Both the position numbers and the translations under genes were made by a program. Of a stretch of DNA of 64,000 nt, positions 1 through 64,000 are shown in pieces (position 1 is the stretch's first letter; each line of letters starts with the position of its first letter). The stretch spans positions 62,001 to 126,000 of the forward strand of contig NZ_JAQSDR010000039.1 in NCBI RefSeq assembly GCF_029946005.1, in the 5' to 3' direction. Under the pieces are notes generated by a model. The model did no database searches. It was not told where the DNA came from and worked only from the letters and a program-made list of their open reading frames with translations. This DNA comes from Aquabacterium sp. Its GTDB lineage: Bacteria > Pseudomonadota > Gammaproteobacteria > Burkholderiales > Burkholderiaceae_C.

Positions 1-1
1 T

Positions 2-373
2 ATGCGTCACTATGAAATCGTGCTGCTGATCCACCCGGATCAAAGCGAGCAAGTTCCAGCCATGCTGGAGCGCTACAAGACCCTGATCACTTCCACCGGC
101 GGCCAAGTGCACCGTGTCGAAGACTGGGGCCGCCGTCAGTTGGCCTACCAGATCGTCAAGCTTGCCAAGGCGCACTACCTGTGCCTGAACATCGAGACGA
201 ACAACGAAACCCTGACTGAACTCGAGACCGGCTTCAAGTTCAATGACGCCGTGCTGCGTCACCTGACTGTGGTGAACGCCAAGGCTCCGGCCGGCCCGTC
301 CATCATGATGAAGCAAGTTGAGCGTGATGAAGCCCGCAAGGCCAGTCACCAAGAGCAACAAGCTGCTGCCTGA
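2..373 (+). CDS. rpsF: 30S ribosomal protein S6
   Basis: The 123-residue product opens with [15 protein letters not shown], the typical start of bacterial S6, and keeps the family's central [12 protein letters not shown] stretch. S6 sits on the central domain of 16S rRNA and pairs with S18, which is encoded two genes downstream. The ATG is the second base of the window, so the upstream region and ribosome binding site are not visible. The basic, Gln/Ala-rich C-terminal tail is normal for the family. It heads the S6-PriB-S18-L9 operon. Confidence 0.97.
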
Positions 374-405
374 TTGATGCCGCAAGGCATCGCGTCCGCG
401 CTCTC

Positions 406-696
406 ATGAACCGTGTGCTGTTGACAGCCCAGATCATTGAACGCAAAGCGCTGAGATACACCCCGGCCGGATTACCCGCCCTCGACCTGGTTCTGAAACA
501 TGAATCGGATGTCGTCGAAGCCCAGCAAGCCCGCAAGGTGGCGCTGGACATCAAGGCGGTGGCCTTAGGCCCGATTGCTGAGCAATTGGTCCGATGCGAA
601 ATTGGCGTGCCCCTTGGGCTGGCTGGTTTCCTGGGAGCTCCTCGCAACGGACGCGGCGTGCTGCTGCACATCACCGAACTCAACGACACTGTTTAA
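406..696 (+). CDS. priB: Primosomal replication protein N (PriB)
   Basis: A 96-residue OB-fold single-stranded DNA-binding protein of the PriB type. The N-terminus (MNRVLLTAQIIERKALRYTP) and the motif around LDLVLKHESD fit the family. PriB stabilises PriA at stalled forks and helps reload DnaB. Its place between rpsF and rpsR is characteristic of Beta- and Gammaproteobacteria. It lies 32 bases after rpsF and 12 bases before rpsR. No strong Shine-Dalgarno sequence precedes the ATG, which suggests modest translation relative to the ribosomal genes. Confidence 0.93.
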   Translation: MNRVLLTAQIIERKALRYTPAGLPALDLVLKHESDVVEAQQARKVALDIKAVALGPIAEQLVRCEIGVPLGLAGFLGAPRNGRGVLLHITELNDTV

Positions 697-708
697 AGAG
701 GTCATCAA

Positions 709-1002
709 ATGCCCGCTCCTCGTTCCAAGAACGGTAAGTTCTCCAAAGACCGTAAAGGCAAACGCAACACCCAATCGTTGCTGTTCCGCCGCAAGCGCTT
801 CTGCCGCTTCACCGTCACCGGTGTTGAGCAGATCGACTACAAGGATGTCGACACCCTGCGCGACTTCATCGCCGAAAACGGCAAGATCATTCCCGCTCGC
901 CTGACCGGCACGCGCGCGATCTATCAACGCCAGCTGACAACCGCCATCAAGCGTGCTCGCTTCCTGGCCATGCTGCCTTACAGCGACCAGCACAAGGTCT
1001 AA
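709..1002 (+). CDS. rpsR: 30S ribosomal protein S18
   Basis: The 97-residue product carries the S18 hallmarks: a basic N-terminus, the FRRKRFCRF segment, the [11 protein letters not shown] segment, and [10 protein letters not shown] followed by [19 protein letters not shown]. It is slightly longer than E. coli S18 because of its basic N-terminal extension. S18 binds next to S6 on the small-subunit platform. A good Shine-Dalgarno (AAAGAGG) precedes the ATG. Only 12 bases separate it from rplI. Confidence 0.97.
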
Positions 1003-1014
1003 GGAGTTTTCGAC

Positions 1015-1467
1015 ATGCAAATCATCCTCCTCGAAAAAGTCGTCAACCTGGGTACCCTGGGTGACGTGGTCAAGGTCAAAGACGGCTACGCCCGTAATTT
1101 CCTGATCCCTTCGGGCCGCGCCCGTCGTGCCACGACCAAGGCCATCGCTGAATTCGAAGCTCGCCGCGCCGAGATCGAAAAGGCTCAAGCCGACAAGCAC
1201 GCTGCTGCACAAGCCCTGGGCGACCGCCTGAACGGCAAGACCGTGACCGTGAGCCAAAAGGCTGGCGTTGACGGCCGCCTGTTCGGTTCGGTCACCAATG
1301 CCGACGTTGCCGAAGGCCTGAAGAAGGCTGGCTACGATGTGGTCAAGGCCCAAGTGCGCATGCCCAATGGTCCTTTGAAGGTCATTGGCGACCACAGCGT
1401 GTCGGTGGCTCTGCACACCGACGTGGTGGTGGACGTGATCGTGACCGTGGTTGGCGAAGTCGCCTGA
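1015..1467 (+). CDS. rplI: 50S ribosomal protein L9
   Basis: The 150-residue product begins [19 protein letters not shown] and contains [16 protein letters not shown], the conserved N-terminal rRNA-binding region of L9. A long central helix and a C-terminal domain follow, with the usual full length. A clear AAGGAG ribosome binding site lies upstream of the ATG. It is the last gene of the S6 operon and is followed by a strong intrinsic terminator. Confidence 0.97.
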
Positions 1468-1496
1468 TCCATCAGTCCGGTTTCACACCGCACGAC

Positions 1497-1521
1497 AAAG
1501 GCACCTTCGGGTGCCTTTTTT
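1497..1521 (+). terminator. Rho-independent terminator after rplI
   Basis: A six-base-pair GC-rich stem (GGCACC/GGTGCC) closes a TTCG tetraloop and is followed by six T residues. It ends the S6-PriB-S18-L9 transcript. Read on the minus strand the hairpin is followed by only three T residues, so it would be at best a weak end for the converging dusA transcript. Confidence 0.93.
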
Positions 1522-1544
1522 CATGCCTTACTCAATCAGTTCAA

Positions 1545-2579
1545 TCAGCGGCGTTCATGCGCCAAACGCATCACCTCTGAAGGCGACAAAGCCTTGAGTT
1601 GATGGTCGGACCAGACCTGGCGCCAGCGCCGCGCACCAGGCAGGCCGTTGTACAGCCCCAGGATGTGCCGAATCACAGAGGGCCAGCGCACAGCAGCCCC
1701 TTCCATGCCTTGCGTGCGCGCGATTTCACGTTCGCAGTACGCCACCATGGCGGCCTCCAGGTCCTCGCGGCGCCGATCGTGGCCGAATGACTCGTCGCCA
1801 TAGAACAGAGCGTCCCAGTTGGCCATCATCCACGGCTGGTGATAGGCGGCTCGGCCCACCATGACACCATCGAGCGTCACACCATCGAAGACCGCGTTGG
1901 GCTTGAGTTGGTCTGCAATCTGCGCGTTGTCGTTGATGCCGCCATTGAGCACGATCGTCAGGTGGGGAAAATCGCGTTTGAGCTGGTGCACGAATTCGTA
2001 GCGCAGCGGCGGCACTTCGCGGTTTTCCTTGGGGCTCAGCCCCTTCAGCCAGGCATTGCGGGCATGCACCATGAACACTTCGCAGCCAGCGTCCGCAATG
2101 GTGCCCACGAAGTCGCGGACAAAATCGTAGCTCTCGCCCTGGTCGATGCCGATGCGGTGCTTGACCGTGATCGGCATACGCGCGCTACCACCCGTGGCAT
2201 CCAGCATGGCCTTGACGCCATCGGCCACCAAAGGCGCTTCGGCCATCAGACAAGCACCAAAAGCACCCCGCTGCACCCGTTCGCTGGGGCACCCGCAGTT
2301 GAGATTGACCTCGTCATAGCCCCATTGCTGAGCCAGCTTGGCGCACGCGGCCAGGTCTGCAGGCTCGCTGCCACCCAGTTGCAAAGCCACCGGGTGCTCT
2401 TCACCGTTGAAATCCAGGTGACGGGGCACATTGCCATGCAGCAGCGCACCCGTGGTCACCATCTCGGTGTACAGGCGCGCGTGACGGCTGAGCTGGCGGT
2501 GAAAGTATCGGCAATGCCGGTCCGTCCAGTCCATCATGGGCGCCACGCTGAGGCGCCACGCGCTGTGTTGCGAGTCCAT
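1545..2579 (-). CDS. dusA: tRNA-dihydrouridine(20/20a) synthase DusA
   Basis: FMN-dependent reduction of uridine to dihydrouridine in the tRNA D-loop. The 344-residue protein has the Dus signatures: SVAPMMDWTDRHCRYFHRQL at the N-terminus, LNCGCPSERVQRGAFGACLM with the catalytic cysteine, the TVKHRIGID substrate segment and the LNGGI/GVMVGRAAYHQPW phosphate-binding region. The specific DMTDRH-type start supports DusA over DusB or DusC. I place the start at 2579 (MDSQHSAW); an upstream ATG at 2633 would overlap the preceding gene by 40 bases and add non-conserved residues. It is the last gene of its run. Confidence 0.94.
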   Translation of the reverse strand: MDSQHSAWRLSVAPMMDWTDRHCRYFHRQLSRHARLYTEMVTTGALLHGNVPRHLDFNGEEHPVALQLGGSEPADLAACAKLAQQWGYDEVNLNCGCPSERVQRGAFGACLMAEAPLVADGVKAMLDATGGSARMPITVKHRIGIDQGESYDFVRDFVGTIADAGCEVFMVHARNAWLKGLSPKENREVPPLRYEFVHQLKRDFPHLTIVLNGGINDNAQIADQLKPNAVFDGVTLDGVMVGRAAYHQPWMMANWDALFYGDESFGHDRRREDLEAAMVAYCEREIARTQGMEGAAVRWPSVIRHILGLYNGLPGARRWRQVWSDHQLKALSPSEVMRLAHERR

Positions 2580-2593
2580 CTCTTGTTTTGTTT

Positions 2594-3691
2594 TCAGCGC
2601 AGATCGCGCAAGGGGTGCTGCCATTGTGGCCAAGGGCTTTCAAAAAATGCCTGCACCATCTCGGCACTCACCTCAGACGTGGTGATGGGATTCCACATCG
2701 GTTGCTGATCCTTGTCGACCGCCAGGGCGCGGATGCCCTCGACGGTTTCACTCTCGCGCCCTTGGCGCAAACCGAAGCAATGGCGCACCATGTCGCGCTC
2801 CATGCGGAACACTTGCGCCAGACTCATGGCGCGTGCACGGCGAATCTGTTCCAGGGTCACGCACATCATCAGGGGCGAATTGCCCGCCATGTGGTGGATG
2901 GTCTGGCGCGCCCACTCGCTGTCATCCGTGGCCAGCGACGACAAAATCTCGGCGACGGTGTTCTGCGCGAAGTGGCGGTCAATGCGCTCGCGCTCAGCCA
3001 ACAGCACAGAAGGCCTGATGCCTGACTGATCTGCCAGGCTCAGCATCGCGCGGGCGCGGCGCAAAAAGCCGGCGTCGGTGCTGGGAGGTTTCTGGGCCAG
3101 CGATTCCAGCCAGGGATCCAGGTCGTGGGCTGGTGCATAGGCATCCGCCAAGCCCCAGGCCAAGGCCTCGGCCGCAGCGATGCCTTTGCCACACACGCCC
3201 AGGTATTCGCCCACCCGGCCCGGGCAACGCGACAAAAAGTAGCCACCAGCCACATCGGGGAACAGGCCGATGCGCGTCTCGGGCATGGCCAGGTGGGCAC
3301 GATCGGTCACCACGCGCAGGCGCGCGCCTTGGGCCAGGCCCATGCCGCCACCCATCACGACGCCCTCCATCCACGCCACGATGGGCTTGTGATAGCGGTG
3401 CAGCAGGTGGTCCAGTGCGTATTCTTCGGTGAAGAAATCGTCGAGCCGCAAATCGCCCGACAAAGCTGCGCTGTGCATGAAGCGGATGTCACCGCCCGCA
3501 CAGAAATTGGCCGCGTCCTCGCCCGGTCGGGCCGAGCCACGCAGCACGATGCCCACGACGGCAGGATCATGCTCCCAGCGCCGCAGCACCTCGGTCAGTG
3601 CCCTGACCATCTCCAGATTGAGCGCGTTGAGCGCCTTGGGCCGGTTCAGGCGAATCACGCCCACCGAACCCACCATGCGAACTTCAATCAT
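2594..3691 (-). CDS. Enoyl-CoA hydratase/isomerase family, 3-hydroxyisobutyryl-CoA hydrolase-like
   Basis: A 365-residue crotonase-fold protein. The region FFTEEYALDHLLHRYHKPIV, the oxyanion-hole segment VVMGGGMGLAQG and the MPETRIGLFPDVAGGYFLSR segment fit the 3-hydroxyisobutyryl-CoA hydrolase (HIBCH) group better than ordinary enoyl-CoA hydratases. In that family it hydrolyses 3-hydroxyisobutyryl-CoA in valine breakdown. No other valine-catabolic gene is nearby, so the substrate remains an inference. The gene lies 43 bases downstream of typA and 14 bases before dusA, with no terminator visible between them. Confidence 0.85.
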   Translation of the reverse strand: MIEVRMVGSVGVIRLNRPKALNALNLEMVRALTEVLRRWEHDPAVVGIVLRGSARPGEDAANFCAGGDIRFMHSAALSGDLRLDDFFTEEYALDHLLHRYHKPIVAWMEGVVMGGGMGLAQGARLRVVTDRAHLAMPETRIGLFPDVAGGYFLSRCPGRVGEYLGVCGKGIAAAEALAWGLADAYAPAHDLDPWLESLAQKPPSTDAGFLRRARAMLSLADQSGIRPSVLLAERERIDRHFAQNTVAEILSSLATDDSEWARQTIHHMAGNSPLMMCVTLEQIRRARAMSLAQVFRMERDMVRHCFGLRQGRESETVEGIRALAVDKDQQPMWNPITTSEVSAEMVQAFFESPWPQWQHPLRDLR

Positions 3692-3734
3692 GGTGAACGA
3701 CCTCTCAACGCGTCAAATCAGGATCTGAACGAAC

Positions 3735-5558
3735 TCAAGCGCTGCGATTGCGCTTGCGATCGCTTTCCTTGAGGAATCGCTTGCGCACCCGGATCGACTT
3801 GGGCGTGATTTCAACCAGCTCGTCATCGTCGATGAAGTCAACGCCGTACTCCAGCGTCAGGTCGATAGGCGGCGTGATCTTGATCGCGTCTTCCTTGCCC
3901 GAGACGCGGAAGTTGGTCAACTGCTTCGTGCGGGTGGCGTTCACGACCAGGTCATTGTCGCGGCTGTGGATGCCGACGATCATGCCTTCGTACACCGGAT
4001 CGTTCGGCTTGACGAACATGCGGCCACGGTCATCCAACTTGCCCAAGGCGTAGGTGAAGATTTCACCTTCGTCCATCGAAATCAGCACGCCGTTCTTGCG
4101 GCCACCGATGTCGCCCTTGTGCGCTTCGTAGCCATCGAAAATGGAGGCAATCAGGCCAGAACCACGGGTCAAGTTCATGAACTCGTTGCTGAAGCCGATC
4201 AGGCCACGCGCCGGAATGCGGTATTCCAGGCGCACGCGGCCACGGCCGTCCGGCTCCATGTTGACCATTTCGCCTTTGCGCAGGCCCAGGGCCTGCATCA
4301 CGCCACCTTGGTGGATTTCTTCGACGTCGGCGGTCACCAGCTCCATGGGTTCGAGCTTCTCGCCATTGACCTCTCGGAACACCACGCGAGGCTTGGACAC
4401 GGCCAGCTCAAAGCCTTCGCGGCGCATGTTTTCCAGCAGGATGGTCAAGTGCAGTTCGCCACGGCCCATCACTTCGAAGATACCGTCTTCGTCGGTTTCC
4501 TTCACGCGCAGGGCCACGTTGTGTTGCAGCTCTTTCTGCAGGCGGTCCCAGATCTGACGGCTGGTCACGTACTTGCCTTCACGACCCGCCAAAGGCGAGT
4601 TGTTCACGCAGAAGTTCATGGTCAGCGTCGGCTCATCGATCTTGAGCATGGGCAAGGGCTGGGGATTGTCCCGGTCCGTCACCGTCACGCCGATGTTGAT
4701 GTCTTCGATGCCGTTGATCAGCACGATGTTGCCGGGACCGGCTTCGGTCACTTGCACGCGGTCCAGACCGTGGAAAGTCAACACCTGGTTGATGCGGCCC
4801 TTGATGGCCTTGCCCTCAGGGCCTTCCATCACGACCACGTCCTGGCCCGGCTTGGCCGTGCCTTGGCTGATGCGGCCCACGCCGATGCGGCCCACGAAGG
4901 TCGAGAAATCCAGCGCCGAGATCTGCAATTGCAGCGGGGCGGCAGGGTCACCCGATTGAGCGGGCACGTGCTTGAGCACCGTGTTAAACAGGGCAGACAT
5001 GTCTTCGCCCCACTTTTCACCAGGCGCGCCTTCGGTCAGCGAAGTCCAGCCGTTGATGCCCGAGGCGTACACCACGGGGAAGTCCAGTTGCTCGTCGGTG
5101 GCGCCCAGCTTGTCGAACAGGTCGAAAGCAGCGTTGACCACGGCATCGGGCTTGGCACCGGGCTTGTCGACCTTGTTGACGACCACGATGGGCTTGAGGC
5201 CCAGGGCCAGCGCCTTCTTGGTCACGAAGCGCGTTTGCGGCATCGGGCCTTCTTGCGCGTCGATCAACAGCACCACGCCGTCGACCATGGACAGCGCGCG
5301 CTCGACTTCACCACCGAAGTCGGCGTGGCCCGGGGTGTCAACGATGTTGATGTGGGTGCCTTCCCAGCTCACAGCGCAGTTCTTGGCCAGGATGGTGATG
5401 CCCCGCTCGCGTTCGATGGCGTTGTTGTCCATCACGGTGTCGACCACTTTTTCGTGGTCGGCGAAGGTGCCCGACTGGCGCAGCAGTTGGTCAACCATGG
5501 TGGTTTTGCCATGGTCAACGTGGGCGATGATGGCGATATTGCGGATTTGTTTGCTCAT
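3735..5558 (-). CDS. typA: Translational GTPase TypA/BipA
   Basis: A 607-residue ribosome-binding GTPase related to EF-G. The G motifs are intact: [15 protein letters not shown] (P-loop), [16 protein letters not shown] (G3) and [10 protein letters not shown] (G4). The RGITILAKN switch I segment is present. EF-G-like domains III and V and the BipA-specific C-terminal domain follow. BipA acts in large-subunit assembly and stress adaptation. It sits 21 bases after truB in a ribosome-maturation operon. Confidence 0.97.
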
Positions 5559-5579
5559 GCGAGGCTCACTGGTCTGAAA

Positions 5580-6542
5580 TCAAAGAACTGGGGTCAACAG
5601 ACCCTGCACTTCGGCAGGGCTGAGTAAACGGGTCGGGATCAATTCACCGGCCTTGATGTGGGCGCTGCCCAGCAACACCCGGGGCAACTGGCCGTTGGCG
5701 GCCGAGGGGTTGGGTCCGTAGACCCGAACTTGGGGAGCGTCGTCCAGCTTCACCCGGCGGCGCAAGCCGGTCAGGAAGCGACCGGCTTCGCTTTCGTCCA
5801 GGACCACGGCGGGCCAATCGGACAAGAGCACGTCGGCAGCTTGCAGGTGGGTGTCGCGCTCGGTTTCGGTCATGGCTTGCAGGGCTTCCAGGGTCACGGC
5901 GCCTTCGAGCGTCGTGCCGCCACTGCCTGTGCGGCGCAGGCCTTGCAGGTAGGCGCCACAACCCAGGTGCTCGCCGATGGACTCGGCCAGGGTGCGGATG
6001 TAGGTGCCTTTGCTGCAACGCACGTCCAGCGTGAGACTGTCAGCTTGCCATTCGACGATGTCAATGGCGTGAATGGTGATGCGGCGCGAAGGGCGCTCGA
6101 TCTCGATGCCTTCACGGGCGTATTCGTACAGGGCGCGGCCTTCATGCTTGAGCGCTGAGTGCATGGGTGGCACCTGGTCAATCTCGCCAGTCATGGCGGC
6201 GCATGCTCGGGCAATGGCGGCGTCATCGACTTGAACTGGTCGCTCATGAACAATCTGCCCTTCGCCATCACCCGTGGTGGTGGTTTGGCCCAGCTTGAGC
6301 GTGGCGCGGTAGGCCTTGTCGGCGTCCAAAGACACCTGCGAAAACTTGGTGGCGGCCCCGAAGCACAGGGGCAACAAGCCCGTGGCCAAAGGGTCCAGCG
6401 TGCCGGTGTGGCCCGCTTTTTCGGCGCGCATCAGGCGGCGCACTTTCTGCAAGGCGTCATTGCTTGACAGGCCCAAAGGCTTGTCCAGCAAGATGACGCC
6501 GTGCAGAGCGCGACGCGGTTGACGCGGGGGCCGGGTGTTCAT
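5580..6542 (-). CDS. truB: tRNA pseudouridine(55) synthase TruB
   Basis: Isomerises U55 of tRNA to pseudouridine in the T-loop. The 320-residue protein shows [19 protein letters not shown] at the start, the catalytic aspartate in [19 protein letters not shown], and the conserved [14 protein letters not shown] motif. A PUA-like C-terminal part follows. The start codon overlaps the rbfA stop codon by four bases (ATGA), so translation is probably coupled. Confidence 0.96.
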
Positions 6543-6946
6543 TCGGGCTGGGCCTCTTTGCCTTCTTGGGGGGCATCCGGCTCAGCGTCCTTGGCCTTGT
6601 CGTTCACAGCCTTGGTGATCAAGGCACTGAGCTCGGCCGCGCGTTCGGTGGTGCGGTCAAAGTGGAAATGCAAGGTCGGCACGGTGTGGATCTGCAGGCG
6701 CTTGAACAAGCCGTTGCGGACAAAACCCGCGGCTTCGTTCAAGGCAAGCTCGCAAGCTTGCGAATCACCGGTCAGCACCGAGAAAAACACCTTGGCGTGG
6801 GCGTAGTCGGGAGTCACATCAACATGGTTGATCGTGATCATGCCGATGCGCGGATCCTTCAGATCGCGGATGAGCTCAGCCACATCGCGCTGAATCTGGT
6901 CAGAGACGCGGTGGCTGCGGTTGGGAGCTGATTTTTTATGGCGCAT
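6539..6946 (-). CDS. rbfA: Ribosome-binding factor A
   Basis: Small KH-fold protein needed for 30S maturation and cold adaptation. Recognisable features are the N-terminal [20 protein letters not shown], the [17 protein letters not shown] strand and the [15 protein letters not shown] helix. I choose the ATG at 6946 (135 residues), since a CAGGAG Shine-Dalgarno lies just upstream. A GTG at 6964 would place that ribosome binding site inside the coding sequence. The acidic tail ([16 protein letters not shown]) is longer than in E. coli. Confidence 0.95.
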
Positions 6947-6980
6947 GGTGAACTCCTGAAGCACAGGCCCTCAAGCACGA

Positions 6981-7003
6981 ACCCCGCCTGGGGTGGGCGG
7001 GGT
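6981..7003 (-). other. GC-rich hairpin between infB and rbfA
   Basis: An eight-base-pair perfect stem (ACCCCGCC/GGCGGGGT) with a seven-base loop lies in the 88-base infB-rbfA gap. No T-run follows in the direction of transcription, so it is unlikely to be an intrinsic terminator. It could mark an mRNA processing or stability site inside the operon (inference). Confidence 0.5.
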
Positions 7004-7034
7004 CGCGGGTCGGGCCCGAAGGCACGTGAATGCC

Positions 7035-10000
7035 TTACAAGGTGCGGGCGACTTCCTTGATTTCGAAGAACTCCAGGACATCGCCTTCCTTGATGTCGTT
7101 GTAGCCCTTGAGGTTGAGGCCGCACTCGAAGCCTTCCTTGACTTCCTTGACGTCGTCCTTGAAGCGCTTGAGGCCGTCGAGTTCGCCAGTGTAGATGACC
7201 ACGTTTTCGCGCAGCAGACGCAGACGCGCACTGCGGCGGACCACGCCGGACAAGACCATGCAACCCGCGATCGTGCCGATCTTCGATGCGATGAACACCT
7301 GGCGGATCTCGGCAGAACCGATGACTTCTTCGCGCAGCTCGGGCGCCAACATGCCCGACATCGCCGCCTTCACTTCATCCACGGCGTCGTAAATGATGTT
7401 GTAGTAGCGGATGTCCACGCCGTTGTGCTCGGCCAGCTTGCGAGCGCCAGCGTCCGCACGGGTGTTGAAGCCAATCAGCACCGCCTTGGAGGCGATGGCC
7501 AGGTTGACGTCGGACTCGCTGATGCCACCCACGGCGGCATGAACGATCTGCACCTTGATCTCGGGCGTTGACAGTTTGAGCAAGGACTGACCCAAGGCTT
7601 CTTGAGAGCCTTGCACGTCGGCCTTGATGATGAGCGGCAAGCTTTGCACTTCGCCTTGGCCCATGTTCTCGAACATGTTCTCGAGCTTGGCGGCTTGTTG
7701 CTTGGACAGCTTGACGTCGCGGTAACGGCCTTGGCGGAAGGTCGCGATTTCACGGGCACGGCGTTCGTCACTCAGCACCATGAATTCGGTGCCTGCCAAA
7801 GGCACTTCGGTCAGGCCCTGGATTTCAACGGGGATGGACGGGCCAGCCTCGGCGATGGGCTTGCCGTTCTCGTCCAGCATGGCACGAACACGGCCGTAGC
7901 TTGCACCGGCCAGGACCACGTCACCGCGCTTGAGCGTGCCGGTTTGAATCAGCACGGTCGCGACAGGACCACGGCCCTTGTCCAGGCGCGCTTCGATGAC
8001 CAGGCCCTTGGCCATGGCTTCGGTCGGCGCCTTGAGTTCCAGCACTTCGGCCTGCAGCAGCACTTGTTCCAGCAAGGCATCGATGCCTTGACCGGTCTTG
8101 GCCGACACCAGCACGAAGGGTGAATCACCACCGTATTCTTCAGGCACGACTTGCTCACCCACCAACTCTTGCTTGACGCGTTCGAGGTTGGAATCGGGCT
8201 TGTCGATCTTGTTGATCGCGACCACGATCGGCACCCCAGCCGCCTTGGCATGGTGGATGGCTTCCTTGGTCTGCGGCATCACGCCGTCGTCCGCCGCCAC
8301 CACCAGGATGACGATGTCGGTGGCCTTGGCACCGCGGGCACGCATGGCCGTGAAGGCCTCGTGGCCTGGGGTGTCCAGGAAGGTGATCATGCCGCGAGGC
8401 GTGTCAACGTGGTACGCACCAATGTGCTGCGTGATACCACCTGCTTCACCGGCCGCCACGCGGCTGGTGCGGATGTAGTCCAGCAGCGAGGTCTTGCCGT
8501 GGTCAACGTGACCCATGACCGTGACCACAGGCGCGCGGGGCAACATTTCGCCAGTTTGAGCGGCGTGTTCTTCTTCGAGGAAGGCGTCCGGATCGTCCAG
8601 CTTGGCAGCGACTGCGGTATGGCCCAGTTCCTCGACGAGGATCATGGCGGTTTCCTGGTCAAGCTGCTGGTTAATGGTGACCATCTGACCCAGCTTCATC
8701 AAGTGCTTGATGACTTCGGAAGCCTTGACCGACATCTTGTGCGCCAGATCGGCCACGCTGATGGTTTCGGGCACATGCACTTCAATGACTTGCGGCTCGC
8801 TCGGAGCGACGAAGTTGGACTGGTGATCGCTGTTGCGGTTGTCACCACGGCGGCCACCACGGCCACCCGGCGCACGCCAACCATTGGCACCACCAGGACG
8901 GCCTGCAGGGCCCTTGTTGCCAGCGGCGGCACGCTTCTTGGCGTCATCCGCCCAGCTCGATGAGAGCTTTTCGGACTTGACGGACTTCTTGTCGCCAGGC
9001 TTAGCGGCACCGGGTGCTGCGGGCGCACCAGGCGCGCCCTTGGGCTTGTGAATGGTGCCCTTGATGCCTTCCTTGTTCGCTTCAGCTACTTTGGGTGGCT
9101 CGACAGGCTTGGCCGCGGTCAACACCTTGCGAGGCGCGGACATCATGGCGCGAATCGCGGCGGCTTCGTCTTCGGCAGCCTTGCGGCGGCCTGCCAGATC
9201 GGCAATGCGTTGCTTTTCTTCCGCTTCGATCGTCGCGGCCTTGACCACGCGGACACCGGAGGGCTTGACTGGCGCAGCAGCAGCCGTCGCCGAAGCAGCC
9301 GCTGCGGCGGGGACGGTAGTCACTACCGTAGGCGCCGTCGTGCTTATCTCGACAGAAGAACCATCTGCGCCATCGCCACCTTCAGCCAGCGCCACCACAG
9401 GCGCGGCGACTACTTCGGCCACCACCGCTGCAGTCTTGCGGGTATTGCGGTTCTTGGATGACGCGGTCAGCGCAGCGGACTCGGCCCTTGCTGCAGCTTC
9501 TTGCGCAGCGCGGCGGGCCACAGCCTCTTGCTGCGTGGTTTGCTGGGCAGTGTCTTGTGCAGAGCGCGCGGCCTCTTCGGCAGCCTTGGCTTGCGCAGCC
9601 TCGGCCACTTCACGCTGGATGCGCTCTTGCTCTTCGCGCTGGCGACGCTGTTCGTTCAGGGCCTCCTCCTGCGCACGCAGGGCTTCGACTTCCTGACGAG
9701 CTTCTTCTTCGCGACGCTGCAAATCAGCTTCGTCGATTTCAGGAACTGCCTCCTCGGCGCCACCGACATCATCGCGCTTGACGAAAGTGCGCTTCTTGCG
9801 CACTTCGACCTGGATGGTGCGGGCTTTGCCCGAGGCATCTGCCTGCTTGATTTCGGTGGTCGACTTGCGGGTCAGGGTAATCTTCTTGCGATCAGCCGCG
9901 GCCGATCCGTGGGCATGGCGAAGGTGGTCCAGCAGGCGCTCTTTGTCGGCCTCCGTGAGCACGTCTTCGTGCGAAGCTTTCGGCACGCCCGCTGAATGCA

Positions 10001-10070
10001 GCTGCTCCAGCAGTGTCGCTGCCGGGCGATTGAGCTCCGCGGCGAGTTGTGCGACGGTGGTCACGGCCAT
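7035..10070 (-). CDS. infB: Translation initiation factor IF-2
   Basis: A 1011-residue GTPase that brings fMet-tRNA to the 30S subunit. The order is an N-terminal IF2_N domain ([20 protein letters not shown]), a long Ala/Glu/Arg/Gln-rich linker, a second IF2_N-like part near [20 protein letters not shown], then the G domain and domains II-IV. G motifs are [30 protein letters not shown] and AINKIDKP. I chose the ATG at 10070, preceded by AAGGA; the longer frame from 10145 would run into nusA. Confidence 0.97.
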
Positions 10071-10125
10071 TGTGTTAATCCTTGCGATGTACTTGCTAAA
10101 TGAGAGGTCGAGTGCGGGCGGATGA

Positions 10126-11601
10126 TCAGGCAAACCAGTGTTCACGAGCCTTCATGATCAAGGCGCGGGCTTGTTCATCGCCCACCTCCGTGATTTCGGT
10201 CAGCTCGTCGACGGCCAGATCGGCCAGGTCGTCACGGGTGTGAATCCCGGCTTCCGCCAATTTGGTGATCAACTCCGAGGTCAGGCCATCCAGACCCCTC
10301 AGATTTTCCGACAAAGTCTCGACTTCTTCTTCCTTGGCGATTTCCATGGTCAGCAGTGAGTCTTTTGCGCGGGTGCGCAACTCATTGACCGTGTCTTCGT
10401 CAAACGATTCGATTTCCAACATTTCCTGCAGTGGCACGTAGGCCACCTCTTCAAGGCTGGTGAAGCCTTCGGCGATCAGGATCTCGGCCACTTCCTCGTC
10501 CACGTCGAGCTTGTCGACGAAGAGCTTGCGGATGACGTCGGTTTCAACGGCTTGCTTTTGCGCCGATTCTTCCTTCGTCATGATGTTGATGCGCCAGCCC
10601 GTCAATTCTGACGCCAGGCGCACGTTCTGGCCACCACGGCCGATGGCAATGGCGAGGTTTTCCTCGTCCACGGCCACGTCCATGGCGTGCTTTTCTTCGT
10701 CCACGAAGATGGATTGCACGTTGGCCGGGGCCAGCGCACCAATCACAAATTGGGCCGGATCTTCAGACCACAAGACGATGTCGACACGCTCGCCGGCCAA
10801 TTCGTTGGTCACGGCGGTGACGCGCGAACCACGCACGCCAACGCAGGTGCCGATCGGATCAACACGCTTGTCATGCGACAGCACAGCGATCTTGGCGCGC
10901 GAACCGGCGTCACGGGCACAGCTCTTGATCTCGAGCAGGCCTTGTTCGATCTCGGGCACTTCCTGGCGGAACAGCTCGATCATGAAATCAGGGGCGCTGC
11001 GCGACAGCATGATCTGCGGGCCACGCACGGCAGAGTCCACACCCAGGATGTAGGCACGGACGCGGTCGGCGGCGCGGAGATTCTCTTTGGGGATCATCTC
11101 GCTGCGCTTGAGGCGGCCCTCAACGCGACCGGACTCGACGATCACATCGCCCTTGTCCATGCGCTTGACGGTGCCCACGAAAATCTTGTCGCCACGCGAC
11201 AGGAAGTCGTTCAGCAGCTGCTCGCGTTCGGCATCGCGGATCTTTTGCAGAATGACCTGCTTGGCGGCTTGAGCACCAATGCGGCCAATCGGCATGGATT
11301 CGATCGACTCTTCGATGTAATCATCGACTTCGATGTCTTCGATCTGCTCCTGGGCTTCGAACAGCAGGATTTCTGCGTCGGGCAGTTGCAGACCAGCCTC
11401 GTTGGGCACAACGTGCCAACGACGGAAAGTTTCGTAGTTGCCATCTTCGCGGTCAACGGCGACACGGATGTCCACCTCGCCGCTATACAGCTTCTTGGTG
11501 GCCGAAGCCAGTGCCGATTCAACAGCTCCAAACACGATGTCGCGTTCCACGCTTTTTTCGCGCGCAATCGCATCAACCAACATCAACAATTCGCGGTTCA
11601 T
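10126..11601 (-). CDS. nusA: Transcription termination/antitermination factor NusA
   Basis: A 491-residue RNA polymerase-associated factor. The N-terminal polymerase-binding domain ([18 protein letters not shown]) is followed by an S1 domain ([18 protein letters not shown]) and two KH domains ([15 protein letters not shown] and [16 protein letters not shown]). Two acidic C-terminal repeats of E. coli type follow. A GGAGGTCAG ribosome binding site precedes the ATG, which overlaps the rimP stop by four bases. Confidence 0.97.
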
Positions 11602-12191
11602 TTTTTCTGACCTCCGAGATCTTGCGCCTCATCCACGGCTACTTCACCAGCCTCCGGGGTTGCCACCCGGCGGCCTCGTCCTTTGAAGTCCACCACGGGC
11701 ACGAGTCGTGCGTCGCGGACTTCATCGAGCGTGAAACCCAATGCTTGCTCTACTGCGTTCTTGCCTTCGCCCACCTGGAAAACCAGTTGCCAGGATCCAC
11801 CCTCGGGAGCTGCTTCACCTTCAGGCACCTCGACCGCCTCAAGAACACCACGATAGTTCTTGCGGCCCTGGAATGGAACCTTCAGAGACACCTCGACTTC
11901 GACGCCAGCGAAACGCTCGAAATGCGCAGATGTCCTCAATGGCCGATCCAGCCCTGGCGACGAAACCTCCAGGCGGCTGTAATCGACATTGACCACTTCC
12001 AGCGCATATTGAAGCTGGCGGTTGACCTTTTCACAGTCTTCCACCGTGACGTATTCGCCCGGCAAGTCGTACACACCATCAGGCAGGCGGTCGATGTACA
12101 CGCACAGCAGCCCCTGCGGGGTGCGCTCGCAATCCACCAACTCGTAACCTAAACCAGTCACGGTGTTTTCAACAGCTTTGACCAAACTCAT
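11598..12191 (-). CDS. rimP: Ribosome maturation factor RimP
   Basis: A 197-residue 30S assembly factor (formerly YhbC/P15a). Conserved parts are [19 protein letters not shown], the [14 protein letters not shown] segment and [20 protein letters not shown]. The C-terminus is longer and more charged than in E. coli RimP. The ATG at 12191 follows a GAGAG stretch; a TTG directly upstream is less likely. It is first in the nusA-infB operon, as in most proteobacteria. Confidence 0.94.
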
Positions 12192-12323
12192 CAACTCTCA
12201 ATACGCAATCTGGGACCGACTTGAAACCCTGTTTTTAGGCAGAATCAAAGCCGATCAAAAAATGACAAGCGAAAAAAATGGGCTGGAGTCATCCGCCCAC
12301 CTGACGTAATCAGCGAAGCCGGT

Positions 12324-12352
12324 ATTCTAGCCTCACCCGGACCCGTCAGCAA
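12324..12352 (-). promoter_or_regulatory. Putative sigma-70 promoter of the rimP-nusA-infB operon
   Basis: On the minus strand a -35 box TTGCTG (12347-12352) and a -10 box TAGAAT (12324-12329) are separated by exactly 17 bases. The -10 box matches consensus at five of six positions. Transcription would begin near 12316 and give a leader of about 125 bases before rimP. No other -10/-35 pair of similar quality was seen in the 241-base rimP-fabI gap. Confidence 0.55.
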
Positions 12353-12432
12353 GGGTTGTGCCCGGAATTTACCGCTCCGCTCTCGTGGCATGACAGAATC
12401 CGCGCTGGTTTAGCACTGACACTGGAGACTCC

Positions 12433-13224
12433 ATGGGCTTTCTCGCCGGCAAACGTCTGTTGATCACGGGACTGTTGTCCAACCGCTCCATCGCCTACGG
12501 CATTGCCAAGGCCTGCCACCGCGAAGGCGCCGAGCTGGCTTTCAGCTATGTGGGCGAACGCTTCAAGGAGCGCACCACCGAATTCGCCAAGGAGTTTGGC
12601 TCCAGCATGATTTTTGACTGCGATGTGGCCAGCGACGAGCAGATCACTGCCATGTTCAGCGACATCGCCAAAACCTGGCCCACCTTCGATGGATTCGTGC
12701 ATTCCATCGGTTTTGCCCCCAAGGAGGCCATCGCGGGCGACTTCCTGGAAGGCCTCTCGCGCGAGTCGTTCCGCATTGCGCACGACATCTCCAGCTACAG
12801 CTTCCCGGCCATGGCCAAAGCTGCCCTGCCCTACCTCAACAGCACCGCCGCGCTGCTGACGCTCACGTATTTGGGGTCAGAACGGATTGTGCCCAATTAC
12901 AACACCATGGGCTTGGCCAAGGCCTCGCTGGAAGCCAGCGTGCGCTACACGGCCGCCAGTCTGAGCCCCAAGGGCATCCGGGTGAACGGCATTTCCGCCG
13001 GGCCGATCAAAACCCTGGCCGCGTCAGGGATCAAGGGATTTCGGCAGATTTTGGACGTGGTCGAGCAAAGTGCGCCTGCGCGCCGCAATGTGACCATTGA
13101 GGATGTGGGCAATGTGGCTGCTTTCATGATGTCCGACCTGGCCGCTGGGGTGACGGCCGAAATCACCTACGTCGATGGCGGCTTCAGCCACGCCATGAGT
13201 GGCATGGGCAACGGCACGGAGTGA
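12433..13224 (+). CDS. fabI: Enoyl-[acyl-carrier-protein] reductase (NADH), FabI
   Basis: Last reductive step of each fatty-acid elongation cycle. The 263-residue short-chain dehydrogenase-like protein has the FabI cofactor motif [20 protein letters not shown] and the [16 protein letters not shown] segment. The catalytic block is [20 protein letters not shown], with the spaced tyrosines and the lysine expected for FabI. It also has the [18 protein letters not shown] substrate loop. It stands alone on the plus strand, divergent from rimP. Confidence 0.97.
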
Positions 13225-13282
13225 CGCCAGGCCCGTAAAATGCGCGGTTCTGGCCAATTGCCCTGGCCCACCGACTGCGACC

Positions 13283-14941
13283 ATGCTGAGACTCACTGAA
13301 CTTCGACTACCCCTGAACCACACCGAGGACGCCTTGCGCCCGGCGGTGGTGGCCAGGCTGGGCATCGACGATGCCGACCTGGCCGCGTTCACGGTGTTCA
13401 AGCGCAGCTACGACGCGCGAAAAAAATCCGCCGTGGTGCTCATCTACACCGTGGACTGCGAGTTGCGCAATGAAGCAGCCGTGCTGGCGCAATTCAGCGC
13501 TGATCAGCATGTGCGGCCCACGCCCGACACCAGTTACCACTTCGTGGGGCACGCGCCTGCAGACTTTTTTGCCGATCAACGCCCTCGCCCTCTGGTCATC
13601 GGCTTCGGGCCGTGCGGGATCTTTGCCGCGCTGATCCTGGCCCAGATGGGCTTGCGGCCAATCGTGCTGGAGCGTGGCAAGGAAGTGCGCGAGCGCACCA
13701 AGGACACTTGGGGCCTGTGGCGGCAAAGCGTTCTGAATCCCGAATCGAACGTGCAGTTTGGTGAAGGTGGCGCGGGCACCTTCTCCGATGGCAAGTTGTG
13801 GAGCCAGATCAGCGACCCCCGCCACCTGACGCGCAAGGTGCTGACCGAGTTCGTGAAAGCTGGCGCACCCGAAGAAATCCTGTTCGTCAGCAAGCCGCAC
13901 ATCGGCACCTTCCGCCTGGTGAGCATAGTCGAGAAGATGCGCGCGGACATCGAGGCCCTGGGCGGTGAGATTCGATTCCAGCAACGGGTGACCGACGTGC
14001 TGATCGAAGATGGGCACATCCGCGGCGTGACCCTGGCATCGGGGGCGGCCTTGCGATCAGACCATGTCGTGCTGGCGCTGGGACACAGTGCCCGCGACAC
14101 CTTCACGATGCTGCACGAACGCGGTGTCTACATGGAGGCCAAACCCTTTTCGATCGGCTACCGCATTGAGCACCCGCAAGGACTCATCGACCGCGCCCGC
14201 TTTGGCCCGAGCGCGGGCAATGAGATCCTGGGCGCCGCCGACTACAAGCTGGTGCACCATGCCAGCAATGGGCGGGCCGTCTACAGCTTTTGCATGTGCC
14301 CCGGCGGCACGGTGGTGGCGGCCACGTCCGAGCCAGGGCGCGTGGTGACCAATGGCATGAGCCAGTATTCACGCAATGAGCGCAATGCCAACGCGGGCAT
14401 CGTGGTGGGCATCACACCGCAAGACTATCGGCAAGATGGCTTGACCGACGGCCCCGTGAGCCCGCTGGACGGCATGGCTTTTCAGCGCTTCTGGGAGTCG
14501 CGCGCTTACGACTTGGGCGGCAGCACCTATGCGGCGCCAGGCCAATTGGTGGGCGACTTCATCAAGGGCAGGCCCAGCACGGCCTTGGGCAGCGTGCAGC
14601 CGTCGTACAAGCCGGGCGTGCACCTGACCGACTTGGCCCAGACAGGCAATGGCAGCTTGCCTGACTACGCCCTGGCCGCCATCCGTGAAGCCCTGCCCGC
14701 CTTTGAAAAGCAGATCAAAGGCTTCTCAATGCCGGACGCGGTGCTGACGGGGGTGGAGACACGCACCTCGTCACCATTGCGGATCACGCGCGGCAAGGAT
14801 TTCCAGAGCCTGAACGTCAAGGGCTTGTACCCGGCTGGTGAAGGCGCTGGGTATGCGGGCGGCATCATGTCCGCTGGCGTGGATGGGATCGAGGTGGCCG
14901 AGGCTTTGGGCCGCGAGATGCTCGCCAGCATCAGGACTTGA
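13283..14941 (+). CDS. NAD(P)/FAD-dependent dehydrogenase (COG2509 type)
   Basis: A 552-residue flavoprotein. After an N-terminal domain of about 95 residues comes the FAD-binding Rossmann motif VIGFGPCGIFAALILAQMG and the segment SNVQFGEGGAGTFSDGKL, typical of the uncharacterised COG2509 dehydrogenases. GLYPAGEGAGYAGGIMSAG forms the second FAD contact near the C-terminus. The physiological substrate of this family is not known to me. I use the ATG at 13283 (MLRLTELRLPL); an upstream in-frame start at 13199 would overlap fabI. It converges on yejF with an 11-base overlap of 3' ends. Confidence 0.85.
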   Translation: MLRLTELRLPLNHTEDALRPAVVARLGIDDADLAAFTVFKRSYDARKKSAVVLIYTVDCELRNEAAVLAQFSADQHVRPTPDTSYHFVGHAPADFFADQRPRPLVIGFGPCGIFAALILAQMGLRPIVLERGKEVRERTKDTWGLWRQSVLNPESNVQFGEGGAGTFSDGKLWSQISDPRHLTRKVLTEFVKAGAPEEILFVSKPHIGTFRLVSIVEKMRADIEALGGEIRFQQRVTDVLIEDGHIRGVTLASGAALRSDHVVLALGHSARDTFTMLHERGVYMEAKPFSIGYRIEHPQGLIDRARFGPSAGNEILGAADYKLVHHASNGRAVYSFCMCPGGTVVAATSEPGRVVTNGMSQYSRNERNANAGIVVGITPQDYRQDGLTDGPVSPLDGMAFQRFWESRAYDLGGSTYAAPGQLVGDFIKGRPSTALGSVQPSYKPGVHLTDLAQTGNGSLPDYALAAIREALPAFEKQIKGFSMPDAVLTGVETRTSSPLRITRGKDFQSLNVKGLYPAGEGAGYAGGIMSAGVDGIEVAEALGREMLASIRT

Positions 14942-16568
14942 TCACGGCCCGCGCTGGCACTGCCGCCAGCAAGGCCCGGGTGTAGTCATGGCGCGGAGAC
15001 TGCAACACTTGCAGCGCCGGGCCGGACTCGACGATGTCGCCGTCTTTCATGACGATGATGTGGTGCGCCATGGCGGCCACCACCTCGACATCGTGGGTGA
15101 TGAGCAGGTAGCTCAGGCCTCGCTCGCGCTGTAGGCGTTGCAACAGCGACAGGATCTGCTTCTGAATGGTGACGTCGAGCGCGCTGGTGGGCTCGTCCAG
15201 CACCAGGGCCTGGGGATCGACCACCAAGGCCCGGGCCAATGCCAGGCGCTGACGCTGACCGCCAGAAAATTCGTGGGGATAGCGTTCCAGCAGTTGAGGA
15301 AACTGCTCTTCGGTCAAGCCCACATCGGCCAGGGTGGCCAGGGCCTGTGTTCGGCGCTGAGCCTGGTTCAAGCCGGGGTGGTGAATGGTGAGGCCTTCGG
15401 TGACCAGGTCTTCCACCGTCATGCGGGGCGACAGTGAGGAAAAGGGATCCTGGAACACCACCTGGATGGTGCGCCTGAGCGGCTTGTCGGCCCGTGCGTT
15501 GAGCTGCCAGCTTTGGCCGGTGATCTGCAGATGGCCTTGAAAGGGCAGCAGGCCCAGGGCGGCCAGGGCCAAGGTGGATTTGCCGGAGCCTGACTCGCCA
15601 ATCACGCCCAAAGTTTGCCCGGGCGCAAGCTGCAGATCAGCCGATTTGACGGCGACATACTCGCCATGGCTGAACCAGCCTTTGAAGCCAGGTTTGGGCA
15701 CGCGGTAGCCCACGCGCAATTGTTTGGCCTGGAGCACAGGCTGTTGCGGTGCCGCATTGGCCGAAGCCTCGACCACATCACGGTGCGGTCGGCTGTCGAG
15801 CAGCTTGCGGGTGTAAGGGTGCTGGGGGTTACCAAACACCTCATCGACCGTGCCCTGCTCCACCAGCAGGCCTTTTTCCATCACGGCCACGCGGTCGGCG
15901 AAGTTGCGTACCAAGTTGAGGTCGTGCGTGATCATCAGCACGGCCATCTGGTGGCTGCGCTGCAGGTCGTCCAGCAAGCCCAGCACCTGTTGACGCAGGG
16001 TAACGTCCAAGGCGGTGGTGGGCTCGTCGGCCAACAGCAGCTTGGGCTGGCAGGCCAGGGCCATGGCGATCATGGCGCGCTGGCGTTGCCCGCCTGACAG
16101 TTGATGCGGGTAGGCGCCTGCGCGGCGATCTGGCTCGGGAATACCGGTGCTGGCCAACAGGGCCACGGCACGTTGCCAGGCTTCGCTTTTAGACAGCCCT
16201 TCGTGCAGCTCGATCACCTCGGCGATCTGGTCGCCAATGGTGAACAGCGGGTTGAGCGCCGTCATGGGCTCCTGGAAGATCACGGCCACATCGCGGCCAC
16301 GCACGCCGCGCAGTTGCTGCTCAGACAGGCCCAGCAAATCGCGGGGCCCATCGGGGACCACGTCCAGCACGGCGGAGCCTTCGGTGTGGGCTTGGGGCAC
16401 GAGTTTGAGCAAGCTGAGCGCGGTGATGGTTTTGCCCGAGCCCGATTCACCCACCAGCGCCAGCTTCTCACCGGGCATCAGGTCAAAGCTGACGCCCTGC
16501 ACCACCGTCTTGCTGCCAAAGCGGATGCGCAGGTCACGCACCGACAGAAGGGGCTTGACGGCGCTCAC
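14931..16568 (-). CDS. yejF: Peptide ABC transporter ATP-binding protein YejF (two NBDs)
   Basis: A 545-residue protein with two fused ATPase domains. Walker A motifs are [15 protein letters not shown] and [16 protein letters not shown]; signature motifs are [12 protein letters not shown] and [12 protein letters not shown]; Walker B regions are [12 protein letters not shown] and [12 protein letters not shown]. It lacks the cysteine-containing oligopeptide C-terminal region between the domains, as expected for YejF. It powers the YejB/YejE permease. Its start overlaps the yejE stop by four bases. Confidence 0.92.
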
Positions 16569-17632
16569 GACTCCAGCTCCTTGCGAGGGTCAAGCGCGTC
16601 ACGCAAGGCATCGCCCATGAAGGTGAGCAGCAACAGCGTGACCACGAGCACCAGGAAGGTCGACAAGGAGATCCACCAGGCATCGAGGTTGTTCTTGCCC
16701 TGGGCGAGCAGTTCTCCCAGGCTGGGGGTGTCCGGCGGCACGCCCAGGCCCAAGAAATCCAGCGAGGTCAGCGCCAGGATGGCCGCACTCATGCGGAATG
16801 GCAGAAAAGTGACCACCGGCGTCATGCTGTTGGGCAGCACATGGCGCCAGATGATTTGCCAGTTGCTCAGGCCCAGGGCGCGCGCCGAACGAACATAGTC
16901 CAGTTGGCGATTGCGCAAGAATTCAGCCCGCACGTAGTCGGACAAGCCCATCCAGCCAAACAGGCTGAGCAGCACCAGTAACAGCCCCAGGCTCGGATTG
17001 AACATGGCGGCAAAGATGATGAGCAAGTACAGCTCGGGCATCGATCCCCAGATTTCGATGAAACGCTGGAAGACCAGGTCGGTTTTGCCGCCGTAGAAGC
17101 CTTGAACCGCACCGGCTGCCACGCCCACCACCACCCCAATGGCCGTGAGCGCCAGGGCAAAGCCGATGGACACCCGAAAGCCATACAGCAGCCGGGCCAC
17201 GACGTCGCGGCCCCGGTCATCGGTGCCCAGCCAGTTGTCGCTGGATGGCTCGGAGGGGTTGGGTGACTTCGCGAAGTAGTTGATGGTCGAGTGGTGGTAG
17301 CGGTTGATCGGGTAGATGGCGAAATTGTCTGGCGTCTTCTTGAACTGCGCAGCGATGAAAGGATCGAGGAAATCGGTGGGAGTTTCGAAGTCGCCACCAA
17401 ACTCGGTCTCAGGGACGTTGTGGACGATGGGCACGTACCACTGGCCGTTGTAGCGGGCCACCAGGGGCTTGTCGTTGGAGAGCAAATCGGCGAACAGGCA
17501 CATGACCAGCAAGGCCGCGAAGATCAGGAAGCTCCAGTAGCCCAGGCGCTGCTGCTTGAAACGCAGCCAAGCGCGCCGTGAGGGCGACAAGGACACCGGG
17601 GATGCCGAGGTGGTTGCGGTGGTCGTGGCCAT
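16565..17632 (-). CDS. yejE: Peptide ABC transporter permease YejE
   Basis: A 355-residue inner-membrane permease. An N-terminal helix (SFLIFAALLVMCLFADLL) precedes a periplasmic stretch containing RYNGQWYVPIVHN, typical of YejE. The five-helix core begins after NWLGTDDRGRDVVARLLYG. The EAA loop is seen at RSARALGLSNWQIIWRHVLP. I start at the ATG at 17632, which overlaps the yejB stop by one base; the upstream extension to 17671 lies inside yejB. Confidence 0.92.
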   Translation of the reverse strand: MATTTATTSASPVSLSPSRRAWLRFKQQRLGYWSFLIFAALLVMCLFADLLSNDKPLVARYNGQWYVPIVHNVPETEFGGDFETPTDFLDPFIAAQFKKTPDNFAIYPINRYHHSTINYFAKSPNPSEPSSDNWLGTDDRGRDVVARLLYGFRVSIGFALALTAIGVVVGVAAGAVQGFYGGKTDLVFQRFIEIWGSMPELYLLIIFAAMFNPSLGLLLVLLSLFGWMGLSDYVRAEFLRNRQLDYVRSARALGLSNWQIIWRHVLPNSMTPVVTFLPFRMSAAILALTSLDFLGLGVPPDTPSLGELLAQGKNNLDAWWISLSTFLVLVVTLLLLTFMGDALRDALDPRKELES

Positions 17633-18672
17633 CAATCGAACTTCACGCGGGGATCGACCCACACATAGCAAAGATCGCTGATGAGCTTGGTGACCAGGCC
17701 GATCAGCGTGAACAGGTACAAGGTGCCCAAGACCACGGGGTAGTCGCGGCGGATGACGGACTCATAGCCCAGCAAGCCCAGGCCATCGAGCGAGAACAGG
17801 GTTTCGATCAGGAGCGAACCCGCGAAGAAGGCGCCGATGAAGGCCGCCGGGAAACCCGTGATGATGGGGATGAGCGCATTGCGGAACACGTGCTTCCACA
17901 AGACCTGGCGTTCGCTCAAGCCCTTGGCGCGGGCGGTCAGCACGTACTGCTTGCGGATCTCTTCAAGGAAGGCATTCTTGGTGAGCATGGTGATGACCGC
18001 GAAGCTACCCAGCACGCTGGCGGTGACCGGCAAGGCGATGTGCCAGAGGTAGTCCACCACCTTGCCCGCCAGGCTGAGGTCTTCCCAGCCTGAGGACGTC
18101 AAACCGCGCAGGGGGAACCAGGCCAGGAAGCTTCCGCCGCCAAACAGCACCAGCAGCGCTACGCCCAGCACGAAGCCGGGGATGGCATAGCCCACCAGCA
18201 CGATCAGGCTGGTCACCATGTCGAAGCGGCTACCGGCCCGCACAGCCTTGGCAATGCCCAAAGGCACGGAGATGAGGTAGCTGAGCACGAAGGTCCACAA
18301 GCCCAGGGTGATGGAGACGGGCAGCTTTTCCTTGACCAACTCCCAGACGTCCTTGTGGTGGAAGAAGCTTTTGCCCAGGTCAAAGCGGGCAAAGGAGGCC
18401 AGCATGGTCACGTAGCGTTCGTGAACCGGCTTGTCAAAGCCATACAGCTTCTTGATCTCCTCGATTTGGGCCGGGTCCACGCCCTGGCGACCCCGGTAGC
18501 CCGCGCCTTGCGAGATGGCGCTTTCGCCACCTTCACCGCGTTGCTTGAGCTGCGAGACCATTTGCTCGACCGGCCCGCCCGGCACGAACTGGATCACCGC
18601 GAAGGTGAGGGTCAGCACGCCCAGCAAAGTGGGGATGATGAGCAACAAGCGCTTGATGATGTAGGCCCACAT
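17632..18672 (-). CDS. yejB: Peptide ABC transporter permease YejB
   Basis: A 346-residue DppB-type permease beginning MWAYIIKRLLLIIPTLLGVL, the standard first helix. The loop rich in Gly/Ser/Gln and GYRGRQGVDPAQIEEIKKLYG is the YejB-type periplasmic insertion. The EAA motif ARAKGLSERQVLWKHVFRNA faces the ATPase. It begins three bases after the yejA stop codon and is translationally linked to yejE. Confidence 0.93.
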   Translation of the reverse strand: MWAYIIKRLLLIIPTLLGVLTLTFAVIQFVPGGPVEQMVSQLKQRGEGGESAISQGAGYRGRQGVDPAQIEEIKKLYGFDKPVHERYVTMLASFARFDLGKSFFHHKDVWELVKEKLPVSITLGLWTFVLSYLISVPLGIAKAVRAGSRFDMVTSLIVLVGYAIPGFVLGVALLVLFGGGSFLAWFPLRGLTSSGWEDLSLAGKVVDYLWHIALPVTASVLGSFAVITMLTKNAFLEEIRKQYVLTARAKGLSERQVLWKHVFRNALIPIITGFPAAFIGAFFAGSLLIETLFSLDGLGLLGYESVIRRDYPVVLGTLYLFTLIGLVTKLISDLCYVWVDPRVKFD

Positions 18673-18675
18673 GCG

Positions 18676-20493
18676 TCATTTACCCGGTTGGGCCCACCAG
18701 GTGGACAAGGCCCAATCTTCGGCCTTGTAGTACAAGGGTTTGACTTCAGGCTGGGCGAATCGGTGGGCGCGGTAGGCCACGCGGTGCACACCCGAGTACC
18801 AGGCTGGCACGTTGTAGTGCTCAAAGCGCAAGACCCGATCAAGCGCACGCAAGGCAGCGATTTGCCGGGGCCGGTCGACCGCCGTGACCACTTGGTCAAG
18901 CAAGGCATCCACGGCAGGATCCTTGATGCCCACGAAGTTGCTGGAGCCTGGCGTGGCCGCGGCTTTGCTGCCATAGCGGTCGATCAACTCAGCCCCCGGA
19001 GACAGGCTGCCTGGCAGGTTCAAACTGGTCATCTCGAAATCGAAGCTGTCCAGGCGTTTCTGGAACAGGGAAAAATCGATGAGCTTGAATTGCGCCTCGA
19101 TGCCCAGCTTGCCCAGGTTCTGGATGAAAGGGGTGACGATGCGGCTCATGGACGCGCCCTGTCCGGTGTCGTCCAGGATCTCGATCTGGAATGGATCACC
19201 CTTGGCATTGCGCAGGGCACCATCACGGTAAGTCCAGCCGGCATCGGCCAGCAAGCTGCGCGCTTTGAGCAGGTTGGCGCGCAGGCTGCCTTGCGGCGTG
19301 GTGTTGGGTGGTTGCGGCACCGTCTGGGTGAACACCTCGGGACGCAACTGACGGCGCAAGGGTTCCAGCAAGGCCAACTCGTCCGCGCCGGGCAGGCCCT
19401 TGGCTTCGAAGTCACCCCCGACAAAGTAACCCCGCACCCGCGAGTAGGAGTTGTAGAAGAGCTGCCGGTTCATCCACTCGTAGTCCATCGCCAGGCCGAC
19501 GGCTTCGCGCACACGCGCATCCTTGAACTTGGGCACTCGGGTGTTGAACAACCAGGATTGCAGGCCGCCCGCATTGCGGTGTTGCAGCTCCACCTTGATG
19601 AAGTCGCCGTTCTTGAACTTGGCCCCGGTGTAGGCCCGGGCCCATTCGCGCGCGATGTTGGACTGGATGAACTCGAACTCACCCGCCTTGAACGCCTCCA
19701 GGCGAGCGGTGTTGTCTTTGTAGATCTTGAAGGTGATGCGGTCGAAGTTGTATTGGCCTTTGCGCACATTGAGCTGTTGCGCCCAATAGCCCGGGTCGCG
19801 CTGGTAGGTGATGTCCTTGCCGAAGTTGACACGGCCAATGCGGTAGGGCCCAGAGGCGATGGGCATGTCCATGATCATTTGGTCAAACGGCTTGAGCTTC
19901 CCGCCCTCCATGCCCCATTTGTGGCTGAACACGGGCACGGAACCTGCCACCAAAGGCAGCTCGGCATTGCGACGCCGGAAGTCGAAGCGCACCGTGCGCT
20001 GGTCGAGCACGGTCACACTTTTGATGTCGCCGAAGGCCGACTGGTACACCGGCGAGGCTTCCTTGCTCATCAACCGATCGAAGGAGCTTTTGACGTCCAG
20101 CGCCAGGACCGGATCGCCGTTGTGGAACCGCGCCAGGGGGTTGAGCTTGAAGGTGGCAGACAGGCCATCGGCCGCAACAGCGACATCCTCGGCGAGCAGG
20201 CCGTAAGCGGTGGTGGGCTGATCAAAGGTGCCGGTGAGCAAAGACTCGAACATCAATTCGCTCAAGCCGGACGGTGCGGAGCCCTTGAGCGTGAAGGGGT
20301 TGTATTTGTCAAAGATGCTGACCCGGACTGGCGCCACCAGCGAGATCTCACCACCTTTGGGCGCGGCAGGGTTGACGTAGTCGAAGTGGTCAAAGCCCGG
20401 CGGGTATTTGATGTCGCCGAACTGTGCGTAGGCGTGGGCAGCATGGGCTCCCGTTGACATGCACCAAAGACAAACCAGCCAGAAGAATCTCAT
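18676..20493 (-). CDS. yejA: Periplasmic peptide-binding protein YejA-like
   Basis: A 605-residue family-5 extracellular solute-binding protein with a short signal peptide (cleavage likely after STGAHA). Characteristic segments are FGDIKYPPGFDHFDYVNPAA, the TAYGLLAEDVAVAADG loop and the GTFDQP region. In related bacteria YejA delivers peptides to YejBEF, including microcin C in E. coli, and Yej systems have been linked to murein-peptide import. It starts 31 bases after the preceding ATPase gene, so both transporter sets may share a transcript. Confidence 0.9.
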   Translation of the reverse strand: MRFFWLVCLWCMSTGAHAAHAYAQFGDIKYPPGFDHFDYVNPAAPKGGEISLVAPVRVSIFDKYNPFTLKGSAPSGLSELMFESLLTGTFDQPTTAYGLLAEDVAVAADGLSATFKLNPLARFHNGDPVLALDVKSSFDRLMSKEASPVYQSAFGDIKSVTVLDQRTVRFDFRRRNAELPLVAGSVPVFSHKWGMEGGKLKPFDQMIMDMPIASGPYRIGRVNFGKDITYQRDPGYWAQQLNVRKGQYNFDRITFKIYKDNTARLEAFKAGEFEFIQSNIAREWARAYTGAKFKNGDFIKVELQHRNAGGLQSWLFNTRVPKFKDARVREAVGLAMDYEWMNRQLFYNSYSRVRGYFVGGDFEAKGLPGADELALLEPLRRQLRPEVFTQTVPQPPNTTPQGSLRANLLKARSLLADAGWTYRDGALRNAKGDPFQIEILDDTGQGASMSRIVTPFIQNLGKLGIEAQFKLIDFSLFQKRLDSFDFEMTSLNLPGSLSPGAELIDRYGSKAAATPGSSNFVGIKDPAVDALLDQVVTAVDRPRQIAALRALDRVLRFEHYNVPAWYSGVHRVAYRAHRFAQPEVKPLYYKAEDWALSTWWAQPGK

Positions 20494-20524
20494 GCGAATG
20501 ATTCTGCCATAGGGCCAGATCGCA

Positions 20525-22378
20525 TCAGGCCGCCCCGCCTGCGCTCAGGCGAGGCACCGCCGACAACAGGGCTCGGGTGTAGTCATCGCGAGGAGATCCA
20601 AGCACTTCGGGGGCAGGACCGGTTTCGACAATCTGCCCTCGCCTCATCACGGCCACGTCATCGGCCAGGTACTCCACCACGCCGATGTTGTGGGTGATGA
20701 ACAGGTAGGCCAAGCCACGCTCGGCCTGCAACTGCTTGAGCAGGTTCAGGATCTGTGCCTGCACGGAAACATCGAGTGCCGAGGTGGGCTCGTCGCACAC
20801 CAGCACCTTGGGTTCCACAGCCAAGGCGCGGGCGATGGCCAGGCGCTGGCGCTGACCACCCGAGAACTCGTGGGGGAAGCGGTCCAGGGCATCCTGGCGC
20901 AGGCCGACCTGGTCCATGAGCAGGCGCAAGCGCTGTTGTCGCTCCGTATGCAGCCATTCCGGACGCAGAGAGCGCAAGCCCTCTTCCAGGATGTCTTGAA
21001 CACGCAATCGCGGGTTGAGTGAGGCGAAGGGATCCTGGAAAACGATCTGGATGTCGCGGCGGGCCTGGCGCAAAGCCTTCCCTTGCAACTTGAAGAGGTC
21101 TTGCCCATTCAGCAAGGCTTGGCCCTGGATCTGGGCCGAACCGCGCAGCAACTGCATGATGGCGCGGCCCAAGGTGGTTTTGCCGCAGCCAGACTCGCCC
21201 ACCAGGGCCAACGTTTGCCCCGCACGCACGCGCAAGGAGACGTCAGCCACCGCGGTGAAGGTGGGCTTGGCGCGGGAGAACAGGCCGTTGCGCGGCACGT
21301 ACACCACCCTGAGGTGACGGACGTCCAGCAAGGGTTCGGTGCCTGGGCCAGCGACTGCGCGAGACGCCAAGGCTTGTGGAACCAAGAGAGGGGCTGCTTC
21401 GGCTGAACCGTCCGCGCCCGCAGGGAAAAAGCAACGAACCTCGTGATTGGCCAAGCCGGGCTTGATGGCCAGCAACTCAGGGGCCTCCTCATGGCAAGGA
21501 CTTTGCGCCCGCTGACAACGTGGCGCGAATCGGCAGCCTTTGAACTCCAGCCAGAGGGGAGGCACATTGCCTTTGATGGCCGCCAGCGCACCACCACGCT
21601 TGTGAGCGTCTGGCAGGGCCTTGAGCAACAACTCGGCATACGGGTGGCGTGGGCGCTGAAAGAACTGCTCGGCAGGTGCCACTTCCACGATCTGGCCTGC
21701 ATACATCAAGGCCACCCGGTGGGCCATGCCGGACACCACGGCCAGGTCGTGGGTGATGAGCAGCAAACCCAGGCGGCGCTCACGCTGCAAATCCACCAGC
21801 AGGTCGAGGATCTGCTTTTGAATGGTGACGTCGAGCGCGGTGGTGGGCTCGTCGGCGACCAGGAAATCGGGCTCGGCCCCCAAGGCGATGGCGATCATCA
21901 CGCGCTGCTTTTGGCCACCGCTGAGCTCGAAAGGGTAGCGGTCCATGCAGCGCGAGGGCGCGGGAATGCCTACCCGCGCCAACCAATCAATCGCCTTGGC
22001 CTGCGCCGCCTGGCCCCGCAAGGCCGTGTGGGTGTGAATCGTTTCAAGGATCTGATCGCCAACCCGCATGACAGGATTCAGGCTGGTGGCAGGCTCCTGG
22101 AAGATCATGGCGACGCGGGCGCCACGCACGCGCCGCATGGCCGATTCCGGCAGGTCGAGCAGGCTGTCCTGGTCCAGCAAGACATCACCCGCGATGACGC
22201 GGGCGTTCTCGGGCAGCAGACGCATCAGCGCCAAGGCCGTCATGCTTTTGCCGCAACCTGATTCGCCCACCAGGGCAAAGGTCTCGCCGCGTTCGATCGC
22301 CAGGCTTAAGCCGTCAATGGCCTTGACCAAACCCGTTTCCGCGTCCAGCACCACCTTGAGGTCTTGCGTTTGCAACAT
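20525..22378 (-). CDS. Peptide ABC transporter ATP-binding protein with two NBDs and an internal Cys-rich linker
   Basis: A 617-residue fused ATPase. Walker A motifs GESGCGKSMTALALMRLL and GESGCGKTTLGRAIMQLL, and signatures LSGGQKQRVMIA and [12 protein letters not shown], are intact. Between the two halves lies the oligopeptide-transporter region with GCRFAPRCQRAQSPC and a further cysteine in VRCF, a pattern that in some DppD-type subunits ligates an iron-sulfur cluster (function here inferred). I choose the ATG at 22378 (MLQTQDLKVV); an earlier in-frame start at 22474 lies inside the permease gene. Confidence 0.9.
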   Translation of the reverse strand: MLQTQDLKVVLDAETGLVKAIDGLSLAIERGETFALVGESGCGKSMTALALMRLLPENARVIAGDVLLDQDSLLDLPESAMRRVRGARVAMIFQEPATSLNPVMRVGDQILETIHTHTALRGQAAQAKAIDWLARVGIPAPSRCMDRYPFELSGGQKQRVMIAIALGAEPDFLVADEPTTALDVTIQKQILDLLVDLQRERRLGLLLITHDLAVVSGMAHRVALMYAGQIVEVAPAEQFFQRPRHPYAELLLKALPDAHKRGGALAAIKGNVPPLWLEFKGCRFAPRCQRAQSPCHEEAPELLAIKPGLANHEVRCFFPAGADGSAEAAPLLVPQALASRAVAGPGTEPLLDVRHLRVVYVPRNGLFSRAKPTFTAVADVSLRVRAGQTLALVGESGCGKTTLGRAIMQLLRGSAQIQGQALLNGQDLFKLQGKALRQARRDIQIVFQDPFASLNPRLRVQDILEEGLRSLRPEWLHTERQQRLRLLMDQVGLRQDALDRFPHEFSGGQRQRLAIARALAVEPKVLVCDEPTSALDVSVQAQILNLLKQLQAERGLAYLFITHNIGVVEYLADDVAVMRRGQIVETGPAPEVLGSPRDDYTRALLSAVPRLSAGGAA

Positions 22379-22388
22379 GGGCTGGCCC

Positions 22389-23846
22389 TCAGGGTGCGGA
22401 TGGGGCCGGTGGCCGGACGGCCAGGCGCGGGCGAAAACTGCGGGCGCGGGGGTCGAAGGCATCGCGCACGCCATCGGCGAACAGGTTGGCGGCCAGCACC
22501 ACGGTCACCATGAAGCCAAAGGCTGCCGCAAAGGACCACCAGACCACCGGGTCGCGGCTCATTTCCTTGCGGGCAAAATTGATCATGCCGCCAAAGCTGT
22601 TCATCGAGGGATCAACGCCCACGCCCACGTAGGACAGCACGGCCTCGTAAAGGATCAGCGATGAAAACTCCAGCACCGTGACGATGAGCATCAGGTGGGC
22701 CACGTTGGGGAAGATGTGGCGCAGCATGATGCGCGTGTGGCTGACGCCAAAGGCACTGGCGGCCTGCACATAATCCAGCTCGCGCAGCTTGAGTGTTTCG
22801 CCGCGCAGCAGGCGGCACAAGCCGGCCCAACCCGTCAGGCCCAGCACCGCGCACAGCAAAAACAGCTTGAGGTCGGCCCGCTCCACCGCTGTTTCGAACA
22901 GGTCCGGGTGCGTGTCCAGGAAGACCTGCACCATCAGCACGCAGGCCGCGATCAACAGCACATTGGGCACCGATGACAGCACGGTGTACAGGTACTGGAT
23001 GACTTCATTCACCCAGCCACCAAAGTAGCCTGCCATGATGCCCAGCACGACGGCCAGGGGCAAGGTGGCCACGGTGGCCAGCGATCCGATCACAAAGGCG
23101 GTGCGGATGCTTTTCAGAGCCTGATACAGCACATCATTGCCGGTGGTGTCGGTGCCCAGCACGTGGTACCAACCCATCAGCGAAGTAACCGCACCGATCA
23201 GCAAGGCGAGCACAACAATGGCCCACAAGGCCGCACGCCACGGAATCTCGCCTTCATTGCGCCACACACTGGTCAAGGCCTCGCTCAGGGTGGATCGGCG
23301 GCTGCGGGCCAGGCACACCACCAGCAAGCCCGCCAAGAGGGTGGCGAGCGCGGCGCCTTTGAGCAGCCCCACGCCCGCGCGAACCAACACATCCTGCCGC
23401 CATTGCTGTTCTGGCCGGGTGAGGTGCGCACCGCCGTGCTTCAGCCTGGGTGCCATCCGTTCAACGCGGCCATCGGCCGCCGTCACGGTTTCCTTGGTGA
23501 AACTCACGTAAGCCAGCGGGCGCGAATACGTGACCTCGCGCGACTCGATCAGCTTTGACAAGCCCGCGTCCAGCAGGGAGTGCGTGCGGGTGTCGTAGGC
23601 CACCACACCGTCGGGGGCACCTTGCGCATGCGGCAAAGGCAGACGGTAGTGCAGGCTGTCGGCCAGCGTCACCACCAGGCACAGTGCCAGCACCAAAGAC
23701 GAAGCCAAGGCCGGGGCATCGCGGAACACCTTGCGCCAGTTGGCCGACAGGTTCGGGTTGCGAACCACGGCCCACGCATAGGCCAGCAAGGCCAGCACCA
23801 GCAGCCACACGGCCGCATCAGTCCAGAGCAAAACGATCTTGGGCAT
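22389..23846 (-). CDS. Peptide ABC transporter permease, DppC-like with an extended N-terminus
   Basis: A 485-residue permease, clearly longer than the usual 300 residues of DppC. The first 215 residues contain about three hydrophobic helices and a soluble loop (about residues 70-150, including SREVTYSRPLAYVSFTKETV). The canonical core starts at HVLGTDTTGNDVLYQALKSI and includes the EAA loop QAASAFGVSHTRIMLRHIFP. The ATG at 23846 follows AGGAAGG; a start at 23864 would overlap the upstream gene. It pairs with the DppB-like permease 14 bases upstream. Confidence 0.88.
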   Translation of the reverse strand: MPKIVLLWTDAAVWLLVLALLAYAWAVVRNPNLSANWRKVFRDAPALASSLVLALCLVVTLADSLHYRLPLPHAQGAPDGVVAYDTRTHSLLDAGLSKLIESREVTYSRPLAYVSFTKETVTAADGRVERMAPRLKHGGAHLTRPEQQWRQDVLVRAGVGLLKGAALATLLAGLLVVCLARSRRSTLSEALTSVWRNEGEIPWRAALWAIVVLALLIGAVTSLMGWYHVLGTDTTGNDVLYQALKSIRTAFVIGSLATVATLPLAVVLGIMAGYFGGWVNEVIQYLYTVLSSVPNVLLIAACVLMVQVFLDTHPDLFETAVERADLKLFLLCAVLGLTGWAGLCRLLRGETLKLRELDYVQAASAFGVSHTRIMLRHIFPNVAHLMLIVTVLEFSSLILYEAVLSYVGVGVDPSMNSFGGMINFARKEMSRDPVVWWSFAAAFGFMVTVVLAANLFADGVRDAFDPRARSFRPRLAVRPPAPSAP

Positions 23847-23860
23847 GGTGGCTTCCTTCC

Positions 23861-24844
23861 TCAACCCAGCCGCACGCGCGGATCGGCCCAGGTGTAGGCC
23901 AGGTCAATCAACACGTAGGTGGCGACATACAGCAAAGAGCCCAGGAAGACCATGGTCCGCACCACGGCAAAGTCTTGCTTGGTGATGGCCTCAATCACGT
24001 AGGCGCCCAAGCCGGGCAGGCCAAAAAAGCTTTCGAACACCAGGCTGCCCATGAACACGTACGGCAAGTAGGACCCCGCGCTGGTGATGATGGGGATCAG
24101 CGCATTGCGAAGCACATGCCGCCGCAACACCACTGACTCGGACAGGCCCTTGGCGCGCGCGGTGCGAACGTAGTCCTTGCCCATCTCTTCCAGGAACATG
24201 GCGCGATACAGGCGGGCCTCGCCACCCAGCCGCGCCAGCAACGACAGCAGCACGGGCAGCACCAGAAATTTGATGGCGTCCAGTCCAGGCATGTAACCCG
24301 AAATGGGCACCAGCTTGAGCACGCGCGAAAACACCAGTTGGCCCACGATCACATAGAACAGGCTGGAGATCGACAACATCACCACGCACAGCACCACCCC
24401 CGCCAAATCCAGCCGGGTGCGCCTGAACATCACCAAGAGCATCGCAAAAGCCACGCTGACGAGCACCTGCAAGATGAACAGAGGCGCCGCCATCTGCAGG
24501 CTCACCCACATTCGCCGCCCCACTTCCAGCCCGATGTCGCCGGCGCTTTCACCATCTGATCGGCCAAAGTTCAAGGTGAACAAAGACACCGAGCGCTCCC
24601 AGAAGATGGTTTGCGTGGCGCGCTCGGTGCCCTGTTTGGCGTCGTTCCAGTACAGCGGTTTGTCATAGCCGCGCTCGACCTTCCAATGCTCGATCACGTC
24701 TTGCGTGATGTACTTGCCGCCGATGTTCAAACGCGCCATGTCGTCTGGGGTGTTCACCGTGAAGAACAAGAAGAACGTGAACAGGTTCACCCCCAGCAAC
24801 ACCAGGGCGGCATAGACGAGGCGGCGGATGGCGTAGGACAGCAT
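23861..24844 (-). CDS. Peptide ABC transporter permease, DppB-like
   Basis: A 327-residue inner-membrane protein starting MLSYAIRRLVYAALVLLGVN, the normal DppB/OppB first helix. About six helices are visible, with the EAA motif at TARAKGLSESVVLRRHVLRN. The periplasmic loop after helix 1 holds WKVERGYDKPLYWNDAKQG. It starts 16 bases after the gene for its presumed binding protein. Confidence 0.9.
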   Translation of the reverse strand: MLSYAIRRLVYAALVLLGVNLFTFFLFFTVNTPDDMARLNIGGKYITQDVIEHWKVERGYDKPLYWNDAKQGTERATQTIFWERSVSLFTLNFGRSDGESAGDIGLEVGRRMWVSLQMAAPLFILQVLVSVAFAMLLVMFRRTRLDLAGVVLCVVMLSISSLFYVIVGQLVFSRVLKLVPISGYMPGLDAIKFLVLPVLLSLLARLGGEARLYRAMFLEEMGKDYVRTARAKGLSESVVLRRHVLRNALIPIITSAGSYLPYVFMGSLVFESFFGLPGLGAYVIEAITKQDFAVVRTMVFLGSLLYVATYVLIDLAYTWADPRVRLG

Positions 24845-24860
24845 CGTGGGTCGCCTTGGC

Positions 24861-27080
24861 TCAGGTGATGAGGTCGCCGCGCGCGCTAAGGCGATCGCGG
24901 CGTTTCAGGCTGTGAAGAAGCCAGGCAATCAACCCCGCCAGTGCCGTCAACGCCAGGATCACGGGCCACCAGAGGGGCTGGTTCCACTGCGCTTGCCGCT
25001 GCTGGCGCTCGGCCAAGTCCAGGCGCAGGTAGCGGCCATGGTCACGCACCATCAGCGAGGGCTTGGAGTTGTGGACCCAGTGCTGGACCGCCGCCGATGC
25101 GTGCGGAAAATAGCCAAAACTCCAGGGGGCATCTTCCTGCGCGATCTTGACCATCTGGTCGATGACCGATTGCTTTTCAGGGCCATCGGCCATCAGCTTG
25201 AGCTTGAAGAAAAGCCGGTCATAGGCGGGGTTGTCGTAGTTGGCATAGCTCTCGCCGTCAGAGCGGGTCTTGCCATTGGGGCCATAGAGCAAGAACAGAA
25301 AGTTCTCGGCATCAGGGTAGTCGGCCACCCAGCCTTGCCAGAAGACCTGGTGCTTGCCTTTGCGCACCTTGTCCTGGAACTGGTTGTTGTCGGTGGCGCG
25401 CACTTCGAGCTGGATGTCGATCTTGGCGAACTGGCGCACCACCCAGTCGATCTCGACCTTGCGCTCGGGCGTGGGCAGCACATAAAAGTCGTAGTTGAGC
25501 ACCAGTGGTCGGCCGGTCTTCACATCGCGGCCATCGGGGTAGCCCGCCTCCACCATCAATCTTTTGGCCTCTTCAATGGAGCGCCTCACCGGTTGGCCAT
25601 CCACTATCCGATGCGTGATGAGGTTGACCCCGGCCAGCGTCCCTTCTCGAGAACCAAAAATGGCTTTGGGCAAGGGCCCCATGGCCGAGATGCCCGCCTT
25701 GCTGGGAAAGATTTTGGAGTACTCGTCCCAATCGATGGCGATGGAGATGGCCTGGCGCAATTTTCGATGGCGGTTTTGCTGTTCAGGCGTCTTGCCATGA
25801 CCGATGACCGGGTCCAGCATATTGAAACCGATCTCGTAGCTGTCCACACCGTTCAGGCGGTCCAGGCGGAAACCTTTGGCGTCGTACTCGCGGCGGATCT
25901 CGTCAGAGTCTTGCTTGGCCACCAGGTAGTCCATGCCGGTGTCTGTGCGCTCGAACACCTCAATGTCGTAAAAACCCTGGCGGAACTTGGCCCTTTGCGG
26001 CAGCGCTTCTCGTTCTACGGTCGAAACCAGGGTGTCGATGAAGGGCGTTTTCTTGCCGCAATCGTTGAGCAAGCCTGCTTCCTTGTCACCCGGGGCGCCT
26101 TCACAAGGGTAAGGCTCGCCCCGGTAATTGGGGTTGCGTTTGAGCACATGTCGGCGATCCTTGATGAATTCGACCATCATGTAAGGCCCCGTGCCCACCG
26201 GCCAGGTGTCCAGGCTCAAGCCCACCGTGGCCATGCCGGGCTGGGCGTAAAAGGCATCGGCCTCCCAGGGAATGGCGGCCGTGAAGGTCATGGCCATCCA
26301 GTAATTCCACTGGGGGTATTTGCCCTTGAGCCGGATGCGCAGCAGGTGCTTTTCAGGCGCGGTGACCCCGGCCAGCGGCCACTGCCTGAAGTCCAGAAAC
26401 GGCTTGTCCAAGCTCGCAGGATCCAGGTTCGCGCGCAGCTTGGCATCCTCGTTCTTGACCAGGGCCCGGTAGTCTTTCAGCCCGATCACGTGCTCGGAGA
26501 AAATGCCGAAGATGGGCGTGGTGATGCGCGTGGTGGCGTGCCGCTTGAACGCATACACATAGTCTTCGGCCACCAACTCGCGCGTGCCCTGGTGCTGGAA
26601 CTGCAAGGGTGAAAAGCGCCCAGCCAGCTCGCCCAGCTTCATCGCGTGGTAGCGATGTCGCCCTTGCTCATCGAGCGCAAAACAGGGATGGGGCTGGAAC
26701 AGGATGCCAGGCTTGAGCCGAATCTCGTAGACGCTTTCTGCGATTTGATCGCCGGGGACATCGTCTGGCAAATCAAGACCGTTCTTGTCCAGGTAGCGGG
26801 GCTGGGAGACCGCCTCGGCCGCTTTGCCGATCAACTCGTAAGGCCGCTTCAGGTAGTGGTAGCCATAGAGTGGCTCGTAGATCTGATAGGTGTAGGGCGT
26901 CTCAGGTGCCCAATACGACGCGGTGGGATCGAGGTGGCGGGGCGAGCTTTCCCTGACCGCCGAGTACAAGGTGTTTTCCGCTGCCGCACCGGTCTCCCAG
27001 GGGCTGTTGTTGCAGCCGGCCAGGCCGAACACCGCCAGCAAGCAGGCCAACACACCACCCCAGAGCCGCCCCCGCCTCAC
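24861..27080 (-). CDS. Peptide-binding lipoprotein (family 5) with a C-terminal membrane anchor
   Basis: A 739-residue extracellular solute-binding protein. The N-terminus is a lipoprotein signal with lipobox LAGC (lipidated Cys near residue 23). The mature part has family-5 landmarks such as ASYWAPETPYTYQIYEPLYG. Unusually, a hydrophobic helix (about residues 702-722, PVILALTALAGLIAWLL) followed by a basic tail ends the protein, so it may be anchored at both ends. The start codon is GTG at 27080, four bases after the ldcA-family stop codon, with a weak ribosome binding site. It presumably feeds the following permeases. Confidence 0.87.
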   Translation of the reverse strand: MRRGRLWGGVLACLLAVFGLAGCNNSPWETGAAAENTLYSAVRESSPRHLDPTASYWAPETPYTYQIYEPLYGYHYLKRPYELIGKAAEAVSQPRYLDKNGLDLPDDVPGDQIAESVYEIRLKPGILFQPHPCFALDEQGRHRYHAMKLGELAGRFSPLQFQHQGTRELVAEDYVYAFKRHATTRITTPIFGIFSEHVIGLKDYRALVKNEDAKLRANLDPASLDKPFLDFRQWPLAGVTAPEKHLLRIRLKGKYPQWNYWMAMTFTAAIPWEADAFYAQPGMATVGLSLDTWPVGTGPYMMVEFIKDRRHVLKRNPNYRGEPYPCEGAPGDKEAGLLNDCGKKTPFIDTLVSTVEREALPQRAKFRQGFYDIEVFERTDTGMDYLVAKQDSDEIRREYDAKGFRLDRLNGVDSYEIGFNMLDPVIGHGKTPEQQNRHRKLRQAISIAIDWDEYSKIFPSKAGISAMGPLPKAIFGSREGTLAGVNLITHRIVDGQPVRRSIEEAKRLMVEAGYPDGRDVKTGRPLVLNYDFYVLPTPERKVEIDWVVRQFAKIDIQLEVRATDNNQFQDKVRKGKHQVFWQGWVADYPDAENFLFLLYGPNGKTRSDGESYANYDNPAYDRLFFKLKLMADGPEKQSVIDQMVKIAQEDAPWSFGYFPHASAAVQHWVHNSKPSLMVRDHGRYLRLDLAERQQRQAQWNQPLWWPVILALTALAGLIAWLLHSLKRRDRLSARGDLIT

Positions 27081-27084
27081 GGCT

Positions 27085-28083
27085 TCACCACATCATGAAC
27101 ACATCGCGCCCCTGCGCCACCATCTGGACTTTGCGCCCGATGGGCAGGCACAGCTTGGTGGGCACATGGCCAAACGGCAGGCCCGTCAGGATGGGCGTCT
27201 TGGTGATGGTGCGCAGGTAAGCGACCATGGCCTTGAGGTTGTAACCCCGGTCCAGAGGCGACTTGCGAAAGTTGGTGAAGTCGCCCAAAACGATCGCCTT
27301 TTGTTTGTCCAGGATGCCCGCCTGGTGCAACTGCAACAGGGCGCGCTCGACGCGGTAGGGATGCTCGTTGACGTCTTCCAGGAACAGCAGGCCATCCTTG
27401 ACCTTGGGAAAATGTGGCGTGCCCAGCAGGGCCTGCACCATGGACAGGTTGCCACCCCACAAACGGCCAGTCACCTCCAAGCCATCAAAGCCCGCCTCGG
27501 TCCTGAAGCCCACGCCTTCGAGCAGGCCAGTCACCGCTTCGACAAAGCACTCCTGGGTGACGTCATCGCCGCCATCGGGCAACTCTTCGTTGCCGAAGTC
27601 GTCGCAGGCCATGGGGCCCGCCCAAAAACCGGACGACACATGAGAGGCCACTTTCATGGGGCCGGTGGCCCCATGGGCCAAGGCGGCCAGTTGCAGGGCT
27701 GTCATGTCGCTGTGGCCCACCCACGCGGTCCCCTGCTCCACACTTTCGGCGATCAGCGTCCAGTCAATGCGGTCAAGCAGGCGACTCAGGCCGTAGCCGC
27801 CTCGGGTGGCCAGGGCCACGCAGGGGGCCGCTATCGCGATGCGATGCAAGGCCTGCAGACGAGTCTCGTCGTCACCGGCAAAGCGCTGGTACTTGGCCAG
27901 TGCGGACTCGTCAACCTGGGTGTCAAAGCCCAAGGCCTTGAGGCGCTTGGCCGCTCGGCGAACGGCGGGCGCCTTGGCCACCACCCCCGCCGGGCTGAAC
28001 AAAATCAGCGAGTGCGGATGATCGTGACCGTGGGGGTGATCCTGCGAATGGGAGTGGTCATGCGGATGGTGCGAATTCGACAC
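27085..28083 (-). CDS. ldcA: L,D-carboxypeptidase (LdcA/S66 family) with a histidine-rich N-terminus
   Basis: Family S66 enzymes cut the L,D bond of murein tetrapeptides in cell-wall recycling. The triad is visible: Ser in VGHSDMTALQL, Glu in LLFLEDVNEHPYRVE and His in LPFGHVPTKLCLP. The 332-residue length is normal, and no signal peptide is seen, so it should be cytoplasmic. The first 25 residues are unusual: about nine His with several Asp/Pro. The start is GTG at 28083 with a GAGG six bases upstream. It leads the nine-gene peptide-transport run. Confidence 0.88.
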   Translation of the reverse strand: MSNSHHPHDHSHSQDHPHGHDHPHSLILFSPAGVVAKAPAVRRAAKRLKALGFDTQVDESALAKYQRFAGDDETRLQALHRIAIAAPCVALATRGGYGLSRLLDRIDWTLIAESVEQGTAWVGHSDMTALQLAALAHGATGPMKVASHVSSGFWAGPMACDDFGNEELPDGGDDVTQECFVEAVTGLLEGVGFRTEAGFDGLEVTGRLWGGNLSMVQALLGTPHFPKVKDGLLFLEDVNEHPYRVERALLQLHQAGILDKQKAIVLGDFTNFRKSPLDRGYNLKAMVAYLRTITKTPILTGLPFGHVPTKLCLPIGRKVQMVAQGRDVFMMW

Positions 28084-28138
28084 GCGGGCCTCACGGAGTC
28101 AACGCTGAAAGCCGAGAGTCTACGGGACGACCACCACC

Positions 28139-29011
28139 TCACATCGGATGCTCACCCGCAGTGGACAAAGCGTCCGTGCAACGGAAGGGCATGAGCCAGG
28201 GGCTGCCAGGCTCGGTCAGCGCAATGATGCTGATCACGGGTGACTCGGAGGTCACCATTCCGAAGATGGTGGAAAACGCCACGTCCACCGCATCGCGCCC
28301 GGTGCCAATGCGAACAAAGCCCATGGGAATGGCCGTGCCCGAGGGGTCAAAGATGTACCAGCGCCCGCCCACAAAAACCTCCACATAGGCGTGAAAATCC
28401 GTGGGGCCCAGGGCCGGGTCGGCACCATAGTCGATGCCGGTGGCAAAACGAGCCGGCAGATTCACGGCCCGGCACAACGCAATCATCAAATGCGCAAAAT
28501 CGCGGCACACGCCCACGTGCTGATTCAAGGTATCCAGGGCCGAAGTGCTCGAATTGGAGCTCATCGACGTGAACTTGGTCTGCGCCTGCACCCAGTCCTG
28601 GATGGCCTGGGCGCGCACATACCCTTGCCGCAGGTGCCCGAACTCGCGCGTGGCCAGCATCGTCATTTGGTCTGACTGGCAGTAGCGGCTGGGGTAGATG
28701 TAAGGCAGCACCGACATCGGCAACTGCGAAATGGGCGCTTCGCCCAGGCTGGTCGGTGATGAAAACACCTGAGCGATGTCCACGGTGGCCTCATACCGGA
28801 CCATCATCGGCCCTTGGCCTGCCCGCAGTCGCGTGAAACGGTTGCCCAGGTGGTCGGTCACGTGCTGCAAAGGCACGGGTTGGCTGACGTAGAGGGTTTC
28901 CTGCACCACCGTCTGATTGAGGGTGTGGGCCGCGTGCAGATTGAAGATGAAATCAGCCGTGGGGTCCTTGATCTCGTAGTTCAAGGAGATGGAAAACTTC
29001 AGCCTGACCAT
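28139..29011 (-). CDS. Transglutaminase-like cysteine protease family protein
   Basis: A 290-residue protein with a bacterial transglutaminase N-terminal domain (SISLNYEIKDPTADFIFNLH) and a transglutaminase-like core. The papain-like triad is present: Cys in HVGVCRDFAHLMIALCR, His in TDFHAYVEVFVGG and Asp in YIFDPSG. No signal peptide is seen. Members of this family are thought to be peptidases or amidases. The ATG at 29011 has an AGCAGG ribosome binding site; the in-frame GTG at 29017 does not. It lies 55 bases upstream of the L,D-carboxypeptidase on the same strand and may be co-transcribed. Confidence 0.85.
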   Translation of the reverse strand: MVRLKFSISLNYEIKDPTADFIFNLHAAHTLNQTVVQETLYVSQPVPLQHVTDHLGNRFTRLRAGQGPMMVRYEATVDIAQVFSSPTSLGEAPISQLPMSVLPYIYPSRYCQSDQMTMLATREFGHLRQGYVRAQAIQDWVQAQTKFTSMSSNSSTSALDTLNQHVGVCRDFAHLMIALCRAVNLPARFATGIDYGADPALGPTDFHAYVEVFVGGRWYIFDPSGTAIPMGFVRIGTGRDAVDVAFSTIFGMVTSESPVISIIALTEPGSPWLMPFRCTDALSTAGEHPM

Positions 29012-29104
29012 GGCCACCTGCTTTCCATTGAGTCGTTGTCACAGGGAAATCCCGTGATGCATCATAGTCCTTGCAAGCATGAGGCATGCCATGCGAAGAA
29101 ATGA

Positions 29105-29443
29105 TCAACTGGGAACCACAATGCGCCGACGCGGCTTCACGACCACGACCACGGCAGCACGCTCGGCCGCTGTGGGGCCCTGAACCACGGGCACCCTGGG
29201 ATGGCGAACCACCGCCGAGCGCAATTTGGCTTCGACGCGGCTGCTGTTCAGGGTTTGGCGGATGTCGCCATTGACCAGCAGGTAGGCGCCCGCGTGGTCT
29301 TTCGCCAAAGCACCGATTTCCATGCCACGGCGAATGGTCCCCATGAAAGTAAGGTCTTCACGGGGCATGGCAAATTGCCGCCATCCTTCACCGAGGGTAA
29401 TCTGGGTATCGTTGCCGGAGCGCTTCTTGGGTTTCGGGTTCAT
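29105..29443 (-). CDS. Small conserved-looking protein of unknown function
   Basis: I do not recognise this 112-residue protein. From the ATG at 29443 it has a basic start (MNPKPKKRSGNDTQITLGEG), a middle part with alternating hydrophobic and charged residues (AYLLVNGDIRQTLNSSRVEA) and a low-complexity valine-plus-arginine tail (AAVVVVVKPRRRIVVPS). No signal peptide or membrane helix is evident. A longer frame back to 29539 is open but starts with a Cys-rich stretch of doubtful coding character. It lies 93 bases upstream of the transglutaminase gene. Confidence 0.55.
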   Translation of the reverse strand: MNPKPKKRSGNDTQITLGEGWRQFAMPREDLTFMGTIRRGMEIGALAKDHAGAYLLVNGDIRQTLNSSRVEAKLRSAVVRHPRVPVVQGPTAAERAAVVVVVKPRRRIVVPS

Positions 29444-29879
29444 GCTGGTACTTCTAGCGTGGGCTGTATTGTGACAAATTATCCAAATGAGCTGTAAACA
29501 AGTTTTCAGACCTCCAACTTGACACTTCCGGCACTGCAATGGTTAGCACCAGCAATCAGCATGCCCAGACATCAAACGCGGGGAGGCTACAAGGCATGTA
29601 CTGCGCTTGGAAACAGCGCGGTCAATGGTAATTTCTTCGGCAAAAACTGCCAAGAGCCCGTCTGACTCTGCCGCCGCTGGCCGCCATGTGCCGCTGATGC
29701 GGGATGTGGGTCAGATTTCGCAAAGCGACTGAGGCGTGCAGGGCCGCGCGCCAAGATGGGGGGCGAACCAAGTCCAGCTCGGCGCTTCATGTCCGGCGCC
29801 CGGCTTCCATACTGGGTGCGGCTGCAAACCCTGCACGAGCGCATCTGAGCGGCCTGACTCAGGGAGGCAGGCGCCCGCG
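29444..29879. other. 436-base gap between the unknown small gene and the first hybrid kinase
   Basis: The only gap above 300 bases. The first 80 bases are AT-rich for this genome and could hold divergent promoters. A TTGACA occurs at 29519-29524 but has no matching -10 box 15-19 bases downstream. From about 29640 the sequence becomes GC-rich with short open frames in several phases that show no family features. I see no tRNA fold, terminator or insertion-sequence end. Confidence 0.5.
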
Positions 29880-34211
<4,332 letters not shown>

Positions 34212-34216
34212 GCGCC

Positions 34217-34243
34217 TAAATTTCAGTGCTTGGCTGTCGATAA
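34217..34243 (+). promoter_or_regulatory. Putative sigma-28 (FliA) flagellar-class promoter
   Basis: TAAA (34217-34220), exactly 15 bases, then GTCGATAA (34236-34243). This matches the FliA consensus TAAAGTTT-N11-GCCGATAA with one mismatch in the -10 element and correct spacing. Transcription would start near 34250, about 58 bases before the receiver gene at 34308, and could read on through the chemotaxis genes, which follow with only short gaps. Confidence 0.68.
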
Positions 34244-34307
34244 CCAAACAGCCGAGCAGTTTTACGGCAACCCGTACAAGCACCATTGCCAACTCGGAAC
34301 GCCGACC

Positions 34308-34727
34308 ATGAAAAGCTCTGCACCAACTCCTGCCCCTGTGTCCAGCCCACCCACCAGCGCCCTCCTGGTGGATGACGACGATTTCATGCTCGACTTTGTC
34401 GGCGACATGTTGTCTGAGCTGGGTCTGTCCGATATCAAGACCGCCAACAGCGGCATCTCTGGCGCCCAGGTGTTCGACCAATCTGCGGTCAAACCCGAAG
34501 TGGTGCTGTGCGACCTCTGCATGCCAGACTCCGATGGCTTTGAGTTCATGGAGGCACTGGCCGAACGCAAGTACGCGGGCGGCGTGATACTGGTCTCGGG
34601 CATGGACTCTCGCACCCTGAATTCGGCGTCCCTGATGGGGAAATTTCACCGCCTGAAAATCTTGGCAACCATCTCCAAGCCGGTCAACAAGCAGGCCCTG
34701 TCGGAAGCGCTGTCAAAGCTGCGTTGA
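34308..34727 (+). CDS. Single-domain response regulator
   Basis: A 139-residue receiver without an output domain. The acidic pocket is VDDDDF, the phosphoacceptor is D69 in VVLCDLCMPDSDG, and the conserved Lys sits in ISKPVNKQ. A Pro/Ser/Thr-rich stretch of about 18 residues precedes the domain. I place the start at the ATG at 34308, which has a GGAA upstream; a TTG at 34230 would start inside the predicted sigma-28 promoter. It probably relays phosphate from one of the two flanking hybrid kinases. It overlaps the region of the next start codon. Confidence 0.85.
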   Translation: MKSSAPTPAPVSSPPTSALLVDDDDFMLDFVGDMLSELGLSDIKTANSGISGAQVFDQSAVKPEVVLCDLCMPDSDGFEFMEALAERKYAGGVILVSGMDSRTLNSASLMGKFHRLKILATISKPVNKQALSEALSKLR

Positions 34728-34732
34728 GTGTC

Positions 34733-37210
34733 ATGCAACTTGCGAACCACTGCGAGTCGGAGCAGCCGCGACCCGATTCAATGAGTCCGCCGTCCCCTTC
34801 GAAGAGGTTCACCCTGCTGGTGGTGGACGACCACCCTGCCAACATCATGGTGTTGTACCGGGTCCTGGAGACACACTACCGCGTGCTCATGGCCACCGGC
34901 GGCAATCAGGCGCTGGCCATGTGTCGAGACAACCCGCCCGACCTCGTTCTGCTGGACGTGGTGATGCCGGAAGTTGACGGCCACGAAGTCTGCCGTCAAC
35001 TCAAGGCAGATTCGGCCACCAGCGCCATCCCGGTGATTTTTGTCACCGCCAACAACGAACCCTTAGACGAAGCCTACGGCCTCGAACTGGGTGCGGTGGA
35101 TTTCATCGTCAAACCCATCAGCTCCGCGGTGGTGCTGGCACGAGTCAAGACCCACCTTGACCTGGCCCGCTCAAGCGCGCTGCTCGAGGCCACCCTTGAA
35201 GCCACCGCCGAGGGCCTGCTGGTGACTGATCTGACTGGAAAAATCACCGTCATGAACCAGCGCTTCGCGCGCATGTGGAAGGTGCCTCCAGCACTGTGCA
35301 CCAAGACCGATGAGGCGCAGTTTTTTGCATTCATGCATGCACAGGCAGACGACGATCATGTCCTTGCGCGCGAAGGGGGAGACGGCTCGCCTTTGGTCGG
35401 TGGCGGGGAGTACGCCACCATCGCGCTCAAGGACGGGAGCTTCTTCGAGCACTTCGCCACGGCGCTGCACACCAATGGGAAGCTGAGCGGGCGGTTGCAC
35501 AGCTTTCGCGACGTGACTGATCGACGGCGCGCCGTGCAGTCATTGGCCGACTTGAACGCGAGCCTCGAATCGCGCATCCTGGTGCGCACAAGCGAGCTGG
35601 ACCAGGCGCGGCAACTGGCCGAGGCTGCCAGCCAGGCCAAGAGCGACTTCCTGTCAAACATGAGCCACGAGATCCGCACGCCGATGAACGCCGTTCTCGG
35701 CATGGCTTATCTGGCGCTACAGGCCGACCCGAGCCCGCGGCAGCGCGACTATCTGGAAAAAATCAACCAGTCTGGGCAGCACCTGCTGGGCATCATCAAC
35801 GACATCCTCGATTTCTCGAAAATCGAAGCGGGCATGCTTGAGCTTGATCAGGCCGATCTCACGCTGGACGAGGTATTCACCAGCGTTGCCACCCTGCAGG
35901 CCGACAGCGCGCAGAAGAAAGGCCTGCGGCTCAGCTTCGAGATCGCCCCGGGCTTGTCGCGCCCGATGCTCGGCGACGCCTTGCGGTTGCGCCAGATGCT
36001 GATCAACTACGTCAGCAATGCCATCAAGTTCTCGCCTGTCGGCGATATCACCGTGCGCGTCATCAGCCTGAAGCGCGCGCCCACTGGAAGGCTGCTGCGC
36101 TTCGAGGTGCAAGACGCTGGCATCGGCATGAGCGAAGCCGAAATGGCCCCCTTGTTCCAGTCGTTCCAGCAGGCCGATTCTTCGATCACACGCAAGTACG
36201 GCGGTACTGGGCTGGGCCTGGCGATCTGCAAGCAGTTGGCTGAGTTGATGGGTGGTGAGGTCGGCGTGGAAAGCCAGCCTGGAAAGGGCAGCCTGTTCTG
36301 GTTCACGGCCCAATTGGGCTGGTCCGATGAGGTGACAGACAAGACGCCTGCCCCTGTGTCGCCAGCCGAGCTCGAGCGCATTTGCGGCAGCCACATTCTG
36401 GTGGTCGACGATAACCCGTTCAACCGACAGATTGCCAGCGAATTGCTGGAAGCCCGAGGCGCCCGAATGAGCGTGGCCAACGACGGCCAGGAGGCACTTG
36501 ACCTGATGCACCAGCGCAGCTTCGACTGCGTTCTGATGGACATGCAGATGCCGGTGATGGACGGCCTGAAAGCGACGCGGCAGATTCGCGCCACGGCGGA
36601 ACTGGCCGCAACCCGGGTGATCGCGATGACGGCCAATGCCCGCGACGAGGACCGGCACAAGTGCATCGAGGCCGGCATGGATGACTTCATCACCAAGCCG
36701 CTGGTACCTGACAGGCTCTATACCATGGTGGCTCGATGGCTGACACCGCAGGGCGCCCCGGCGCCCGCGCAAGAGGCTGCGTCACCCCAGGCCGAAGCAG
36801 ACCCGACACCGCCCCCACCCGCCGCGCCAGCGTCCATCCCGCCTGCCTACCTGGTCGGCGATCCCGAGGAGATCGACCTGTCGATTCTCTTTGGCAGCGT
36901 GGGCGGCAACCTGGACAAAGTGCGAAAGTTTTCTCTCATGTTCATCAAGACCATGCCGACAACTCTTTCAGAGATCAACGATGCCTTGGCGCGCAAAGAC
37001 CTCGCGACACTGGGCGAGCTGGGGCACCGAGCCAAGTCTTCGGCAGGAACGGTCGGCGCACTGGGCATGGCCCGGCTTTTCCAGGCACTTCAGGCGTTCA
37101 AGAACGGCAGCGACTTGGAGCAAGCGCGCTGCATTGTGGTTAAGTTGGAACCGTTGCTGGCGCGGATCGTCCAGCGGGTCAACGGCGTTTATGGCCGCGA
37201 TCTGGATTGA
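34733..37210 (+). CDS. Soluble hybrid histidine kinase (REC-PAS-HisKA-HATPase-REC-HPt)
   Basis: An 825-residue cytoplasmic kinase with no membrane helix. It has an N-terminal receiver ([15 protein letters not shown]75), a PAS-like segment (about 150-260), a coiled linker, HisKA with H312 in [19 protein letters not shown], HATPase_c with [10 protein letters not shown] and [13 protein letters not shown], a second receiver (D603), a Pro/Ala-rich linker and an HPt with H765 ([18 protein letters not shown]). Start choice between 34733 and the ATG at 34781 is open. The terminal receiver at the front suggests that it is itself controlled by another kinase, perhaps through the preceding gene. Confidence 0.88.
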
Positions 37211-37220
37211 GTCGCCATGG

Positions 37221-37242
37221 CCTGCGCTAACCCACGCGCAGG
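37221..37242. other. Inverted repeat between the hybrid kinase and the short MCP gene
   Basis: A perfect seven-base-pair inverted repeat (CCTGCGC/GCGCAGG) with an eight-base loop lies ten bases after the kinase stop codon. No proper T-run follows, so a strong intrinsic terminator is unlikely; partial attenuation is possible. Confidence 0.4.
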
Positions 37243-37276
37243 TCTCGCAAGTTTCGATTTGAGGGGCTGAACTGCC

Positions 37277-38452
37277 ATGATTAAATCATCAACAGGGGAA
37301 ATCACCTCGCTGACCAGTGCGGCACTCGCTGCCCCCTGGCTTCAGCGTGCGGTGCTGTTGTTGTCCACCGCCTGCGCCGCGCTGCCGCTGTTCAGCGGCA
37401 CCGGCGCGCTCGAGATCACCGCGTTCGCCGGTGTGACCGTGTGCAGTGCCTGGGCTTGGTGGCGCGGCGCTGCAGCCGCTCAGCCGCAAGACGCGGCAGA
37501 AACCGCCGCGTGCGCCGATCAGTCCGCCGACAGCGAATTGAAGCCGCTGCTGGAGAGCGTGCTTCCAGTGTGGCTGCACCATGTTGGCGCAGTCAAGGGT
37601 CAGACCGAAGAAGCCGTGACGCAGCTCGTGCTGAGCTTCTCGTCCATCAACAAGCAGTTCAAGGCAGCGGGCTTCATCGGCGCAGGAGATACCGAGGCCA
37701 AGCGTGCAACGATCAGCCTGCTGACCTTGTGCGAGCGCCAACTGCGTCCGGTGGTGTCGGCCATGTCGCACATACTCGATGGCAAGGCCACGCTGGTCAA
37801 CAGTGTCAACAGCCTGGTGACTGCCACCAAGGAGTTGCAGGAAATGGCGACCGAAGTTGGCCTGATCGCGGCCCACACCAACATCCTGGCCATCAATGCC
37901 GCGATCGAGGCCGCACGCGCCGGTGAAAGTGGGCGCGGCTTCGCTGTCATCGCCAAGGAAATACGCGCCCTGTCGCACAACTCGGCCGAAACGGGCAAGC
38001 GCATCACCCAGCGCATGGCGCAGGTTGAATCGATGATGAAAGCTACCGTAGGGGCCGCCGAGCAGGCCACCGAAGATGACCAAGCGGCGATCGACCTGTC
38101 GAGCCGCGTGGTGCAAGACGTGCTCACCCATGTCCGCGCGCTCGGTGAAAACGCCGAAACGATGCTCGCCCAAGGCAACGACATCCGGGCCCAGACCGAA
38201 AACCTGCTGATCAACCTGCAGTTCCAGGACCGGGTCAGCCAGATCATTTCGGTGATTGACAGCGATCTGGTGCGACTTCAACGCACGCTGCAGTCGGGGG
38301 AGGAACCCATGCCCACGCCGCAGCAATGGCTGGCAGACCTGGAGGGTCAGTACACCATGAATGACCAGCGTGCGGGCAGGTGTGCCAGTGCGTCGACCAA
38401 TGGCTCTGCCGCCACGGATGCGCAGGCCGCCGAAGAAATTGAATTCTTTTGA
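37277..38452 (+). CDS. Short MCP-like protein with a CheZ-like phosphatase motif
   Basis: A 391-residue protein. Two hydrophobic segments at the N-terminus (about 22-60) are followed by an MCP signalling hairpin ([20 protein letters not shown] at about 199-218, then [15 protein letters not shown]). No ligand-binding or HAMP domain is visible. After the hairpin the helix [20 protein letters not shown] has D318 and Q322 in the D-x3-Q spacing of the CheZ active site (FQDLTGQ in E. coli). The C-terminus ends in an acidic-aromatic EEIEFF, like a CheY-docking tail. No cheZ is seen in the window and a cheY follows 20 bases later. A CheY-P phosphatase role is an inference. Confidence 0.75.
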
Positions 38453-38472
38453 ACTGAACAGGTGAGGCCCCC

Positions 38473-38850
38473 ATGGCAAAGACCATATTGATCGTCGACG
38501 ATTCCGCCAGCCTTCGTGCGGTGGTGAACATTGCCCTGACCGGCGCAGGTTACGAAGTCATCGAAGCCTGCGACGGCCAGGACGCCCTCAACAAGCTTGA
38601 GAAGTCGGCGGGCAAGAAAATCCACCTGATGATCTCGGACGTGAACATGCCCGTCATGGGCGGCATCGAGTTCGTGACCACGGTCAAGCAGAACCCGGCC
38701 TACAAGTTCACGCCGATCGTGATGCTCACCACCGAGGGGCAAGATGCCGCCAAGGACAAGGGCCGCGCCGCTGGCGCCAAGGCCTGGATCATGAAGCCGT
38801 TCAACCCGGCGCAGATGCTCAACGCTGTGTCCAAGCTGATCTTGCCTTGA
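38473..38850 (+). CDS. cheY: CheY-like response regulator
   Basis: A 125-residue single receiver. The acidic residues are in ILIVDDSASLRAVVNIAL, the phosphoacceptor is D56 in LMISDVNMPVMGGIEF, the switch Thr lies in MLTTEGQD and the Lys in IMKPFNPAQML. This is the length and sequence style of CheY proteins encoded with CheA. In motile bacteria CheY-P acts at the flagellar switch; whether it does so here or acts elsewhere is not shown by the sequence. Confidence 0.9.
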   Translation: MAKTILIVDDSASLRAVVNIALTGAGYEVIEACDGQDALNKLEKSAGKKIHLMISDVNMPVMGGIEFVTTVKQNPAYKFTPIVMLTTEGQDAAKDKGRAAGAKAWIMKPFNPAQMLNAVSKLILP

Positions 38851-38944
38851 TGGCGTCCGATCAGCACTTCGAAGTGCCACCATATTCGGCTTTAACGCTG
38901 GGCTGGCGGGTTCAGAATTGAAAGCCAACAGGGCGCCCAGCCCC

Positions 38945-38964
38945 CGCCGAACAAACGTTCGGCG
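38945..38964 (+). promoter_or_regulatory. Hairpin immediately upstream of the STAS gene ribosome binding site
   Basis: An eight-base-pair perfect stem (CGCCGAAC/GTTCGGCG) with loop AAAC ends nine bases before the AAGGAG of the next gene. No T-run follows. A 14-base palindrome GCACTTCGAAGTGC lies at 38864-38877 in the same 133-base gap. Possible roles are mRNA stability, translational control or a protein-binding site; none can be decided from sequence. Confidence 0.4.
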
Positions 38965-38983
38965 CAGAGTTCAAGGAGCCCTC

Positions 38984-39304
38984 ATGGCCAATGCACCTCC
39001 CTCCCCGCCTCCGCTGCCCGCCGAGTTGAGCATCTTCACGGCCACTGAGACGCGGGCGCAGTGGTTGGCCTGGCTGGCCAGCGAATCCAGCGGGCTGACC
39101 AGCACCGCCGAGTTGCCGCCCTTCGATGCCTCTGGCGTCGACACGGTAGATGGCGCCGGCGTGCAACTGCTTCTGGCGCTGCAACGCACGCTTCACGAAC
39201 GCGGACTCACGCTGCAACTGGCCGCCCCTAGCCAAACACTGCGCAATGCCTGCACGGCGCTCGGCGTCGGCGCACTGGTGCTCACCGGAGCCGAACATGA
39301 CTGA
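38984..39304 (+). CDS. STAS domain protein of the chemotaxis operon
   Basis: A 106-residue protein with a STAS fold: a short strand, the FDASGVDTVDGAGVQLLLAL helix cap and a final ACTALGVGALVLTG helix. In SpoIIAA-type anti-anti-sigma factors the loop carries a phosphorylatable Ser (D-S-S-G); here it reads D-G-A-G, so switching by phosphorylation at that site is unlikely. AAGGAG precedes the ATG at 38984; an earlier in-frame start at 38918 lacks such a site. Its stop overlaps the start of cheA. Confidence 0.82.
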   Translation: MANAPPSPPPLPAELSIFTATETRAQWLAWLASESSGLTSTAELPPFDASGVDTVDGAGVQLLLALQRTLHERGLTLQLAAPSQTLRNACTALGVGALVLTGAEHD

Positions 39305-41579
39305 CAGTGACAAGGACTTCATCGCCGACGTGTTGCCCGCCTTCATCAGCGAGGCCCTGGAACAGGTGGTCGGCATTGAGCAACTGCTACTGCAACTGGA
39401 AGACGCGCCAGATGACCGCGAACTTCTCGACGCGCTGTTCCGCTGCGCGCACACCGTCAAGGGATCGGCTGGCATCTTCGGCTTGAACGACGTGGTCGGA
39501 TTCACCCACCATGTCGAAAGCCTGCTTGACCTGCTCCGCGAAGCCAAAATCGTGCTGACGCCTGAGCTGAGCACGTTGCTGCTCCAGTGCAACGACCAAA
39601 TTCACGAGCTGGTCAACGCCGCCAGTGACGGCAGCGCCACGACATCGGAAGCCGCCGAAACGAGCCGCCTGCTGGTGCAACGGCTCCACGCCGCATCGCA
39701 GCATGGGGCCCCGGACCCCGTCTCCGCAGAGGCCGGCGTCGATGCGACACTCGCAACCCCTGCGACCACCGCGACCGGTCTCACCACCAACAGCGAACGC
39801 TGGCACGTCTCGGTGCGCTTCGGGCCCGACACCTTCCGCAACGGCATGGACCCGTTGTCGATCATCAATTACCTGGGCGGCATGGGCCGAATCGCAGCAC
39901 TGGCTTGCGACACCGAGGCCGTGCCGACGCTGGACGCCATCGACCCGGAAACCTGCCACCTCGGCTTCGAGTTCGGCTTCGAGACCAGCGCGCCGCGTGA
40001 CCAGATTGATGCCGCCTTCAGTTTCGTGCGCGATGACATCGTGCTTCAGCTGATCGAACCGGGCGCTGGCGTGGCCAACTTCCTGGCGCTGATCGACTCG
40101 ATGCCGGACTTCCCCCGGTTGGGCGACATCCTGGTGGCCGTGGGCGCCATCAGCCGTACACAATTGGCCCACGGCCTGGCACTGCAAGTTGGCGCTGCGG
40201 CGACCGCAGGCAGCGCACCGCCGCTCGGCGAAATCTTGCAGCAAGACGCCGGGCTCAGCCCGCTGGTCGTGAATGCGGCCCTGAGCAAACAGGCGCAACA
40301 GCGCGGGCGCGATGGTGGCAACACAAACGCGGCGCCGCCCGGCGACGATACGCACTTCATCCGCGTGCAGGCCGATCGGCTCGATTTGGTGATCAACTTG
40401 CTGGGTGAGCTCGTCATCGCTGGCGCCGGTGCCGCCCTGCTGGCCAGGCAGACGCGCCAAAGTTCGCTGATCGAAGCCAACGCACAGATCAGTCGACTCA
40501 TCGAAGACATCCGCAATGGCACGCTGCAACTGCGCATGGTGCCGATCGGTGAAACCTTTGCGCGCTTTCGGCGCGTGGTGCGCGACACTGCAGCCGAGCT
40601 GGGCAAAGACGTTCAGTTCGAAATCCTGGGCGGCGAAACCGAACTCGACAAATCCGTGGTCGAACGCATTGCCGACCCGCTGATGCACCTGGTGCGCAAC
40701 GCGCTCGACCACGGTCTGGAGCTTCCCGCCGAGCGCTTGGCCAATGGCAAAACGGCGCAAGGTAAGTTAACGCTGTCAGCGTGCCACGAGTCTGGCAGCA
40801 TCCTGATCCGCATCATCGACGATGGCCGCGGCATCAACCGCGAGCGCGTGCTGGCACGAGCCTGGGAGCGCGGCCTGGTCGAGAACGGCGTCACACCGCC
40901 CGACGCCGACATCTTGAAGCTCATCTTCGAGGCAGGCTTCTCGACCGCTGAGAAAGTCACCAACCTGAGCGGCCGCGGCGTTGGCATGGACGTGGTCCGG
41001 CGCAACATCGAAGCCTTGCGCGGCACCGTCACGGTCTACAGCGACCCGGGCGAAGGCTCCCGCATCGAGATTCGCTTGCCGCTGACGCTGGCCATCATCG
41101 ACGGCTTCCTGGTCGGTGTGGGTGCGTCGAAATTCATTTTCCCGCTTGAGTCGGTGGTTGAAGTGATCGAGGCGCGCTCGGCCATCAGTGCACCTGATGG
41201 ATTTGGTCGCCGCGTCGTCGAACTGCGTGGCCGGGCACTGCCGGTGCTCGACTTGCGCGCGCTCTACGGCCTGGATTCAGCCGAGCCCGAACGCGTCAGC
41301 GTGGTCGTCATCAAGTCCGGCTCGAAAAGCTACGGCGTGATGGTCGACGTGCTGCTCGGCCAACACCAGACCGTGATCAAACCGCTCGGCCGGATGTTCC
41401 GCAGCCTGCGGGGCATGTCGGGCTCGTCGATCCTTGGCAGCGGTGAGGTCGCACTCATTTTTGATGTCAATTCCCTGTGCAGTCTGGCGGAACAGGCCGC
41501 CGCCGTCCCGGGCCATGCCCCGCCCTCCCCACCCGCACCGCACTGCGCCGCAACCACTTCGCAAGGACAAACCTCATGA
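39297..41579 (+). CDS. cheA: Chemotaxis histidine kinase CheA with an MshEN-like insert
   Basis: A 760-residue kinase. An HPt domain carries H52 ([14 protein letters not shown]). A domain at about 167-255 ([20 protein letters not shown]) takes the place of a classical P2 domain. Residues 274-332 hold two LGxxL...Q units resembling the MshEN c-di-GMP motif. Then come dimerisation ([12 protein letters not shown]-like), HATPase ([13 protein letters not shown] near 464, [14 protein letters not shown]) and a C-terminal CheW-like domain. The ATG at 39297 overlaps the STAS gene by eight bases. An upstream in-frame start at 39150 lies in the STAS gene. It phosphorylates CheY and CheB when driven by the receptor. 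Confidence 0.94.
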
Positions 41580-43768
41580 CCGCCACCAATTCTTCCTGGC
41601 TCGCACGCCTTTTTGCCCGCGCCGAACTTCAGAAAGCCAATGACGCCGTGGAACACGCCACGGCCGAGATGAAAAAACTGGAGTCAGCTCGCAGCGACAC
41701 CGAGGCCACGCTGGCCCAGCTCAAGTCGAGGCTCGACGAGGTTGAATCCGAGCTGAAGGTGCGCACCGACATCATGAACGTCACCAGCATCGTCTCGGAG
41801 GCCGACAAAAAGGGCGACATCGTCACAGTCAACGACAAATTCGTCGAGGTGTCGAAGTACAGCCGCCAGGAGTTGATCGGGCAGCCACACAACACCACGC
41901 GCCACCCGGACATGCCCAAGGAAACGTTCAAGCAACTTTGGTCGACCATTGGGCGCGGTGAGATTTTTCGCGGCGTCATCAAGAACCGCGCCAAGGATGG
42001 CACGCCCTACTACGTGGATGCAGTGGTGGCGCCGATCCTGGGTGAAAACGGCAAGCCGATGAAGTACCTTGGCGTGCGTTACGACATCACCGAGGCTGAA
42101 ATCGAGCGCCAGAACGCGCAAGGCATCCTGGCCGCCATCGACACGTCGTACGCCTACATCGAGTTCAAGCTTGACGGCACCGTCGTGAAGGCCAACGACA
42201 ACTTTCTCAAGACCCTTGGCTACCGGCAGGACGAGGTCGTCGGCAAGCATCACCGCATGTTCGTCGAATCGCAGCAGGCCGCCGGGTCGGCCTACGCGCA
42301 GTTCTGGCGCGACCTGAACGATGGCAAGGCGCAGAACGAGGTGTTCAAACGCATCACCAAGGGCGGTGAGGAAATCTGGATCCAGGCGGTGTATGCCCCC
42401 ATCAAGGACGAAATGGGACGTGTCTTCAAGGTCGTCAAGATCGCCACCGACGTGACCGATCAAGTCAAGGCCGCGAACTTGCTCAAGCAGGCGGTTGAGC
42501 AGGCCCAGCAGGTGACCTCGGCCGCCCGCAACGGCGACCTGTCGCAGCGCATCCCGATGGAAGGCAAGTCCGGCCCGATCCAGTCGCTGTGCTCCGGCGT
42601 CAACTCGCTGATGGAAACCACCGGCGTGATCTTCTCCGATGTCGGCCGGGTATTCGGCGCATTGTCAGCTGGCGATTTGACGCAGCGCATCACCAGCGAC
42701 TATGCCGGCACCTTCGGTCAGGTCAAGGACGACGCCAACGCCACGACCGACAAGCTCGCCGCGATCATCGAGGATGTCGGTCGGGTGTTCGCCGGACTGG
42801 CCTGCGGCGACCTCGGCCAGCGCATCACCCGTGAGGCCGACGGCACCTTCGGACAGGTTAAGGACGACGCCAACATGACCTGCGAGAAGCTCGCCAGCAT
42901 CATTGAAGAAGTACGCGCCGCGGCCGACGCACTGACTGGCGCCGCCAGCCAGGTCAGTGCCACCGCGCAAAGCCTGTCGCAATCGGCCAGCGAGCAGGCA
43001 TCGTCGGTCGAAGAGACCACCGCATCGATCGACCTGATGTCGGCCTCGATTTCACAGAACAGTGACAACGCCAAGGTCACCAACGGCATGGCCACGAAGG
43101 CCAGCAAGGAAGCCGCCGATGGCGGATCGGCCGTGACGCAGACGGTCACCGCGATGAAGCAGATCGCGCAGAAGATCTCAATCGTCGACGACATCGCCTA
43201 CCAGACCAACCTGCTGGCGCTCAACGCCGCCATCGAAGCGGCTCGTGCCGGTGAGCATGGCAAGGGCTTCGCGGTCGTTGCCGCCGAAGTGCGCAAACTG
43301 GCCGAGCGCAGCCAAGAAGCCGCCAAGGAAATTGGTGACCTGGCAGGCAACAGCGTGAGCACTGCCGAGCGCGCAGGCAAGCTGCTCGACGAGATCGTGC
43401 CCTCAATCCAGAAAACCTCTGAGTTGGTGCAAGAGATTGCCGCAGCCTCAAGCGAGCAAAGTCAATCGGTGACACAGATCGGCGGCGCGATGAGCCAGTT
43501 GAGCAAGGCCACGCAGCAGAACGCGTCGGCATCCGAAGAACTGGCAGCGACCTCCGAAGAGTTGTCGGGCCAGGCCGAGCAATTGCAGCAATCGGTGGCC
43601 TTCTTCAACCTGGGCGGCGCCGAGCCGGTGCGCAATGGCAAGCAAGCCGTGGCCTCGGCCTCAGATCGGCGCACCAGCAACTCGCCGATGCGCTCGACAG
43701 TCAAAGCGAGCACATCGGCCTCCAGGGTCGCCGCTACCGGCACCAACGGCAACTTCCGTCCCTATTGA
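41576..43768 (+). CDS. Soluble Aer-type PAS-PAS-HAMP-HAMP chemoreceptor
   Basis: A 730-residue receptor without membrane helices. A coiled start is followed by an Aer-like PAS (about 65-165) whose [17 protein letters not shown] stretch matches the FAD-binding pocket of E. coli Aer. A second PAS (about 180-290), HAMP-type units (two nearly identical 45-residue repeats at about 355-444) and the MCP signalling domain follow, with tip [20 protein letters not shown] near residue 541. The Aer PAS suggests sensing of redox or energy state through FAD. No CheR-tethering pentapeptide is seen at the C-terminus. The start overlaps the cheA stop (ATGA). Confidence 0.92.
42638..42907 (+). repeat. Two tandem 135-base units inside the receptor gene
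   Basis: Units 42638-42772 and 42773-42907 encode closely similar 45-residue segments: both begin DVGRVF and share [18 protein letters not shown] and KLA. Coding in phase keeps the frame. They correspond to repeated HAMP-type signal-relay helices and look like an internal duplication. Confidence 0.85.
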
Positions 43769-43778
43769 GGCAAGCACC

Positions 43779-44306
43779 ATGGCAAACCACCAGAGTGTCG
43801 CCGCAGCGAGTGCCGCGGCAGCCGAAGCACCGGCCCAGTACTTGACCTTCGCACTCGGCGAGGAGGTGTTCGCGATGGACATCCGAACCGTGCGCGAGAT
43901 CATCCAATACGGGCCGATGACCGCGGTACCGCTGATGCCGGACTTCGTGCGAGGGGTCATCAACCTGCGAGGTGCGGTGGTACCGGTCATCGACCTGCAG
44001 TCGCGCTTCGGTCGGCCTCGAGCCACCGTCGACAAGAAGACTTGCATCGTGATATTCGATGCCCTGCGAGAGGGCGAGCGGGTAGAACTCGGGCTGCTGG
44101 TCGACGCGGTCAGCGAAGTCATCGACATCGCCCGTGATCAGATCGAGCCGCCGCCCAACTTCGGCAGTGCGGTGCGCCGCGACTTCATCCAGGGCATGGG
44201 CAAGGTGGGCAACCGCTTCGTCATCATCCTGGAACCCGACAAGGCCTTCGACGTCACCGAGATGGCACAACTTTGCGAAGCCTCGCAAGACTCGGTCGCA
44301 GCTTGA
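43779..44306 (+). CDS. cheW: Chemotaxis coupling protein CheW
   Basis: A 175-residue CheW domain protein. Characteristic parts are YLTFALGEEVFAMDIRTVRE at the start of the fold, VPLMPDFVRGVINLRGAVVP and VIDLQSRFG, then LGLLVDAVSEVIDI. It bridges CheA and receptors. The ATG at 43779 follows a GAGG; the frame upstream to 43635 lies in the receptor gene. The tail after FDVTEMAQL is slightly longer than in E. coli CheW. Confidence 0.94.
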   Translation: MANHQSVAAASAAAAEAPAQYLTFALGEEVFAMDIRTVREIIQYGPMTAVPLMPDFVRGVINLRGAVVPVIDLQSRFGRPRATVDKKTCIVIFDALREGERVELGLLVDAVSEVIDIARDQIEPPPNFGSAVRRDFIQGMGKVGNRFVIILEPDKAFDVTEMAQLCEASQDSVAA

Positions 44307-44357
44307 ACCCGACCAACGGTTGCGCCATCGGGGCGCCCGGCAACGAAAGCCCATGAG

Positions 44358-45170
44358 ATGGAAGCCCTGCGCGACGACACCTACCGCAAGATCGCCACGC
44401 TGATGTACGACGCCATCGGGCTGTCGTTCAGCGACAGCAAAAAACCGCTGATCTCGTCCCGGCTGGCGCCGCGCATCCAAAGGTTGGGCATGGACGGCTT
44501 CGAAGATTACTTCGCGCTGATCGCTGGCCAAACCGACGCTGGTGAGTTCCAGATGGCGGTGGACTTGTTGACCACCAACGAGACCTACTTCTTCCGCGAG
44601 CCGGCGCACTACGACCTGCTGGAAGAGGAGATCAACCGAACCCGGCCGCGCACGCTGGCGGTGTGGAGTGCGGCCGCCTCTTTTGGCGACGAGGCCTTCA
44701 GCACAGCCATGCTGCTGGCCGACATGCAGACCCAAGGGCGCATCGGCAACGAGTGGAGCATTCTGGGCACCGACATCAGTGACCGCGTACTGCGCAGCGC
44801 CACCGAGGCCATCTATCCGCAGGACCGGCTGCGCAACGTCTCGCCTGAGCGACTCAAACGCTACTGCCTGCGTGGCGATGCCGAGTCGGAGGGCATGGTT
44901 CAAATACAGAGCAAGTTACGCGAACGCGTGCGCTTCGGTCAGCTCAACCTGTGCCAGGAGATCCAAGGCCTGGGGCCCTTCGACGTGGTGTTCTTGCGCA
45001 ATGTGTTGATCTACTTCGACGTCAAAACCAAGGGCGAGGTGGTTGACCGGGTACTGACCCAGCTGCGCCCGGGGGGGCTTTTTTTCATTGGCACGGCCGA
45101 GGGCCGGGTAGCGTGCAACACGCCTCTGCAAACGGTGATCCCAGGCGCCTTTCGCAAACCGGTGGCCTGA
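44358..45170 (+). CDS. cheR: Chemotaxis protein methyltransferase CheR
   Basis: A 270-residue SAM-dependent methyltransferase that adds methyl groups to receptor glutamates. The N-terminal helical domain contains LTTNETYFFREPAHYDLL and the catalytic domain GTDISDRVLRSATEAIYP and VVFLRNVLIYFD. The SAM loop reads VWSAAASFGDEAFSTAML, where most CheR proteins have a Thr-Gly-Glu-Glu-Pro version, a mild divergence that does not obviously abolish binding. It begins 51 bases after cheW and ends one base before cheD. Confidence 0.93.
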   Translation: MEALRDDTYRKIATLMYDAIGLSFSDSKKPLISSRLAPRIQRLGMDGFEDYFALIAGQTDAGEFQMAVDLLTTNETYFFREPAHYDLLEEEINRTRPRTLAVWSAAASFGDEAFSTAMLLADMQTQGRIGNEWSILGTDISDRVLRSATEAIYPQDRLRNVSPERLKRYCLRGDAESEGMVQIQSKLRERVRFGQLNLCQEIQGLGPFDVVFLRNVLIYFDVKTKGEVVDRVLTQLRPGGLFFIGTAEGRVACNTPLQTVIPGAFRKPVA

Positions 45171-45171
45171 C

Positions 45172-45678
45172 ATGGCCATCAAGGGCGAAAGCCCCCCCGT
45201 CAATGCGTGGGCGGTGCCAGCGACGGTGCATGTGTTGCACCCCGGTGATGTGGTGCTTGCGTGCCGGGGTGACCGGCTCGATACGTTGCTGGGCTCGTGC
45301 GTGGCCATCATTCTCACCGACCCCCGGCGCACCGTGGCGGCGATGTGCCACATCGTGCACTCGGGCACCCCGACGGTGGATGTGAACGATGCCGACACCC
45401 GCCATGCCGAACCGGCCATGGCGGCGATGTTCGCGCTGCTGCGTGGCCGCGGCATCAGCGCGCACTTGTGCGAGGCCTACCTGTTCGGCGGCGGCAACAT
45501 GTTTCCGTCGCTGTTCAAACACACCCATGTCGGCGCGAAAAACGCCGATTGGGCGCTGCAAACGCTGGACGAATTGCGCATCGCGCTGGTCGGCCAAGAC
45601 ATCGGCGGTACCGCCTACCGCCGCATCACCTGGACGGTTGGTCCGCAGGCGCCACAAGTGCGCCTGGGCGAGGCTTGA
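45172..45678 (+). CDS. cheD: Chemoreceptor glutamine deamidase CheD
   Basis: A 168-residue protein with the CheD catalytic pair: Cys in LLGSCVAIILTDP and His in AAMCHIVHSG, plus AYLFGGGNMFPSLF. CheD deamidates receptor glutamines and in some species also binds CheC. No cheC is seen here. It lies between cheR and cheB, as in other clusters of this composition. Confidence 0.93.
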   Translation: MAIKGESPPVNAWAVPATVHVLHPGDVVLACRGDRLDTLLGSCVAIILTDPRRTVAAMCHIVHSGTPTVDVNDADTRHAEPAMAAMFALLRGRGISAHLCEAYLFGGGNMFPSLFKHTHVGAKNADWALQTLDELRIALVGQDIGGTAYRRITWTVGPQAPQVRLGEA

Positions 45679-45688
45679 GGAAAAAAGC

Positions 45689-46750
45689 ATGGCAATCAAG
45701 GTTTATGTGGTGGACGACTCCGCTGTGGTGCGCCAGACACTGATGCACCTGCTTCAGGGTGACCCCGAGATCGAATTGATGGGCAGCGCGCCCAACCCGC
45801 TGATCGCCGCCCCGGTGATCCGCAAGACCCGACCGGACGTGCTGCTGCTGGACATCGAGATGCCGGGCATGGATGGGCTGACCTTCCTGCGGCAGATCAT
45901 GGAGGAGTCGCCCATTCCCACCGTGATCTGCTCGACACTCACCACCACTGGCAGCCAGATCGCACTCGAGGCTCTCGCTGCCGGTGCGGTGGCCGTGGTA
46001 TCGAAGCCCCGGCTGGGTTTGAAGCAGTACCTCGAGGAGTCACGGCGCGAGCTGGTGCAGACGCTGAAAACAGCGGCTCGCTCCCGGCCTCACGCGCCCC
46101 GATCGGCCACCGCGCCCACCCAGGGTGATCGGCCTGCGGCGCCGCGCCCGGCGGTGGTCGGCCTGCACACGCTGTCGGTCAACAAGCCGGTGGTGATCGG
46201 CAGTTCAACCGGCGGCTGCCAAGCGCTGGAACTGATGCTCACCGCCTTGCCGGCCGACAGCCCGGGCATTGCCATCGTGCAGCACATGCCGGAGAAGTTC
46301 ACCGCCATGTATGCGCAACGGCTGGACGGGCTGTGCGCAGTCAACGTGCGCGAAGCACGTGACGGAGATCGCCTCGAACGCGGTGTCGTGCTCATCGCCC
46401 CGGGCGGGCGCCACATGAAGCTGCGCAAGGCGGGAGGCCAGTACTTCGCCTGCGTCGTCGATGGTCCGCCCGTGAACCGCCACACGCCGTCAGTGGACGT
46501 GCTGTTTCGCTCCGCCGCCGAGTGCGCTGGCAAAGACGTGCTGGCCATCATCCTCACCGGCATGGGTGACGACGGCGCGCGCGGCATGAAATTGCTGCAC
46601 GACGGAGGCGCCCGCACGCTCGCTCAGGACGAAGCGAGTTGCGTGGTCTTCGGCATGCCCAAGGAAGCCATCAAACTCGGCGCCGTCGACGAAGTGCTGC
46701 CACTGCAGCGCATGTCGGCAGCGGTGTTGCAGTTCGACGCTCGCGGCTGA
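45689..46750 (+). CDS. cheB: Chemotaxis response regulator and methylesterase CheB
   Basis: A 353-residue two-domain enzyme. The receiver has D55 in LLLDIEMPGMDGLTFL. After a Pro/Arg/Ala-rich linker the methylesterase domain shows the triad: Ser173 in IGSSTGGCQAL, His199 in IVQHMPEKFTAMYAQRLD and Asp295 in LTGMGDDGARGM. CheB removes methyl groups when phosphorylated by CheA. GAGGAAAAAAGC precedes the ATG at 45689. It is the last gene of the chemotaxis run. Confidence 0.95.
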   Translation: MAIKVYVVDDSAVVRQTLMHLLQGDPEIELMGSAPNPLIAAPVIRKTRPDVLLLDIEMPGMDGLTFLRQIMEESPIPTVICSTLTTTGSQIALEALAAGAVAVVSKPRLGLKQYLEESRRELVQTLKTAARSRPHAPRSATAPTQGDRPAAPRPAVVGLHTLSVNKPVVIGSSTGGCQALELMLTALPADSPGIAIVQHMPEKFTAMYAQRLDGLCAVNVREARDGDRLERGVVLIAPGGRHMKLRKAGGQYFACVVDGPPVNRHTPSVDVLFRSAAECAGKDVLAIILTGMGDDGARGMKLLHDGGARTLAQDEASCVVFGMPKEAIKLGAVDEVLPLQRMSAAVLQFDARG

Positions 46751-46831
46751 CCACGGGATCATCCAACCGCCCCCTGCGCGGAAGGGTGATTTTGCCAAGG
46801 CTATGCTGGCCCCTTGCCTGAGGAGACCCGC

Positions 46832-48223
46832 ATGACCGCCACCCGCACCGAGACCGACAGCTTCGGCCCCATCGATGTGCCCGCAGAGGCCCTGTGGGCT
46901 GCCCAGACCGCGCGCAGCCTGTACTTCTTCGCCATTGGCGAGCAACGCATGCCCCTGCCCCTGATCCATGCTCTGGCGTGGATCAAATGGGCAGCCGCGC
47001 GCACCAACCAGGATCTGGGCCTGCTGGACTCGGCCAAAGCGCAAGCCATTGCCAGCGCCGCGCAGCAAGTGGCCCTGGGACAGTTCGATGCCGAGTTTCC
47101 GCTGTCGGTGTGGCAAACCGGCTCGGGCACGCAAAGCAATATGAACGTCAATGAGGTCATCGCCAACCTGGCTTCGCAAGCCTTGGGGGGCAGCCTGGGC
47201 GACCAACGCCTGGTGCACCCCAATGACGACGTGAACCTCGGCCAGTCGTCCAACGATGTGTTCCCCACGGCCATGCACGTGGCCGTGGCCAGGGAGGCGC
47301 AGACACGCTTGTTGCCCACGCTGGAGGTCCTGCGCAGCTTGCTGGCAGAGAAAGCCACGGCGCATGCCGATGTGGTCAAGATTGGCCGCACCCATTGGCA
47401 AGACGCCACACCCGTGACCCTGGGCCAGGAGTTCGGCGGCTACCAGGCCCAGTTGGCCTTGTGCCACCAAGCCATCGATCACGCTTTGCAATCGGTGCAT
47501 GCATTGGCCATTGGCGGCACAGCCGTGGGCACTGGCTTGAACACGCACCCGGCGTTCGGAACCCGCGTGGCCGCACTGCTGGGTCAGCACCTGCAACTGC
47601 CTTTGCACCAAGCCGACAACCTGTTTGCCGCCATGGCTGGGCACGAGGCACTGGTGGCTTTTCATGGCAGCTTGCGCATGCTGGCCGTGGCCCTGACCAA
47701 AATCGCTAACGACATCCGCCTGATGGCCAGCGGCCCGCGCGCTGGCTTGGGTGAATTGCAACTGCCGGAAAACGAACCCGGCAGCTCCATCATGCCCGGC
47801 AAGGTCAACCCCACCCAAGTTGAGGCCATGACCATGGTGTGCGCTCAGGTCATGGGCCACGATGCGGCCATCGGCTTTGCAGCCAGCCAGGGCCACTTCG
47901 AACTCAATGTCTACAAGCCCCTCATCGCGTTGAACACGCTGGACAGCGTGCGATTGCTGTCTGATGCCATGAGCAGCTTTGGCCAGCACTGCGTCAAGGG
48001 CATCACCGTGAACCACGCCCGCGTAGAAGAGCTGCTGCAACGCTCGCTGATGCTGGTCACGGCGCTGGCGCCGCACATTGGCTACGACAAGGCCTCGGCC
48101 GTGGCCAAGCATGCGCAAAAGAACGGCAGCTCGCTTCGCGAAGCCGCGCTGGCACTGAATGCCGTCACCGGCGAGGAATTTGACCGCTGGGTCGATCCCG
48201 CGCAGATGCTGGGACCACGCTGA
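46832..48223 (+). CDS. fumC: Class II fumarate hydratase
   Basis: Converts fumarate and malate in the TCA cycle. The 463-residue protein shows [20 protein letters not shown] at the start, [20 protein letters not shown], the [14 protein letters not shown] region and the lyase signature [20 protein letters not shown] ribosome binding site precedes the ATG at 46832; a TTG at 46814 is in frame but less likely. It has no functional link to the preceding chemotaxis genes. Confidence 0.96.
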
Positions 48224-48294
48224 AAACCGGCCGTTGAAGTCCGATAGGATGCAGGTTTCGGGGCACATCCCGCTTTACATACCAGGACTCACCC

Positions 48295-49248
48295 ATGGCC
48301 GGCAGCAGCCTCCTTGCCCTCATTGACGACATCGCCACCATCCTTGACGACGTGGCCCTACTGACCAAGGTGGCCGCCAAGAAAACCACCGGCGTGTTGG
48401 GCGATGACCTGGCCCTGAATGCCCAGCAGGTGTCCGGTGTGCAGGCCGACCGGGAGCTGCCTGTGGTCTGGGCCGTGGCCAAAGGCTCGGCGCGCAACAA
48501 GGCCATCCTGGTGCCCGCCGCGCTGGCCATCAGTGCTTTTGCGCCCTGGGCTGTGACCCCATTGCTCATGATCGGGGGCCTGTTCCTGTGCTTCGAGGGC
48601 TTTGAAAAAGTGGCCCACAAACTGATGCACAGCCATGCCGAGGACGAGGCTCACCACCAAGACTTGGTCGAAGCCCTGGCCAATCCGGCGGTCGATCTGG
48701 TCGCATATGAAAAAGACAAGATCTCGGGCGCCGTGCGCACCGATTTCATCCTGTCGGCTGAAATCATCGCCATCACCCTGGGCACCGTTGCAGGCGCCAC
48801 CTTCACCACGCAGCTGACGGTGCTGGTCGGCATTGCCATCATCATGACCGTGGGGGTCTATGGTTTGGTGGCCGGCATTGTCAAGTTGGACGACGGTGGC
48901 CTGTACCTGGCCCGCACCGCGGGTCCGGGCTCGCTGGGCCAGGTTCAGAAAAGCGTCGGCGAAGTCATCGTCAAATCGGCTCCCCATTTGATGCGCCTGC
49001 TCACCGTCGCGGGCACCATCGCCATGTTCCTGGTGGGTGGGGGCATCCTGACCCACGGCATCCCGGCCGCACACGACTGGATTCACCACCTGGCTGAAAG
49101 CGCGGGCAGCATTTCAGGCATTGGCAGCGTGCTCAAGGTGCTTACCCCAACCCTGGTAGATGCCATTGTGGGCATTGTTGCCGGTGGCGTGACTTTGGTG
49201 GCGGTCACGCTGTTTCAGCGCATCAAGGGCCAGGCCAAGTCTGCCTAG
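48295..49248 (+). CDS. DUF808 membrane protein (YedI family)
   Basis: A 317-residue inner-membrane protein of the DUF808 family. The N-terminus MAGSSLLALIDDIATILDDV and the VAAKKTTGVLGDDLALNA segment are typical. About six hydrophobic helices are visible, with a cytoplasmic part containing AHKLMHSHAEDEAHH. Function in this family is not established. It lies 71 bases after fumC. Confidence 0.88.
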   Translation: MAGSSLLALIDDIATILDDVALLTKVAAKKTTGVLGDDLALNAQQVSGVQADRELPVVWAVAKGSARNKAILVPAALAISAFAPWAVTPLLMIGGLFLCFEGFEKVAHKLMHSHAEDEAHHQDLVEALANPAVDLVAYEKDKISGAVRTDFILSAEIIAITLGTVAGATFTTQLTVLVGIAIIMTVGVYGLVAGIVKLDDGGLYLARTAGPGSLGQVQKSVGEVIVKSAPHLMRLLTVAGTIAMFLVGGGILTHGIPAAHDWIHHLAESAGSISGIGSVLKVLTPTLVDAIVGIVAGGVTLVAVTLFQRIKGQAKSA

Positions 49249-49278
49249 AATCAGACATCGCCACCAGCGCAAGGTTCT

Positions 49279-49620
49279 ATGAAGCGCACATGTCCTCTCT
49301 TGGCCGCGGTCGTCCTGGTTACCACGCTGGCCGCCTGCACCAGCCTGGAACCCAACGTCGCCATGGTGCCCATCACCGGCTATGACCTGGTCGACAAAAG
49401 CAAGATCGACACGGTCATCTATGACAAGGACTACGCTGAGTGCGCGGCCATTGCCAACCAGGACATCAACAGCATGAGCACGACGGCCAGTCGGGCCGTG
49501 GGCACCGCTGCCGAGAAGGTGTCGATGGGCATCATCGGCCGCAAAGCCGCCAATGATGCCGACCGCATGAGCGTGCTCAAGCGCTGCCTGACGGGCCGGG
49601 GCTACAACATCCTGCGCTGA
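49279..49620 (+). CDS. Small outer-membrane lipoprotein, unknown function
   Basis: A 113-residue precursor with a lipoprotein signal: a basic start, hydrophobic core and lipobox LAAC with lipidated Cys20. Ser follows the Cys, which favours the outer membrane. The mature part has two further cysteines (ECAAIANQ and KRCLTGRGYN) that could pair in the periplasm, and ends GRGYNILR. I do not recognise a named family beyond similarity to glycine-zipper-type lipoproteins. It begins 30 bases after the DUF808 gene. Confidence 0.75.
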   Translation: MKRTCPLLAAVVLVTTLAACTSLEPNVAMVPITGYDLVDKSKIDTVIYDKDYAECAAIANQDINSMSTTASRAVGTAAEKVSMGIIGRKAANDADRMSVLKRCLTGRGYNILR

Positions 49621-49641
49621 AGAACCCTGGGCCAGACTGAC

Positions 49642-50577
49642 TCACAGATCCCGCAGTTGAAGCAGCCCTGAGCGTGGGGCGAACCGATCGATGGCCGTGA
49701 GTTGCTCGATCTCGATGCGCGCCGCACGCCGACCATAGACCGAGGCCTTGAGCCAGGTGCACTCGGCCTCCAGCAGCTCGGCATCGTTGGCGCTGGTGTG
49801 CCAAACCTTGCGCTCGGCGTCCCAGCGATAGCCACGCGCCTTCAAGGCGTCTTTCGAATCAAACGGCGAGCCGGTGGCCATCACCTTGTAGCTGGTGGTT
49901 TGGCCGGCGTTCAGCAGGGCTTTCAACCCAGAGTGGCCTGATTTTGGCAAGGGCTGGCTCAGCACCGCCAGCAAGGCATGGCAGTCCATCTCGGCCCGGT
50001 GGGCGTCGTAAAACAAGCCCAGTTCGGCCGCCAGAAATTCCAGCTTGGCGGAACCGCGGCCCTCTTCGCTCCAGTCAATCTCAGCCAGGGAGCAGGCCCA
50101 GGGCAGTGCCGCGAAAGCAGGCAGGCGGCCTTCCACGAAGGCGCGGTCAAAACGGGCATTGTGCGCAATGACCAGCGACACACCTTCCAGCAAGGTGGCA
50201 ATGCGCGCTTCGTTCAAGCGCTGGCCACGGACCATCTCATCGGTGATGCCGGTGACGCGCAGGGCGGCTTCGGGAATGGGCATGCCGGGGTCTTCCAGCT
50301 CGTCGTAGACCTCCAGTATGCGGATGGGCAGGCCGGCCTCCAGGTCCACTTCCACCAGCAGCAGGGCCAATTCGATGATCTTGTCCTTGCGCCAGTCCAG
50401 GCCCGTGGTTTCGGTGTCCAGGATCAGCACCTTGGCCTTGGCACCCGTGGCCTTGTGGCCGAAGGTTTTGCGCGGCACCAGACGGCGCAGCACACGGTAG
50501 TCGGGATGCGCTTCCAGCACCTTGGCCAGGGCTTCGGGGGTGTCGAAGGAGGGATCGAGCAAAGCGGTGTCGTTCAT
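49642..50577 (-). CDS. DnaQ-like 3'-5' exonuclease with a C-terminal extra domain
   Basis: A 311-residue DEDDh exonuclease. The active-site residues are visible in VLILDTETTGLDW, IAHNARFDRAFVEGRLP and DAHRAEMDCHALL (His-x4-Asp). It is too short and differently built for the polymerase III epsilon subunit. Residues about 225-311 form an additional domain with SPFDSKDALKARGYRWDAER and KVWHTSAND, a sequence type also seen attached to other nucleases. The gene starts two bases after the yfbR stop. Confidence 0.85.
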   Translation of the reverse strand: MNDTALLDPSFDTPEALAKVLEAHPDYRVLRRLVPRKTFGHKATGAKAKVLILDTETTGLDWRKDKIIELALLLVEVDLEAGLPIRILEVYDELEDPGMPIPEAALRVTGITDEMVRGQRLNEARIATLLEGVSLVIAHNARFDRAFVEGRLPAFAALPWACSLAEIDWSEEGRGSAKLEFLAAELGLFYDAHRAEMDCHALLAVLSQPLPKSGHSGLKALLNAGQTTSYKVMATGSPFDSKDALKARGYRWDAERKVWHTSANDAELLEAECTWLKASVYGRRAARIEIEQLTAIDRFAPRSGLLQLRDL

Positions 50578-50579
50578 GG

Positions 50580-51173
50580 TCAGTCGCCACGCATCAGGGA
50601 GTCGAGCGTTAGCTCAAAGGCCGGGCCGAAGTGGTCCAGGAAGTAACGCACCTCGGGGATCATGTGCTGGTCGATCTTGCCCTTGATCTGCTGAGCGGCC
50701 TGCTCGAACTCGGTGTTGCCGTAGCGCAGTTCGGCCCGGCACTTCAACCAAGCGGCGAGGCGGTCGGCGGCCTTGACCAGTTGGGCATGGTCGGCAGGCC
50801 ATTGCTCGTGGTCCAAGACCTCGCGCAGCGCGGGCTGGATGGCCGCTGGCAGCAGGGCCAGCATTTCCTGGCTGACTTCGTGCTCCAGATGGGACGTGGC
50901 CTGGCGCATGGCCGGCGAATACTTCACTGGGGTCGGCAGATCGCCCGTGATGGCTTCGGTCGCGTCGTGGAACAAGGCGCGCGCGGCGACCGCGTTGGGG
51001 TCCACCGGCACGCCCAGCACATCGCGGCGAATCACCGCCAGAGCATGGGCCAGCACGGCCACTTCCCAACTGTGCTGGGCCACATCTTCTTCGACGGCGT
51101 TGCGCATCAAGCCCCAGCGCTTGATGAAACGCAGGCGGGCCAGGTGGGCGTAAAAGGGGCTGGTGTTCGACAT
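50580..51173 (-). CDS. yfbR: 5'-deoxynucleotidase YfbR (HD domain)
   Basis: A 197-residue HD-domain phosphohydrolase that removes phosphate from dNMPs. It aligns by eye with E. coli YfbR over nearly the full length: FYAHLARLRFIKRWGLMRN, DVAQHSWEVAVLAHALAVI (His), ARALFHDATEAITGDLPTPV (His-Asp) and a distal Asp in LVKAADRLAAWLKC. The ATG at 51173 is preferred because upstream residues have no counterpart. It leads the two-gene run with the exonuclease. Confidence 0.92.
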   Translation of the reverse strand: MSNTSPFYAHLARLRFIKRWGLMRNAVEEDVAQHSWEVAVLAHALAVIRRDVLGVPVDPNAVAARALFHDATEAITGDLPTPVKYSPAMRQATSHLEHEVSQEMLALLPAAIQPALREVLDHEQWPADHAQLVKAADRLAAWLKCRAELRYGNTEFEQAAQQIKGKIDQHMIPEVRYFLDHFGPAFELTLDSLMRGD

Positions 51174-51225
51174 GCGGGGAATATATCGCCAATGTCCTGT
51201 CGCGCCTTTGCGGCACACTGAGACC

Positions 51226-51603
51226 ATGAGCATCGACTGGGAAAAATGGATCATCGGCGCGGTTGTTGCGGGGCTGGCCCTCCTGATGTGGCGCGGCTAC
51301 CAGGACCGCAAGGCCAGCCCGCAGTGGCCCACAGCTACCGGCTTGATCATCGACTCGCGGGTGGTGGCAGAGAACGAGTCGAACGACGGGGCCAGCTTCA
51401 CGCGTGAATGGCGGATCGACATCAACTACAGCTACAGCGTCAACGGCCAGAACTACAAAAACAACCGCATCCGCGCCCTGTTGCCCCGCTTCAGCACGGA
51501 GGCTGAAGCGCTGGCCATTCAGCTAAAGTTTCCGGCTGGCACCCAGGTGCCGGTGTTCTACGATCCTGCCAAGCCGCAATCCAGCGTGCTGATCTCGGGC
51601 TAG
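51226..51603 (+). CDS. DUF3592-like single-pass membrane protein
   Basis: A 125-residue protein with one N-terminal helix (WIIGAVVAGLALLMW) and a beta-rich part. The features ATGLIIDSRVVAE, INYSYSVNGQNYKNNRI and the terminal YDPAKPQSSVL fit DUF3592. The function of the family is unknown. The start at 51226 is 52 bases from the divergent yfbR start. Its 3' end lies 12 bases from the tamB stop on the opposite strand. Confidence 0.78.
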   Translation: MSIDWEKWIIGAVVAGLALLMWRGYQDRKASPQWPTATGLIIDSRVVAENESNDGASFTREWRIDINYSYSVNGQNYKNNRIRALLPRFSTEAEALAIQLKFPAGTQVPVFYDPAKPQSSVLISG

Positions 51604-51615
51604 GGCCAGGCCTCT

Positions 51616-54600
51616 TCAATCAAACCGCCAGGACCAGATCAGGTCCAGCGCATTGTCTTGCCCCGCCTGCGCCCGCAAGGTGAAGCGCTGCGCCAGCCGG
51701 TAGATCAACTGCCAGTTGCCCGCGGTTTCATTCAGGCTGCGCTCATAGCCCACGTACCACTTGCGCGAGATCTGCTTGCCCACGTTGACCACGGTTTCGC
51801 GCGCGTCGCCGTTGTCGGACTGTCGCACCGACAATTCGTCCAGGCCGATGGCCCCCAGCACCGAATCCTTGGGGGTGCCGCCCTCGCCCGCCAGCAAGGC
51901 CGACGCGGCGGTCTGCAGCAAACCAATGTCGGCCCCACCCAGGCCAGCCGGACCACGGCCCAGGATCAGCCAGGACAGTTTTTCGGTCTCCGACATGGCC
52001 GGGTCGGAATACAGCCGCACACGCGGGTCCTGCGCCGTTCCGGTGATGGTGACGCCCACCTTCACGTCAGACGCTGCCGCGGTGGGTGATTCGGCGCGCA
52101 TCGCCTGGATGTCCAGCCGGGGGTTGTCGATGGGGCCCGTGAAAGCGATCGAGCCCCGCTCAATCACCAAGTTCTGCGCATACGCCACGTACGAGCCCGA
52201 CTCGGTCTTGACCGTGCCATGCAGCGCCATCCGGCCGTTGGGCGTGGTCAAAGTCAGCTTGCCCACGAGCAGCGAATTCAGGCCCCGGCCCTTCAGGCGC
52301 AGCTTGGACCCCAGGTCGACCTCAATGTTCGCCTGAACTTTGCGTTTGGGCGACACGGCGCTGGCATCTGCGGTTTGCTCGCCATTGGCAGGCGCATCCC
52401 CCGGTCGATTGAGGACATTGACGTCGTCGCCAATGGTCGGGGCGTCCGCCTTGCTGATGTCGATCAGTCCTTCGTCCACCATGAAGCGGCCATCGGCCTT
52501 GATGTCTTCCGCGCCCAAAATCAGCTTGCCCTGCCCGCTGACCAGCAGGCGGCGGTCCACCCGCTGAAGCAAGGCAAAGTGATCAACGGACAGGTTCAGC
52601 CGGGCTTCGGGCTGGGCACCCAACAGCGCATCTCCGTCCAGGCTGATGCTGCCGCCTGGCTCACCGCCTTTGGCCTTGAACTGCGTCAGGCGGGCATGGT
52701 CACCATCCAGGCTCAACTGCAAGAGGCCCTCCGACAAATTGACGCCCAGCAAGGCATGACTGGCCCCCAGGTTCTGTCCATTCACCTGACCCTTGTACAA
52801 AGGCGCACCCAAAGTACCCGACAGCACCGCATTGGCCTGCACTTGCCCAGACAAGCGCCACCCCGGTGGGGCCCAAACGCCCCACGGGCGCAGATTGGCA
52901 ATCTTCACGTCCAGCGTGCCGGCCAGGCTGTCGCCCGCGGAGGGCAGGCTGTCTCGCGACTGCGTTCGCACGATTTGCTGGCCGTTCACCAGACCCACCA
53001 CGCGTCCGTCAAACTGCTCGGACAAGGTCCAGACACCCTCGCGGGCTTTCAGCTCCAGGCGTGCTTGCTTGATGCCCAAGGTTTGAACCATGCTGCCTTC
53101 GATCGCGGTCTCGGCCAGGCTCAGGTCGCCATCGCGCCGAACCAGCTGGCCATCGACCCGCCAAGGCTGTTCAGGACTGTGCTGCATGTGCAGCTGGCCC
53201 ACCACGGTCAAGTCGCCCCCCCAGCCAGACTGCGGCTGCCAGCGCGCCAACACTTCGGCCAGCTTGATGGGCTCCAGCTCGATGCTGACCTTGGTCTGAC
53301 CGCCTGTCACGCCAGCTCGGCGAGGCTCGCGCCAACTCAACTCCTGGATCTTCAAACCGGCGCCCATCAAGGACACCAGGGTCGGGCTGACCACCAGGCG
53401 GCGATCCTCCTTGGTCGAAGCCCACTGCACATCCACCGCCTGCGCCGACAGCAAGGCCCGGGGCGCTGGCTCGATGGTCACCACGCTCAGCTTTTGAAGC
53501 TGGCCTTTCCAGCCGCTGAAGGAGTCCAGGACCCCACCAGCCACCGACACGTCCAGGTGCACACGGGGAACGGGCTCGGGTTGATTCGATTTTTCCTGGC
53601 GCACAGGGAGGTGCACATCGCCTTGCGCCACCAGGCGGTGGGACTGCGCGCTGCCGTCCAAAGCGGCCTTGAACTGCTCCAAGGTGGTACCGCCCACCTT
53701 GGCCTGGCGAACCGTGATCGCCCCCTCGGACGGCGCAGACATCTGTCCGGCGTTGACCCGCCAACGGCCTTCGGCCTGCTCCAGCGAGTACAGCGTGCCG
53801 CCCGCATCCTTGGCTTGCAAACCGGCCAGGTCCAAGTGCCCTTGGGTGGACAAGGCAGGCCACACGCCCTCCACGGTGACCTCGCCCTGGGCCTTGCCCT
53901 GCAGATCGCGCCAACCCCACCATTGGGCCAAGGACTGCAAAGCCTGGAGGGCCGGGGCCTGAAGATGCAGCTGACCACGCAAAGGCCGTTCAGCGGCCCA
54001 CTGAACACCGTCTTGCACCGACCGGATCACGGGCACCACACCCGTCAACCCAAACTGGTTACCCGCCACGTTCAGGTCGACCTTGACGTTCATGTCAGGC
54101 TGGCCGGTAGGCGCCTTCCAGCTCAACAGGCCGTTCAATGGAATGCCCGCCAACTGGCTGGGATCCAGGCGCCCCGTCATCTCGCCCTGTCCCAAAGCAT
54201 CGGCCTCGAACTGAACACGGCCTTGCAGCCGGTTGCTGCCCGTGGCCTTGTCGGGCCAGGGCATCCAAAGCTGCGGGTCGAAGTTCGACAGGTCAAGCTG
54301 CCCCTTGGCCCGCCACGGTGACTCCCCCGTTTGACTGGCTTGGCCGGTCAGCTTGGCCAGCGCCGCGCCCGAACTGAGGCTCAGGCTTTCGACGTCGATC
54401 AGGGCCCGCGACCAATGCCCATCCAGGTTCACGGCCACCGGATGGATCGGCGTCCCCGGACCTTTGTGGTACTGCCCCTTCAGCTCGGCCTGCACGGCCC
54501 AGCGCTCCCAAGCCTTGCCGTCAGAAGCTGCCGACTGGACGTTGACGCGGCCCTGCAACTGCAATGGCGGCGCGCGCCCATCCAGCGCCTGAGGCTCCAA

Positions 54601-55848
54601 GCCCTGGATGTCGGCCTGCAAATGTGTTTTCTGAGGGGTGACCAGGTCCCAGGTGCCATTGACCCGCACTGTGCCGGGGGTCTGCCCACCCGTCCTGGGC
54701 AGGGTCAGCGTCATCGCCAACTGCCCGGCCTGCCCCAGGCTGCTCAGCTGCCCGGCCGAAGCCCCCGTGAGTGCGATCGGCAAGGCCGCCTGGCCTGCCA
54801 CGCGCAACAAGGGCAAGCCTCGGGCATCCCAGGCACCGGGCTTGGCATTGGTCAGCGCGATGTCCAACGCCAGATCGGGCTTGCTGCGTTGGGCACTCAG
54901 CGCCATGGGCTGCACCAACACCGTTCCCGACAGGGCCGTCTCGGGCAAGGCCGGCCACAGCATTGCCACGTTCAGGCCCTTGGCCTGTACCGCCAGCCTG
55001 GGCAAGGGCCAAGCAGCGAAGGGGGCCACTTCGCCCGACATCGTCAAGTTCTGCGCCGCTTCGGTGCCCTTGCCCAACTGCACTTGCCCATCAGCCACCA
55101 GCTTCTGCAAGGGCCCCTTCAAGCGCAACTGCGCATCACCAATGTCGATGCGGCTGGTGCCCGCTGCAGCGTGCTCGGCATTCAGGCTCAGATCGAGCGC
55201 CATGGACTGGCGCGTGCCCAAGGCCGCCCGCCCGGCCAACTGCCATCCATGGACGGACAGCTTTTTCAACACCACCTGGTGCTGGTGCTCCGAGCCCACA
55301 GACTCTTGCAGGAAAACACGCGCGTCCAGGTCCTGCAAAACCTGGGGTTCGAGCAGATTGCTGCTAAAGGCCCCCACGGTGACCGACTTCAAACGCACCG
55401 ACACCGGCAGGTCGAAGCCAGTGGGTGCCGGACTGGGCTTGAGTGATGGCGGAGAGGACACCCAATGCAAATGGACGCTGCGCGCCTGCAAGGCATCGAC
55501 GGTCACCCCCACGCGCCCGCTCACCGAGCCATCGTGGCGGAAACTCAAGCCTTGCCAGTGCGGTTCCAGCAGCACCAGACTTGATCCGCGCGGCAGGCTG
55601 ATCTCCATGCGCTGCGCACTGAAACCCGTCAACAGCCCGCCCTTGGGTTCAACCACCTTCACCCAGGGCAGCACGGACAACAAGCGCGCCGTGGGCGCCT
55701 CCTTGTGCAAAGCCCACCACAGACCGCTCAGCCCCAGAACGACCAACACCAGCAAGGTGGTCACCAGCAAGGTGCTCGCCACCCAAAGCGGTCGCACCCA
55801 GGCCGACCGCGAGGTGCGGGGGGGCAAAGCGGCGGGCTGATTCGTCAA
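51616..55848 (-). CDS. tamB: Translocation and assembly module subunit TamB
   Basis: A 1410-residue inner-membrane-anchored, AsmA-like periplasmic bridge protein. An N-terminal helix (STLLVTTLLVLVVLGLSGLW) is followed by a very long beta-rich body of repeated strands and a C-terminal TamB (DUF490) domain that ends LDLIWSWRFD. With TamA it assists outer-membrane protein assembly and, in E. coli, phospholipid transport. No ATG is available near the start; a TTG at 55848 overlaps the tamA stop (TTGA), which suggests coupled translation. Length is in the usual range. Confidence 0.93.
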   Translation of the reverse strand: MTNQPAALPPRTSRSAWVRPLWVASTLLVTTLLVLVVLGLSGLWWALHKEAPTARLLSVLPWVKVVEPKGGLLTGFSAQRMEISLPRGSSLVLLEPHWQGLSFRHDGSVSGRVGVTVDALQARSVHLHWVSSPPSLKPSPAPTGFDLPVSVRLKSVTVGAFSSNLLEPQVLQDLDARVFLQESVGSEHQHQVVLKKLSVHGWQLAGRAALGTRQSMALDLSLNAEHAAAGTSRIDIGDAQLRLKGPLQKLVADGQVQLGKGTEAAQNLTMSGEVAPFAAWPLPRLAVQAKGLNVAMLWPALPETALSGTVLVQPMALSAQRSKPDLALDIALTNAKPGAWDARGLPLLRVAGQAALPIALTGASAGQLSSLGQAGQLAMTLTLPRTGGQTPGTVRVNGTWDLVTPQKTHLQADIQGLEPQALDGRAPPLQLQGRVNVQSAASDGKAWERWAVQAELKGQYHKGPGTPIHPVAVNLDGHWSRALIDVESLSLSSGAALAKLTGQASQTGESPWRAKGQLDLSNFDPQLWMPWPDKATGSNRLQGRVQFEADALGQGEMTGRLDPSQLAGIPLNGLLSWKAPTGQPDMNVKVDLNVAGNQFGLTGVVPVIRSVQDGVQWAAERPLRGQLHLQAPALQALQSLAQWWGWRDLQGKAQGEVTVEGVWPALSTQGHLDLAGLQAKDAGGTLYSLEQAEGRWRVNAGQMSAPSEGAITVRQAKVGGTTLEQFKAALDGSAQSHRLVAQGDVHLPVRQEKSNQPEPVPRVHLDVSVAGGVLDSFSGWKGQLQKLSVVTIEPAPRALLSAQAVDVQWASTKEDRRLVVSPTLVSLMGAGLKIQELSWREPRRAGVTGGQTKVSIELEPIKLAEVLARWQPQSGWGGDLTVVGQLHMQHSPEQPWRVDGQLVRRDGDLSLAETAIEGSMVQTLGIKQARLELKAREGVWTLSEQFDGRVVGLVNGQQIVRTQSRDSLPSAGDSLAGTLDVKIANLRPWGVWAPPGWRLSGQVQANAVLSGTLGAPLYKGQVNGQNLGASHALLGVNLSEGLLQLSLDGDHARLTQFKAKGGEPGGSISLDGDALLGAQPEARLNLSVDHFALLQRVDRRLLVSGQGKLILGAEDIKADGRFMVDEGLIDISKADAPTIGDDVNVLNRPGDAPANGEQTADASAVSPKRKVQANIEVDLGSKLRLKGRGLNSLLVGKLTLTTPNGRMALHGTVKTESGSYVAYAQNLVIERGSIAFTGPIDNPRLDIQAMRAESPTAAASDVKVGVTITGTAQDPRVRLYSDPAMSETEKLSWLILGRGPAGLGGADIGLLQTAASALLAGEGGTPKDSVLGAIGLDELSVRQSDNGDARETVVNVGKQISRKWYVGYERSLNETAGNWQLIYRLAQRFTLRAQAGQDNALDLIWSWRFD

Positions 55849-57731
55849 AGCGTGATCCCGACGCTGAAGTGGATGCGAAAGCTCTGCGTCTGTTCGCCAT
55901 ACGCGAGGTCGATCTTCAAGGGCCCGACCGGGCTGCGCCAGCGGATGCCCGCGCCATAGCCTCGTTGCAACTTGATGTCGGCAAACTGGTCGGCCACACC
56001 ACCGGCATCAAAAAACACGGCGCCCAGGATGCTGGGGTATTTCTTGAGGAAGGGGTGGGCCAGCTCGCCACTGAGCGTCGTCATTGAACGCCCGCCCACG
56101 AGCGCGCCGTCGCGGCTCACCCCGATCGAGCGGTAGCCATAGCCGCGCACCGACTCGTCCCCCCCAGCGCGGAACAGCAAGGGATCAGGGATGCTGACCG
56201 ATTCGCGGGACAAGATGCGGCCACCTTCGATGCGGGTCGTGGCGTCCCAGCCCCAGCGCAAAGGCTTGTACCAGGTCAGGCGGCCATACAAGCGGCTGAA
56301 CGGACCGGAACTCTCACGGGTGGCAAAGCTGTGGCCCACGCCCACCGAAGTCAGGGCCGTGATGCCGGTGGTGGGCAAAGTCTGGCTGTCGACATCGCGC
56401 CAAGCGTATTGCACGGTGCCGCTGATGGCAGAGGCGTCGGACACCTGCTCGCCCGCCTTCGATTTCACGCGGGCGCTTTGGTATTCAACATAGCGGGTCA
56501 ACTCCAGCCGCTCGCCTTCCCGCAATTGCCCCAAGCGCAGACGTTCACTGGTGGTCACCGCGTCGGAGGTGTCGGTCTCCTTGGCCAACTGCCCGGACAC
56601 CAGCCACCGCTTGCGCCCCGGCCTGGGATGTGAAATCAGGTCCACCTGCAAACTGGAGTCGATCTTGGCCAGTTGCAGTTTGGTCTTGGCTTGCCAAGCT
56701 TGGTTCAGGATGTGGCGGTGCAGGTGCTCGACGGAAATGCGCGGACCAGTGTCGCTGCTGACGCCCACACCCACGGTGGCCTGCTGCAAGGACAGCTCGT
56801 GAACCTGCACGGTCACGGGCGCCCCATCGGCCCGGCTTTGATCCTGCTCCATGTTGATGAAGACGCTGTCGAACAGGTTGAGCTTTTGCACGCGCTCCTG
56901 GAAATCCAGCAAAGACTGCTCGCGGTAGATCGTGCCTTTGGCAAACGGTGCCAAGTTGAGGATCGCCGAGGCTGGCTGCACTTTCAGGCCCTCAATGTAG
57001 ATGTCGCCGAAATGAAAAATGGGCCCGCTGTCGGCCACAACGAACAAGGCCGCCGTCCTGTTCTGGGCATCGACCGTGGCCGAGGTACCGCTCCAGGTGG
57101 CCAGGGGGTAGCCTTTGGCCCGCATCCTCGCCAGCATGCCATTCTTGGCCGCCGACCAATTGGGCTGCGTGAAGATGGTGCCCGCTGGCAAGGCCCATTC
57201 GGATTCCAGATCGGCCACCAGCGCCTTGGCATGGGCCTCTTCTTTGGACAAGGCCGTGTCCAGATCGCCTTCAAACACCATCTGCACGCGGCTCACCCTG
57301 GTGCGGGGGCCTGGCTCAACCACCAGCTTGATGATCATGGGCTGCCCTTCGACCTCGTCGGACACACTGGTGTGGATCTTGGCGGCAAAATAGCCCTGCG
57401 CTTCCAGCAGGCTGCGTGCCTGATCCGGGGCCGCGGCCACCAGGCGCCGCAACTCGCTGCGGCGAATGGCCATGCCGGTGTTGTCCCCTTCGGCCGTGGC
57501 CTCCTGATGGTAACGACCCAGGTCCAGGTAGTTGCTCAGCAAGTCGTCCAGCGCACCCGGCGCTTCAATGTCCAGCTTCCAGACCAGAGGCGCACGCCGT
57601 GCGGCCCGGGGCGCTTGGGCTTCGCTGGCCGCCGCTTCGGGGGGCCGCAAGGCGGCCGTGTCCTGCGCCCACGCCACAGACGGCATCAGGCCCCAAGCGG
57701 CGCAAGTCAGAACCAAGAAGCGAACAATCAT
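55845..57731 (-). CDS. tamA: Translocation and assembly module subunit TamA (Omp85 family)
   Basis: A 628-residue outer-membrane protein with a signal peptide (cleavage likely near SVAWAQD). POTRA-like domains span about residues 40-280 (LLEAQGYFAAKIHTSV, FHFGDIYIEGLKV). A C-terminal Omp85 barrel contains GGDESVRGYGYRSIG, the conserved barrel-loop motif, and ends in an aromatic/hydrophobic strand (FRIHFSVGITL). The ATG at 57731 overlaps the stop of the VWA gene by four bases; a longer open frame upstream runs inside that gene. Confidence 0.94.
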   Translation of the reverse strand: MIVRFLVLTCAAWGLMPSVAWAQDTAALRPPEAAASEAQAPRAARRAPLVWKLDIEAPGALDDLLSNYLDLGRYHQEATAEGDNTGMAIRRSELRRLVAAAPDQARSLLEAQGYFAAKIHTSVSDEVEGQPMIIKLVVEPGPRTRVSRVQMVFEGDLDTALSKEEAHAKALVADLESEWALPAGTIFTQPNWSAAKNGMLARMRAKGYPLATWSGTSATVDAQNRTAALFVVADSGPIFHFGDIYIEGLKVQPASAILNLAPFAKGTIYREQSLLDFQERVQKLNLFDSVFINMEQDQSRADGAPVTVQVHELSLQQATVGVGVSSDTGPRISVEHLHRHILNQAWQAKTKLQLAKIDSSLQVDLISHPRPGRKRWLVSGQLAKETDTSDAVTTSERLRLGQLREGERLELTRYVEYQSARVKSKAGEQVSDASAISGTVQYAWRDVDSQTLPTTGITALTSVGVGHSFATRESSGPFSRLYGRLTWYKPLRWGWDATTRIEGGRILSRESVSIPDPLLFRAGGDESVRGYGYRSIGVSRDGALVGGRSMTTLSGELAHPFLKKYPSILGAVFFDAGGVADQFADIKLQRGYGAGIRWRSPVGPLKIDLAYGEQTQSFRIHFSVGITL

Positions 57732-58900
57732 TTGCTCAACAACCGCATTGCGCCTTCCAACCCTTGCAGGCTCAGAGGAAACATTCGGTTGCCCACCAGT
57801 TGCTGCATGATGGAAATGCTCTGGCGGTAGCCCCACACACCGGCAGGCTCCGGGTTGATCCAGGCGTGGTGCGGGAAGGCATGCGTGAGGCGCTGGATCC
57901 ACTCGGCACCGGCCTCTTCGTTGTTGTATTCGACGCTGCCGCCCGCTTGCAGGATCTCATAGGGGCTCATGGTGGCATCGCCCACAAAGATCAGCTTGTA
58001 GTCCTTGTTGTACTTGCGGATGATGTCCCAGGTGGGGATTTTTTCAGAGAAGCGGCGGTGGTTGTTCTTCCACATGAAGTCGTAGACGCAGTTGTGGAAG
58101 TAGTAAAACTCCAGGTGCTTGAATTCGCTCTTGGCGGCCGAGAACATCTCTTCGACGCGGTGGATGTGGTCGTCCATCGAGCCGCCCACGTCCATCAGCA
58201 AAATCACTTTCACGGTGTTGTGCCGCTCGGGGATCATCTTGATGTCCAGCATGCCGGCATTGGCGGCGGTGGCCTGGATGGTGGCATCGAGCGCAAACTC
58301 TTCGGCCGCACCCTGGCGCGCGAACTTGCGCAGGCGCCGCAAAGCCACCTTGATGTTGCGCGTGTCCAGCTCAACGGTGTCGTCGTAGTCCTTGAACTCG
58401 CGCTTGTCCCAGACCTTGACCGCGCTGCGGTGCCGGGATTTGTCCTGCCCGATGCGGATGCCTTCGGGGTTATAGCCATGCGCGCCGAACGGCGAGGTGC
58501 CGCCAGTGCCAATCCATTTGTTGCCACCCTCGTGGCGTTCTTTCTGCTCCTCAAACAACTCTTTGAGGCGATCCATGAGCTTGTCCCAGCCCATCGCTTC
58601 GATGGCGGCTTTGTCGGCAGCGCTCAGTTCACGCTCGAATCGCTTGCGCAGCCATTCGAGAGGTATTTCACGGGTCAGGTCGACCTCGGCGCTCGCACCC
58701 CTGAAATAGGTGGAAAAGGCCCGGTCAAATTTATCGAAGTGGGTCTCATTCTTTACAAGTGACATTCGCGCAAGGTGATAAAACTCATCCACCGATGGCT
58801 CGATCACGTCGAGCTTGATGGCCTCCAGCAAACTGAGGTACTCCGGGATGGTGACCGGCAGCCGAGCTGAACGCAACGCGAAGAAGAAGTCGATGAGCAT
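57728..58900 (-). CDS. VWA domain protein, CoxE-like
   Basis: A 390-residue protein of the CoxE-like VWA group that works with MoxR ATPases. The N-terminal helical half (MLIDFFFALRSARLPVTIPE) precedes a VWA domain with a MIDAS in ILLMDVGGSMDDHI; the first Ser of the usual D-x-S-x-S is Gly, which occurs in this subfamily. Later parts are YYFHNCVYDFMW and FVGDATMSPYEI. The ATG at 58900 follows AGGA. It overlaps tamA by four bases, so these are likely one operon. The role is chaperone-like or complex-assembly in related systems; the target here is unknown. Confidence 0.85.
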   Translation of the reverse strand: MLIDFFFALRSARLPVTIPEYLSLLEAIKLDVIEPSVDEFYHLARMSLVKNETHFDKFDRAFSTYFRGASAEVDLTREIPLEWLRKRFERELSAADKAAIEAMGWDKLMDRLKELFEEQKERHEGGNKWIGTGGTSPFGAHGYNPEGIRIGQDKSRHRSAVKVWDKREFKDYDDTVELDTRNIKVALRRLRKFARQGAAEEFALDATIQATAANAGMLDIKMIPERHNTVKVILLMDVGGSMDDHIHRVEEMFSAAKSEFKHLEFYYFHNCVYDFMWKNNHRRFSEKIPTWDIIRKYNKDYKLIFVGDATMSPYEILQAGGSVEYNNEEAGAEWIQRLTHAFPHHAWINPEPAGVWGYRQSISIMQQLVGNRMFPLSLQGLEGAMRLLSK

Positions 58901-59026
58901 ATGAAGTCCTGCGAATTGCCGCCTATTTTGGCCTTTTACTGGCGCCGTGCAGACGCATTGCATTTTTTAACCCTTCAGGGTTGCCCCTGTCCCCAGAACG
59001 GGCTAGAGGTCCGTTAAGGTCTGATC

Positions 59027-60205
59027 ATGGAAGTACGCCACCTGCTTTTGGCTTTTGTGCTGTTGACGCACGGCCTGACCACCTTGATGTGGTGGGCTGC
59101 AGGCACGTGGCTGGGTCTGTCGCGCAAGGCCGCCATGCACTGGCTGGTGGCCAGCCTGTCCAATGGTTTGGCGCTGGCTTGCCTGTTGTTCAACGATGGC
59201 TGGCCCGACACCCCTTTGGCGCTGCTGGCCTGCGTGCTGGTGGTGCATGGTGCAGTATCGCTGCGGCGCGGCTTGCAGGCATTCTTGAAACTGCGGCACA
59301 CCGACGGATCACACCTGGTTCTGGGCTTGGGCACCACCTTGTTCTGCCTGGGCTTGTGCCTGCCGATGGGTTGGAGGGTGGCCGGCATCGTGGTCAGTGG
59401 CGCGATCATTTGCTGGGTGATGTTGCGCACGGCCCGAGAATGTTTTGGCCCGCTGCGCACGGAGTTCCAGGTGGGCACTGCTTGGCTGCACTCGGCGCTG
59501 TTGATCAGCGTCGCCTTGATGTTTGCCGGCCTGGCCGTGAGCGAGTTGCTACCCGGGGCGCCCTGGCCCTGGCTTCTGGGCAATGTCCAGCAGGCGCAAG
59601 TGGGCATGGTGTTCACCAGCGTGACGGTGTCAATTTTGTCGGCCTTCGTCTTGGGGTACATCGTGGTCATCCGCTTGGTGCGGCGCCTGGAACACCTGTC
59701 CCACCACGACGCGCTGACTGGCCTGTTGAACCGCCGCGCCATCGAATACCTGCTGGACCGCGAGGCCCAGCGCCTGCACCGCTTTGGTGAACCTTTCACC
59801 GTGCTGATGGTGGACATCGACCATTTCAAACGCATCAATGACCGGCTGGGCCATGCCGCCGGGGACGCGGTGCTGTGCGCGGTGTCTCAGGCCCTGCAGG
59901 CGCAAGCGCGCGAGGTGGACCGGGTGGCACGTTTCGGCGGCGAAGAGTTTTGCGTTTTGCTGCCCCACACGCTGCATGAAGGCGCCCTGCTGGCGGCCGA
60001 ACGCTTGCGCCACGCGATCAGCCAGATCAACATCCCCTGGGCTGACGAGACCATCACCGTCACCATCAGCACCGGGCTTGCCACGGCCAATGACTCGCTG
60101 GAAGCCCTGGCCTCGCTGCTGCGCCGTGCCGACGATGCGCTGTACCAAGCCAAGGCCGAGGGCCGCAACAAGGTGGTCAGCGCGCCAGACCGCGTGGCGG
60201 CCTGA
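59027..60205 (+). CDS. Membrane-bound diguanylate cyclase (GGDEF)
   Basis: A 392-residue enzyme that makes c-di-GMP from two GTP. About seven N-terminal hydrophobic helices (to about residue 220) form an uncharacterised membrane sensor. The GGDEF domain starts at LSHHDALTGLLNRRAIEYLL. The active-site loop is GGEEF (residues 304-308), preceded at the correct spacing of five residues by REVD, an intact product-inhibition I-site. No EAL domain is present. AAGG precedes the ATG. It lies opposite in strand to its neighbours, between the VWA and MoxR genes. Confidence 0.92.
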   Translation: MEVRHLLLAFVLLTHGLTTLMWWAAGTWLGLSRKAAMHWLVASLSNGLALACLLFNDGWPDTPLALLACVLVVHGAVSLRRGLQAFLKLRHTDGSHLVLGLGTTLFCLGLCLPMGWRVAGIVVSGAIICWVMLRTARECFGPLRTEFQVGTAWLHSALLISVALMFAGLAVSELLPGAPWPWLLGNVQQAQVGMVFTSVTVSILSAFVLGYIVVIRLVRRLEHLSHHDALTGLLNRRAIEYLLDREAQRLHRFGEPFTVLMVDIDHFKRINDRLGHAAGDAVLCAVSQALQAQAREVDRVARFGGEEFCVLLPHTLHEGALLAAERLRHAISQINIPWADETITVTISTGLATANDSLEALASLLRRADDALYQAKAEGRNKVVSAPDRVAA

Positions 60206-60224
60206 TCAGCCCTGGCCGGCTTGA

Positions 60225-61067
60225 TCAGCGGTTGTTGCGGGCCATGGCCACCAGGCGCTCGAACAGGCTGAGGTCTTGCTCGTTCTTGAGCAAGGCGCCC
60301 ACCAAGGGCGGCACGCTGGCCTTGTCGTCCTTGCTTTGCAGCACTTCGAGCGGGATGTCCTCGGCCAGCAGCAGCTTGAGCCAGTCGATCAACTCCGATG
60401 TGCTGGGCTTTTTCTTCAGGCCCGGCAGGTTGCGCACTTCGTAGAAGTGCCGCATGGCCGAGGCCAGCAACTCCTGCTTGATGCCCGGGAAATGCACGTC
60501 CACGATCTTCTTCATCGTGGTGGCATCGGGGAAGCGGATGTAGTGGAAGAAGCAGCGGCGCAGGAAGGCGTCCGGCAGGTCTTTTTCGTTGTTGGAGGTG
60601 ATGATGACCAGCGGCCGGTGCTTGGCCTTGACCAGCTGGCGTGTCTCGTACACGTAGAACTCCATGCGGTCGATTTCGCGCAGAAGGTCATTCGGGAACT
60701 CGATGTCGGCTTTGTCGATCTCGTCGATCAGCAAGGCGACCTGCTGGTCGGCATCAAACGCCTGCCACAACACGCCCTTGACGATGTAGTTGTGGATGTC
60801 CTTGACCTTTTCCTCGCCCAACTGGCTGTCGCGCAGGCGGCTGACGGCGTCGTACTCGTAGAGGCCTTGCTGGGCCTTGGTGGTGGATTTGATGTGCCAT
60901 TGCAACAGTGGCATGCCCAGCGCTTGCGAGACTTCTTCGGCCAGCATGGTTTTGCCGGTACCGGGCTCGCCCTTGATCAGCAGGGGCCGCTGAAGCGTCA
61001 GTGCGGCGTTCACCGCCAGTTTGAGGTCGTCTGTGGCGACGTATTGGTCTGTACCTTGAAACTTCAT
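60225..61067 (-). CDS. MoxR-family AAA+ ATPase
   Basis: A 280-residue AAA+ protein. Walker A is LIKGEPGTGKTMLAEEVSQA, Walker B is VALLIDEIDKAD, sensor 1 is VIITSNNEKDLPDAFLRRC. CoxD/MoxR-type proteins act as chaperones together with VWA partners; the CoxE-like gene on the same strand, 1.3 kb downstream past the GGDEF gene, is the probable partner. I use the ATG at 61067 (MKFQGTDQYVATDDL); a TTG at 61079 is less likely. Confidence 0.9.
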   Translation of the reverse strand: MKFQGTDQYVATDDLKLAVNAALTLQRPLLIKGEPGTGKTMLAEEVSQALGMPLLQWHIKSTTKAQQGLYEYDAVSRLRDSQLGEEKVKDIHNYIVKGVLWQAFDADQQVALLIDEIDKADIEFPNDLLREIDRMEFYVYETRQLVKAKHRPLVIITSNNEKDLPDAFLRRCFFHYIRFPDATTMKKIVDVHFPGIKQELLASAMRHFYEVRNLPGLKKKPSTSELIDWLKLLLAEDIPLEVLQSKDDKASVPPLVGALLKNEQDLSLFERLVAMARNNR

Positions 61068-61099
61068 GTGATTGCTCAACCGGGTTGATCCTGTATTCG

Positions 61100-61121
61100 A
61101 GTATAGGTCGCTCCCTATAAT
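61100..61121. promoter_or_regulatory. Possible back-to-back promoters between MoxR and cytochrome c genes
   Basis: In the 102-base divergent gap there is a perfect -10 hexamer TATAAT at 61116-61121 facing the cytochrome gene, and TATACT on the minus strand at 61100-61105 facing the MoxR gene. Neither has a convincing -35 box at standard spacing, so these are only candidates. Confidence 0.35.
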
Positions 61122-61169
61122 GGCGCGATTCGTGTTTTTTCACCTGCCCGCATTTTTCCCGCCAGAACC

Positions 61170-61838
61170 ATGAAAACACTGCCTTCCCTGATTTGTTCCC
61201 TGAGCCTTGCCATCGCAGGCCTGCTGACCGGGGCAGCGCACGCCCAGGAGACCAAACCAGGTGACCCGGTCGCGGCGCAGAAAAAAGTGGCCATGTGCAT
61301 TGGCTGCCACGGCATCGTGGGCTACCAGGCCAGCTTTCCGGAAATCCACCGCGTGCCGATGATTTCAGGCCAGAGCGCCAAATACATCGCCACAGCCCTG
61401 AACGCTTACAAGAAGGGCGAGCGCAAGCACCCCACCATGCGTGGCATCGCGGCGTCGCTGACCGACCAGGACATCGCCGACATCTCGGTTTATTACGAAG
61501 CCAGTGGCAAGAACCTGCCGGCCCACGCGGCCAAGAGCGTGGCGCCCAATGCTGAGATCGACGCTCTGCTGAAAAAAGGCAACTGCGCCTCTTGCCACGG
61601 CGCTGATTTGAACAAGCCGATTGACGTCTACCCCAAGCTGGCGGGCCAGTACGAAGACTATTTGTTCGTGGCGCTGAAATCCTACCAGGCCGACAGCAAA
61701 GGCCCCATCGGGCGCAGCAATCCGATCATGGCTGCCCAGGCCAAGATGTTCACCTTGCCTGAGCTGAAATTGCTGTCTCACTACATCGGCGGCTTGCCCA
61801 GCGATTTGAAGACGGTACCTCAAGCCAAGTTCCGCTGA
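61170..61838 (+). CDS. Dihaem cytochrome c, periplasmic
   Basis: A 222-residue class I type cytochrome with a Sec signal peptide (cleavage likely after GAAHA). Two haem-binding motifs are present, CIGCH (43-47) and CASCH (139-143), each in a cytochrome c4/c5-like fold. Distal Met candidates are in HRVPMISGQ, KHPTMRG, NPIMAAQ and AKMFTLPE. It likely carries electrons in the periplasm to a terminal oxidase or acceptor. It ends 22 bases before a terminator shared with the RTX gene. Confidence 0.92.
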   Translation: MKTLPSLICSLSLAIAGLLTGAAHAQETKPGDPVAAQKKVAMCIGCHGIVGYQASFPEIHRVPMISGQSAKYIATALNAYKKGERKHPTMRGIAASLTDQDIADISVYYEASGKNLPAHAAKSVAPNAEIDALLKKGNCASCHGADLNKPIDVYPKLAGQYEDYLFVALKSYQADSKGPIGRSNPIMAAQAKMFTLPELKLLSHYIGGLPSDLKTVPQAKFR

Positions 61839-61859
61839 TCCAGGTTGCGCCGAGCAGCA

Positions 61860-61890
61860 AAAAGCCACGCTCATCAAGCGTGGCTTTTTT
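61860..61890. terminator. Bidirectional rho-independent terminator
   Basis: A seven-base-pair stem (GCCACGC/GCGTGGC) with loop TCATCAA is flanked by four A residues on the left and six T residues on the right. It can end the cytochrome transcript on the plus strand and the RTX gene transcript on the minus strand (the gene ends at 61925). Confidence 0.9.
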
Positions 61891-61924
61891 CATGGGCCAC
61901 CGTGAAGGTGACCCCTGCCCCCAC

Positions 61925-64000
61925 TCAGCCGTCAACCAACAGCTTGTTCTGCTGCAACAGTTTGACGATGATCTGGTCGTCCGTGGCGTTGGCAGCCAAG
62001 CCAATGTCGGTGCGGATGTTGACGCCTTCCAGGACAATGCGTTGCGTTTCCTGCCCGGACGCGTAGGTGCCGTTGGTGAAACCACCTGTGGCGCTGACGC
62101 GCACCACCGTCGTGCCCGCGGTTGAGGTGTCGAAGTCCAGGTAGTTGTGCAAGTTGCCGCTGCCACCGGTGGTGTTCTCGCCTTGCAGCAGGTCACGCAA
62201 ATCCAGCACATCGCCACCATCGGCCACGGGCGCCACGTTGAAGTCCTTGATGGTGTCGATCGCACGGCCCGAGGTGGTGGCCACGCCAGGGTCGGCGAAG
62301 TTCCAGGCAAAGGTGTCCGAACCCAGGCCACCGGTCAGGACATCGCTGCCCGGACCACCGATCAAGATGTCATTGCCATTACCGCCATTGAGGGTGTCGT
62401 TGCCCAAACCACCGTTGAGGGTGTCCTGGCCATCACCGCCATTGAGAACGTCGTTGCCAGCGTTGCCATAAAGGCGGTCATCGCCCAGGCCGCCGTTCAT
62501 GATGTCGTTGCCTTCGCGGCCCATCAGGATGTCGGCGCCCGACGTGCCGTTGAAGGTGTCGATCGCGGTGGTGCCCGCTTGCACATTGGTGGCTTCAACC
62601 CGGATCGTCAGGGTCGATGAGGTAGTGTCACCGTCGCCATCGGCCAGTGAATAGGTGAAGGTTTCGGTCAAACCAGCCGCCCCCTGCCCGCCTGGTGCGG
62701 CATAGGTGTACTCGCCAGTGTCCATGTGCAGCGTCAGGTTGCCCACGCTGGTGGCCACCGTGATCACGGGGTTGGCCGCATCGTAGGTGTACACGCGACC
62801 ATCGATGGTGATGCTGTCCACGTGGGCGAAGCCATCAGCGCCACCTGGCAAGGCCATGACGGAGCCCGCCGTGAACAGTTTACCGACCGCGGCCTCCTTG
62901 ACCGTGCCTGACAACACGGCGTCCAACTGGCTGAGGTTGCTGACCACGGTGCCATTGAGGTTCTGCCCCGCCTGGCCATCATGGGCAATGGGGTTGAGGT
63001 AGGTGGCTGAGACACCAGCGCCCAGGCCAATGGCGTAAGACTTGATCTGGTTGTCGTTGAGGAACTTGACCCAACCGGCCTCTTCGGAAGTGTCGATGCC
63101 ATCACCGTAGCTGGCGTTGGTCTGGTCGCCCGGGTTGGTGTTGGTGTTGGGACGGTCGCTGGACAAGGTGGGGTTGCCGTCCGAGAAGAAGTAGCCCACG
63201 TTTTGGGCGCCAATCAGCTTGCCAGCAGAGGTGTTGAAGGCGGTTTCAGCAGCGCTCAGGCCATAGTCGTAGTTGGTCCCGCCGCTGGCGGTGATCGAGG
63301 CCAGCAGGCTCTTGGCCGCGCTGACGGTGAGCCAGGTGCTGCCCAAGGCCTGCGCCGTGCCTGAGAAAGTGACCAGGCGCACAGCGACGTCACCAATCTG
63401 GTCGTACTTGTCCAGCAAGGTCTTGATGGACGCCACCGCCAGGCTCAGGCGTGTCTGCGTGCCGCTGATGACATCGTTCATGCTGCCCGACACGTCCAGC
63501 GTGATGAGCAGGTTGGTGTTGATGGTGACCACCGAATCGATGACCGGGCCCAGCACGCCGGGGGCGTCGTCTTGCACCTGGATGGTCAAGTTACCCTGGC
63601 CCGTCTTGGCCCCATCGCTGGCGGTGACGCCGAAGCTCAGGTTCAGGACATCTTCACCCGCCGAAGCGTGGTGCAACGGGGCGAGCAACTGAGCGCTGTA
63701 GTTGCCCGCGTTGTCGATCGACACGGTGAACACGGTGTTGGCACCAGCGCCGCTGCCATCTTTGCCGATCAATCCGCCGTTGCCGTCGCTCGTCCAGACG
63801 ACGGCTTGACCGTTGGCGGCCATGACGGGCTCGGTGGGGGCAGTCAAGGTCACGGACGTGATGGCCGAGTCGGCGTCACTCATGGTGATTTTGCCGCTGA
63901 CCGTGGCGCTGTCGGTGTTGTCGTTGGTGCCGTTGCTGTCCTTCAAACCACCCGGCAGCCCTTCTTCCGACAGGTAACCAGTGGTGGTGCCAACCACCGG
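61925..64000 (-). CDS. RTX adhesin/VWA protein, type I-secreted, 5'-truncated by the window
   Basis: The 690 visible residues are the C-terminal part of a larger protein whose frame stays open to the window edge. Order: a T1SS-143-type repeat (YLSEEGLPGGLKDSNGTND), a VWA domain with an intact MIDAS (LLITLDVSGSMND), another beta domain, a block of RTX nonapeptide repeats, and a type I secretion C-terminal target region (SDTFAWNFADPG and FNVAPVADGGDVLDLRDLL). It resembles LapA/BapA-like surface adhesins exported by an ABC-MFP-TolC system. No transporter gene is in the window. Confidence 0.9.
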   Translation of the reverse strand, partial: PVVGTTTGYLSEEGLPGGLKDSNGTNDNTDSATVSGKITMSDADSAITSVTLTAPTEPVMAANGQAVVWTSDGNGGLIGKDGSGAGANTVFTVSIDNAGNYSAQLLAPLHHASAGEDVLNLSFGVTASDGAKTGQGNLTIQVQDDAPGVLGPVIDSVVTINTNLLITLDVSGSMNDVISGTQTRLSLAVASIKTLLDKYDQIGDVAVRLVTFSGTAQALGSTWLTVSAAKSLLASITASGGTNYDYGLSAAETAFNTSAGKLIGAQNVGYFFSDGNPTLSSDRPNTNTNPGDQTNASYGDGIDTSEEAGWVKFLNDNQIKSYAIGLGAGVSATYLNPIAHDGQAGQNLNGTVVSNLSQLDAVLSGTVKEAAVGKLFTAGSVMALPGGADGFAHVDSITIDGRVYTYDAANPVITVATSVGNLTLHMDTGEYTYAAPGGQGAAGLTETFTYSLADGDGDTTSSTLTIRVEATNVQAGTTAIDTFNGTSGADILMGREGNDIMNGGLGDDRLYGNAGNDVLNGGDGQDTLNGGLGNDTLNGGNGNDILIGGPGSDVLTGGLGSDTFAWNFADPGVATTSGRAIDTIKDFNVAPVADGGDVLDLRDLLQGENTTGGSGNLHNYLDFDTSTAGTTVVRVSATGGFTNGTYASGQETQRIVLEGVNIRTDIGLAANATDDQIIVKLLQQNKLLVDG
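62316..62560 (-). repeat. RTX (GGxGxD) calcium-binding repeats
   Basis: Eight or nine tandem nonapeptide-type units with GREGNDIMNGG, GLGDDRLYGN, GNDVLNGGDG, GNDTLNGGNG and GSDVLTGGLG. Such repeats fold into a calcium-bound beta roll after export. Confidence 0.9.

Follow-up and report, generated by a model that had tools for sequence, protein, structure and literature searches.

Does a chemoreceptor-like protein that lacks a sensor act on the receiver encoded beside it? This question is raised by the window, a 64,000-nucleotide stretch of Aquabacterium sp. DNA, in which bp 37277..38452 encode a 391-amino-acid protein (P0001, here called MCPz) that its translation and Pfam matches describe as an McpA-like MCP that has no sensor and bears a D-x3-Q module at its C-terminus; it and all window features located below are on the plus strand. 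The original prediction suggested that it may be a phosphatase recruited to the receptor array and described it as MCP-like and devoid of a sensory domain. The latter agreed with the Pfam result: MCPsignal (PF00015) at residues 172-309 (bp 37790..38203), with its tip near G216, was the only match above cut-off (72.4 bits against a gathering score of 34.6, E 5.4e-20), the others being far below it, and neither a ligand-binding domain nor HAMP was found by Pfam. An addition to the earlier description is a hydrophobic stretch at residues 20-66 (bp 37334..37474), a probable membrane hairpin for which the AlphaFold model predicts helices at residues 20-34, 36-40 and 44-66; the best 19-residue hydropathy was 1.59, borderline for a membrane helix, and MCPz is probably membrane-anchored. 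The C-terminal module, residues 282-391 (bp 38120..38449), which is also found in standalone proteins, contains a CheZ-like D-x3-Q patch, Q315-F-Q-D318-R-V-S-Q322 (bp 38219..38242), delimited by invariance and periodicity, and ends in the tail E-I-E-F-F (bp 38435..38449), recognised by conservation of the terminal Phe. The translation, which reads L314-Q-F-Q-D318-R-V-S-Q322-I-I and ends with AAEEIEFF, bears out both the D-x3-Q arrangement of D318 and Q322 with neighbouring Phe-Gln and the acidic-aromatic tail EEIEFF that had been pointed out. The placement of the motif after the signalling hairpin has to be corrected, since a helix is predicted up to residue 340, so that LQFQDRVSQ (314-322) lies within the C-terminal arm of the hairpin, with D318 about 102 residues past the tip (103 by the measure used on ordinary MCPs) and the linker and EEIEFF tail beyond. 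The AlphaFold model (pLDDT 77.6, pTM 0.43) is that of a monomer, which cannot reveal a contact with CheY; when it was searched with Foldseek, the top 16 matches were MCPs and CheZ was absent from the best 50 of 483, and a PDB sequence search with P0001 gave 13 matches, every one an MCP-type receptor. A plasmid tblastn search at E<=1e-20 gave no match.

As had been stated, a cheY follows directly: the ORF of this putative partner receiver (bp 38473..38850) begins 20 nt downstream of MCPz. Next come a gene whose product we take to be STAS-like (bp 38918..39304), similar ORFs being present at the same place in part of the relatives, cheA (ORF bp 39150..41579, likely start about 39297), the second MCP gene of the cluster (ORF bp 41477..43768, likely start about 41576), cheW (ORF bp 43635..44306, likely start about 43779), cheR (bp 44358..45170), cheD (bp 45172..45678) and cheB (ORF bp 45389..46750, true start further in), giving the order MCPz-cheY-STAS-like-cheA-MCP-cheW-cheR-cheD-cheB; cheA, cheW, cheR, cheD and cheB were named by eye, and the by-eye names are backed by similarity among the relatives. 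The claimed absence of cheZ holds for the window but not for the genome, the sole cheZ match of which (G000:C14:223601-224200, E 1.5e-56) is on another contig than the window cluster. Directly upstream of MCPz, at 29736-37210 on the same strand, two large hybrid-kinase-like ORFs and a receiver-like ORF were seen by eye; they could share the target of MCPz or feed MCPz.

When 61 genomes were searched with the whole protein, 24 had matches, at a total of 30 loci including our own (set A1), the 30-row alignment of which is invariant at Q315, D318, R319, Q322, Y359 and F391 and has Phe at position 316 in 20 rows. To remove bias, a motif-free query (A4) was built from residues 86-285 only; matches at E<=1e-30 were obtained in 68 of the 274 genomes of the class searched, and in all of the 30 loci fetched, window included, F-[QE]-D-x3-Q occupies one and the same position; ten of these loci form a remote group (E about 1e-36), in which the motif reads LQF[EQ]D-x3-Q. 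Combining the 30 sequences of A1 with 29 from the motif-free query (set A6) gave 59 distinct sequences, window included, with Phe at position 316 in 49. The original prediction had named loss of D318 and Q322 in orthologues as evidence against it; both residues, and Q315 and the tip residues as well, are invariant in 59/59, of which 29 were found without the motif. Within columns 86-340 of this alignment, entropy below 0.15 was confined to 13 tip columns and to Q315, D318 and Q322, and these three residues lie at 157, 106 and 157 degrees, respectively, from the hydrophobic face (period 3.5), a periodicity by which they are solvent-facing. Such invariance on the outer face of a helix suggests a contact or active surface. 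The feature is real, conserved and widespread.

The gene order is also widely kept. A cheY lies downstream of MCPz in 27 of the 30 A1 loci, own included (exceptions L012, L014 and L015), and a CheY-like ORF occurs within 200 nt downstream in 121 of 140 loci, the latter being 30 + 80 motif-selected + 30 loci with the window counted twice. The 80 named loci, which include Rhodoferax, Undibacterium, Herbaspirillum, Pseudomonas and Chromobacterium, were selected by motif, and hence their D/Q conservation was excluded as evidence and their gene order used; in 24 of them MCPz is accompanied by a single receiver or hybrid kinase and cheA is absent from the stretch, and in P. viridiflava (L164) the order is MCPz-cheY-cheA-mcp-cheW-cheR. 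At ten remote loci (L192-L201) cheY is absent beside MCPz, and at eight of these the neighbours are similar to HK2 or CheB queries, probably via receiver domains. Within the genus, two CheY homologues, L285 and L286, lack a neighbouring module, and the sequence retrieved around them contains no cheA.

Ordinary MCPs of the same genome, presumably of the Tsr-like class, were used as the control; 22 MCP matches were obtained, of which a script placed 19, the window protein included, so that 18 were compared and 3 remained unplaced. They resemble MCPz in the tip, the coiled-coil hairpin and a D-x3-Q in the C-terminal arm, but have methylation consensus sites (18/18), HAMP (15/18) and, in most cases, sensor domains, all of which MCPz lacks. 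In 17 of the 18 the D-x3-Q is found 92 residues past the tip, in LDQxTQQNAALVEE-like stretches, and HHalign aligns it to D318/Q322 across an 11-residue gap. A D-x3-Q alone, which nearly all ordinary MCPs possess, is therefore unremarkable and of little weight as evidence; what exceeds chance in MCPz is the invariance of the motif. From this position and alignment it could be argued that the motif is the ordinary C-terminal-arm element D-x-x-T-Q, retained for structure or adaptation. We consider this unlikely, one reason being that methylation consensus sites occur in 1 of the 59 MCPz sequences (0/30 in A1, P0001 having none, and 1/29 in A6).

Another reason is that the module exists without the MCP hairpin. 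A profile of residues 282-391, motif included (A2), was searched against 398 genomes of the phylum, and 54 of them gave matches at E<=1e-5, many weak, comprising whole MCPz and standalone proteins. Five of the standalone proteins (L224-L227, L230; ~190-200 aa) combine FQFYD[KR]L[ST]Q with a DDIELF tail, and their surroundings are free of che genes for about 4 kb. Two of these five loci have other two-component-type ORFs nearby; by eye, the neighbours at the five loci look like nitrite-reductase-, peptidase- or tRNA-related genes. Two others (L228, L229; ~155 aa or more) have QFQD[TA]TRQ, a cheY-like ORF directly downstream and cheA in the stretch, to which L229 adds mcp and cheW. The own genome has a standalone protein of 172 aa as well (L290:7600-8115, G000:C6), with LQFQDMATQ and a GSVELF tail, which heads a second cluster, cheY-cheA-cheW-mcp. 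Seven relatives (L287-L289, L297-L300) share the standalone-cheY order and have the D-x3-Q as LQF[QH]D-x3-Q, and among the 150 genomes searched in the order, which include our own, 5 have this type of standalone form (E<=1e-8). Ten standalone loci with che genes were examined (L287-L289, L296-L300, L228, L229), and each has a cheY-like ORF as its next gene. Two sets of standalone sequences (7 and 5) aligned to MCPz residues 244-391 and 276-391 with P 2.8e-14 and 1.3e-10, respectively, and gave no match to ordinary MCP arms (P 0.26 and 0.23), which argues against the motif being an ordinary arm element. These sets were chosen by motif strings, so that D-x3-Q is there by selection and L297-L299 were left out; in L297-L300, found by homology to L290, D-x3-Q is kept in 4/4. 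One module occurring just upstream of cheY, either alone or receptor-borne, is evidence of the gene-fusion type that it acts on the receiver. A module-like stretch, NIDRVSQ ... RYVMEEER, was also seen in long proteins of family f57 (L083, L084, L085, L087, L088, L090 and L091; frames of 797 to 1,536 aa), twice in some frames.

CheZ has AXXFQ beside DXXXQ, as given in the part of the source available to us (PMC7750401). MCPz resembles CheZ (PF04344) in having FQD-x3-Q on a helix, a linker, a C-terminal tail ending in Phe and linkage to cheY; it differs in the ~102 residues between its D and the hairpin tip, in the MCP tip and hydrophobic N-terminus, in the tail (EEIEFF, where CheZ of this genome has the LGF type) and in a partner CheY without K92. 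HHalign of the 59 MCPz sequences with 59 CheZ sequences gave P 2e-4 and a probability of 47% for an alignment of 100 columns in which D pairs with D and Q with Q; narrower sets had given P 0.052 with the motifs in register, addition of the 80 motif-selected sequences gave P 1.3e-3 and 19%, and the pairing was likewise in register for the two standalone sets (P 0.016 and 0.037). Ordinary MCPs had no match to CheZ by HHalign (P 0.14), and this specificity is a further point against the ordinary-element explanation. Neither Pfam nor NCBIfam found CheZ in P0001. At E<=1, Pfam CheZ was matched by 31 of 81 motif-selected sequences, 9/29 of A6 and 3/30 of A1, coiled-coil models matching as often or more in the sets not motif-selected (DUF948 11/29 in A6, BORCS6 12/30 in A1); for the 18 ordinary MCPs, CheZ was absent from the 25 families listed of 69. 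When 150 genomes were searched for CheZ, two of the six sub-cut-off places were module-bearing MCPs (G185/L072, 25.5 bits; G063/L076, 19.8 bits; both below the gathering score of 30.7). The comparison with CheZ proposed in the original prediction gave an in-register pairing, but the statistical similarity is weak (probability 47%) and P0001 has no Pfam match to CheZ; MCPz appears to bear a specific resemblance to CheZ, homology being unproven. MCPz is separated from ordinary MCPs by three properties: the methylation sites, the CheZ profile match and the existence of the module without a receptor.

In E. coli, CheY K92 pairs with the CheZ aspartate. Among the 121 partner receivers, D57 is present in 121, T or S at position 87 in 120 (one gap) and K109 in 118 (three gaps); position 92 is acidic in 103, and the flagellar CheY of the genome has Lys there. 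Lys is common at 94 (68 of 121) and 95 (90 of 121), and it is a matter of speculation whether the Lys partner of the CheZ Asp has shifted to 94/95. A charge swap between R319 and an acidic position 92 was considered as a general rule and rejected, because in the standalone cluster position 92 of CheY is Asp (by eye) and the module has Met after its Asp. The scarcity of K92 would suit a module that binds the neighbouring receiver without dephosphorylating it, and that serves to concentrate, sequester or localise CheY at the array or to connect two arrays; the same gene order and the conserved tail would be expected, and McpA-like receptors, despite being encoded with F7, are described, in the text accessible to us, as joining the F6 array (PMC7184735, PMC9855816). 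Docking alone, however, predicts no invariant i, i+4 Asp-Gln pair in CheZ spacing, and this pair is kept in the standalone versions, so that binding without catalysis is possible but rather doubtful compared with a dephosphorylating module.

The last residue of MCPz is Phe in 59/59 sequences, and the last two are Phe-Phe in 46 (28/30 in A1, 18/29 in A6). The tail was tried as a CheR pentapeptide and this was rejected, the pattern x-[HFYW]-x2-[HFYW] occurring in 0/59. In the 80 named loci the FF tail is present in 62 and absent in 16 of the 24 cheA-less loci and in 2 others; loss of the FF tail accompanies absence of the che cluster (L094, L096, L101, L103 and 12 further loci of L092-L171). In one cluster, CheD (L231:2020-2619 / L295) ends with SNIELF and the module-bearing MCP with PNIELF, a possible common C-terminal docking motif. 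This pair, and the C-terminal CheR tether known in Aer2 from the part of the paper seen (PMC7184735), would fit a tail that tethers CheR, CheB or CheD, not CheY, with the module serving adaptation of neighbouring receptors. Such a role is very unlikely in view of the 59 tails without the pentapeptide pattern, of the McpA tail, which is described in the same partly available source as permitting interaction with none of four CheR proteins (PMC7184735), and of the standalone proteins outside che clusters that bear a similar tail.

Assigned by described features, not by sequence comparison with P. aeruginosa CttP/McpA PA0180, V. cholerae VCA1088 and S. oneidensis SO_2117, MCPz fits well among the McpA-like receptors that these three represent. 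In the portions of the papers available, McpA-like receptors have a transmembrane segment, an F7 cluster with cheY but without cheZ, and a conserved C-terminus without a CheR pentapeptide (PMC7184735, PMC7534058); P0001 has a hydrophobic N-terminal stretch of borderline hydropathy and no ligand-binding domain, is encoded next to a cheZ-less che cluster and combines a conserved C-terminus with absence of the pentapeptide. From similarly partial texts, McpA-like receptors are unassigned or of the 24H class (PMC7184735, PMC7534058, PMC9855816), stage 1 and 2 F7 clusters have cheY while cheZ occurs only in F6 systems (PMC7184735), and the role of the conserved C-terminus is called 'important yet unclear' (PMC7184735). 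The differences are the second pentapeptide position, Val in the literature versus Ile in P0001, and the STAS-like gene of the window cluster. In the literature found, which included few subscription papers, there was neither an MCP with a CheZ-like site nor a phosphatase role proposed for McpA-like receptors. R. sphaeroides CheA3, compared by description only, is similar in that a CheY6 phosphatase is built into an array component (PMC2829493, PMC6829392, as far as available), and differs in that CheA, not an MCP, carries the phosphatase. According to the accessible part of one report, deletion of S. oneidensis McpA left swimming unaffected, and overproduction raised swimming, as with other MCPs (PMC9855816). 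CheY1 of the P. syringae F8 cluster did not bind FliM in the text available (PMC11253619), so that such clusters may act on something other than the flagellar motor.

The best single explanation, to which we give a probability of about 50%, is that MCPz docks at the array and there binds the CheY encoded beside it, probably also dephosphorylating it. By its conserved tip, MCPz would be placed in the receptor array; the C-terminal arm and tail would act as a separable module presenting the exposed Gln-x-x-Asp-x3-Gln patch to the CheY-type receiver encoded adjacent to it, and the flexible aromatic tail may dock the phosphorylated receiver. By CheZ-type chemistry, Asp318 would orient and Gln322 position the attacking water, and the signal would be removed at the array in clusters without cheZ. 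The standalone module before cheY, the MCPz-cheY order, the surface position of the residues, the lack of methylation consensus sites and the pairing with CheZ in register favour a receiver-directed CheZ-like module, and to this extent the array-recruited phosphatase of the original prediction is partly supported. Its CheZ part is weakened by the low similarity (probability 47%), the lack of a Pfam CheZ match in P0001, the partner CheYs, most of which have no K92, the D-x3-Q of ordinary MCPs and the true cheZ of the genome, to which the S. oneidensis McpA deletion without a swimming effect (PMC9855816, seen in part) and the five che-less standalone relatives are to be added.

More tentatively, and with somewhat less assurance than for MCPz itself, the module may represent an unnamed, widespread receiver-phosphatase family of ~110-150 residues, consisting of an F-[QE]-D-x3-Q helix, a linker and an aromatic tail, either standalone before cheY or joined to unmethylated MCPs that form arrays. 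F7/F8-type clusters would obtain from it the CheY-P phosphatase that they lack, and this would be the purpose of McpA-like receptors. If so, the module would bear on the role of the C-terminus, the F6 association and the absence of cheZ in F7 clusters, as these are set out in the available part of the literature (PMC7184735). A chemoreceptor-like protein would then act on the output protein, not only on the kinase, and an off-switch may be built into the receptor array.
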